The notes beneath the pieces were generated by a model. The model was not told the origin of the DNA. It ran no database searches and worked only from the letters and a program-made list of their open reading frames with translations. Positions 1 to 38,696 of a stretch of DNA of 38,696 bases are shown here, one piece after another. Numbering within the stretch: position 1 is the first letter of the stretch; every line of letters starts with the position of its first letter. Source of the DNA: Bacteroidia bacterium (GTDB lineage: Bacteria > Bacteroidota > Bacteroidia > Flavobacteriales > Flavobacteriaceae); the NCBI GenBank assembly GCA_030425285.1, contig JAUIAY010000015.1, positions 1-38,696 on the forward strand. Direction: 5' to 3'. Position numbers and translations under genes: made by a program.

Positions 1-1
1 T

Positions 2-823
2 AATGCATCAGATGAAGGAACGGGATGTTATACAATCATAACATTTGACCTGATAGTCAATCCAATTCCAGTGTTCACGCCAGATCCGTTGTATACCATT
101 TGTGTCAACGCTAACGGCACCGAAGTTGTTGGATCACCGACTATTGACACGGGATTGAGTACTTCAGATTATACTTTTGAATGGGAAGACCCGAATGGTG
201 TTATAGTTAGTATAGATTCGAGTTATACGGCCGTTCAGGCAGGAACACATATCGTGACCATCACGGATATTGATACTATGTGCTTTAACGTCATATCTGT
301 CGTAGTGGAGGAGAGTTCACCACCAACTGTAGATGCAACGGTTGTATCAGAAGCCTTTGCCGATAATAATGTGATACAGGTTGTTGCTTCAGGAAATGGA
401 GCTGCCTCCTTTGAGTTTAGTATTGACAATGGTCCTTGGGTGAGCAATGACCCCAATGACAACACCTATACGTTTACGGATGTTACCCCTGGCGAGCATG
501 TTATACAGGTAAGGGATATCTATGGTTGTGGTATTGGGAGCGACACTGTCTTGGTTATGGACTACCCGCTGTTCTTTACGCCAAACAACGATGGTGACAA
601 TGACACCTGGCAGATATCTGGGATTAGTTCACAGATGGATGCCAAGATCTACATCTTTGACAGGTATGGCAAACTGTTGAAACAATTAAGCCCATCAAGT
701 GAAGGTTGGGATGGGACATCAAAAGGATACGAGCTGCCAACTAGCGATTATTGGTTTACTGTTGATTATAAGCAAGATGGCCAAGCGAAGCAATTTAGGT
801 CTCATTTCACTTTAAAGAGATAA
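2..823 (+). CDS. T9SS type B sorting domain protein, 5' partial
   Basis: The reading frame is open from base 2, so this is the C-terminal ~273 residues of a longer exported protein whose start lies outside the window. An in-frame GTG at 71 is not a convincing start, because the upstream codons continue the same Ig-like style of sequence. The visible part holds an Ig/SprB-like beta-sandwich region rich in Thr, Asp and Val, then a C-terminal block of about 85 residues. That block begins FFTPNNDGDNDTW and contains FDRYGKLLKQL and GWDG. This is the gliding-motility-associated C-terminal domain (T9SS type B sorting signal), known to direct export across the outer membrane and retention at the surface. 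The gene directly downstream, 21 bp away, encodes a protein with a homologous tail, so the pair probably arose by duplication. Substrate or ligand is unknown; an adhesin is likely but inferred. Confidence 0.9.
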   Translation, partial: NASDEGTGCYTIITFDLIVNPIPVFTPDPLYTICVNANGTEVVGSPTIDTGLSTSDYTFEWEDPNGVIVSIDSSYTAVQAGTHIVTITDIDTMCFNVISVVVEESSPPTVDATVVSEAFADNNVIQVVASGNGAASFEFSIDNGPWVSNDPNDNTYTFTDVTPGEHVIQVRDIYGCGIGSDTVLVMDYPLFFTPNNDGDNDTWQISGISSQMDAKIYIFDRYGKLLKQLSPSSEGWDGTSKGYELPTSDYWFTVDYKQDGQAKQFRSHFTLKR

Positions 824-840
824 AAGAAATGCTATCTTTA
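811..840 (+). promoter_or_regulatory. possible promoter ahead of the second T9SS type B gene
   Basis: TATCTTTA at 833-840 resembles the Bacteroidota -7 box TAnnTTTG with one mismatch. A T-rich stretch lies about 19 bp upstream but has no clear TTG. The box is so close to the ATG at 845 that a transcript from it would be nearly leaderless. The two genes may instead be co-transcribed across the 21-bp gap. Weak call. Confidence 0.25.
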
Positions 841-844
841 ATGT

Positions 845-3016
845 ATGTCGAGAAATATTCGTAATACATTAAAAAGATATTTACTTTCATTATTAGTTTT
901 GATTTGTGCTAATATATACAGTCAAAAGGAGTCTACTTATTGGTATTTTGGTGATGGAGCAGGTCTTGACTTTAGTTCAGGGTCACCAGTTGCCATAACC
1001 AATAGTCAAATGTTCGCTAGTGAAGGTTGTGCCACAATTTCAGATTGTAATGGAGATTTACTTTTTTATAGCAATGGTGTAGACATTTGGAACAGAAACC
1101 ACCAAGCAATGCAAAATGGTAGTGGTCTTTTAGGTGATGTGTCTTCAGCGCAGGGAGTTGTTATAGTACCAAAACCAAATGAAAATAACATTTATTATAT
1201 TTTCACCATTGATGATAAAGCTGGTGACAATGGATTGAGGTATTCTAAAATTGATATGTCTTTAAATAGTGGTAATGGAGCTGTTGTACTTTCTGAAAAA
1301 AACATACTTCTTGACGACCAAACTACTGAAAGGTTGGCAGTTGTTGGTCATGCCAATGGACAGGATTTTTGGGTAATTGCGCATGACTGGAATTCATCAC
1401 ATTTTCAATCATATTTAATCAATAGTTCTGGAGTTAATACGCCAATAGTATCAGCAATTGGTGCTAGTTACGGTGGTCACCCTGACAATGCAATAGGATG
1501 TATAAAAGTGTCACCCAATGGATCCAGATTGGCTATATCTAAAATTAGCCCCGATGAAGAACGATTTGTTCAAGTTTTTGATTTTGATAGTAATACAGGT
1601 TTATTAAGTAATTCGGTTTTTATTAATGGAGTTTTTTATGGAGATGGCTTATCTGGGACTTATGGTCTAGAGTTTTCTCCAGATAGTAACTTGTTATATG
1701 TGTCAGATATTAAAACTGAAGAAGGCTTAAGCCGAGTGCATCAGTTCAACATTAGTTTAGATTCACCATTAGAGATTATTAATTCAGATGTTATTTTGTA
1801 TACAGGTAATGGTGTTTTAGGATCTCTACAGATGGCTTTAAATGGTAAAATTTATATTAGTCAATTAAATAGTAGTAATTTACATTCAATAGAAAACCCA
1901 AATGTAATTGGTGAAGAATCAAACTTTATATATGATAGTGTTTCGTTAAATGGTGCACAATCATATTATGGCCTTCCTCAATTTATCTTTAATGATATGA
2001 GTTTTCAAATAGACGATGTACAAGAAACTTGCTCTGGTGAGAGTATAGATTTTTCAATTGCTACAAGTGAAATCATAGATTCTATTTTATGGGATTTTGG
2101 AGATGGGAATACATCAAATTCAGAAAACCCCAGCCACACATATACTGATGCAGGATCTTATGTGGTTAATGTTACTATTAATTATGGGGTTTATTGTAAG
2201 TCTAAAAGCAAAATTGTAACAGTTACAGGTATACCAAATTTAGATACTTTACCAAATTATGAAGTTTGTGACGACGAAAGTGGTGACGGTTTTGAAACCT
2301 TTGATTTGACTGCCTATTTTGAGCAAATTATTGACGTTGAAAGTGAACAATTTGTATTCACATACCATAGTTCCTATAATGATGCTGTAAATCATATTAA
2401 TACTTTAGATCAATTTTATACAAACTCTATTCCTAATGAAGAATTTGTTTACATAAGGATAGAGAGTGCAATTAACAGTAGTTGTTTCCAAATTGCTCCG
2501 GTTTTATTGGTTGTTAACCCTTTATATCAATTAGATGATGGAAGTCAAATTTCAATTGATTTTGAAATAACTGATTGGTCATCCAATAATAATAGCATTA
2601 TGGTTATAGTGAATGGAGAAGGGGATTTTGAGTATTCAATAGATGGTTATAATTATCAAGACTCTCCTTTTTTTTATGGACTGGAACCAAATGTATACCT
2701 GGTATATGTTAAAGATGTAGACGATTGTAGAATATCAAAAAAAGAAGTGTTTCTTCTTCATTACCCGAAAGTTTTTACACCAAATGGCGATGGCGTAAAC
2801 GATTTTTGGCAGATAAAATATGGCTATGAAGAGTTGAATATTACTATTTTTATTTACGATAGATATGGAAAACTAATAAAACAAATAGCCCCAAACTCTA
2901 ACGGTTGGGATGGTACTTTCAATGGAATGGAATTACCTGTCTCTGATTATTGGTTTGTTGTAAAAAGACCAAATAACCATATAGAATATACAGGACATTT
3001 TACATTGAAACGATAA
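845..3016 (+). CDS. secreted PKD domain protein with T9SS type B sorting domain
   Basis: A complete 723-residue exported protein. Residues 1-26 form a signal peptide (basic start, LLSLLVLICANIYSQ). Residues ~30-375 resemble the beta-propeller-like N-terminal region common in Bacteroidota surface proteins (YWYFGDGAGLDF, the EGCATISD...LLFYSNG stretch, WNRNHQ). A PKD domain is visible near residues 412-448 (WDFGDGN, HTYTDAGSY). The last ~83 residues (VFTPNGDGVNDFW, YDRYGKLIKQI, GWDG, HFTLKR) are a type B T9SS sorting domain. The ATG at 845 is chosen because the signal peptide starts there; an ATG at 841 is in another frame. The tail and the preceding ~60-residue Ig-like module are homologous to the upstream gene, but codon use looks more AT-rich here. 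Predicted location is the cell surface; ligand unknown. Confidence 0.92.
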   Translation: MSRNIRNTLKRYLLSLLVLICANIYSQKESTYWYFGDGAGLDFSSGSPVAITNSQMFASEGCATISDCNGDLLFYSNGVDIWNRNHQAMQNGSGLLGDVSSAQGVVIVPKPNENNIYYIFTIDDKAGDNGLRYSKIDMSLNSGNGAVVLSEKNILLDDQTTERLAVVGHANGQDFWVIAHDWNSSHFQSYLINSSGVNTPIVSAIGASYGGHPDNAIGCIKVSPNGSRLAISKISPDEERFVQVFDFDSNTGLLSNSVFINGVFYGDGLSGTYGLEFSPDSNLLYVSDIKTEEGLSRVHQFNISLDSPLEIINSDVILYTGNGVLGSLQMALNGKIYISQLNSSNLHSIENPNVIGEESNFIYDSVSLNGAQSYYGLPQFIFNDMSFQIDDVQETCSGESIDFSIATSEIIDSILWDFGDGNTSNSENPSHTYTDAGSYVVNVTINYGVYCKSKSKIVTVTGIPNLDTLPNYEVCDDESGDGFETFDLTAYFEQIIDVESEQFVFTYHSSYNDAVNHINTLDQFYTNSIPNEEFVYIRIESAINSSCFQIAPVLLVVNPLYQLDDGSQISIDFEITDWSSNNNSIMVIVNGEGDFEYSIDGYNYQDSPFFYGLEPNVYLVYVKDVDDCRISKKEVFLLHYPKVFTPNGDGVNDFWQIKYGYEELNITIFIYDRYGKLIKQIAPNSNGWDGTFNGMELPVSDYWFVVKRPNNHIEYTGHFTLKR

Positions 3017-3017
3017 C

Positions 3018-3049
3018 AAAAAAGCCAAGTATTAAACTTGGCTTTTTTT
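3018..3049. terminator. bidirectional intrinsic terminator
   Basis: A perfect inverted repeat, AAGCCAAGT at 3022-3030 and ACTTGGCTT at 3036-3044, with a 5-base loop, is flanked by an A tract on the left and a T tract on the right. It therefore gives a hairpin plus U run on both strands. It sits between the convergent stops at 3016 (+) and 3053 (-) and can serve both genes. Confidence 0.9.
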
Positions 3050-3052
3050 ATA

Positions 3053-4825
3053 TTATCTTCTTGAACGTCTTGGTCTGGAAGAAGCTGTTGAGGTTCTGGT
3101 TTTTGAACGTCTAGGTTTGCTTTCGCTATTGTTTCTGCTTTTTCCTGAACGTCTTTCGCCTCTAGGTTTATCATCGCGTCTGCGTTTGCCACCGTCACGA
3201 CGTCTTTTGCCACGGCTAGTACTCTTGCCTTTGTCTTCACTGACTTCTACATTGACAAAACGGCCATTGTATTTAAAATCGGTAAAGAAAGCCAAGACCT
3301 TATCCTGTAATTTGCTTTCGGTAGTAAAGAATGAGAAACTATCTTTTACATCTACTTTAAAAACATCATCACGACCTAACTCCAAAATTTCTTTTAAGAA
3401 ATCTTTCAGTTTCATCCAATCGTAGCCATCTTTTTTACCTACGTTAATAAAGTATCTGGTATTGTCACCAGAATCTCCTGGTCGGTCACCTGATACATCA
3501 CCTGAAATGTTTAAGTCATGGGATTTTTGATAGTAATTGAAGAAACGGGTAAACTCAACCGAAAAGAATTTTTTAATCAATTCGTCTTTACTGGTGTCTT
3601 CAAATAGTTGATTGATGCTATCTAAATATTTATCAATTTCATGGTTTACTTCGGTGTTGTGGATTTTATTTGCCAAGGACATCAATTGCACTTCGCAAAT
3701 TTCCATACCATCCGGAATATCCTTTTTTACAAAGTCCTTTTTAATGATGCGCTCAATGCTTTTAATTTTTCGCACTTCACTTTTAGACACGATAACCATA
3801 GAAACACCTGTTTTTCCTGCACGACCTGTACGACCGCTACGGTGGGTGTAGGTTTCAATTTCGTCTGGTAATTGGTAATTGATTACGTGCGTAATATCAT
3901 CAACATCAATACCACGTGCAGCCACATCGGTTGCAACCAGCATTTGGATTTGCTTGTTACGGAATGCTTTCATTACCAAATCACGTTGGTTCTGGCTCAA
4001 ATCGCCATGTAAAGCACCAGCACTGTAGCCATCTTCAATGAGTTTTTCGGCTACTTTTTGGGTGTCTCGTTTGGTACGACAGAAAATCACCGAAAAGATA
4101 TCTGGGTTGGCATCGGCCAATCGTTTTAGGGCTAAATAACGGTCTCTGGCATTCACCAAATAGTATTCGTGAGAAACCTGATCGCTACCCACGTTTTTTG
4201 TTCCAACAGTAATTTCAACAGGTTGGTACATGAATTTTTTAGCAATGGTTGCCACTTCCTTTGGCATGGTAGCCGAAAACAACCAGGTGCTTTTTTCTTG
4301 TGGTGTATGCGAAAGGATATCGGTGATGTCTTCATAGAATCCCATGTTCAGCATTTCATCAGCTTCATCTAAAACCGAGTATTCAATTTTGGAGATATCC
4401 ACCAAACGACGGCTAATCATGTCTTTCATACGACCCGGTGTAGCTACAATAATTTGCGCACCTTTTTTTACCTCTTTAGCTTGTTCCGTAATACTGGCAC
4501 CACCATAAATAGCAACCACATGTAAGCCTTTACAATGCTTTCCGTATTGCTTGAGCTCATTGGTAATCTGTAAACAAAGTTCGCGAGTAGGGGACAGGAT
4601 TAAGCCTTGTGTAGTACGACTGTCCATCTGGATTTTTTGCAACATAGGGAAACCAAAGGCTGCTGTTTTACCGGTTCCGGTTTGTGCCAATGCCACCAAA
4701 TCGGTGTCTTGGTTTAATAAAATAGGAATGGCTTGCGCCTGGACATCACTAGGGGTTACAAAACCCATGTCATTAATAGCTTGTAATAGGTCTTGGTTAA
4801 GACCTAAATCTTGGAATGTGTTCAT
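3053..4825 (-). CDS. DEAD-box ATP-dependent RNA helicase (DeaD/CsdA-like)
   Basis: A 590-residue DEAD-box helicase that unwinds or remodels RNA duplexes using ATP in the cytoplasm. Motifs appear in order: Q-motif region FQDLGLNQDL near residue 4, motif I AQTGTGKT (~45-52), PTREL, TPGR, motif II DEAD (~154), motif III SAT (~183), and motif VI HRSGRTGRAGK (~327-337). After the two RecA-like lobes, residues ~455-530 look like a DbpA-type RNA-binding domain (RYFINVGKKDGYDW). The last ~55 residues are a highly basic Arg/Lys/Ser tail (GKRRRDGGKRRRD, RPRRSRR) suited to non-specific RNA binding. This architecture fits the DeaD/CsdA group used in ribosome assembly and cold adaptation; the exact role is inferred. 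The start at 4825 gives the normal N-terminus. It shares a terminator with the convergent T9SS gene. Confidence 0.95.
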   Translation of the reverse strand: MNTFQDLGLNQDLLQAINDMGFVTPSDVQAQAIPILLNQDTDLVALAQTGTGKTAAFGFPMLQKIQMDSRTTQGLILSPTRELCLQITNELKQYGKHCKGLHVVAIYGGASITEQAKEVKKGAQIIVATPGRMKDMISRRLVDISKIEYSVLDEADEMLNMGFYEDITDILSHTPQEKSTWLFSATMPKEVATIAKKFMYQPVEITVGTKNVGSDQVSHEYYLVNARDRYLALKRLADANPDIFSVIFCRTKRDTQKVAEKLIEDGYSAGALHGDLSQNQRDLVMKAFRNKQIQMLVATDVAARGIDVDDITHVINYQLPDEIETYTHRSGRTGRAGKTGVSMVIVSKSEVRKIKSIERIIKKDFVKKDIPDGMEICEVQLMSLANKIHNTEVNHEIDKYLDSINQLFEDTSKDELIKKFFSVEFTRFFNYYQKSHDLNISGDVSGDRPGDSGDNTRYFINVGKKDGYDWMKLKDFLKEILELGRDDVFKVDVKDSFSFFTTESKLQDKVLAFFTDFKYNGRFVNVEVSEDKGKSTSRGKRRRDGGKRRRDDKPRGERRSGKSRNNSESKPRRSKTRTSTASSRPRRSRR

Positions 4826-4911
4826 TCGTAAATGTAAGTATTCGATTATGTTATACAGTGTTACAACAGAAGCGAATCGACATACTTAACCTGAAACTTC
4901 TTGGTAACACA

Positions 4912-4952
4912 TCCTCACCCTGAGGAATACGAAATACAAATGGCTGTATTTC
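4912..4952. repeat. two adjacent small hairpins in an intergenic region
   Basis: The 211-bp gap between 4825 and 5037 holds no gene. It contains two small inverted repeats: TCCTCA/TGAGGA at 4912-4926 with a 3-base loop, and GAAATACA/TGTATTTC at 4931-4952 with a 6-base loop. Neither is followed by a T run on either strand, so they do not look like standard terminators. They may be chance, a leader structure of the helicase mRNA, or an operator. Confidence 0.35.
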
Positions 4953-5036
4953 AGTGGGCAAAGATACACATTTATTTGAGATTAAATATCAGCTTAAGAA
5001 ACAAGATAATAAGTTACTGTAAACTTGTTTTCCATA

Positions 5037-5792
5037 TTAATCTTTTTTTATTGGAGGAGGAGGTGGAGGAGGTGGTAATTGTATTTTATCGATTTCCATT
5101 GATTCTTTAATAAGCGTCGATTTGTCTTTAAACTTTAGATTGTCTATCAACAAGTCGGTATTCGATTTAAAGTTTATATAAATTTGAAATTCGTGTGCAT
5201 TTGTAAGATAGTCATAATATCCAATATTTAACGTGAACCCATCCTTATAAACCATTATAATACTCAATATTGTAGAGTTTTTAACTTTATTGATTTCTTC
5301 TTTACAGGTTTCTAATTTTCTTAAAGTTTCAGGTGTTTTTAAATTATCATTAAAAAACTCAATCAAATCACTATTGGATTTATTGTCTTCTAATGCAATT
5401 ACGAATTCTTTACCTTTAAGGTAGATCTCTCTAGATTTTATATCATCAATTAAATAACGATCCAATTTTAAATCTAAAATTCGGAACTCTTTACATTTAA
5501 CTTGAAGCGCGTGTTGAAAATATTGGTCAAACTGTAAAGCACTTCTTCCAGTTTGTTGTTTAAAATCGTTAAGGTCTTTATTCCAAAGAGAAATATTATC
5601 AATTAAAAACTTTGTCACAATATTTTTTGACTCCTTGGCGGTTATTTCATGAAGGGGCTTTTTAATTTTTGAGACGGAATCACATATTTCTTCAGTTACT
5701 TTTTCTACAGCTGATTGTTGGGATAAACCAATAACAGGTATAAAGAAAAAGATGTAAAAGTATGTTTTCAATATTTTAAATGATGTTATCAA
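5037..5792 (-). CDS. hypothetical secreted protein with polyproline tail
   Basis: A 251-residue protein that I do not recognise. Residues ~1-25 form a signal peptide (FKILKTYFYIFFFIPVIGLSQ), so it is exported to the periplasm or outer membrane face. The body is charged and mostly helical-looking, with three cysteines. Near the C-terminus there are eight consecutive prolines followed by IKKD. A run of that length normally stalls ribosomes and needs elongation factor EF-P. The gene starts 3 bp after the stop of the upstream lipoprotein gene, so the two may be co-transcribed with rdgB. No T9SS sorting domain is present. Function cannot be assigned from sequence alone. Confidence 0.8.
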   Translation of the reverse strand: MITSFKILKTYFYIFFFIPVIGLSQQSAVEKVTEEICDSVSKIKKPLHEITAKESKNIVTKFLIDNISLWNKDLNDFKQQTGRSALQFDQYFQHALQVKCKEFRILDLKLDRYLIDDIKSREIYLKGKEFVIALEDNKSNSDLIEFFNDNLKTPETLRKLETCKEEINKVKNSTILSIIMVYKDGFTLNIGYYDYLTNAHEFQIYINFKSNTDLLIDNLKFKDKSTLIKESMEIDKIQLPPPPPPPPIKKD

Positions 5793-5795
5793 AAA

Positions 5796-6281
5796 TTAAT
5801 TATGATAAGCCGTATTATGGGCTAACGCATTGCCACAAGAACTGCAATTTCCAGCAGATGCACCACCGCCTGCACAGCCGTTGCTACAGGTATAATGCCA
5901 CACGCCAGCAGCGTTCTGGCCACCAGTTTGGGTTGTGGGTGTTGTGGTTGGGTTGGTTGGTGTGGTAGCAGGTGTATTATTCGCGTTGTTATTATTAGCA
6001 TGATAAGCCTGATTGTGGCTTAAGGTGTTGCCGCAGGTGGCACAGTTTCCAGCTGCAGCTGCACCGCCTGCACAGCCATTGCTGCACGTGTAATGATAAA
6101 CGCCTGATGTGTTTTGGGCTGTGTTGGTGTTTTGTTGGTTTTGTGCATCAAAAACCTGCAAAGGTTGCAATTCGGCTTCTTTGTTTGTGGTTTCTTCGGT
6201 TGTTTCGGCTTTGTCTTTACAGCTATGAAGCGATAAGGTTGCTAAACAAAAAAGGACCGTGAGTATTTTAAAGTATTTCAT
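5796..6281 (-). CDS. lipoprotein with two Cys/His-rich repeats
   Basis: Predicted 161-residue lipoprotein. An upstream in-frame ATG at 6353 would add 24 residues ahead of the signal peptide, so the start at 6281 (MKYFKILTVLFCLATL) is preferred. The signal peptide ends in LHSC, a loose lipobox with Cys21 as the lipidation site. Two near-identical ~33-residue modules follow (residues 61-94 and 127-160). Each has the pattern HYTCSNGCAGG...GNCxxCGNxLxHNxAYH, with Cys pairs 66/70 and 80/83, and 132/136 and 146/149. An Asn/Thr/Pro-rich linker separates them. The CxxxC plus CxxCG spacing recalls the heavy-metal-binding domain (YTCPMHP...GKCPKCGM) found on copper and zinc efflux proteins. Metal binding is therefore plausible, but this is an inference from pattern only. 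Confidence 0.8.
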   Translation of the reverse strand: MKYFKILTVLFCLATLSLHSCKDKAETTEETTNKEAELQPLQVFDAQNQQNTNTAQNTSGVYHYTCSNGCAGGAAAAGNCATCGNTLSHNQAYHANNNNANNTPATTPTNPTTTPTTQTGGQNAAGVWHYTCSNGCAGGGASAGNCSSCGNALAHNTAYHN

Positions 6282-6356
6282 GATAGTTTGTTTTAGGTGT
6301 TTAAATATAGTATTAATTTTTTCAATGGGTATAAAGTCTACGTCCTTTGGCAAAAA

Positions 6357-6932
6357 TTATAGACCATTTAAAAATTCAACCAATTGCAGGACAGCTTTGC
6401 CACGATGGCCAATTTGGTTTTTCTGCTCCAAGGTCATTTCGGCAAATGTTTGTGTAAAGCCGTCAGGTTTAAAAATAGGGTCGTAGCCAAAGCCATCGTT
6501 ACCATGTTTTTCTGTAGTAATTTGGCCTTTACAAATACCTGTAAATGTTTGTGATTCTTTATTGAGGTGCAAGGCAATAACGGTTTTGAATTGGGCATTT
6601 CGGTTGGGTTTGCCATCCAGGTTTTTTAGGAGCAAGTCCATATTGTCTTGGGCATTGCGTTGTGCGCCTGCATAGCGTGCTGAAAATACGCCAGGCTCAC
6701 CATGAAGTGCTTCAACTTCTAAACCGGTATCGTCAGCAAAACAATCGTAGCCATAGTGTTCCTTGACATAGTTAGCCTTTTGTTGGGCATTGCCTTCTAT
6801 GGTAGGCTGGGTTTCGGGAATGTCTTCGGAACAGCCAATATCGTCTAGGCTTAATAGTTTGATGTGAGCTGGAATCAATTTTTGGACTTCCTGAAGTTTG
6901 TTACGATTATTGGTGGCGAAAACGAGTTGCAT
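6357..6932 (-). CDS. rdgB: XTP/dITP diphosphatase (non-canonical purine NTP pyrophosphatase)
   Basis: A 191-residue member of the HAM1/RdgB family. It hydrolyses XTP, dITP and ITP to the monophosphate and pyrophosphate, which keeps deaminated purines out of DNA and RNA. Family motifs are all present: FATNNRNKLQEV at the N-terminus (substrate and phosphate contact), DDTGLEV near residue 68 (catalytic acidic pair, Mg2+), GVFSARYAG, GNDGFGYDPIF near residue 147, and HRGKA near the C-terminus. In the last motif the usual Ser before HR is Gly. Length matches the family. The start at 6932 puts the hallmark ATNN motif at residue 6. It is the likely first gene of a minus-strand group with the lipoprotein (75-bp gap) and the polyproline protein. 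Confidence 0.96.
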   Translation of the reverse strand: MQLVFATNNRNKLQEVQKLIPAHIKLLSLDDIGCSEDIPETQPTIEGNAQQKANYVKEHYGYDCFADDTGLEVEALHGEPGVFSARYAGAQRNAQDNMDLLLKNLDGKPNRNAQFKTVIALHLNKESQTFTGICKGQITTEKHGNDGFGYDPIFKPDGFTQTFAEMTLEQKNQIGHRGKAVLQLVEFLNGL

Positions 6933-6988
6933 ATTAGTTGAATTAATGTAATTTTAGCTTTTAGCACGATTGATAAAATAAAACTCAT

Positions 6989-7021
6989 CAAATTTAGTTG
7001 TTTAAAGTTACATGATTCAAA
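6989..7021 (-). promoter_or_regulatory. candidate rdgB promoter
   Basis: On the minus strand, TTTG (7021-7018) is followed after 21 bases by TAAATTTG (6996-6989), a perfect match to TAnnTTTG. This would start transcription about 50 bases ahead of the rdgB ATG. The -33 element overlaps the start of the divergent gene at 7012. Confidence 0.45.
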
Positions 7022-7998
7022 GAATTTTATTGCTTATTGTTTTTTTAGTTGGTTCTTTGGCTACTCAAGCCCAGGAAGAAAAAAAACGAGAATCGGCGCG
7101 TTTTTTTCAAATTATAGATACTCTTTTCATAGACCATGATTTAAGCAACTATTCCGTTCGGTTGTTTTCAAATTATAAGGTGAAGCAATTTCGTTTGGTT
7201 AATGATGATTACAGGTCGAGCTATGTTCCCAATAATCGGTTTGGAGCTGGCTTTGGTGTTGCCAATAGCAAAATGGTTATTGATGTTGCCTTTAATATTA
7301 AGTCTGATAAAGAACATGTTACCAATAGGTTTGATGGTCAAGGTTCCTTGATTTTAGGAAAGCATAATTTTGTCAATTTTTATTTGCAGACTTATAAGGG
7401 CTTTAATGTGAGGAACAATTATGGTGATCCCAATATGTTTAGAGATGATATAAGATCATGGACTGTTGGCTTTAATTACCTCTATACTTTTTCGGAGATA
7501 GAGTTTTCTTATTCTCTGTTGAAAGCAGGTTTTTCTAAAAGCAAACGAAAAGTACAAATAACAGGCGGTGTAGGAACCTTTGCTGTTTTTGATTATTTTA
7601 CCGCCAATAATAATGTATTGACTTTGGTAGGTGAAGATTATTTTAATGATGAAGCTGAAATAGAACGCTACAGCGGAAGAGCTGTTGGACTATTGGGAGG
7701 GTTTTTATCCCAATTTATTTTATCAGATAATTTTATTGCAACTTGTAATGTCATGCCTGGAATAGCCTTGATGAACAAAAAGGTACAACTGCAGGATGGT
7801 AGTTATAGACCTTCTAATCCCATGCTTTATAAATTGGATTTTTCTGTTGCTGTAGGATATAGGGTAGGACGCTATTATGCCAATTTGATTTACGGAACAG
7901 GAATTTACTCTACGAGTTTAGATTTTGATAATAGGTATTTGTTTAACCTCTCTAAAGCTAAATTAGCCATTGGCTATAAACTAAAAGTTAAGAAGTAA
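7012..7998 (+). CDS. DUF4421-like outer membrane/secreted protein
   Basis: A 328-residue protein with a clear signal peptide (residues 1-20, ILLLIVFLVGSLATQAQ). The rest consists of alternating polar and hydrophobic stretches rich in Tyr, Phe, Asn and Gly, as in outer-membrane beta-barrels. Features such as the SVRLFSNYKVKQFRL segment and YVPNNRFGAGFGV resemble the DUF4421 family of Bacteroidota. I judge this by recall and not by search, so the family name is tentative. The gene ends 8 bp before the atoE-like transporter start, so the two are probably co-transcribed. A role as an outer-membrane partner of that uptake system is possible but speculative. Confidence 0.75.
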   Translation: MIQRILLLIVFLVGSLATQAQEEKKRESARFFQIIDTLFIDHDLSNYSVRLFSNYKVKQFRLVNDDYRSSYVPNNRFGAGFGVANSKMVIDVAFNIKSDKEHVTNRFDGQGSLILGKHNFVNFYLQTYKGFNVRNNYGDPNMFRDDIRSWTVGFNYLYTFSEIEFSYSLLKAGFSKSKRKVQITGGVGTFAVFDYFTANNNVLTLVGEDYFNDEAEIERYSGRAVGLLGGFLSQFILSDNFIATCNVMPGIALMNKKVQLQDGSYRPSNPMLYKLDFSVAVGYRVGRYYANLIYGTGIYSTSLDFDNRYLFNLSKAKLAIGYKLKVKK

Positions 7999-8006
7999 CA
8001 GTAACT

Positions 8007-9404
8007 ATGCTTAACAAAATAGGCGAAAAATTCACCCAATTGTTTTTAAGGTATATGCCAGATGCCTTTGTGTTTGCCATTCTACTAACTTTTTTGGCTG
8101 GTTTGGGTTCGTATTTTTTGATGGGTACTAATCCCATGGATATCATTGTAGCCTGGTATCATGGTTTTTTTGATTTGTTATCCTTTGCTATGCAAATGGT
8201 ACTGATTATCGTTACAGGATATAGTATAGCACTATCCCCAGTAATAAAAAGAGGCATTGATAAACTGGCAACCTATATAAAAACACCCAACCAAGTTTAC
8301 TTTTTTGTGGTGCTGATTGGTTTGTTGTTGTCATTGGTAAGTTTTGGTTGGGTAGTAATAACTAGTGTATTGGCAAGAGCCTTGGCTCAACGAGTAAAAG
8401 GTGTCAATTATCCTTTTTTGATAGCTTGTGTTTATTTTTCGTTCAATAGCTGGGTATTCGGGCTTTCCAGTACTATACCTTTGTTATTGAATACCGAAAA
8501 GAATTATTTGATTGAAGCTAATGTGTTGTCCCATACTATCGACACCTCCTTTACTCTTGGCTCTCCACTTAATATTGCTATGATTTTCCTGTTTCTGTTG
8601 TTGGCACCCATGTTATTGTTTTTATTACGCCCAAAAACTTCTGAAAATCGTGAGTTGAGGGATTTGTTGAAGACTGCTGATGAAGCCGAAACCATCACTA
8701 TTAAAGAAGAGGCAGCAAATTTGAAATTACCATTCAAAGCGTGGTCAGATACACTGAATAATAGTCATGTTTTGCAATTTTTGTTAGGGCTAATGGGTTT
8801 GGTATACATCATTTATCATTTTTATACCAAAGGGTTGGACTTGAATTTAAACATCATGATTTTCGTGTTTTTAATTACAGGTTTGTTTTTGCATAAAACA
8901 CCTATGCGCTATGTTATCTCAATGAAGCGTTCTAGTCAGAATATTTCAGGTATTCTCTATCAATATCCTTTATATGCAGGTATCATGGGGATTATGCTGT
9001 ACTCGGGATTAGGTGAGCGACTAGGTGAATTGTTGGCCTCTGTGGCAACAATAGATACGTATCCATTTTTTGCCTACATGTCTGGCGGACTTGTTAATTT
9101 TGCTATTCCTTCAGCTGGCGGCGAGTTTGCAGTAATTGGCCCGAGTATTATTAACGCTGTTCAAGAGATTGGTGCTGGATTGCCTCAAGAGCAAGTAACG
9201 GCTATGGTATCTAGAGCGTCTTTAGCAGTGGCCTATGGTGAGAGTTTGAGCAATATGCTCCAACCTTTTTTCTTATTAATAGTTTTGCCAATTATGGGTA
9301 AAGGAGTCAATTTGCAAGCAAGGGATATTATGGGATATTTGGTTTTGCCTTTTCTTATGTTTTTTATAGCGCAAGTGTGTTTGGTGCTATGGATGCCTTT
9401 ATAA
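8007..9404 (+). CDS. atoE: AtoE-family short-chain fatty acid transporter
   Basis: A 465-residue polytopic membrane protein with about a dozen hydrophobic segments. It belongs to the AtoE/short-chain fatty acid permease family, known in E. coli for uptake of acetoacetate and butyrate-type acids across the inner membrane. Recognisable family features are the N-terminal FLRYMPDAFVFAILLTFLAG, the segment VVLIGLLLSLVSFGWVVITS, and the conserved C-terminal stretch GGLVNFAIPSAGGEFAVIGP, followed by YGESLSNMLQPFF. Length matches the family. It follows the DUF4421-like gene by 8 bp and precedes an acyl-CoA ligase by 45 bp. This supports a role in carboxylic acid uptake followed by CoA activation, though the ligase looks like a long-chain type. 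Confidence 0.88.
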   Translation: MLNKIGEKFTQLFLRYMPDAFVFAILLTFLAGLGSYFLMGTNPMDIIVAWYHGFFDLLSFAMQMVLIIVTGYSIALSPVIKRGIDKLATYIKTPNQVYFFVVLIGLLLSLVSFGWVVITSVLARALAQRVKGVNYPFLIACVYFSFNSWVFGLSSTIPLLLNTEKNYLIEANVLSHTIDTSFTLGSPLNIAMIFLFLLLAPMLLFLLRPKTSENRELRDLLKTADEAETITIKEEAANLKLPFKAWSDTLNNSHVLQFLLGLMGLVYIIYHFYTKGLDLNLNIMIFVFLITGLFLHKTPMRYVISMKRSSQNISGILYQYPLYAGIMGIMLYSGLGERLGELLASVATIDTYPFFAYMSGGLVNFAIPSAGGEFAVIGPSIINAVQEIGAGLPQEQVTAMVSRASLAVAYGESLSNMLQPFFLLIVLPIMGKGVNLQARDIMGYLVLPFLMFFIAQVCLVLWMPL

Positions 9405-9428
9405 GAATACTAAAATTTAGTATCTTTA
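9398..9428 (+). promoter_or_regulatory. possible promoter for acyl-CoA ligase gene
   Basis: TTTA at 9398-9401, 19 bases, then TATCTTTA at 9421-9428, close to TTTG-N19-TAnnTTTG with one mismatch in each box. It overlaps the end of the atoE-like gene and leaves a leader of about 15 bases before the ATG at 9450. Confidence 0.35.
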
Positions 9429-9449
9429 AGAAATTCAACCAATTAAGAC

Positions 9450-11090
9450 ATGTCTGATTTTCATTCGCCTTTGGAGGCTTTCCTATATTGGGAAGCCAAA
9501 TCCCCCAATAAAGTCTTTTTAAAGCAACCTATTGATGGTAAAGAACTTACTTACACCTTCGCTGAAGTTAGTGAAGAGGCAAGAAAAGTGGCTAGTTGCT
9601 TACAAGGTTATAATTTACCTAAACGAAGTCATGTTGCACTACTATCTAAAAATTGTGCACATTGGATTATGGCTGATTTGGCTATTATGATGGCAGGTTA
9701 TGTTTCCATTCCTATTTATCCTACTTTAAATGACACGTCTATACAACAAATTTTGGAGCACAGTGAATCGAAAGCCATTATTGTTGGGAAACTGGATGAT
9801 TTTGAAAACCAAAAAAGAGGGATTCCTAATATCCCAATTATTAGTGTTGGCTTGTTTGGAAATACTGAAGGGGATAACTGGGAAGCTATTGTTGAAAGTC
9901 AAAAGCCATTGGAGAATATTTTTATTCCACAACATGACGATTTACATACCATTATTTATACTTCTGGAACGACAGGAACCCCAAAAGGCGTGATGCATTC
10001 AGTAAGCAACTTTATGGTAAGTTCTAGAACCTTGGTAAAAGTATTTGAGTTGCCCAATAATCTGCGTTTGTTTTCCTATTTACCTTTGGCTCATGTTGCT
10101 GAAAGGTTATTGATAAATGCCGGTGTGTTTTTGGGAGCGTCTATTTCATTTTTTGACACTATGGAAACTTTTGCTAAAGACCTTGAAAACACACAACCAC
10201 ATATTTTCTTTGCTGTGCCTAGGATCTGGACTAAGTTTCGGGAGAAAATATTAGATTCTATACCGCAAAAGAAATTGAGTTTCCTATTGAGTATTCCTAT
10301 TTTAAATACACTCGTAAAGAATAAACTCAAGCAAAAGCTTGGATTAAGAGAAGCGGTTTTTGTTGTTTCGGCTGCAGCACCAATTGCATCAAGTTTGGTA
10401 AAATGGTACAAAAAACTAGGTGTTAATATTCAACAGGGTTATGGTATGACCGAAGATTGTTGTGTTTCGCATTTCAATACACCTCAAACCAATAAAATAG
10501 GAACGGTTGGCAAAACCCTAATAGGTGTTCAAGCAAAACTATCCCCTGAAGGTGAAATATGCATTAAGAATGATTGTCTGATGCTAGGTTATTACAAATC
10601 ACCAGAAGTAACAGCTGCTGTTTTTGATGACGAGGGGTATTTAAAGACAGGTGATAAGGGCGAATTTGACCATGACGGGTTTCTATCTATTACAGGTCGT
10701 GTAAAGGATCAATTCAAGACCGATAAAGGCAAATATATTTCACCATCACACATGGAACTCATTATGTCAGCCAATACCGATATTGAGCAGATTTGTATCG
10801 TGGGAACAGGTATTCCACAGCCTATAGCGCTTGTGACTTTATCTGAATTAGGTAAGATGAAGTCTCAAGAACTATTGATAGCTAGCTTGGTTGAAACGAT
10901 TGAATCCATGAATCCAACATTGGAGAAGCATGAAAAAATTGAAAAAGTGGTTGTGATGAAAGAGGATTGGAGTGTTGCCAATGGATTGACCACACCTAGT
11001 TTAAAAGTCAAGCGTAATGCTATTGAAAAAATACATCAAGACTTTTATAAACAGTGGTTTGACAATTCCAATACAGTAATTTTTGAATAA
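9450..11090 (+). CDS. long-chain fatty acid-CoA ligase (AMP-forming)
   Basis: A 546-residue adenylate-forming enzyme of the ANL superfamily. It converts a fatty acid, ATP and CoA to acyl-CoA via an acyl-adenylate, at the cytoplasmic membrane face. The P-loop signature YTSGTTGTPKG lies near residues 170-180, the second core motif GYGMTEDCC near 330, the hinge/adenine motif KTGDKGEFD near 400, and the C-terminal KGKYISPSHME block near 427. The layout resembles the FAA1/FadD15 group of long-chain ligases rather than acetyl-CoA synthetase. Length is slightly short for that group (about 590 is usual) but no motif is missing. It sits behind the fatty acid permease, which suggests linked uptake and activation. 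Chain-length preference cannot be read from the sequence. Confidence 0.92.
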   Translation: MSDFHSPLEAFLYWEAKSPNKVFLKQPIDGKELTYTFAEVSEEARKVASCLQGYNLPKRSHVALLSKNCAHWIMADLAIMMAGYVSIPIYPTLNDTSIQQILEHSESKAIIVGKLDDFENQKRGIPNIPIISVGLFGNTEGDNWEAIVESQKPLENIFIPQHDDLHTIIYTSGTTGTPKGVMHSVSNFMVSSRTLVKVFELPNNLRLFSYLPLAHVAERLLINAGVFLGASISFFDTMETFAKDLENTQPHIFFAVPRIWTKFREKILDSIPQKKLSFLLSIPILNTLVKNKLKQKLGLREAVFVVSAAAPIASSLVKWYKKLGVNIQQGYGMTEDCCVSHFNTPQTNKIGTVGKTLIGVQAKLSPEGEICIKNDCLMLGYYKSPEVTAAVFDDEGYLKTGDKGEFDHDGFLSITGRVKDQFKTDKGKYISPSHMELIMSANTDIEQICIVGTGIPQPIALVTLSELGKMKSQELLIASLVETIESMNPTLEKHEKIEKVVVMKEDWSVANGLTTPSLKVKRNAIEKIHQDFYKQWFDNSNTVIFE

Positions 11091-11124
11091 TAGCAAATAC
11101 TCTTTGATATATGACAAAAGTCAT

Positions 11125-11155
11125 TTTAAAACCATTCTGAAATTCAGTAAATTTA
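11125..11155 (+). promoter_or_regulatory. possible hpf promoter
   Basis: TTTA (11125-11128), 19 bases, TAAATTTA (11148-11155), near the Bacteroidota consensus with one mismatch in each box. It lies 21 bases ahead of the hpf ATG at 11177, so the leader would be short. Confidence 0.35.
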
Positions 11156-11176
11156 TACTATAAAAATTAATATACT

Positions 11177-11479
11177 ATGACGATAAATATTCAGTACGTC
11201 AATATGGCGACAAGTGAGGCAATGAATACCTATGTACAGGATAAATTAGGGAAATTGGGGAAAAAGTATGAGTGGGTTATTAGCGCACAGGTTAATTTTG
11301 AGGTTATTCATGATCCTAAAGGAAAGGGGAAGATTTGTAGTATGGAATTAAGCTTGCCTGGTCCACGGATTTTTGCTACTTCAAATGAAAAAAACTATGA
11401 AAGTGCCGTAAAAGAAACCATAAAGGATCTAGAAATACAACTTAAGAAGCGCAAGCATCAATTCTCAACACATAAGTAG
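11177..11479 (+). CDS. hpf: ribosome hibernation promoting factor (short HPF/RaiA family)
   Basis: A 100-residue protein of the HPF/RaiA (sigma-54 modulation protein) family. These bind the 30S subunit at the mRNA/tRNA channel and inactivate or dimerise ribosomes when growth slows. The beta-alpha-beta-beta-beta-alpha fold is readable: MTINIQYVNMATSEAMNTYV, then VNFEVIHDPKGKGKICSMEL, then the second helix ESAVKETIKDLEIQLKKRK. The C-terminal dimerisation domain of long HPF is absent, so this is the short form. It is probably a single transcription unit, ending at the strong terminator at 11524-11569. Regulation by starvation is usual for the family but is not shown here. Confidence 0.93.
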   Translation: MTINIQYVNMATSEAMNTYVQDKLGKLGKKYEWVISAQVNFEVIHDPKGKGKICSMELSLPGPRIFATSNEKNYESAVKETIKDLEIQLKKRKHQFSTHK

Positions 11480-11523
11480 TACAATTATTACATAAATAAG
11501 AAACAGCTTACAGATTTATTAAG

Positions 11524-11569
11524 AATCATCAGTATTTGTTAACAAAATGTTAAATACTGATGATTTTTT
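11524..11569 (+). terminator. intrinsic terminator of hpf
   Basis: A long inverted repeat: AATCATCAGTATTT pairs with AAATACTGATGATT, followed by a run of seven T. The loop region itself contains an AACA/TGTT pairing that lengthens the stem. It begins about 45 bases after the hpf stop. Confidence 0.9.
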
Positions 11570-11645
11570 TATATATTAAACACATCATCAATCAATTACG
11601 GTTCTCAAACCAAAACTTTTTAAGTTTAACCAACCATCAATTATT

Positions 11646-11786
11646 ATGAGAAATCGTGTTGTAAATGTATCGATTGTCCTGTTTCTAGCGCTGGCTACTT
11701 TTATCATGATTAAACTATTAATTTTTTTAATTAGCTTTTTTGCTAGTGTTAGTATTGACAGTTCAGCTATGACCACTATGGTATGA
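11646..11786 (+). CDS. possible 46-aa single-pass membrane peptide
   Basis: The ~324-bp gap between hpf and rlmH contains the hpf terminator and this short frame. ATG 11646 to TGA 11786 encodes 46 residues: a basic start (MRNRVVNV), one or two hydrophobic stretches (SIVLFLALATFIMIKLLIFLISFFASV) and a short polar end. The lead-in ACCATCAATTATT before the ATG resembles other starts in this AT-rich genome. It fits a small inner-membrane peptide. There is no family that I recognise and no second member to support it. The gene could also be chance, since hydrophobic codons are common in AT-rich DNA. Confidence 0.4.
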   Translation: MRNRVVNVSIVLFLALATFIMIKLLIFLISFFASVSIDSSAMTTMV

Positions 11787-11803
11787 TTAACAGAAAGACT
11801 TTG

Positions 11804-12277
11804 TCATCTGTGGTGATAAGGTTCATTTTTTAAAATGGTAAATGCCCTGTAGAGTTGTTCTACAACAAACAGGCGTATCATTTGATGCGAAAAGGTCATT
11901 TTAGATAACGACAACTTGCCTTGTGCTTTATTGTAAACGGACTCTGAAAACCCATAAGGGCCACCAATTACGAAAACCAATTGCTTGATGCCAGAATTCA
12001 TGTGCTTCTGCAAATATTCTGAAAAAGCTACCGAATCTAATTGCTTACCTTTTTCATCCAAAAGAATCATGACATCCGTTTGGTTAAGCTTACTCAATAT
12101 TAATTCACCCTCTTTTTGTTTTTGCTGCGCTTCAGAAAGGTTTTTGACCTTTTTTAAATCAGGAATAATATCAAGTTCAAACTTAATATAATGACCCAAA
12201 CGCTTTTGATAATCGGCAATTAGACTAATTAATTGCTTATTGTCGGTTTTTCCTATGGCAAGTAGTTTTATGGTCAT
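11804..12277 (-). CDS. rlmH: 23S rRNA pseudouridine1915-N3 methyltransferase
   Basis: A 157-residue SPOUT-class methyltransferase that uses S-adenosylmethionine to methylate pseudouridine 1915 in helix 69 of 23S rRNA on assembled 70S ribosomes. Signs are the N-terminal MTIKLLAIGKT, LLDEKGKQLDSVAFSEYL, the SAM-binding knot sequence FVIGGPYGFSESV, LSLSKMTFSHQMIRLFVVEQLYRA, and the conserved C-terminal YHHR. An ATG three codons earlier (12286) exists, but 12277 gives the normal family N-terminus. Its A is shared with the TAA of the upstream gene (TAATG), which implies translational coupling. Confidence 0.96.
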   Translation of the reverse strand: MTIKLLAIGKTDNKQLISLIADYQKRLGHYIKFELDIIPDLKKVKNLSEAQQKQKEGELILSKLNQTDVMILLDEKGKQLDSVAFSEYLQKHMNSGIKQLVFVIGGPYGFSESVYNKAQGKLSLSKMTFSHQMIRLFVVEQLYRAFTILKNEPYHHR

Positions 12278-13101
12278 TAAAAACAATGTTTTATGTGTTC
12301 CATTTCTGATTCGTCTTTAAAAATACCAATACCATTTATTGGATACTTATAGAGTGTTTCATTCCATTCTAACTTGAATTGAGTCCAGTCATCACTTTTA
12401 ATAAGTTTGCTAATATTCTTGTCAGAAAAATGATCGCCAATTAAAAAATATTCACCATCGGGCTTTAAAATGACTGCCCAGTAATTAAACACAATTTTAA
12501 AGAAAGTTTCTTTTAATATACCATTATCTGGTATCCAGTTAAAATCTATATATTCTCCAGAAATATTTGAGTCATGATCAAAAGCATGAAAAACTTGAGT
12601 GTTGAATTTGCGATCATATGTTTTGACACATTTATTTCTGTCTTTAATGAATTTTTTTCTGTTTTTCTCAAAAATCTGTCTATTGAATTTATGTGGGTAT
12701 AAATAATAGAATCTTTTTTTTGAAGTATCGGTATATACTTTTTGTTTTTCTTTAGGGTGCTTGGAATGTTCCTTTAACAATTTACTAAAGGACTTTAATG
12801 TGTCATAATATCGTACTATAATTGTCTTATTTGATTCTATATTTGACTGCGAAGTAGTAGAGAGGTAATCAATGATTTTCTTATAATCTTCTTGATTTAA
12901 TTTCCCGAAATTATATTTATAGAGGATTTTGTTTATAACCAAAGAGTCGGTATCATACTTTAAACATTTAAAAATAAGTTGATTGCATTTTTTGGTGAGA
13001 GTTATTGAGTCTATAATTTCCATTTTCTCGTCAATATTTTTTACTACTTGAGCATTTGACCATGAAACAATGAAAAGTAACAGAAAAACCAAATATTTCA
13101 T
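12277..13101 (-). CDS. hypothetical secreted protein
   Basis: A 274-residue protein that I do not recognise. Residues 1-17 are a signal peptide (MKYLVFLLLFIVSWSNAQ), so it is exported. The mature part is rich in Lys, Tyr, Phe and Asp. It has a strongly basic centre (SKKRFYYLYPHKFNRQ and following) and an acidic to neutral end with a lone Cys at the penultimate residue. There is no sorting domain or lipobox. Its stop overlaps the rlmH start by one base, so it is upstream in the same transcript. The pairing with a ribosome methyltransferase need not be functional. Confidence 0.75.
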   Translation of the reverse strand: MKYLVFLLLFIVSWSNAQVVKNIDEKMEIIDSITLTKKCNQLIFKCLKYDTDSLVINKILYKYNFGKLNQEDYKKIIDYLSTTSQSNIESNKTIIVRYYDTLKSFSKLLKEHSKHPKEKQKVYTDTSKKRFYYLYPHKFNRQIFEKNRKKFIKDRNKCVKTYDRKFNTQVFHAFDHDSNISGEYIDFNWIPDNGILKETFFKIVFNYWAVILKPDGEYFLIGDHFSDKNISKLIKSDDWTQFKLEWNETLYKYPINGIGIFKDESEMEHIKHCF

Positions 13102-13149
13102 TGAAATAATTTTGTTTCTAAATTACTCAAAACCTTATGTAAAACAAAT

Positions 13150-13602
13150 CTATTTTTGCTTATTTGAAAAAATGATCTTTAAGATTGCAACCAGTTTCTT
13201 AAAATCCCATACTAACAAATAGATGTTGGCTAATAGCATAAGTCCAACAATATAAGGCGTACCCTTGAACCCAACTGAAGTAACAATTATAAAGATATTG
13301 ATTACAATGGGTAAATATATTATGGCGCCTAAAAATGCGGTTCTAGGAATTACGATGAGTAATGCAACCAATAGTTGCATAAAGCCCAAGAAGTTCCAGT
13401 AAAAGCCTGTTTGATATAAGGCTTCAAAAAAGAAACCAACAGGATTGTCTGTTTCTAATGTAGTAAAGCGTAATCCTAAAACTTTTTTTAATCCTGAAGG
13501 AATAAATGCCAGGGCCAATAAAATTCGTGTAAACCAGGTGAACAATTTAAAGAGAGTTCGGTTTCTTATAGATTCTGTAAGCATTGATAAAGATTGTGCC
13601 AT
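13150..13602 (-). CDS. DoxX-like integral membrane protein
   Basis: A 150-residue protein with four predicted membrane helices: about residues 23-40 ([19 protein letters not shown]), 70-87 ([16 protein letters not shown]), 90-110 and 115-135. The first helix with its PSGLKKVLG end and the overall size are typical of the DoxX/DoxD-like family. Members are found beside respiratory or redox enzymes in other bacteria, but their activity is mostly unknown. It is transcribed away from nadC, with starts 96 bp apart. A 48-bp gap separates it from the secreted protein downstream, so co-transcription with rlmH is possible. The name rests on fold pattern and recall. Confidence 0.75.
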
Positions 13603-13698
13603 GTATTAGTTTATTTTATGACGACTGACTTATAATCTTGTTACCAATGTTTAAAGAATTAAAAAAGCAATTACTATTTTAGCAGTAAACAAATTTTT

Positions 13699-14556
13699 AT
13701 GATTAGTAAAGAACAATTCGATAAGGAAATTGCAGGGATAATAGCTAATGCCATTCGTGAGGATGTTGGGGATGGCGACCACAGCTCCTTGGCGTGTATT
13801 CCTGAATCAGCCACTGGAAAGGCCAAACTGTTGGTAAAAGACAAAGGCATTATTGCAGGTGTAGAATTTGCTAAAATGGTTTTTAAATATGTAGATCCCA
13901 ATTTAAAAATAGAAACACTCATTGAAGATGGTACTCCGGTTAATCACGGCGATATCGTTTTTTACGTATCTGGTTCCTCACAATCTATTTTAAAATCGGA
14001 AAGGTTGGTGTTGAATGCCATGCAACGTATGAGTGCGATTGCAACCAAGACCAAGCAATTCGTGGATTTATTGGAGGGAACCAAAACAAAAATTTTGGAT
14101 ACCAGAAAAACAACACCTGGTATTCGTGCATTGGAAAAATGGGCCGTTAAGATTGGAGGCGGTGAAAACCATCGATTTGCCCTTTACGATATGATTATGT
14201 TGAAAGATAACCATATTGATTTTGCAGGAGGGATTACTAATGCTATCAATAAAACAAAGCAGTACTTAAAGGATACCAACCGAGATTTGAAAATTATTGT
14301 TGAGGCCAGAAATTTAGCCGAAATTGAAGAGATACTGCAATCTGATGGTGTATATCGCATTTTGATTGATAATTTCAATTATGAGGATACTAGAAAGGCT
14401 GTTGCGTTGATTGGTGATACGTGTTTAACCGAAAGTTCGGGAGGTATCACCGAAAAGACTATTAGAAAATATGCTGATTGTGGTGTGGATTACATTTCTT
14501 CGGGAGCATTGACCCATTCGGTCTATAATATGGATTTGAGCTTAAAAGCTGTTTAA
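13699..14556 (+). CDS. nadC: nicotinate-nucleotide pyrophosphorylase (carboxylating), quinolinate phosphoribosyltransferase
   Basis: A 285-residue enzyme of de novo NAD synthesis. It joins quinolinate and PRPP to give nicotinate mononucleotide, CO2 and pyrophosphate. Recognisable parts are EDVGDGDHSS near residue 20, SERLVLNAMQRMSAIAT near 103 (substrate-binding Arg), KILDTRKTTPGIRALEKWAVKIGGGENHR near 133-161 (Arg/Lys/His lining the active site), MLKDNHI, VEARN (barrel) and ESSGGITEKTI near the end. Length is normal. It is followed 2 bp later by the yihY-like gene, so the two form an operon, probably extending to priA. Confidence 0.97.
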   Translation: MISKEQFDKEIAGIIANAIREDVGDGDHSSLACIPESATGKAKLLVKDKGIIAGVEFAKMVFKYVDPNLKIETLIEDGTPVNHGDIVFYVSGSSQSILKSERLVLNAMQRMSAIATKTKQFVDLLEGTKTKILDTRKTTPGIRALEKWAVKIGGGENHRFALYDMIMLKDNHIDFAGGITNAINKTKQYLKDTNRDLKIIVEARNLAEIEEILQSDGVYRILIDNFNYEDTRKAVALIGDTCLTESSGGITEKTIRKYADCGVDYISSGALTHSVYNMDLSLKAV

Positions 14557-14558
14557 TC

Positions 14559-15497
14559 ATGACAAAACCCATTGAGGACAAATTAGAGACCATTCCAGTG
14601 GTTAATGTTCTAGTTAGGTTGTTTAAAAAAATAAAACTACCTGCACTCGAAGGGTTGTCGCTTTATGATTTATTGGAACTTTATGCTATAGGTATCATTA
14701 AAGGCGCTTTAACTACAAGGGCCAGTGCTATTGCCTTTAGCTTTTTTACGGCTTTATTTCCGTTTTTACTCTTTGTAGTCATAGTTATCCCATTTATCCC
14801 AATTGACGACTTTAAAATCCAGTTTCTGAAGTTTTTAGATTCTTTTTTACCGCCAAGTACATCGGAATTTTTTGCCACCAATATTTTTGAAAATATTGAT
14901 AATACCGAACGTGGTGGCTTGATTTCTTCAGTGTTTTTTATCTCGCTAATACTTATGGCAAATGGTATAAGCGCTGTGTTTTCTGGTTTTGAGAGTTCAT
15001 ATCATGAGCAATTAACTCGTAATTTTTTTAAGCAATATTTGTATGCATTGGGAGTGGCCCTGATTCTGGCTATTTTATTGTTGCTCACTGTTGCAGTATT
15101 CGGATACTTTCAAATTTATATCATGACAAATTTAGAGAGTTATGGAATTGTAGATAAGGAAAATACACTTGGTTGGATAATTGCGGCAAAATATGTGTTT
15201 TTTGTGGTTATGGTTTACATAGCCACGGCAACTTTGTACTATTTTGGTACTAAAGAAGGAAAGCATTCCAAGTTCTTTTCCATTGGTGCATGGTTTACTA
15301 CTTTGCTTATTATTCTAAATTCTTATTTATTTGGAGTTTATATTGAAAATTTCTCCAAGTATAATGAGCTTTATGGCTCCATTGGTGCTCTTTTGATACT
15401 GTTGTTCTATCTTTGGTTGAATTCAAATATTTTGCTATTAGGTTACGAACTCAATGCTTCGTTAAACCGTCTGCGGAAATTAAATATTGGAATATAG
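14559..15497 (+). CDS. YihY/BrkB family inner membrane protein
   Basis: A 312-residue protein with about six membrane helices. It belongs to the YihY family, once misnamed ribonuclease BN; the catalytic function is not established. The typical N-terminal block with GALTTRASAIAFSFFTALFPFLLF near residues 45-68 is clear, as are the central ANGISAVFSGFESSYHE and the C-terminal YGSIGALLILLFYLWLNSNILLLGYELNA. It starts 2 bp after nadC and ends 20 bp before priA, so it is probably the middle gene of a three-gene transcript. No peptide export signal is needed, since the protein is polytopic. Confidence 0.9.
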   Translation: MTKPIEDKLETIPVVNVLVRLFKKIKLPALEGLSLYDLLELYAIGIIKGALTTRASAIAFSFFTALFPFLLFVVIVIPFIPIDDFKIQFLKFLDSFLPPSTSEFFATNIFENIDNTERGGLISSVFFISLILMANGISAVFSGFESSYHEQLTRNFFKQYLYALGVALILAILLLLTVAVFGYFQIYIMTNLESYGIVDKENTLGWIIAAKYVFFVVMVYIATATLYYFGTKEGKHSKFFSIGAWFTTLLIILNSYLFGVYIENFSKYNELYGSIGALLILLFYLWLNSNILLLGYELNASLNRLRKLNIGI

Positions 15498-15517
15498 TAC
15501 TTTAGGTAAAAGCTCAT

Positions 15518-17971
15518 ATGTCACATTTTATAGACGTCATACTTCCCATTCCGTTACCCAACTTGTTTACTTATAGCATAACCAAGGCTGAAGCTGAATT
15601 TATAAAGCCTGGTATGCGTGTTTCAGTGCCTTTTGGGAAATCTAAAATATATACGGCTTTGGTGTTTTCGGTACATGATAAGGAGCCTCTGGTTTATGAA
15701 GCAAAAGATATTCATCAAATTTTGGATGATGCACCAATTGTAACCAACTATCAATTTCAGCTATGGCAGTGGATAGCCGATTATTACATGTGTACAATGG
15801 GAGAGGTTATGCGAGCTGCTTTACCCAATGCCTTCATTTTGGAAAGTGAAACAATCATTTTTAGAAACACAGCAACAGTTGTTAATGATAGTGATTTAAA
15901 GGACGATGAATTCTTGGTTTACGAGGCTTTGCATCATCAAACATCTTTAACCGTTCAAGATATTACCAGTATTATTGATAAGAAAAATGCTTTACCAGTT
16001 ATTAAGCGTTTAGTGGAGAAAGCGATTATTCTAGTAAAGGAGGAAATGTTTGAGAAATACAAACCAAAAATGGTTAGGTATGTCAAATTACACAATCAAT
16101 ATGCTTCAGAAAATCAATTACAGGATTTATTGGAAACACTATCTCGGGCTCCGAAACAACGAGAGATTGTACTGACATTATTTTCCATTTCAGCGAGAAA
16201 CAAAAAGCCTATTAAGGTGTCGGAATTGACGAACGAGAGCAATGCGTCTTCAACTATTATAAAATCTTTGTTGGATAAGGAAATACTCGAAGAATTTTAT
16301 ATTCAAACAGACAGGGTAACTTATGACGAAGCAGAAAATTCAAGTCAATTCTCTTTAACAGAATATCAAACTAAAACTTTAAACAATATTATTGAATTAT
16401 TTGATAATCAAAATATTGTATTGTTAAATGGTGTAACGTCTTCTGGAAAGACAGAGATTTATATCAAGCTTATTGAATCTATTTTAGATACAAAGAAACA
16501 AGCTTTGTATTTGCTGCCAGAAATTGCACTAACAACCCAATTGGTTCAAAGACTTCAAGATTATTTTGGTGAAAAAGTAGCAGTCTATCATTCACGATAT
16601 TCTTCAAATGAACGTGTTGAGGTTTGGAATCACGTTTTGAATAATTCTCCTAAGGCACAAATTGTAATTGGAGCACGTTCTGCTGTGTTACTGCCTTTTC
16701 AAAATTTGGGATTGGTTATTGTTGATGAGGAACATGAACAATCCTATAAACAATTTGATCCTGCGCCGCGTTACCATGCCAGGGATACGGCAATAATTTT
16801 AGCTAGTATTTTTAAGGTGAAGACACTTTTAGGTTCAGCTACACCAAGTTTGGAGAGTTTTTATAACGCTAAACAAGGGAAATATGGTCTGGTTGAGCTT
16901 AATGTACGTTATAATGATGTATTGATGCCTGACATTGAGCTTATTGATTTGAAGGACAAATTCAAGCGAAAACGCATGACAGGTCACTTCAGTGACAGGT
17001 TGATTGATGAAATGACCGAAACGTTGCAGGAAGGTTATCAAATTATATTGTTTCAAAATCGTCGCGGTTTTTCACCTATTGTGGAGTGCCAAACCTGTGG
17101 TCATTCGCCGCAATGTCCCAATTGTGATGTGAGTTTAACATACCATCAATATCGGGATCAATTACGCTGCCATTATTGTGGCTATAACACGGTTATGATA
17201 AAAACCTGTGAGACATGTGGTTCAAATATACTGGATACCAAAGGTTTTGGTACGGAACAAGTAGAGAAGGAGGTAAGTGCTTTATTTCCTGATGTAAAGG
17301 TGGCTAGAATGGATTTGGATTCTACTAGAGGAAAATATGGTTATGAAAAGTTAATAGATGCGTTTCAGCAAGGTGAAATAGATGTTTTGGTTGGTACTCA
17401 AATGTTGACCAAAGGCTTGGATTTCAGGAATGTTAAATTAGTTGGTGTTATGAATGCTGATAATATGCTCAACTTTCCTGATTTCAGGGCTCACGAGCGT
17501 AGTTATCAATTGCTGGTTCAGGTTTCTGGCCGAGCAGGACGTACCAAGGAGCGTGGGAAAGTGCTTATTCAAACCTATAATCCCTATCATAAAATACTAC
17601 AACAGGTTTCCACCAATAATTATATTGAAATGTTCGCTGAACAAATGAATGATAGACATATCTTTAAGTATCCGCCAATATACAGGCTTATTAAAATTAC
17701 GCTGAAGCATAAGGATTATAATAAAGTAAATACAGGGGCTGATTGGTTTGCCAAATCACTTCGAAATGTCTTTAAGGAGCATGTATTAGGGCCTGAATTC
17801 CCACCAGTTTCAAGAATACGTAATCAATATCACAAAAATATCATGGTAAAAATCCCTAAAAACCAATCTTTATCAAAAACAAAAGAAGCTATCGTAAAAA
17901 TAAACAATAGCTTCTCAAGTGTAAAAGATTTTAGGGCTGTAAGAGTAATTCTTAATGTCGATAGCTTCTAA
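15518..17971 (+). CDS. priA: primosomal protein N' (replication restart helicase PriA)
   Basis: An 817-residue superfamily 2 helicase that recognises stalled or recombined replication forks and loads the replicative helicase. The N-terminal 3'-end-binding domain starts FIDVILPIPLPNLFTYSI. Walker A is GVTSSGKTE (~304-312), Walker B DEEH (~400-403), then GSATPSLES. The zinc-binding block near residues 524-572 has eight cysteines (CQTCGHSPQCPNC, CHYCGYN, CETCG). VSGRAGR is motif VI. It is longer than the 732-residue E. coli protein, with extra sequence between the N-terminal domain and the helicase core. Its stop overlaps the convergent LytTR gene by 4 bp (17968-17971), so there is no room for a separate terminator between them. 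Confidence 0.97.
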   Translation: MSHFIDVILPIPLPNLFTYSITKAEAEFIKPGMRVSVPFGKSKIYTALVFSVHDKEPLVYEAKDIHQILDDAPIVTNYQFQLWQWIADYYMCTMGEVMRAALPNAFILESETIIFRNTATVVNDSDLKDDEFLVYEALHHQTSLTVQDITSIIDKKNALPVIKRLVEKAIILVKEEMFEKYKPKMVRYVKLHNQYASENQLQDLLETLSRAPKQREIVLTLFSISARNKKPIKVSELTNESNASSTIIKSLLDKEILEEFYIQTDRVTYDEAENSSQFSLTEYQTKTLNNIIELFDNQNIVLLNGVTSSGKTEIYIKLIESILDTKKQALYLLPEIALTTQLVQRLQDYFGEKVAVYHSRYSSNERVEVWNHVLNNSPKAQIVIGARSAVLLPFQNLGLVIVDEEHEQSYKQFDPAPRYHARDTAIILASIFKVKTLLGSATPSLESFYNAKQGKYGLVELNVRYNDVLMPDIELIDLKDKFKRKRMTGHFSDRLIDEMTETLQEGYQIILFQNRRGFSPIVECQTCGHSPQCPNCDVSLTYHQYRDQLRCHYCGYNTVMIKTCETCGSNILDTKGFGTEQVEKEVSALFPDVKVARMDLDSTRGKYGYEKLIDAFQQGEIDVLVGTQMLTKGLDFRNVKLVGVMNADNMLNFPDFRAHERSYQLLVQVSGRAGRTKERGKVLIQTYNPYHKILQQVSTNNYIEMFAEQMNDRHIFKYPPIYRLIKITLKHKDYNKVNTGADWFAKSLRNVFKEHVLGPEFPPVSRIRNQYHKNIMVKIPKNQSLSKTKEAIVKINNSFSSVKDFRAVRVILNVDSF

Positions 17972-18663
17972 ATATTGTTTAGGGCATCAACAAGTTGGGT
18001 CTTTTTGTTCCTACTTAAAGGAATCTCGTAAGTACCAACTTCAACGTTTTTACTATTAAATCTATCTACTTTGTCTAGATTCACAATGTAAGATTTGTGA
18101 ATTCTTAAGAACTTACCTTCTGGAAGTTCATGTTCAAAAGCTTTCATGGTCGAAAGAACCACCAAACTAGTTTCTTCAGTAACAAGTTTTACATAATCAC
18201 CAAGGGCTTCAATCCACTTAATGTCTTTAATGTAAACCTTACGTTTTTTCAGGTTACTCTTCACAAAAATGTGTTCGCCTTCTGTTTCGTTAAAGTCTAG
18301 TTTTAGCTTGTGTTGCTCAACAGCTTTCTCAACAGCTGTATTAAAACGTTCTTTTGTAATGGGTTTGTGCAAATAGTCCGTGGCATCGTAGTTAAATGCT
18401 TTAAAGGCATATTCGGTTTTACCAGTTACAAAAATAATCTGGGGTTTGTTGTTAAGGACGTCAAGCAATTCAAAACCATTTAAAACTGGCATCTCAATAT
18501 CCAAGAAGATTAAATCTACTTTGTGGGTATTTAGACCGTTTTTGGTTTCCAACGCACTATTGTACTCTGCAATTAAGTTAAGAGAAGGATGGTTTTCAAT
18601 TAACTTTACAATTGAGAGACGTTGTATCGCTGAGTCGTCAACTACTACACAGTTTAATGTCAT
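17968..18663 (-). CDS. LytTR-family two-component response regulator
   Basis: A 231-residue regulator with an N-terminal receiver domain and a C-terminal LytTR DNA-binding domain. The receiver shows DD at residues 9-10, the phospho-acceptor Asp55 in LIFLDIEMP, and the Lys of HKPI near residue 99. The LytTR domain runs from about residue 133 (HIFVKSNLKKRKVYIKDI, WIEALGDYVKL) through FLRIHKSYIVNLDKV and ending LSRNKK. The start at 18663 is chosen; an ORF start 14 codons earlier would add residues with no receiver similarity. No sensor kinase lies beside it. LytTR proteins bind paired direct repeats about two helical turns apart; the target is not known. It is convergent with priA. Confidence 0.93.
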   Translation of the reverse strand: MTLNCVVVDDSAIQRLSIVKLIENHPSLNLIAEYNSALETKNGLNTHKVDLIFLDIEMPVLNGFELLDVLNNKPQIIFVTGKTEYAFKAFNYDATDYLHKPITKERFNTAVEKAVEQHKLKLDFNETEGEHIFVKSNLKKRKVYIKDIKWIEALGDYVKLVTEETSLVVLSTMKAFEHELPEGKFLRIHKSYIVNLDKVDRFNSKNVEVGTYEIPLSRNKKTQLVDALNNI

Positions 18664-18799
18664 AACATTTGTTTTATTTCGGTTAAGATATCGACAATAG
18701 TACAAAAAATTCGGTTAAAAACCAAAAAACATCGTTGAAATGTTCTTTTTAACATATCTTTAACATTTATTTTGTCGCCAATATTAATGTGGGTTTAGT

Positions 18800-18830
18800 T
18801 TTGTAATATATAGAAAAATAGTTATTTTTG
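18800..18830 (+). promoter_or_regulatory. rpsF operon promoter
   Basis: TTTG (18800-18803), exactly 19 bases, TATTTTTG (18823-18830). Both boxes match the Bacteroidota primary sigma consensus TTTG / TAnnTTTG perfectly. Transcription would start near 18836, leaving a leader of about 25 bases before the rpsF ATG. Confidence 0.82.
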
Positions 18831-18860
18831 CACCCATTTTTAACTATAAATTAGATTTTT

Positions 18861-19199
18861 ATGAATCATTATGAAACTGTTTTCATCTTAAATCCCGTTT
18901 TATCTGAAGACCAGATAAAGGAAACAGTAAAGAAATACGAAGATTTTCTTGTTTCTAACGGAGCGAAGATGGTAGCCAAAGAAGATTGGGGCTTAAAAAA
19001 GTTAGCTTACCCAATCCAAAACAAAAAGAGTGGATTTTACCACTTATTTGAGTACACCGTACCAGGTGAAGTCATCAACCAGTTAGAAGTTGAGTTTAGA
19101 CGTGATGAGCGTTTTATGCGTTACCTGACTGTAACCCTAGATAAGCATGCGATATCTTGGGCAGAGAGAAGAAGAGAAAAACTTAAACAAAAAGCGTAA
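18861..19199 (+). CDS. rpsF: 30S ribosomal protein S6
   Basis: A 112-residue ribosomal protein that binds 16S rRNA in the platform of the small subunit together with S18. The family N-terminus MNHYETVFILNPVLSE is clear, followed by WGLKKLAYPIQNKKSGFYHLFEY and RRDERFMRYLTVTLDKHA. Length is normal. It is first in a three-gene operon (3-bp gap to rpsR), the usual Bacteroidota arrangement rpsF-rpsR-rplI without an internal ssb or priB. Transcribed from the near-consensus promoter at 18800-18830. Confidence 0.98.
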   Translation: MNHYETVFILNPVLSEDQIKETVKKYEDFLVSNGAKMVAKEDWGLKKLAYPIQNKKSGFYHLFEYTVPGEVINQLEVEFRRDERFMRYLTVTLDKHAISWAERRREKLKQKA

Positions 19200-19202
19200 A
19201 TT

Positions 19203-19499
19203 ATGTCATCTATAGAACAACAAGCAAAAGGAAAAAAAGATGGAGAAATCAGATATTTGACTCCATTAAATATAGATACGAATAAAACGAAAAAATACTG
19301 TCGTTTTAAAAAGTCTGGAATTAAGTATGTAGATTATAAAGACCCAGATTTCTTATTGAAATTCGTTAACGAGCAAGGTAAAATCTTGCCAAGACGTTTA
19401 ACAGGAACTTCTTTAAAGTACCAAAGAAAAGTATCTGTTGCCGTTAAAAGAGCTCGTCATTTAGCATTAATGCCATACGTGGCCGATTTATTAAAATAA
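19203..19499 (+). CDS. rpsR: 30S ribosomal protein S18
   Basis: A 98-residue platform protein that pairs with S6 on 16S rRNA. The core is [26 protein letters not shown] followed by the conserved [35 protein letters not shown], diagnostic of S18. The N-terminus is about 20 residues longer than in E. coli and is polar and charged, as is common in Bacteroidota. It lies 3 bp after rpsF and 13 bp before rplI. Confidence 0.98.
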
Positions 19500-19512
19500 A
19501 ATTATCATAACA

Positions 19513-19974
19513 ATGGAACTTATATTAAAACAAGACGTTGAAAATTTAGGATTTAAAGACGATATTGTAACAGTTAAGAACGGTTATGGTAGAAACTTTT
19601 TAATTCCTCAAGGTCAGGCTGTGTTGGCTACAACTTCTGCTAAAAAAGTGTTGGCAGAAAACTTAAAGCAACGTGCCTTTAAAGAAAAGAAAATTATAGA
19701 AGATGCTCAAAAAGTAGCTGAAGCTATCAAGGCATTGGAACTTAAAATTACGGCTAAAGCTACTGAAGGTGCTTCTGCTGGTGATAAATTATTTGGTTCT
19801 GTAACTAAATTAGATTTAGTAGATGCTTTTGAAAAAGAAGGACACACTATTGACAAGAAATTCATTAATATTACTGGTGGTAATATTAAGCGTTTAGGTC
19901 AGTACAATGCTGTAATTCGTTTGCATAGAGAAGTAACAGTAGAATTACCATTCGAGGTTATTGCTCAAGCATAA
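19513..19974 (+). CDS. rplI: 50S ribosomal protein L9
   Basis: A 153-residue large-subunit protein. The N-terminal rRNA-binding domain has MELILKQDVENLGFKDDIVTVKNGYGRNFLIPQG, the hallmark of L9. A long helix (residues ~45-75, rich in Ala and Lys) links it to a C-terminal domain (GDKLFGSVTKLDLVDAF, GHTIDKKFI, LHREVTVELPFEV). Length is normal. It is the last gene of the operon, followed by a strong terminator 18 bases downstream. Confidence 0.98.
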   Translation: MELILKQDVENLGFKDDIVTVKNGYGRNFLIPQGQAVLATTSAKKVLAENLKQRAFKEKKIIEDAQKVAEAIKALELKITAKATEGASAGDKLFGSVTKLDLVDAFEKEGHTIDKKFINITGGNIKRLGQYNAVIRLHREVTVELPFEVIAQA

Positions 19975-19991
19975 GCATAAATTATCATATT

Positions 19992-20023
19992 AAAAGCCTC
20001 AACCTAGTTGGGGCTTTTTTTTT
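19992..20023 (+). terminator. intrinsic terminator of rpsF-rpsR-rplI
   Basis: AAAAGCCTCAAC, a 3-base loop and GTTGGGGCTTTT form a stem with one G-T pair, followed by a run of nine T. Confidence 0.92.
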
Positions 20024-20037
20024 AATCAAAAAAGACT

Positions 20038-20508
20038 ATGAAATACGCCAGATTAACAAAAGAACAGTTTGAAGAACTACATAAAGAATTTATTAATTTT
20101 TTAGCCACACAATCCATAACTGCAGATGAGTGGGAAGATATAAAAGTAAATAAACCCGAAGTGGCCGAACAGGAGTTGGATGTTTTTAGTGACTTGGTGT
20201 GGGAAGGCGTATTGGGTCAAGTTGAATATGTAGAGCATATATCGCCACAGCAAATGCATTTGTTTCATTTAAACGAAACCAATATGCATGTGATTGGTGT
20301 CAAGCTAAAAAATGCCATAGATTTAACCTCAAAAGATGGTTTTAATTGGCTACGTGAGAATTTAATGGATGATGATGTGGAGTTTATGCAAGCCAAAAAA
20401 GATTATTCTGAAGACCGACATGCCGATAAATTCCAACTCATTCAGCAAGGAGGTGTAATTACCAAAGGTGAGTTGTTTCAGTATTTTGATAGATTGATTA
20501 ATCACTAG
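20038..20508 (+). CDS. DUF6495-like hypothetical protein
   Basis: A 156-residue cytoplasmic protein without signal peptide or membrane segment. It is rich in acidic residues and appears largely helical: MKYARLTKEQFEELHKEFINFLATQSIT at the start, DVFSDLVWEGVLGQVEY in the middle, and KGELFQYFDRLI at the end. It resembles the DUF6495 family seen in Flavobacteriaceae, as far as I can recall. No catalytic motif is evident. It begins just after the ribosomal operon terminator, so it is probably transcribed separately or by readthrough. Confidence 0.7.
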   Translation: MKYARLTKEQFEELHKEFINFLATQSITADEWEDIKVNKPEVAEQELDVFSDLVWEGVLGQVEYVEHISPQQMHLFHLNETNMHVIGVKLKNAIDLTSKDGFNWLRENLMDDDVEFMQAKKDYSEDRHADKFQLIQQGGVITKGELFQYFDRLINH

Positions 20509-20514
20509 ACGTCA

Positions 20515-20665
20515 CTTTGAGTGTATCGACATTTATTGTCGATATGTATCGAGAAGTTATTAAAACTATTATTTTTGTTTCACCACATCATACAACCGCA
20601 TAGGTTGTATTCAGATGAGGGTATTTAAGAATCTTAAAAGAGATTCCTGCTTTCGCAGGAAGTTA
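20515..20665. repeat. REP-like intergenic palindromes upstream of hisS
   Basis: The 159-bp gap holds two perfect palindromes: TATCGACA/TGTCGATA at 20524-20544 (5-base loop) and TTCCTGC/GCAGGAA at 20644-20661 (4-base loop). The second lies 7 bases before the hisS ATG. Both sequences, and the surrounding GTCACTTTGAGTG and TATCGAGAAGTTA, look like dispersed intergenic repeats that I recall from Flavobacteriaceae genomes. A TATTTTTG box at 20570-20577 could be the -7 box of a hisS promoter, but no TTG sits at a fitting distance. Confidence 0.5.
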
Positions 20666-20667
20666 GT

Positions 20668-22038
20668 ATGGCACAAAAACCAAGCATCCCAAAAGGCACA
20701 CGCGATTTTAACCCAGAACAGGTAACCAAGCGTAATTATATTTTCAATACCATTCAAAACCAATTTGAAAAGTTTGGCTTTCAACCTATTGAAACACCAA
20801 GTTTTGAAAATTCAGAAACCTTAATGGGTAAATATGGTGATGAAGGGGATCGACTGATTTTTAAGATATTGAATTCTGGTGATTATTTAAGTAAAGTCAA
20901 TGACGGCATTTATAATGAAAAAGATTCTAACAAACTGACTTCTTTCATTTCAGAAAAAGCCTTGCGTTATGATTTAACAGTACCTTTTGCCCGTTACGTA
21001 GTGCAAAACCAAAACGACATTGAATTTCCGTTTAAACGTTACCAAATGCAACCAGTTTGGCGAGCAGACAGGCCACAAAAGGGCCGTTTTAGAGAGTTTT
21101 ACCAATGTGATGCCGACGTGGTTGGTTCCACATCATTATGGCAGGAGGTAGAGTTAGTACAATTGTACGATGCGGTTTTTACGACTTTATGCTTAAAAGA
21201 CACGACTATAAAAATCAATAACCGTAAGATTTTATCTGGAATTGCTGAAGTGATTGGTGCTAGTGATAAGTTAATTGACTTTACAGTTGCTTTAGATAAA
21301 CTGGATAAAATAGGCGAGGAGAAGGTGAAACTGGAAATGCTGGATAAAGGTATTTCACAAGCTGGTATTGATAAGTTGCAGCCATTATTTACATTATCAG
21401 GGGATTTTGGTTCCCAAGTTTCGCAACTTAAAGATATCTTAAGTAATTCTGAAGAAGGTAAAAAAGGTATTGAAGAATTGGAGTTTATCGATGCTGCCAT
21501 TTCAGAATTAGGACTTGAAACTGCCCAATTGCAATTGGATGTAACCCTTGCCAGAGGACTTAATTACTACACAGGTGCTATTTTTGAAGTTTCTGCTCCA
21601 GCAGGTGTGAAAATGGGCTCAATAGGTGGTGGAGGTCGCTATGATGACCTAACCGGTATTTTTGGCATGCCTAACATGTCTGGTGTGGGAATTAGTTTTG
21701 GCTTGGACAGAATATATTTAGTTCTAGAAGAACTGGGTCTTTTCCCTGAAACGGTTTCTAAAACTTTAGATGTTCTATTTATTAATTTTGGTGATTCAGA
21801 AGCACTTTATAGTCTAAAAGCTATTAAATCACTTCGTGAGAATGGTATTAACGCAGAACTGTACCCAGAAAATGCTAAAATGAAAAAACAAATGCAACAT
21901 GCCAATAAACGTAACATTCCATATGTCGTGTTGGTTGGAGAACAGGAAATGTCTAAAAGTACCTATACATTAAAAAATATGCTTAAAGGAGAACAATCTG
22001 AAGTTTCTCTTACTGAATTAATTTCACAGTTTAAATAA
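20668..22038 (+). CDS. hisS: histidyl-tRNA synthetase
   Basis: A 456-residue class II aminoacyl-tRNA synthetase that charges tRNA-His. Motif 1 lies in the N-terminal [18 protein letters not shown] to [11 protein letters not shown] region. Motif 2 is visible as [27 protein letters not shown] near residues 125-152. The histidine-specific signatures [14 protein letters not shown] and GGGGRYDDL follow near 294-330, and motif 3 [11 protein letters not shown] near 340. The C-terminal anticodon-binding domain starts around residue 365. Length is normal. The start at 20668 follows a hairpin within the leader that could affect initiation. It converges on the giant T9SS gene, and the terminator beyond its stop points the other way. 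Confidence 0.97.
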
Positions 22039-22065
22039 AAAAAGAGTCCCGAAAAATCGGGACTC
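22036..22065 (-). terminator. intrinsic terminator for the 2171-aa T9SS gene
   Basis: GAGTCCCGA at 22044-22052 and TCGGGACTC at 22057-22065 form a 9-bp perfect stem. The T run (the complement of the A tract at 22036-22043) follows only on the minus strand. It therefore terminates the gene at 22113-28628 and reaches the last codon of hisS. On the plus strand it lacks a T run, so hisS termination there would be weak. Confidence 0.85.
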
Positions 22066-22112
22066 ATAAAGTATGGTTATGGCTATGGTAGATTTGGGAC
22101 CACCACTTTGGA

Positions 22113-25100
22113 CTATTTAACCAGTACTTTTTTCGTTATTACGGTACCTTCATCTAGTTTTAGGTTTAGGATGTAAGTTCCTGTACTGATTTCAGTAGAC
22201 TTTAATCTAATAATTTCAGTTGTTTCAATGTTATTGAATGTATTGATTGTTTGTCCAAGCATATTAATCATTTCAACAGATTTGATAGTTGCTGATTTTG
22301 GGTTATGAATAACAATACTACTGCTCGTATTGGAATAGTAGACAGTTAAACTATCGCCTATGTCATTCTCATCTATACTTAATGTGTTGTTTGTGAACGT
22401 AATTTCAAAACGATCAAGATATTCACCAGCTGATAAGTAAATGCTATAATTACTATCTCTTAAATCATGATAGATGTTCAGTTCTTTATCATGTGCATAA
22501 ATATCTAAATCATCAGGTACATTTTCTAGAATATCAATTGTAATATTGTTTAAACCTTCTTCATCCGTATGGATGCCTAGTGGTAAAATAGTATTTTCAT
22601 CAATTCTGTCGATACCTTGAACAATATATTGGTTGTTATCAATCATCCAATACATGTCATCTATTTGAACTTCATTTAAAAGACCATCAAAGCCCCAGTC
22701 AAATCCTTCACTGGCTCGCTCGTCTTCAGTGACCAATAATTGTCTGTGAATAGTGTTGACAGAATTGAAACCAATACGCAATTTCATACGTGTGTCGGTG
22801 TCGTTATCAGTCCTGTTTGTAGATGATTCACCATCTCTCATAAATACAGAGCTGGCAGAACCTTCTTTTTGAAACACACGTTGAGAGTTTCTAAACTCAA
22901 CACTGCCGTTGGATTCACCAGTTACAAAGAACCCTTGTCCAACAGGGATATATCTTCCAGGTGTTTTGGTTCCAGTACCTACTTGAGCCACATCAGGATC
23001 TGGAGTTCCCCAAGCTGCGGCAGGAACACCGCCAGAGAAATTATATGTACCATATCCACCTTGGTATTCTGCAAGGATGTGTGAGCCACCTCCCCAATGT
23101 TCCCAGAAATAAAGCGTACCACTGATTAATGGATTTGCGCCAGCACCACCAATTGTAGGACCGTTATCGGTAATAAAACGTTCAGCATCTATAGCAGAAG
23201 CATAAGGATTACCAACTAAATATTCATTTCCAAGATTTATAGTTAGAGAAACATTGCCATTATTTGGCTTACCATCAAACACATAGTTTTGTTCAGTAGA
23301 AACAGCACCGCCAGTATCGTTAACTCCTTTCATAGTGAATCCTTCACCAGCAAATAGGGTTCCGGTATTTCTTACATGTTGCCAGGATGCATAGTCGTCT
23401 GCCAATCTGTTATTGAATTTCCAAATCCAATAGTGAGCAATCTCAATAGTTGAACCACCATTAGAGCCATCGTAGCCTCCCACATAGCTAATATTGGAAG
23501 GAGAAGCAGATGTTGTCCCATCTTTCATGATGTTGTTATTCAATGTATATCTGTAATTATTTGGGTTTCCAGTTGCGGTAAATCCTACTGGAGAAGACCA
23601 ATAATTATAAGTATACAAATCTTGTGTTCCTTGTTGATCTTTCTCTAATGCTCCAGTGGCACCAACAACCAAATCACTGTCCGTTGTTTGGATTAACTGT
23701 GATTCGCCTTCAAGATCAATTCGGCCATCAAGGTTTAAAAAGTGAGATACCGTTAACCCATAACCTGTATCGGTACTATTGTCTCCATCAACAGTTAATT
23801 CGTTGCTCTCTACAAATAGAGCTAATACATTTCTGTTACCGTTATTTCCTGCTGGTAAACTACTGTTGTCCATAGTCACATTATGATTAGTTTCAATAAT
23901 GTTCCAATCTACCGTAATGGTATTGTCAACAATAGAGTTAGAACCAGGTTTTGTTTGAATACTACCATTGGACCAAACAGAATTGGTGTCCCAGCTGCCA
24001 TTATTGGCTGTCTGGTAAGGTAGGGGAGCTGTTTGTCTATCTACAGTCCTCAATGTTCTTAAGGCTCCTTGATTGCCATTTCCAGATTCGTCCTTAGTAT
24101 TAGTATAGGTATAAGTTGACATAGGGTAATAACCAATTAAGTCTGCCCAAGGAATTGTACCAACTTCATCTTTTGTAGGGTTGGCACTTTGGCTAATGAA
24201 ATAGGATGCTCCAACAAAGCCAGAATTTTCCTCTATTTCTTGGTTCATGATATACCTGATTTGGTCTTCGGTTAGCCTAGCATCCCAAATTCTTACTTCA
24301 TCTATATTTCCGTGGAAAAAGGCCTGTGGCGATAGTTTTGAAGCAGCACCAATGAAGAATGATTGATCAGTGTCTTCTGGTGATGTTCGGTTAATTTGCT
24401 TGTCTAAAACACCATCGATATAAATTTTGGCCAAACTGGCTCCATAAGTTACAGCTAGATGATGCCATTCGTTTTTAGGAACGGTAGTATTGGAAGTTAC
24501 GGTTTGTACACTTCCACTAGCTCGTTTCCAAGATACCTCAAACTTTCCGGTATTATTGATTTTAAAGTCGTATCCTTCAGTAAAAGTAGCGTCTCGTTTT
24601 GATAGGATAGATCGGTTGTTTGAGTTGGTGTTGGCCAAAACCCATGCAGAAATCGTAAATTCCGTTGGGTTTAAATCCAAGGCATCTTCCATATCTACAT
24701 AGCTGTCAACACCATTAAAATATATAGACCTTATGAAGACATGTTCTGGTGCCCATCCAAAAGTAATGTATTTAACACCATCAAAATCATAGTCTGTAGT
24801 AAGTACTGTCTCACCCAATTCATTGGTATCTTCAGTCATAACACGATAATCGGCAGTTGGATCAAAATTTGGTGTATCAGAAATAAACATAAGATACCTG
24901 CCATCAGGCGGTGTTGCTGTTCTAACGGCACTTTTCAATATTTGTACCTCTACCGACGGTATGTCGCCTCCGTTTTCGACTACCTTCCATGTTCTAGCTA
25001 TACCATGGAAATCTACTTCAGTGGTTAAGGATGGAGAGATATCAGAACTCATGTTGACTAAAACATCAACTGATGGATCGTCAAGATCTGCACCATCGTT

Positions 25101-28100
25101 CCCCCAAATTAAAAATTCTTTGTCGTTCAAGGTATTAGGGTTTAGATTATTTGTATCAAATATTTCATTTATACCTATCGTTAAAACACCTTGGGTACGT
25201 CCATCAGAATCACTAACATTGTTTACGCTTCGTGATTGTTTTTGATGCAAATTTGAGGCATCGTCACGGCCAATACCTGCAATATCATAATTGAAGACAT
25301 CGTTAGCTGCTACTCCTGTATTTTGATCCCAGATAACGGATCCGTCACTATTTACATAGTCTTGAGATGTACCATTTGTTCCCAAAGTAATCCCGTACTT
25401 AATAGCTAAATATGATAAAATCCTATTACGCTCTTGGGTAAGATTGGTATCGTCTTTACGTGAGGAATAAGTTATAATTTCAGCAATTCTGGCATCAGTA
25501 CTTGCTTCCCAACCTTCACTACGACCAATCCAGTATCGAGCGTCATTAACGTTAGCAAAGTCTGAAACATCATTTTGGTGGGTTTCTTTATTTAGGGCAT
25601 TATAATATAATTCTTGTTGGGTGCCTGCCAGGTTGTTTCTAGCATTTATGATTCCGGCATTATTGTAAATTATATTATTTCCTGGGCTAGTATCTCTTTG
25701 TGCAACACCATAACCATCACCGGAAGATGTCGGGCCATGGCAATAAGTTAATACTTCATTGCTAAATCTTGATGTATAATTTCCAAGACCAATTCCTGTT
25801 GCATCGGTATTATTAGTAGTGATATCTTCATCACCACAAAAAATATCCATACTTCCAAAATTCTTGTTTACAGTAACATCTGGTATTAGCACTGTAAAAA
25901 CATCTTGAGAATAATAACCGCTGGATCCCTCCAGAAAGTTTCTGTTGGGAGCATCGTATGAAAAATCACTATCGACTGGAATACTTGAATAGTTTCCATC
26001 AAAATCAACAACAGGATTAAAATTAATATTATCTATAACGTTGTCTCTATAGGTAGGTTCTTGCCCAATCCCTGGTGTGTTTACAGTTGCATCAGAGCCA
26101 TTGCCTTGGTCAGCCCATAAAGTCACCAAGTCACCGTTAGTATAACCTAAACCAGAATTTCCTTTAAGCCATAAAGCTAAATCACTTGTAACGCCTCCTG
26201 GAGCAGTGGCTCCAGCTCCTTGAATATTAAAATTATAAGGGTTTTCATTACTATCATTGTTTGCAATGGTTACAGTAGCTGACCTTATTCCTACGTTACT
26301 AGGTGTAAATGTAATGTCAAATGTTGTGCTTCCTCCAGCTGCAATAGAATTGTTTGGAGTAGCTGTAACAGTAAAGTCAGACGCATGTGGTCCTCCAATA
26401 ACTACGTAAGGAGAAGCTCCAGTCAAATTTAAATTTAATAAACCACCGTTATTTTGAATGGTAAATGTTTTTACTATGCTTCCGAAAACGGCAGTGTTTC
26501 CAAAGTCAGTGTCATCAGATGGATTAGGTGTCGTATCTCCGTCAACAATTGTAGTGCCATTTCCTTGAATGTTTATTTCTGGTGCAGTAGAATATCCATT
26601 ACCCTGAATATTAAAAACATAAGGATCTTCATCACTATCATTGTTTGCTATTGATACAGTTGCACTTCTTAATCCTGTAGCACTGGGATCGAAAGTAATA
26701 TTAAATGTTGTGCTTCCGCTTGGAGAAATTGGACTTGAAGGGTTGGAAGTAAGAGTGAAATCTCCTGCATGAAGACCGGAAATAGTAATATATGGTGACG
26801 GGTCAGTTAAATTTAAGTTTGAAAAACCTAAATTTTGAATGGTAAATGTATTGGTGTTAGTACCCAATAGAATATTAACGGTTCCAAAATCTGTGTCATC
26901 TGTTACAGATGGCGTTGTATCATTGTTGCTAATATTAGTTCCATTACCTACTAAATTTATTTCTGGTTGCGGAGAGCCAGAAGTTATGTTTATGGTGTAA
27001 TCTTCAACTTCACCATCAAAATTAGTTTGACATGAGGAAGGGTCGTTGTTGTATCTGGCAGAAACACGCATTCTAGTATTGCCTAAAGTAGCACCAATAG
27101 GTATTGTAACATTAACCGGTGATAGGTTAGTTGCTGAATTAAATACGTTACGGGCTGTTCCCATATCATATTCTTCCCCGGCATCTGTAAAATCACCATC
27201 TTGATTCCAATCTATCCAAACAATTGCATGTACGGTGTAATTTCCATCTGTGTTAACATGTGTTGTTAAATTATAGGAGTTCCCTTGTGTAACTGTTGTA
27301 GATATGTGTGTAAAGTCTTCATAGCCTACATCCTTATAAGGACCATCGCTGTTGTCAATGGTGTTAAATATAACTCTTGTTACTCCAGTTTCATAGGAAG
27401 TATTACCATATGAAGTGCAGTAACTTGGTGGAGGAGGCGTTGTGTTTAAATTTATTATTTGTATTTCATGGTCCATAGAATTACCGCTCCTATGAGCCCA
27501 ATGTGCAGCTTCTGTTGTAGAATTCAAGTAGTAGTTACGCCATCCTCTCCCATAAGCTGTACCGCCACCACTGGAAATAGAAGTTCCTATAATTAGTGAT
27601 TCGTTTAAACCTATTAATGAAGCGGATGAAATATTAATCGTACTTTCACCACTACTACTACTTGTATCGCTGCTGAATCGGGTAACACTAATATCTGGGT
27701 TATTGGCAACATGCACAAAATGACGATTACCATTATTTTGTGCATCATGATTGCCGTCAAAAGTCCAAGAAACAGTTCGGTTGTTACCACCCGGTCTCAT
27801 TATGGGCCAATTGTCTGCAATGGCCTCATCAACACCATTATCACTCATGTTTCCTCTATGGTGTGTGAAAATCATAGATTCATTCCAATTACTCACATTG
27901 GTAGCGGCACCTGTGCCATCAGCATTTGCTCGTAAAGTAATATTTCCTGTATCATTATCTACAGTTCCGGAGTCACCATGCAATATGGTCCAGTTACTTC
28001 CCGTAAATTCAACAAGGGTAATATATACGGTAACATTATTAGCATTTGAACCCTTCTGAACACGCATGGTTGAGGCATTTTCCAAATATGCAATCACAGA

Positions 28101-28628
28101 ACCTGAATCTGCATCAGGACCTGATGAGCTATTTATGATACCAGTAATAAAGGGAATACACTTGTTCGCATTTGAAATGCCACTTAATGCTTGAGTAACG
28201 TTATTACTGCCCCCATTAAGAGTAACAGTGTAACGGCCTCTAACAATAAACTCATTATTGCCTCCAGGGCTTCCGGTATATTCCCATACGGAAGCATTAA
28301 ACTTTGTGTTATTATTAGTTGAATTACTTTCTCTATAATAAGTCACAGTGTTGGTTCCCGTTAGGCGAACGGCACCAGATAGATCTCTACCTGACGAATT
28401 GGAAGAATTTTCATCAGACCGTCCTGCTTGAGTCAACCTATTGTTGTTATTAAGTACAAAGGCATTATTGAGTGAGGACACACCTGTTATAGAGGATGTT
28501 GCTCCTGATCTAGGAACATCTCTTTCAAGATGTTGAACATTAAAGTCTTGTGAAAAAGCTATGCATGAAAATAACAGCACACTGAATAGCAGCAGGTACT
28601 TGCGCACCAATAAGGTATAATTTTCCAT
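22113..28628 (-). CDS. giant secreted GEVED/choice-of-anchor D/LamG protein, T9SS type A
   Basis: A 2171-residue exported protein. A signal peptide is at residues 1-26 (LLLFSVLLFSCIAFSQ). Residues ~27-395 form an unassigned Asn/Ser/Thr-rich beta region. A GEVED domain follows at ~420-550 (FDGEVEDYTINI). Two tandem choice-of-anchor D/ASPM-SPD2-Hydin-like repeats lie at ~555-680 and ~683-806, each with DDTDFG, TFTIQN, ATVSI or ATVTI and FNIQG. A DUF8202-like region spans ~810-1290. A LamG (concanavalin-like) domain is at ~1298-1465 (YFNGVDSYVDM, EWHHLAVTYGA, DEVRIWDARLTEDQI). A long conserved block precedes a C-terminal type A sorting domain at ~2085-2171 (VEMINMLGQTINTF, STGTYILNLKL). The protein probably sits on the cell surface and may bind carbohydrate; the ligand is inferred only. 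The half from LamG onward is homologous to the gene at 31582-38696. Confidence 0.92.
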   Translation of the reverse strand: MENYTLLVRKYLLLFSVLLFSCIAFSQDFNVQHLERDVPRSGATSSITGVSSLNNAFVLNNNNRLTQAGRSDENSSNSSGRDLSGAVRLTGTNTVTYYRESNSTNNNTKFNASVWEYTGSPGGNNEFIVRGRYTVTLNGGSNNVTQALSGISNANKCIPFITGIINSSSGPDADSGSVIAYLENASTMRVQKGSNANNVTVYITLVEFTGSNWTILHGDSGTVDNDTGNITLRANADGTGAATNVSNWNESMIFTHHRGNMSDNGVDEAIADNWPIMRPGGNNRTVSWTFDGNHDAQNNGNRHFVHVANNPDISVTRFSSDTSSSSGESTINISSASLIGLNESLIIGTSISSGGGTAYGRGWRNYYLNSTTEAAHWAHRSGNSMDHEIQIINLNTTPPPPSYCTSYGNTSYETGVTRVIFNTIDNSDGPYKDVGYEDFTHISTTVTQGNSYNLTTHVNTDGNYTVHAIVWIDWNQDGDFTDAGEEYDMGTARNVFNSATNLSPVNVTIPIGATLGNTRMRVSARYNNDPSSCQTNFDGEVEDYTINITSGSPQPEINLVGNGTNISNNDTTPSVTDDTDFGTVNILLGTNTNTFTIQNLGFSNLNLTDPSPYITISGLHAGDFTLTSNPSSPISPSGSTTFNITFDPSATGLRSATVSIANNDSDEDPYVFNIQGNGYSTAPEINIQGNGTTIVDGDTTPNPSDDTDFGNTAVFGSIVKTFTIQNNGGLLNLNLTGASPYVVIGGPHASDFTVTATPNNSIAAGGSTTFDITFTPSNVGIRSATVTIANNDSNENPYNFNIQGAGATAPGGVTSDLALWLKGNSGLGYTNGDLVTLWADQGNGSDATVNTPGIGQEPTYRDNVIDNINFNPVVDFDGNYSSIPVDSDFSYDAPNRNFLEGSSGYYSQDVFTVLIPDVTVNKNFGSMDIFCGDEDITTNNTDATGIGLGNYTSRFSNEVLTYCHGPTSSGDGYGVAQRDTSPGNNIIYNNAGIINARNNLAGTQQELYYNALNKETHQNDVSDFANVNDARYWIGRSEGWEASTDARIAEIITYSSRKDDTNLTQERNRILSYLAIKYGITLGTNGTSQDYVNSDGSVIWDQNTGVAANDVFNYDIAGIGRDDASNLHQKQSRSVNNVSDSDGRTQGVLTIGINEIFDTNNLNPNTLNDKEFLIWGNDGADLDDPSVDVLVNMSSDISPSLTTEVDFHGIARTWKVVENGGDIPSVEVQILKSAVRTATPPDGRYLMFISDTPNFDPTADYRVMTEDTNELGETVLTTDYDFDGVKYITFGWAPEHVFIRSIYFNGVDSYVDMEDALDLNPTEFTISAWVLANTNSNNRSILSKRDATFTEGYDFKINNTGKFEVSWKRASGSVQTVTSNTTVPKNEWHHLAVTYGASLAKIYIDGVLDKQINRTSPEDTDQSFFIGAASKLSPQAFFHGNIDEVRIWDARLTEDQIRYIMNQEIEENSGFVGASYFISQSANPTKDEVGTIPWADLIGYYPMSTYTYTNTKDESGNGNQGALRTLRTVDRQTAPLPYQTANNGSWDTNSVWSNGSIQTKPGSNSIVDNTITVDWNIIETNHNVTMDNSSLPAGNNGNRNVLALFVESNELTVDGDNSTDTGYGLTVSHFLNLDGRIDLEGESQLIQTTDSDLVVGATGALEKDQQGTQDLYTYNYWSSPVGFTATGNPNNYRYTLNNNIMKDGTTSASPSNISYVGGYDGSNGGSTIEIAHYWIWKFNNRLADDYASWQHVRNTGTLFAGEGFTMKGVNDTGGAVSTEQNYVFDGKPNNGNVSLTINLGNEYLVGNPYASAIDAERFITDNGPTIGGAGANPLISGTLYFWEHWGGGSHILAEYQGGYGTYNFSGGVPAAAWGTPDPDVAQVGTGTKTPGRYIPVGQGFFVTGESNGSVEFRNSQRVFQKEGSASSVFMRDGESSTNRTDNDTDTRMKLRIGFNSVNTIHRQLLVTEDERASEGFDWGFDGLLNEVQIDDMYWMIDNNQYIVQGIDRIDENTILPLGIHTDEEGLNNITIDILENVPDDLDIYAHDKELNIYHDLRDSNYSIYLSAGEYLDRFEITFTNNTLSIDENDIGDSLTVYYSNTSSSIVIHNPKSATIKSVEMINMLGQTINTFNNIETTEIIRLKSTEISTGTYILNLKLDEGTVITKKVLVK

Positions 28629-28681
28629 AAGCGGTTAAATTTTATTAGTTTGGGACTAATCAATTTATTATTAATAGATTA

Positions 28682-28714
28682 CAAATATACAATTTTAACT
28701 CCATGAAACGCAAA
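28682..28714 (-). promoter_or_regulatory. candidate promoter of the 2171-aa gene
   Basis: On the minus strand TTTG (28714-28711), 21 bases, TATATTTG (28689-28682), a perfect TAnnTTTG. The leader would be about 50 bases. The -33 element lies inside the shared direct-repeat element at 28701-28733, so a bound regulator would touch the polymerase site. Confidence 0.55.
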
Positions 28715-28733
28715 AAAATTCGATGAAATGCAT
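28701..28733. promoter_or_regulatory. direct-repeat upstream element, copy 1
   Basis: A 33-bp element about 73 bp ahead of the 2171-aa gene. It holds two ATGAAA boxes (28703-28708 and 28723-28728, TTTCAT on the coding strand) whose starts are 20 bp apart, with an A/T tract between. Copy 2 lies at 31421-31453 ahead of the next secreted protein gene and differs at only three positions. Two direct boxes about two helical turns apart fit a dimeric or LytTR-type operator; this is inference. Confidence 0.6.
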
Positions 28734-28764
28734 TTTAATACTTTAAATATTTGATAATGAGTTA

Positions 28765-28805
28765 GTTAAAAAAGGCTAGAATTCAATATTCCAGCCTTTT
28801 TTAGT
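28765..28805 (-). terminator. terminator of the M14 carboxypeptidase gene
   Basis: The stem AAAAAAGGCT-GAAT pairs with ATTC-AGCCTTTTTT, with one A-C mismatch in the middle. Read on the minus strand it comes directly after the stop at 28822 and ends in a T run. The plus-strand T run makes it possibly bidirectional. Confidence 0.8.
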
Positions 28806-28821
28806 GATATTTTTTAGAAAA

Positions 28822-31359
28822 CTATCTTTTGACTATCCTTTTTATTACTGATGTATTTGTATCAGTATCAGTTAGTTTAATAAAATAGATGCCAGTTGCA
28901 AGACCTTGTAAGTTGTCTATAGTAATGAGGTTATTATTTGGTGTTATCTGATTCAATTGGATAACGGAACGACCGCTAACCTCAATGATTTTAACATCAA
29001 GAACATTATTATTCTTGAGCCTAATGTTTATTTCATGATTGTATGGGTTAGGGTAAACCGTAATTGCTTGTTCATTAAAACTTGCAGCATGTAACGTTGG
29101 GCTTATAATGTTTAGAGTATAATCTTCTACTTCTCCATAGTTAAAGGTTTCGCAAGGATCATTGGCAGTTTGGCCACTACCGTTATAGTATTTAAGTATA
29201 ACGCGCATTCGGGTATTGCCTAAAGAAGCATTTGAAGGAACGCTAAAAGTTCCATTTACTATGGCAGTATTGGATGAAGGACTTTCAAATATCTTTTCAT
29301 TACTTTCAAAAGTACCGTTTTGGTTAAAATCGATCCAAGCAGAAACAGCTTCACGGTAAACGGTACCTGTCCAATGTTTGGTTACAGAAATAGTATTATC
29401 AGATGTATCGGTTGCTAAATCTCCAAAAATAATAGTGGCTGTATGATCGGAATAGCCAGAAGAAGTACTGGCAGTAGTATCGTAATCTATGCCATTAATA
29501 TTAACATTGCCAATATACTCATCTGCAATTGAATTTCCTTGTGCATCACAATAATCAATGTCAGTGGTTGTGAATTGTTCCGAAGTAGAATAAGCAGTGC
29601 TATTGGAACCGCAATAGGATTTTACTTGAAATTCATAGGTTGTGTTTGGGTTCAATCCACCTATTTGATAAGGATTTGAAGTTACCCCAAGAATTTCTGT
29701 CCATGTAGGTAACCCTACTTCACGGTATCTAATATCAAAGCTATCTGCAGTAGTTGCAGTCCAAGAAGCATTTGTTGAGCTAGAATCTGTTCCAGCAGTT
29801 CCAAGATTTGATGGAGCAGAAGCAGTAAGGGGTGTAAGCATAACATCGGCTAATAGCTTGGTTTCATAATCTGCTATTGTTTGACTGTTCAATGTAAACG
29901 ATTGATAACATGGAGCCTCAAAAAGAATATCATAAGTTCCCGCTTTAACTGGTCTGTAATAGTCACCATATAATGGACTACTAACTGTATGTGAACCAAT
30001 AGCATCGTGACTAACCAAAGTAATGGTAGCTTCAACTGGATCTCCTGAAATAGCATCTTTAACGAGACCTTGAAAACCATAAGTTCCTTGAATTAAGTAT
30101 TCTATTAAGGCTTCTCTGTTATAATTCCAATGATTAACCAATTGGTTTGCAGGAATTAGTTTTGTGTTAGATAATTCTATAGTGACTTCTTTACATTGGT
30201 GGTAATAGTTCATAAAATCTTGACGGCCTCCAAACACCTGGTACCAATCAGCACCTTCAGTAACTCCTGGCCATTGGTGGTTATTGTAAGTAGCATCCAT
30301 ATATCCGTTAGGACTGTTGTCTTGGCAGTTTACGGCATATTCTTTACTAACCAGAAAGAACCAATCGCTATCAGCATGGTTGGTATAGGTATTATCAAAT
30401 GGATAGTTTACTACCTCAGTTCCCCCATGAAAATTGGCTGATAGAACAAAATGATTGTTGTCGGCCAAAGTCATGAAATGCTGTGTCTCTACTTGGTAAG
30501 GATTACCATCATCGTGTGGTCCAGCTACATTATCAGGATAGTTCCTGTTTAAGTCCACATTATTGGCATTAGCACGACGCGCATTGGCTACAGAAGTGTT
30601 TGAAGCATTGTTGTAGTAAGTGCCATCTGGGTTTGCCATAGGGTTTATCCAAACTTCAGAATTATCCAATAAATTTTTAATACGATTATGGTCAGGATGT
30701 CCTGTGTCTTCATAAGCTGTAATAAAGTAATCAATTAAATTCATCATCAAAGGGTAGCCGGTAATTTCATCACCATGCATAGAAGAGGTGTACATTACTT
30801 TGGGTTCAGCTTCTTCAGTACCAACATTGTCAGAAAGTTTAACGAATAACAATCTTTTATCACCGCCAGCAACACCTTCAGTAGTGCCACCTATATCAAT
30901 AAATTCACAAATAGTGGGATGATTATTGGCAAATTCTTGCATTTGTTGTGCATAATCAGCATAAGTTGGATAAGCTGTTAGAGGAAACGTAAGCGGGTAT
31001 GGACCTCTACGACTGCTGGCAGGGAGTTCGTTACTCATTACAATACCATAGGCTTCATTATCAGAGGCATTAACTACGAAGTCTATTCCCAAACGTTGAA
31101 ACTGTCTGAATTGTTTGGTGTTAGCCCAAGCATATACGGTTTTAGTCGATGGGTCATAGTTTAGAATAGACATTTGTGAAGTGAGTTCTTGCAATTCAGA
31201 AATGTCATTGATAACAAAACTAAAGTTTACTTCTTCTTTTTGTTCCAAATACATTTCTGCTCGCTGTAAGTCATTTACTTGAGCAAATATTGAGCTAAAA
31301 GAAACAACTAACGTTAATAAGGTTAACGATAATCTTGATTTTGAGTAGATTAATTTCAT
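28822..31359 (-). CDS. secreted M14 zinc carboxypeptidase with FN3 and GEVED domains, T9SS type A
   Basis: An 845-residue exported metallopeptidase. The signal peptide spans residues 1-26 (LLTLVVSFSSIFAQ). A propeptide-like region reaches ~115. The M14 carboxypeptidase domain covers ~125-425: zinc ligands His195 and Glu198 in HGDE, the substrate-binding Arg in NRNYP (272), the third zinc ligand His311 in NFHGG, and catalytic Glu395 in VTIELS. A carboxypeptidase regulatory-like beta domain follows (~425-510), then fibronectin III (~512-600), a GEVED domain (~603-752, with YGEVEDYTL) and a type A sorting domain (~760-845, YPNPYNHEINIR, ATGIYFIKL). All catalytic residues are present, so the enzyme is likely active on peptides outside the cell. 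It lies between two giant T9SS genes and has its own terminator. Confidence 0.94.
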   Translation of the reverse strand: MKLIYSKSRLSLTLLTLVVSFSSIFAQVNDLQRAEMYLEQKEEVNFSFVINDISELQELTSQMSILNYDPSTKTVYAWANTKQFRQFQRLGIDFVVNASDNEAYGIVMSNELPASSRRGPYPLTFPLTAYPTYADYAQQMQEFANNHPTICEFIDIGGTTEGVAGGDKRLLFVKLSDNVGTEEAEPKVMYTSSMHGDEITGYPLMMNLIDYFITAYEDTGHPDHNRIKNLLDNSEVWINPMANPDGTYYNNASNTSVANARRANANNVDLNRNYPDNVAGPHDDGNPYQVETQHFMTLADNNHFVLSANFHGGTEVVNYPFDNTYTNHADSDWFFLVSKEYAVNCQDNSPNGYMDATYNNHQWPGVTEGADWYQVFGGRQDFMNYYHQCKEVTIELSNTKLIPANQLVNHWNYNREALIEYLIQGTYGFQGLVKDAISGDPVEATITLVSHDAIGSHTVSSPLYGDYYRPVKAGTYDILFEAPCYQSFTLNSQTIADYETKLLADVMLTPLTASAPSNLGTAGTDSSSTNASWTATTADSFDIRYREVGLPTWTEILGVTSNPYQIGGLNPNTTYEFQVKSYCGSNSTAYSTSEQFTTTDIDYCDAQGNSIADEYIGNVNINGIDYDTTASTSSGYSDHTATIIFGDLATDTSDNTISVTKHWTGTVYREAVSAWIDFNQNGTFESNEKIFESPSSNTAIVNGTFSVPSNASLGNTRMRVILKYYNGSGQTANDPCETFNYGEVEDYTLNIISPTLHAASFNEQAITVYPNPYNHEINIRLKNNNVLDVKIIEVSGRSVIQLNQITPNNNLITIDNLQGLATGIYFIKLTDTDTNTSVIKRIVKR

Positions 31360-31405
31360 TTTGATTTGGTTTAAATTTCTTATTCAGGATGCTAATATAG
31401 AAGTT

Positions 31406-31434
31406 TTAAATTATAAACATCCATGAAATGCAAA
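31406..31434 (-). promoter_or_regulatory. possible promoter of the carboxypeptidase gene
   Basis: On the minus strand TTTG (31434-31431), 17 bases, TAATTTAA (31413-31406), a weaker match to TAnnTTTG. As at 28682-28714, the -33 box lies in the T tract of the shared direct-repeat element. Confidence 0.4.
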
Positions 31435-31453
31435 AAAAATCGATGAAATACAT
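31421..31453. promoter_or_regulatory. direct-repeat upstream element, copy 2
   Basis: The second copy of the 33-bp element, about 62 bp ahead of the carboxypeptidase gene. ATGAAA boxes lie at 31423-31428 and 31443-31448, spaced 20 bp apart, with A-rich sequence between and the same flanks CC at the left and CAT at the right. It matches copy 1 (28701-28733) except at three bases. The spacers and flanks beyond the element are not conserved, so selection acts on the element itself. Confidence 0.6.
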
Positions 31454-31530
31454 ATGGTTTAGCTGCTATTCTATAATTTATTGTAGCCATTTAAATAGTT
31501 TGTGAGACTGTTTTATGGAATGAGGAATAA

Positions 31531-31558
31531 AAAAAGCGGCCACATTGGCCGCTTTTTT
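31531..31558 (-). terminator. terminator of the right-edge giant gene
   Basis: GCGGCCA (31536-31542), loop CAT, TGGCCGC (31546-31552). The stem is extended by an A tract on one side and a T tract on the other, giving a U-run hairpin on the minus strand after the stop at 31582. The plus strand also has a T run. Confidence 0.9.
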
Positions 31559-31581
31559 AAACTATCTATAATTGTTCAGGA

Positions 31582-34500
31582 TTAATAACCTTTGATAATT
31601 ATTTTCTTGTTCACAGTTTTATTATCTGAAGTTTGTACTTTAATAATATAGTTCCCTTCAGAAAGGTTTCTAACAGGAATTCTAGTTTCTGTTGATAGGG
31701 GAGCATTGGTTTTGTTCCAAGATTTAATGCTTTGTCCTAACATGTTCATTAAGTACACTTGTTTAATATCTATATGGTGAGGTACTTTAATGTAAATTTC
31801 ATGAGTGTTATTTAAATAATTAACAATAATATCTTGAGTATCATTGTCAGCTACACTTAATACACCTTCTTCTTGGAAAGTAACAAAGAATCTATCAGTG
31901 TATATTCCAGCATCTAAATGGTTTTGATAATTAAATTCATTAATGCGCGTGTATGTGCCTAATAATGAATCATAAATGAATACATCAATATCTTCATCAA
32001 AATTTTCTAAACCAGTTAAGGCTATTTCAATAATACCGTTGATGCCTAATTCAATAATTACGGGATACATACTGTCTGTGTTGAATTCACCAACTCCCTG
32101 AATAACATATTTTTCATGGTTTATATCAAATGACATATCACTAGGAAATGCGTCCGAATTGGTAGCGTCATATCCGTAGTCAAAATCGTCACTAGCTTCG
32201 TTGTTTGGTGTGAATGCCAGTAATAGAGGCCTAATGGCACCTTCAGGTGAGGTAAACGCTATACGAACACGCTTTATAAGATCAACCGTTTCTTCTGGAT
32301 TACGATTAGAATCAGTACTACCATTTCTAATAAATACAGATGTATTGGCGGTTGATTCCTTTCTAAAGGCACGCTGGGCATTGTTAAAGGTCACGAGACC
32401 TCCATCAGCATCTCCAGTAACGTAGAAACCTTGACCAACTGGTATGTAGCGCTGCGGTACCTTTCCAATTGTACCAACACCCCCTAAGCCAGTAGGTGGT
32501 GTTGTTGCTGCAACACCTCCACTGTTAGAATAAGCAGCATAACCACCTTCATAATCAACTGTAATATGTGAGGTATTAGTTTTGGAGTGTTCCCAAAAAT
32601 ACAAAGGACCAGTGATGCTTCCTGCATTATCAGCAATAAATTGATTGGCATCAATGGCAGAAGGGTATGGGTTTCCAATAAGAGCCTCGTTGCCACCAGT
32701 TACCGGTGTTGTAATAGTTCCGTTATTAGGCTGACCAACAAAGGTGTAATTTTGAACATCGTTTATTGGGTCGCCAACGCCACTCCCTTTCATGGTAAAG
32801 CCTAATCCAACGGGTACGTTATAACTCGTGTTTATGGCATGCCAGTCGGCATAATTTCCTGCGGTATAATTCTCAAACAAGTATAGCCAGCGGCTACTTA
32901 ATGTAACAGGGTTAGTGCTTCCTGTAGCATTGTTGCCCGTAGTCCAGTTAACAGCATTGTTTCCATCATATAGTATAGAGCCAATTTGATAGGTATTACC
33001 ATTTTGACTCACAGGAGAACTCCAGTAGTTGTAATTAAACATATTGGTTGTACCTTGCTGGTCACGATGCAAAGCACCCGTTCCACTGTAGTCTACAATA
33101 CTGCCTGTATCTTGTAAAAGTTGTGATTCCCCTTCAAGATCCAAAACACCGTCTATTTTTAGATAGGTGGTAACGCGTATACTATGACCGTCATTTGGAT
33201 TACTGTTTTCAATTGATAGCGTATTGTTGTCAACTAATAAGCCTAGTAAAGTAATATCTTTATTTGTTGAGCTCACATCGTGCTGTGTCCTTACTATATT
33301 CCAGGTTACAGGAGACCCGTTAATGCCATTACTGTTTGGTATTTGTTGTACTGAACCATTAAGCCAAGTACTTTGATTAGTCCAATTGCCATTGTTGGCT
33401 GAAATATAAGGCAATGGTGCTGATTCGTTTTGAAGACTAGTAATATTTCTCAAAATACCATTAACACCTACATCAGCATTAAGATTTCCAGCTGCTATGT
33501 CTGGAGTTCCTTGATTCATTTGATAATAGGCTATTAGGTTGCCCCAATTCAATCCACTGTTTACGGTTGGCCCTGTAATGCTACCAATAACATTTCCACC
33601 ATTGTTTTCTATCTCTTGATTCATCATCAATCGGATTTGATCGGCACTTAAATTGGTGTTCCAGATACGTATTTCATCTAGCCAGCCATTAAAGTAATTA
33701 ACAGGTGTATTATTGGTACGGGACATAGCTCCTAATAACGTATTAAAGTTATTAGAACTTGGTGATGGCCCTGTATTGGTATTCATGAGGATGCCATCAA
33801 TATACAGTCTGTATTGAGAGCCATTGTACGTTACCGCAATATGGTACCATCTGTTGTTTGTTAAGCCATTTGCTGAAATACTAGAACCATTTGCATTAAA
33901 TGAAATAGTATTGTTTACCAATCTTAAATCATAACCAGTAGCTAAATTAGTAGCGTTTCGTTTAGAAAGTACGGTTTTAATGGAGCTATTTATTACGTTT
34001 GGTTTAATCCAAGCTTCAATACTAAAGTTACCACTTAAATTATAATTATTAGCAAAGTTAATATTATCATCTGCACCATCAAAGTCAATAAAATCACCAC
34101 AATCAGGGAATACAACCTGTAAGGTTGCGGTATCATCGCTACATGGGGAAACATTGTCTAGAGTCCATGTAATGTCATATGTTGAACCACTTTCGCCACT
34201 AAATATCGCATTAGGATCATTAACACTCGAGAATGAATATGGACTACCAGAAGGTGTTGATGTAACTGTCCATTGACCAGAACCATTAGCCTGCAATTGT
34301 ACGCTCGTATCGCTACAATCAGATATGGATGTGACATTTGTAGCCGAAGCACTCACATAAGGTGCTATGGTATAAGTCACTGAATCCGATGTTGCACTAC
34401 ATGGACCAGCTGGATTGTTAGTAGTATAAGTAAGCGTTACATTACCGTTACTGATGTCGTTACTACCAATGGTATAAATGGCATTCGGGTTATTATTGTT

Positions 34501-37500
34501 AAACGTTCCATTACCAGATGTTGTCCACGTACCAGAACTGGCACCGCCGCCTAAACTAGCATTAAGGCTAATGGTTGTATCGGTTTCACAAATGGATTGG
34601 TTAGTGCCGGCATCTACAGTTGGTTCCGCATTAATGGTTACGGTCATACTATCAGATACAGCGCCACAAACACCAGCTGGATTATTTGTTGTGTATGTTA
34701 AAATTATTGAACCATTGGAAATATCAGCTGCACTAGGCGTGTAAATAGATCCTGCAAATGTTCCGCTACCACTTGTAGACCAAGTTGCTGTTGTAGCACT
34801 GCCACCATAGCTAGCACTTGAAACATCCACAGTTTCTGATGAACAAATGGTTTGATCAATACCAGCATTTACTGTAGCTGCAGGATATATAGTTATTTGA
34901 ACAGAGTCTGTAGCATTTCCACAAGGGCCTGTACTATCAGGATCATTACTCGTATAAGTTAAAGTTATTGTTCCTGTTTCGCCAACACCAGGTGTATAGG
35001 TCGCATTAGGGGCATTACTACTAAATGTTCCGGTTCCACCAGACCATGTACCAAGAGTAGCACTACCCCCAAGGCTAGCACTCATAGTTACAGAGTCACT
35101 ACTACAAATAGTTTGATCGACTCCAGCATATACTGTAGGAGCTTGATTGATGGTTACCACCATACTGTCACTAACAGGGGGGCACACACCATCACTTGGT
35201 GTGTTGGTATAAGTCAGCGTAACTGAACCGTTAAAAATATCTGATGCACTAGGAGTGTAGATCCCGCTTCCAAAAATTCCTGATCCTGAAGTATTCCAGC
35301 TACCTGCGTGATTGGTCCCATTAATACTAGCTGAAGATAAATCAACAGTATCGCTTTCACAGATGGTGACATCAGCTGGTGCTGTTACTGTTGGAGTTGA
35401 GTTTACATTAACTGTAACACTTTCATTAAGGGTTATATCACAATTATTATTGCCACCAGGATAAGCACCATTAGTGTATCTCACTCTATTAAGAGTATAT
35501 GTTGTAGTTGTAGTAGGGGAAACAGTTAAATTATAAATACCACTTGCATTTAAGTTAACATTTGTATTTCCTGAACCATCATTATATCTTATTCGTGCGC
35601 CTGGTGTTCCAGAGAAAGTTATAATTGTAGAATCACCATTACAAATAGTTGCATCAGATGAGGTAATTTCTGCTTCAGGATCTTCTAAAATATGTATTTG
35701 CATAGTGCTTTCAATTGGAGGGCAACCCGTACTTCCAATAGGTATAGTCACTAAACTTATTGTTATTACACTTCCAGGTAGTGCGGATGAAGGTATGGCG
35801 TAAGTACTATTTTCGTGGTGGTCATATATATCGTTACAATCTGTACCACAAGGATATGGAATCCCAAAAAAGCTACACCAAATAATACTACAATCTTCAC
35901 CTATATATTCATCGGAAAAACCTCCTCCAGCACCATTGTCGTCCCAATCCCAATATTGATATCCTGTTGTACCTAGGGCAGTAAGAATAAAACCTGAATC
36001 ACCATCCATGGTTACACTACTTGTTCCATAACAGACATAAATATCTGGTCCAGCATCAATGTCTGTAACACTAAAATTAATGTTAAGACCTAAAGAACTA
36101 CTTGATGATCCACAAGCATTTGAGGTTGTTATAGAAATAGTTTCATTAATAGTAGCCCAAGAATTAAAACCAATAACTATCTCATTTGTTCCTTGTCCAG
36201 ATTCGATGGAAAGACCACTTGACACGGACCAAGTATAGGTATCTACATTAGGGTCTAAATTAACAGAATAGGTTGCATCTTCTGTAACACAAAAGAATGC
36301 TTGGTTACCAGAGATTACAGGAGTTTGAGGTAAACCATTATTTACAGTTATTTGCCCATTCATAGAAACAGGAGTGCCACAACCAGTTGTTGTTACTGTA
36401 TAATCGTATATACCTGGAGATGTACTAGATCCACTAATGGTATATTCTCCTGTGGTGGAGTTATAAGAGCCACTTATTCCAGGAAGAGCAGGACTGAAAT
36501 TTATATTAGCCCCTGTAGCACCAGAATTCAATTGAAACACTATTGGTGTCATTGGCGTGCCATCATTACATACACTTTCATCCAAAGATGATGATGCTAA
36601 AGTCATATTTGCGTCTGGAGCTATTATGATAGTGCCTGTTGTTGTTGCTGTACCACAACCTTCAGGTGTTATTGTATAGTTAAAGGTGCCAATTTGTGTG
36701 GATGTACCACTTATAGTAAAAGTACCACTGTTGTAAGTTCCAGTTACGCCTATTGGAACACCTGTTACTGTAGCACCTGTGGCATTTCCTATATTATAAA
36801 TTATATCTGAAATCGGAGCTCCATCACAAGCTGTTTGATTATCATTTGCAGAAGTCAGTGCAATAGTCGCGTCTGGTGTAACAGTCATGGTTATACTTTG
36901 ACTGGCTGGTACTGGGTCGGCACATGCTAAACTTGAAGAAACTTCAACTGAAACTATATCATTATGAGCAATTGCAGATGAGCTATAAGAGCTATTCGTT
37001 CCTACAGGGTTACCATTTACATACCATTGATAGCTTGGTGTTGCGCCACCATTTATTAAGTTGGTAATGAAAAATGTGACGGTATCACCGCTACATATTG
37101 GGTTATCTCCATTTAATGTAAACGAAACAGGTAATGGAGGGTTTACAGTCATAACAATCGTATTACTTACTGTCGAAGTATTACAAGGTCCAGAAGTAAT
37201 TTCAACATACACATCATCGTTGTTGTTTAATGCTGTGGTGGTATACGTTGCACTGTTGTTGCCAACAGATGAACCACTAACAAACCATTCATATTGAGGA
37301 TTCGCACCTAAATTGCTTCCAGAAGCGGTAAACGTTACAGAATCACCTTGACAAATGGTAGATGAAGGGGAAACATTTATGGTTGCTGTAGCTCCTTGAA
37401 CATAGTCTAAAACGGTAACATTTGTGCTACAAGTTGCTGAATTACCGTTGGCATCGGTTACGGTTAAAGTAACTGGATTTACACCAATATCAGAACAATC

Positions 37501-38696
37501 AAAACTGGTGATATTAGTATCGAATGTTAGCCCACCACAAGCGTCTGAAGAACCGTTGTCTATTGCATTTTCAGCAATAGAAGCCGTTCCAGCTGCATCC
37601 AATGTTACGGTTAAAGGTTGACAGATAACCGTTGGTGCTTCATTGTCCTGAACATTTACGGTAAAATCGCAAGTTGCTGTTTGTCCATTGCCGTCATCAG
37701 CAATAACATCAACTGTAGTACTTCCCACTGGAAAATTATATGGGAATGTAATAGGGTTTCCACCAACTTCATAAGTTACTATAGGTGCACCACTACAATT
37801 ATCAGTAGCAGTGGCAGTAAAAGACAGTGATGTATAGCACTCACCAGCATCTGTATTGTAAAACGCATTTGGAGCAGGACAAGTTATTGAAGGTGGCGTC
37901 ACATCTTGTACTGTAATAATTTGTGCACAAGTAGCAGTAAGACCTGATGTGTCTTCAACAGTCCATGTAACCGTATGTGTACCAACTGGTAATGGTAATT
38001 GAGATGCTAAATCGTTTGTTACTGAAGCAATGGCACAATTATCACCAGTAGTAGGAACTCCCAATGTAATACTAGTTGCTTCACAATTGGCATCAGCATT
38101 AACAGTCACAGGGGCTGGGCAGGTAATAGAGGGTGATTCAATATCCGTTACTGTAATCGTAAAGCTACAGGTTGTTGTATTTCCGTTCCCATCATCAGCT
38201 GTATATTCTATAGTTGTTGTTCCTATTGGGAATAAATCTCCTGAAGTTAATCCTGAAGAATCGGTTTGAGTTACTATCGCTGTTCCGCAAGTATCAGTTG
38301 CTGTTGGAATTATAAAATTAACAATAGCTCCACAAATTCCCGCATCATTATTTACTGAAACACTAGGAGGGCAAGAGTTAAAGGTTGGAAGTGTCACGTC
38401 ATCAATCACGACGTTTTGAGTTTGAGTAGATGCGTTACCATTTAAATCCGTGTATGTCCAAGTCACGATTGTAGTCCCTTGTGCTGTGATAGGCAATGTT
38501 GCATCGTTAGTTACGGTTACTGTTCCACCACAGTTGTCTGTAGCCGTTGGCGCCGTCAATGCTGTTACTTCACATTCTGCGGTTACATCAGCAAGGGTTG
38601 CAACATCAGGAGTTGGTGCTGTTACATCATCAATTACTACGTTCTGTGTTTGTGTTGCTGTGTTTCCGTTTCCGTCATCGTATGTCCAAGTTACTA
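31582..38696 (-). CDS. giant HYR/Ig-like/LamG secreted protein, T9SS type A, 5' partial
   Basis: The frame is open to the right window edge with no stop, so the start, signal peptide and more repeats lie outside; over 2360 residues are seen. An apparent start codon at 38559 (TTG) is not a real start, because HYR-type sequence continues beyond it. Numbering from 38559, HYR-type modules fill ~1-385 (TATDNCGG, IDDVTLPTF, FTITVTDIESPSITCPAP). Many Ig/PKD-like modules follow to ~1395, the last four being tandem repeats of ~85 residues. A LamG domain lies at ~1480-1660 (NFSIEAWIKP, RWYHIAVTYNG, DEIRIWNTNL). A long post-LamG block precedes the type A sorting domain (VYLMNMLGQSIKSW, LSEGNYIIKV). A surface adhesin is likely but unproven. 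From LamG on, it is paralogous to 22113-28628. Confidence 0.92.
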   Translation of the reverse strand, partial: VTWTYDDGNGNTATQTQNVVIDDVTAPTPDVATLADVTAECEVTALTAPTATDNCGGTVTVTNDATLPITAQGTTIVTWTYTDLNGNASTQTQNVVIDDVTLPTFNSCPPSVSVNNDAGICGAIVNFIIPTATDTCGTAIVTQTDSSGLTSGDLFPIGTTTIEYTADDGNGNTTTCSFTITVTDIESPSITCPAPVTVNADANCEATSITLGVPTTGDNCAIASVTNDLASQLPLPVGTHTVTWTVEDTSGLTATCAQIITVQDVTPPSITCPAPNAFYNTDAGECYTSLSFTATATDNCSGAPIVTYEVGGNPITFPYNFPVGSTTVDVIADDGNGQTATCDFTVNVQDNEAPTVICQPLTVTLDAAGTASIAENAIDNGSSDACGGLTFDTNITSFDCSDIGVNPVTLTVTDANGNSATCSTNVTVLDYVQGATATINVSPSSTICQGDSVTFTASGSNLGANPQYEWFVSGSSVGNNSATYTTTALNNNDDVYVEITSGPCNTSTVSNTIVMTVNPPLPVSFTLNGDNPICSGDTVTFFITNLINGGATPSYQWYVNGNPVGTNSSYSSSAIAHNDIVSVEVSSSLACADPVPASQSITMTVTPDATIALTSANDNQTACDGAPISDIIYNIGNATGATVTGVPIGVTGTYNSGTFTISGTSTQIGTFNYTITPEGCGTATTTGTIIIAPDANMTLASSSLDESVCNDGTPMTPIVFQLNSGATGANINFSPALPGISGSYNSTTGEYTISGSSTSPGIYDYTVTTTGCGTPVSMNGQITVNNGLPQTPVISGNQAFFCVTEDATYSVNLDPNVDTYTWSVSSGLSIESGQGTNEIVIGFNSWATINETISITTSNACGSSSSSLGLNINFSVTDIDAGPDIYVCYGTSSVTMDGDSGFILTALGTTGYQYWDWDDNGAGGGFSDEYIGEDCSIIWCSFFGIPYPCGTDCNDIYDHHENSTYAIPSSALPGSVITISLVTIPIGSTGCPPIESTMQIHILEDPEAEITSSDATICNGDSTIITFSGTPGARIRYNDGSGNTNVNLNASGIYNLTVSPTTTTTYTLNRVRYTNGAYPGGNNNCDITLNESVTVNVNSTPTVTAPADVTICESDTVDLSSASINGTNHAGSWNTSGSGIFGSGIYTPSASDIFNGSVTLTYTNTPSDGVCPPVSDSMVVTINQAPTVYAGVDQTICSSDSVTMSASLGGSATLGTWSGGTGTFSSNAPNATYTPGVGETGTITLTYTSNDPDSTGPCGNATDSVQITIYPAATVNAGIDQTICSSETVDVSSASYGGSATTATWSTSGSGTFAGSIYTPSAADISNGSIILTYTTNNPAGVCGAVSDSMTVTINAEPTVDAGTNQSICETDTTISLNASLGGGASSGTWTTSGNGTFNNNNPNAIYTIGSNDISNGNVTLTYTTNNPAGPCSATSDSVTYTIAPYVSASATNVTSISDCSDTSVQLQANGSGQWTVTSTPSGSPYSFSSVNDPNAIFSGESGSTYDITWTLDNVSPCSDDTATLQVVFPDCGDFIDFDGADDNINFANNYNLSGNFSIEAWIKPNVINSSIKTVLSKRNATNLATGYDLRLVNNTISFNANGSSISANGLTNNRWYHIAVTYNGSQYRLYIDGILMNTNTGPSPSSNNFNTLLGAMSRTNNTPVNYFNGWLDEIRIWNTNLSADQIRLMMNQEIENNGGNVIGSITGPTVNSGLNWGNLIAYYQMNQGTPDIAAGNLNADVGVNGILRNITSLQNESAPLPYISANNGNWTNQSTWLNGSVQQIPNSNGINGSPVTWNIVRTQHDVSSTNKDITLLGLLVDNNTLSIENSNPNDGHSIRVTTYLKIDGVLDLEGESQLLQDTGSIVDYSGTGALHRDQQGTTNMFNYNYWSSPVSQNGNTYQIGSILYDGNNAVNWTTGNNATGSTNPVTLSSRWLYLFENYTAGNYADWHAINTSYNVPVGLGFTMKGSGVGDPINDVQNYTFVGQPNNGTITTPVTGGNEALIGNPYPSAIDANQFIADNAGSITGPLYFWEHSKTNTSHITVDYEGGYAAYSNSGGVAATTPPTGLGGVGTIGKVPQRYIPVGQGFYVTGDADGGLVTFNNAQRAFRKESTANTSVFIRNGSTDSNRNPEETVDLIKRVRIAFTSPEGAIRPLLLAFTPNNEASDDFDYGYDATNSDAFPSDMSFDINHEKYVIQGVGEFNTDSMYPVIIELGINGIIEIALTGLENFDEDIDVFIYDSLLGTYTRINEFNYQNHLDAGIYTDRFFVTFQEEGVLSVADNDTQDIIVNYLNNTHEIYIKVPHHIDIKQVYLMNMLGQSIKSWNKTNAPLSTETRIPVRNLSEGNYIIKVQTSDNKTVNKKIIIKGY
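34375..35400 (-). repeat. four tandem ~255-bp coding repeats (Ig-like modules)
   Basis: Within the giant gene, four consecutive modules of about 85 residues share the frame xTICxSDTVxxSASxGG...GTW...SGTF...YTPSxxDISNGSVTLTYTTNxPxGxC...SDSxTVTI. The nucleotide copies are clearly diverged, so this is an old amplification under protein-level selection, not a recent slippage array. Each module keeps one Cys near its start and one near its end, a likely disulfide. Confidence 0.85.
38041..38696 (-). repeat. tandem HYR-type coding repeats at the right edge
   Basis: The right-hand modules repeat the pattern TAPTATDNCGG...GTTxVTWTYxDxNGNxxTQTQNVVIDDVT with a period of about 230 bp. The string TQTQNVVIDDVT occurs twice exactly. 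Most modules carry a conserved Cys pair. More copies probably lie beyond the window. Confidence 0.75.

Follow-up and report, generated by a model that had tools for sequence, protein, structure and literature searches.

A conserved direct-repeat element ahead of two T9SS protein genes as a predicted binding site for an orphan LytTR regulator in Flavobacteriaceae

To our knowledge, Flavobacteriaceae have few described regulator-operator pairs, and it seems to us little understood by which means the displayed T9SS surface proteins are chosen in this family. A locus in which two neighbouring genes of secreted proteins are preceded by nearly the same short stretch of DNA raises the question of what this stretch is and which protein recognizes it. 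The window, that is, the whole stretch of DNA analysed, comprises 38,696 nucleotides (contig JAUIAY010000015.1 of assembly GCA_030425285.1), and the features from which the question starts are the following (profile R1 and classes A and B are defined below).

28697..28734, (-) strand: motif copy 1, 38-nt model span (profile R1, E = 1.2e-11)
28723-28728 and 28703-28708, (-) strand: TTTCAT boxes of copy 1
28682..28689, (-) strand: -7-like box TATATTTG, class A, 13 nt after box 2 of copy 1
22113..28628, (-) strand: gene of a secreted protein of 2171 aa, downstream of copy 1
31418..31453, (-) strand: motif copy 2 (profile R1, E = 4.7e-11)
31443-31448 and 31423-31428, (-) strand: TTTCAT boxes of copy 2
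31392..31399, (-) strand: -7-like box TATATTAG, class B, 23 nt after box 2 of copy 2
28822..31359, (-) strand: gene of a secreted zinc carboxypeptidase (M14) of 845 aa, downstream of copy 2

The two near-identical copies which the initial annotation had placed at 28701-28733 and 31421-31453 are present, with three differences over 33 positions and an identity of 91% over 34 nt. Their coding-strand (-) sequences are ATGCATTTCATCGAATTTTTTTGCGTTTCATGG and ATGTATTTCATCGATTTTTTTTGCATTTCATGG, one per copy, and in both of them the TTTCAT boxes lie 20 bp apart from start to start, as had been described, with a T tract between the two boxes. For the window in both orientations, 2.7e-5 pairs of 33-mers with up to three mismatches are expected; the similarity of the pair is not due to chance. 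The DNA around the copies had been called unrelated, which holds with the exception of the promoter-like box. Both genes encode multidomain proteins. The product of 2171 aa contains GEVED, Laminin_G_3, choice-of-anchor D and T9SS type-A sorting domains, its T9SS tail scoring above the TIGR04183 cut-off and below that of Pfam, and the M14 carboxypeptidase additionally features fn3, GEVED and a T9SS type-A sorting domain. The window also contains a third T9SS gene, from 31582 onwards, which leaves the contig, and its promoter lies beyond the contig end.

The specificity of the motif comes from the spacer and the flanking bases, beyond the bare boxes. Measured against the chance rate, as had been proposed initially, the bare pair TTTCAT-N14-TTTCAT stays near chance genome-wide, whereas the extended motif exceeds it. 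In the genome of 3.1 Mb, the bare pair occurs four times versus twice for the reversed control, a T-rich spacer being confined to the copies at 28701 and 31421; in the window, one mismatch allowed, four occurrences were found versus 1.09 expected. The conserved motif is TGCATTTCATCGA-N7-TGCATTTCAT(S)GA, i.e., two direct half-sites of 13 bp (extended form TGCATTTCATCGA) with a period of 20 bp or about two helical turns. With up to two mismatches it was found in 21 of 99 relatives and its reversed control in none of the 99. The relaxed form GCRTTTCAT-N11-GCRTTTCAT (up to three mismatches) gave 24 matches in the own genome versus seven for the reversed control, so that some of the weak relaxed matches are due to chance. 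The sequence-only profile R1 was built from 27 aligned sites, namely the 30 fetched matches with T-rich spacer minus L020, L024 and L031. All of the 149 genomes contain R1 matches if weak ones are admitted (E<=1), thus only stronger thresholds are informative, and outside the family of the window the best match among those listed reaches E = 2.9e-4.

At E<1e-3, the own genome contains seven R1 sites: the two window copies, one copy behind porX and four before other genes, which encode an ECF sigma factor, proteins of 1621 aa and 399 aa and a small PID-CTERM-like protein with a PID_CTERM match under its cut-off. Half-site-like pairs 44-50 bp apart were seen at G000:C3:2712-2769 and C11:45474-45538. 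Two near-identical copies close together might also be taken for members of a repeat family or for a mobile element with no regulatory role. This reading is hardly credible considering the just seven sites of the own genome, their fixed placement before promoters and the conservation across genera despite divergent flanks.

The placement before promoters was followed in 60 regions picked from R1 matches, which comprise 74 sites scoring 16 or more, with at least one site represented twice owing to the overlap of L138 and L146. Downstream of 59 of these 74 sites, an ORF of 80 aa or longer begins within 350 nt, with a median distance of 62 nt between box 2 and the start codon. The available part of a study on flavobacteria gives TAnnTTTG as the sigma-A -7 consensus (PMC9723704). 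A TAnnTT[TA]G box starts 11-13 nt after box 2 in 22/74 sites (class A) and 21-24 nt after it in a further 22/74 (class B), counts that overstate the number of events because orthologous promoters are not independent. About 0.4 such boxes are expected at those spacings over the 74 sites, an expectation which is somewhat low as the background, DNA 60-400 nt downstream, is mostly coding; profile R1 itself does not span the -7-box positions. A -7-like box stands at neither spacing in 30/74 sites. In the other 44/74, judged by sequence, the element lies just upstream of the upstream promoter element or overlaps it. The two window copies represent one of each class (13 nt in A, 23 nt in B). The class spacings differ by one helical turn, as would be expected for an activator facing the polymerase. 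The initial annotation had taken the TTTG at the end of the T tract for a -33 box, which suits the 28701 copy, where it stands 21 nt before TATATTTG, and fails for the 31421 copy, where TATATTAG is 10 bp further away. As the -7-like box follows the 33-bp element, the latter is probably absent from the transcript of that promoter. A reading as RNA element was rejected: an Rfam scan of 28500-31700 returned nine weak matches, none of them at the gathering score of its own family.

Some further features go along with the classes. Class A leaders, including that of the window (28640-28670), often contain TTAGTCCCAAACTAA, and AGTCCC occurs within 110 nt in 14/22 class A sites versus 0/22 class B sites. 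A protein of about 270 aa with its own motif copy adjoins a class B gene in L147, L156, L163 and L181; the one scanned (L147) matches no NCBIfam family.

The same geometry bears on a reading of the element as a promoter used by an ECF sigma factor (e.g., the factor behind C6:76205), with the boxes serving as -35 and -10 elements. In three genera, the motif precedes an ECF sigma gene, and the text available of PMC9723704 describes an ECF-type promoter motif for part of the T9SS component genes in Flavobacterium psychrophilum. Nevertheless, the two boxes share one sequence, as -35 and -10 elements do not. In 44/74 sites, a sigma-A-like -7 box stands at fixed distances, and two positions one helical turn apart suit an activator rather than a sigma factor. 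This renders recognition by an ECF sigma factor highly improbable.

Which genes follow the element was evaluated with 39 proteins, i.e., 37 of the 59 downstream ORFs of the fetched regions, truncated and near-duplicate ones being left out, and the two window proteins. At E<=1e-3, 22 of them match TIGR04183, 20 Por_Secre_tail (Pfam) and two CHU_C, while six belong to the M14 peptidase family and three are ECF sigma factors. The own genome encodes 57 TIGR04183 (T9SS type-A) matches, 56 of them over the cut-off, and strong sites precede only two of these 57 genes, both in the window; the site is thus missing before most T9SS cargo genes, and the motif marks a chosen subset of this cargo. The regulon of surface T9SS proteins suggested initially is therefore borne out on the side of the targets (22/39 type-A) and falls short on the side of the cargo (2/57). 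Likewise, a restriction to T9SS targets does not hold, since sites also stand before the ECF sigma gene and the PID-CTERM-like gene and a further copy lies behind porX.

As for the protein that recognizes the element, the initial annotation had offered a link to the LytTR response regulator encoded in the window as speculation. This link is now strongly supported in silico, namely by co-occurrence, a motif copy in the promoter of the regulator gene, a reciprocal profile, proximity and a half-site shared with YpdB. The features concerned are given below.

17968..18663, (-) strand: LytTR response regulator of 231 aa (Response_reg and LytTR), the proposed binder of the motif
18709..18746, (-) strand: degenerate motif copy in the promoter of the LytTR gene, conserved in orthologs
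18695..18702, (-) strand: -7-like box TACTATTG ahead of the LytTR gene, 12 nt (hand count) after box 2 of the degenerate copy

The gene is flanked by priA on one side and by genes of ribosomal proteins on the other, three of which lie within about 1.5 kb and are assigned by their sequences. Within this distance, neither a sensor kinase gene beside it nor a membrane-inhibitor gene in its operon was seen. Nine LytTR genes are encoded in the own genome. Across many genera, some 38 genomes encode the product of the window gene with 90-100% identity, and the next matches reach only about 72% or less, a step sharper than that of two other LytTR paralogs searched.

Co-occurrence was assessed in 90 family genomes, the own genome included, with motif presence defined as E<5e-4. 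Genomes with a LytTR ortholog comprise 53 with and 16 without the motif, those lacking the ortholog 0 and 21, respectively (Fisher p = 7.6e-11, kinship ignored); without the 19 training genomes, the numbers are 34/16/0/21 (p=2.5e-8, kinship again ignored). Among the genomes with ortholog, the motif is missing at E<5e-4 from four of the 38 whose LytTR is at least 90% identical and from 12 of the 31 whose LytTR is more distant. Two of the eight other paralogs, L057 and L064, served as controls and gave p=0.0039 and 0.13 with the training genomes removed. Where L057 is present and the window LytTR absent (seven genomes), the motif was found in none, and where the window LytTR is present and L057 absent (six genomes), it was found in four. 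Still, the Spearman correlation with the motif is 0.76 for L057 versus 0.82 for the window LytTR, so that shared descent contributes to the association. In at least 19 of the 38 genomes with an at least 90% identical copy, a motif match and the LytTR gene are no more than 25 kb apart, and 12 of 36 named loci with a LytTR at least 91% identical contain a site with a score of at least 24 in up to 10 kb on each side. Linkage between regulator and motif is thus frequent, short of universal. Among the distant orthologs, no site of at least 24 was found in the stretch searched at L254-L296 (43 named loci) and L252 (72% identity). By eye, the LytTR promoters of the distant orthologs at L256, L261, L263, L266 and L270 feature a single half-site, e.g., TTGCAGTTCATCGAT, just ahead of a -7-like box.

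The copy in the promoter of the LytTR gene itself stands at -83 and has the 20-bp period of the target sites. In ortholog promoters, the best score exceeded the 95% shuffle level in 29/30 and the 99% level in 20/30; it fell on the copy at -82 to -84 in 27/30 and elsewhere in 3/30. A reciprocal profile was built from such self-promoters only (28 distinct footprints chosen by pattern from 30 promoters) and applied to the 60 regions, a search space of 930,436 bases with both strands counted, in regions chosen as site-bearing. Its 30 top matches included 25 known sites in exact register, and each of 20 permuted control profiles found 0 known sites. The site in its promoter proves by itself only that the LytTR gene is a target, and the motif might accordingly be bound by another LytTR paralog or an unlinked factor, all the more as co-occurrence covered two of eight paralogs. 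Such a binder is unlikely, given that co-occurrence favours the window LytTR over L057 and L064 and that a motif match lies near its gene in at least half of the genomes mentioned. Moreover, the other eight LytTR genes of the own genome carry no motif in their upstream 300 nt (scores of -11.1 or lower versus 8.1 for the window gene).

A different regulator is suggested by the copy behind porX. In the own genome, the product of this gene is PorX by NF052313 (853 bits), and an inverted motif copy was observed behind it at G000:C16:4382-4408 (+). An antisense R1 match no more than 14 bp from the coding end of porX was counted in at least 16 genomes among the listed matches, down to E = 1.6e-4. 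In the four regions mapped in detail, the site is flanked by porX and by a gene on the same strand which we take to be tsaE-like, and it points away from both of them. No -7-like box follows it in the eight copies examined. Together with the many targets that are T9SS cargo, this conserved position would fit PorX, the T9SS response regulator, as the protein that binds the element in place of the LytTR protein. In addition, the PorX site of Porphyromonas gingivalis, CG(A/C)AAAAA-N5-T(T/A)TCTTTGC in the available portion of PMC8265659, is likewise AT-rich with a CG start and a TTTGC end. As far as that portion goes, however, the reported site lacks repeated TTTCAT boxes 20 bp apart. PorX was found over the cut-off in 17/21 family genomes without LytTR ortholog and motif, so the motif does not occur wherever PorX is present and does not track PorX itself. 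With the motif also present in the LytTR promoter, binding by PorX appears very unlikely.

Taken together, the orphan LytTR response regulator of 17968-18663 most probably has the 33-bp element as its operator, a prediction made from sequence comparison. As we infer, two phosphorylated LytTR monomers would occupy the half-sites from the same side of the helix and attract RNA polymerase. In class A promoters (28701 and the LytTR gene) the site would overlap the -33 region, and in class B promoters (31421) it would lie one turn upstream. Position and phasing suggest activation rather than repression. By this means, the regulator may turn on selected T9SS-exported surface proteins and adjust its own level. 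A far more tentative idea, which we consider doubtful as a whole, is that the conserved orphan LytTR acts as a switch for surface remodelling in a large clade of Flavobacteriaceae, activating a defined set of giant T9SS surface proteins and an ECF sigma factor and being wired into PorX by the inverted operator behind porX (roadblock or antisense control). A tie of the LytTR operator to porX is possible. Among the best matches in the open-licence literature, no description of this LytTR regulator or motif was found. Regulator gene, operator sequence, promoter geometry and target list are now joined in one testable case.

Compared with known systems, the element matches direct-repeat LytTR operators in its predicted layout. 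Such operators consist, according to the accessible text of PMC4847170, of two repeats, direct or inverse, which are 9-11 nt long and 11-13 nt apart; the arrangement GCATTTCAT-N11-GC(A/G)TTTCAT falls within these limits, and a co-occurring LytTR protein is given. The promoter geometry with its two spacings is unusual. The PorXY-SigP system of P. gingivalis likewise combines a response regulator and an ECF sigma factor with T9SS functions, but differs in regulator family and site and, in the portion available, controls por machinery genes, whereas the window motif mostly precedes selected cargo (PMC8265659). HdrRM and BrsRM of Streptococcus mutans, as far as described in the excerpt of PMC6193735, similarly rely on direct repeats, 11-12 bp apart, just upstream of promoters, their own included. 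Their regulators are paired with a membrane inhibitor, the arrangement of a LytTR regulatory system (LRS), in contrast to the window regulator, which has a receiver domain and no such inhibitor gene within about 1.5 kb. The Escherichia coli regulator YpdB (PyrR) is likewise a LytTR response regulator, with direct repeats containing GCATTTCAT upstream in the yhjX promoter; the operator is given as a direct repeat of GGCATTTCAT in the accessible text (PMC4847170). The two proteins share 27% identity, and the repeat period is 21 bp upstream of yhjX and 20 bp in the window element. YpdB has an adjacent kinase gene, the YpdA/YpdB-type pairing that was not seen within about 1.5 kb of the window LytTR. 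Finally, one target gene is described for YpdB in the same text, whereas the window motif precedes a small set of genes.
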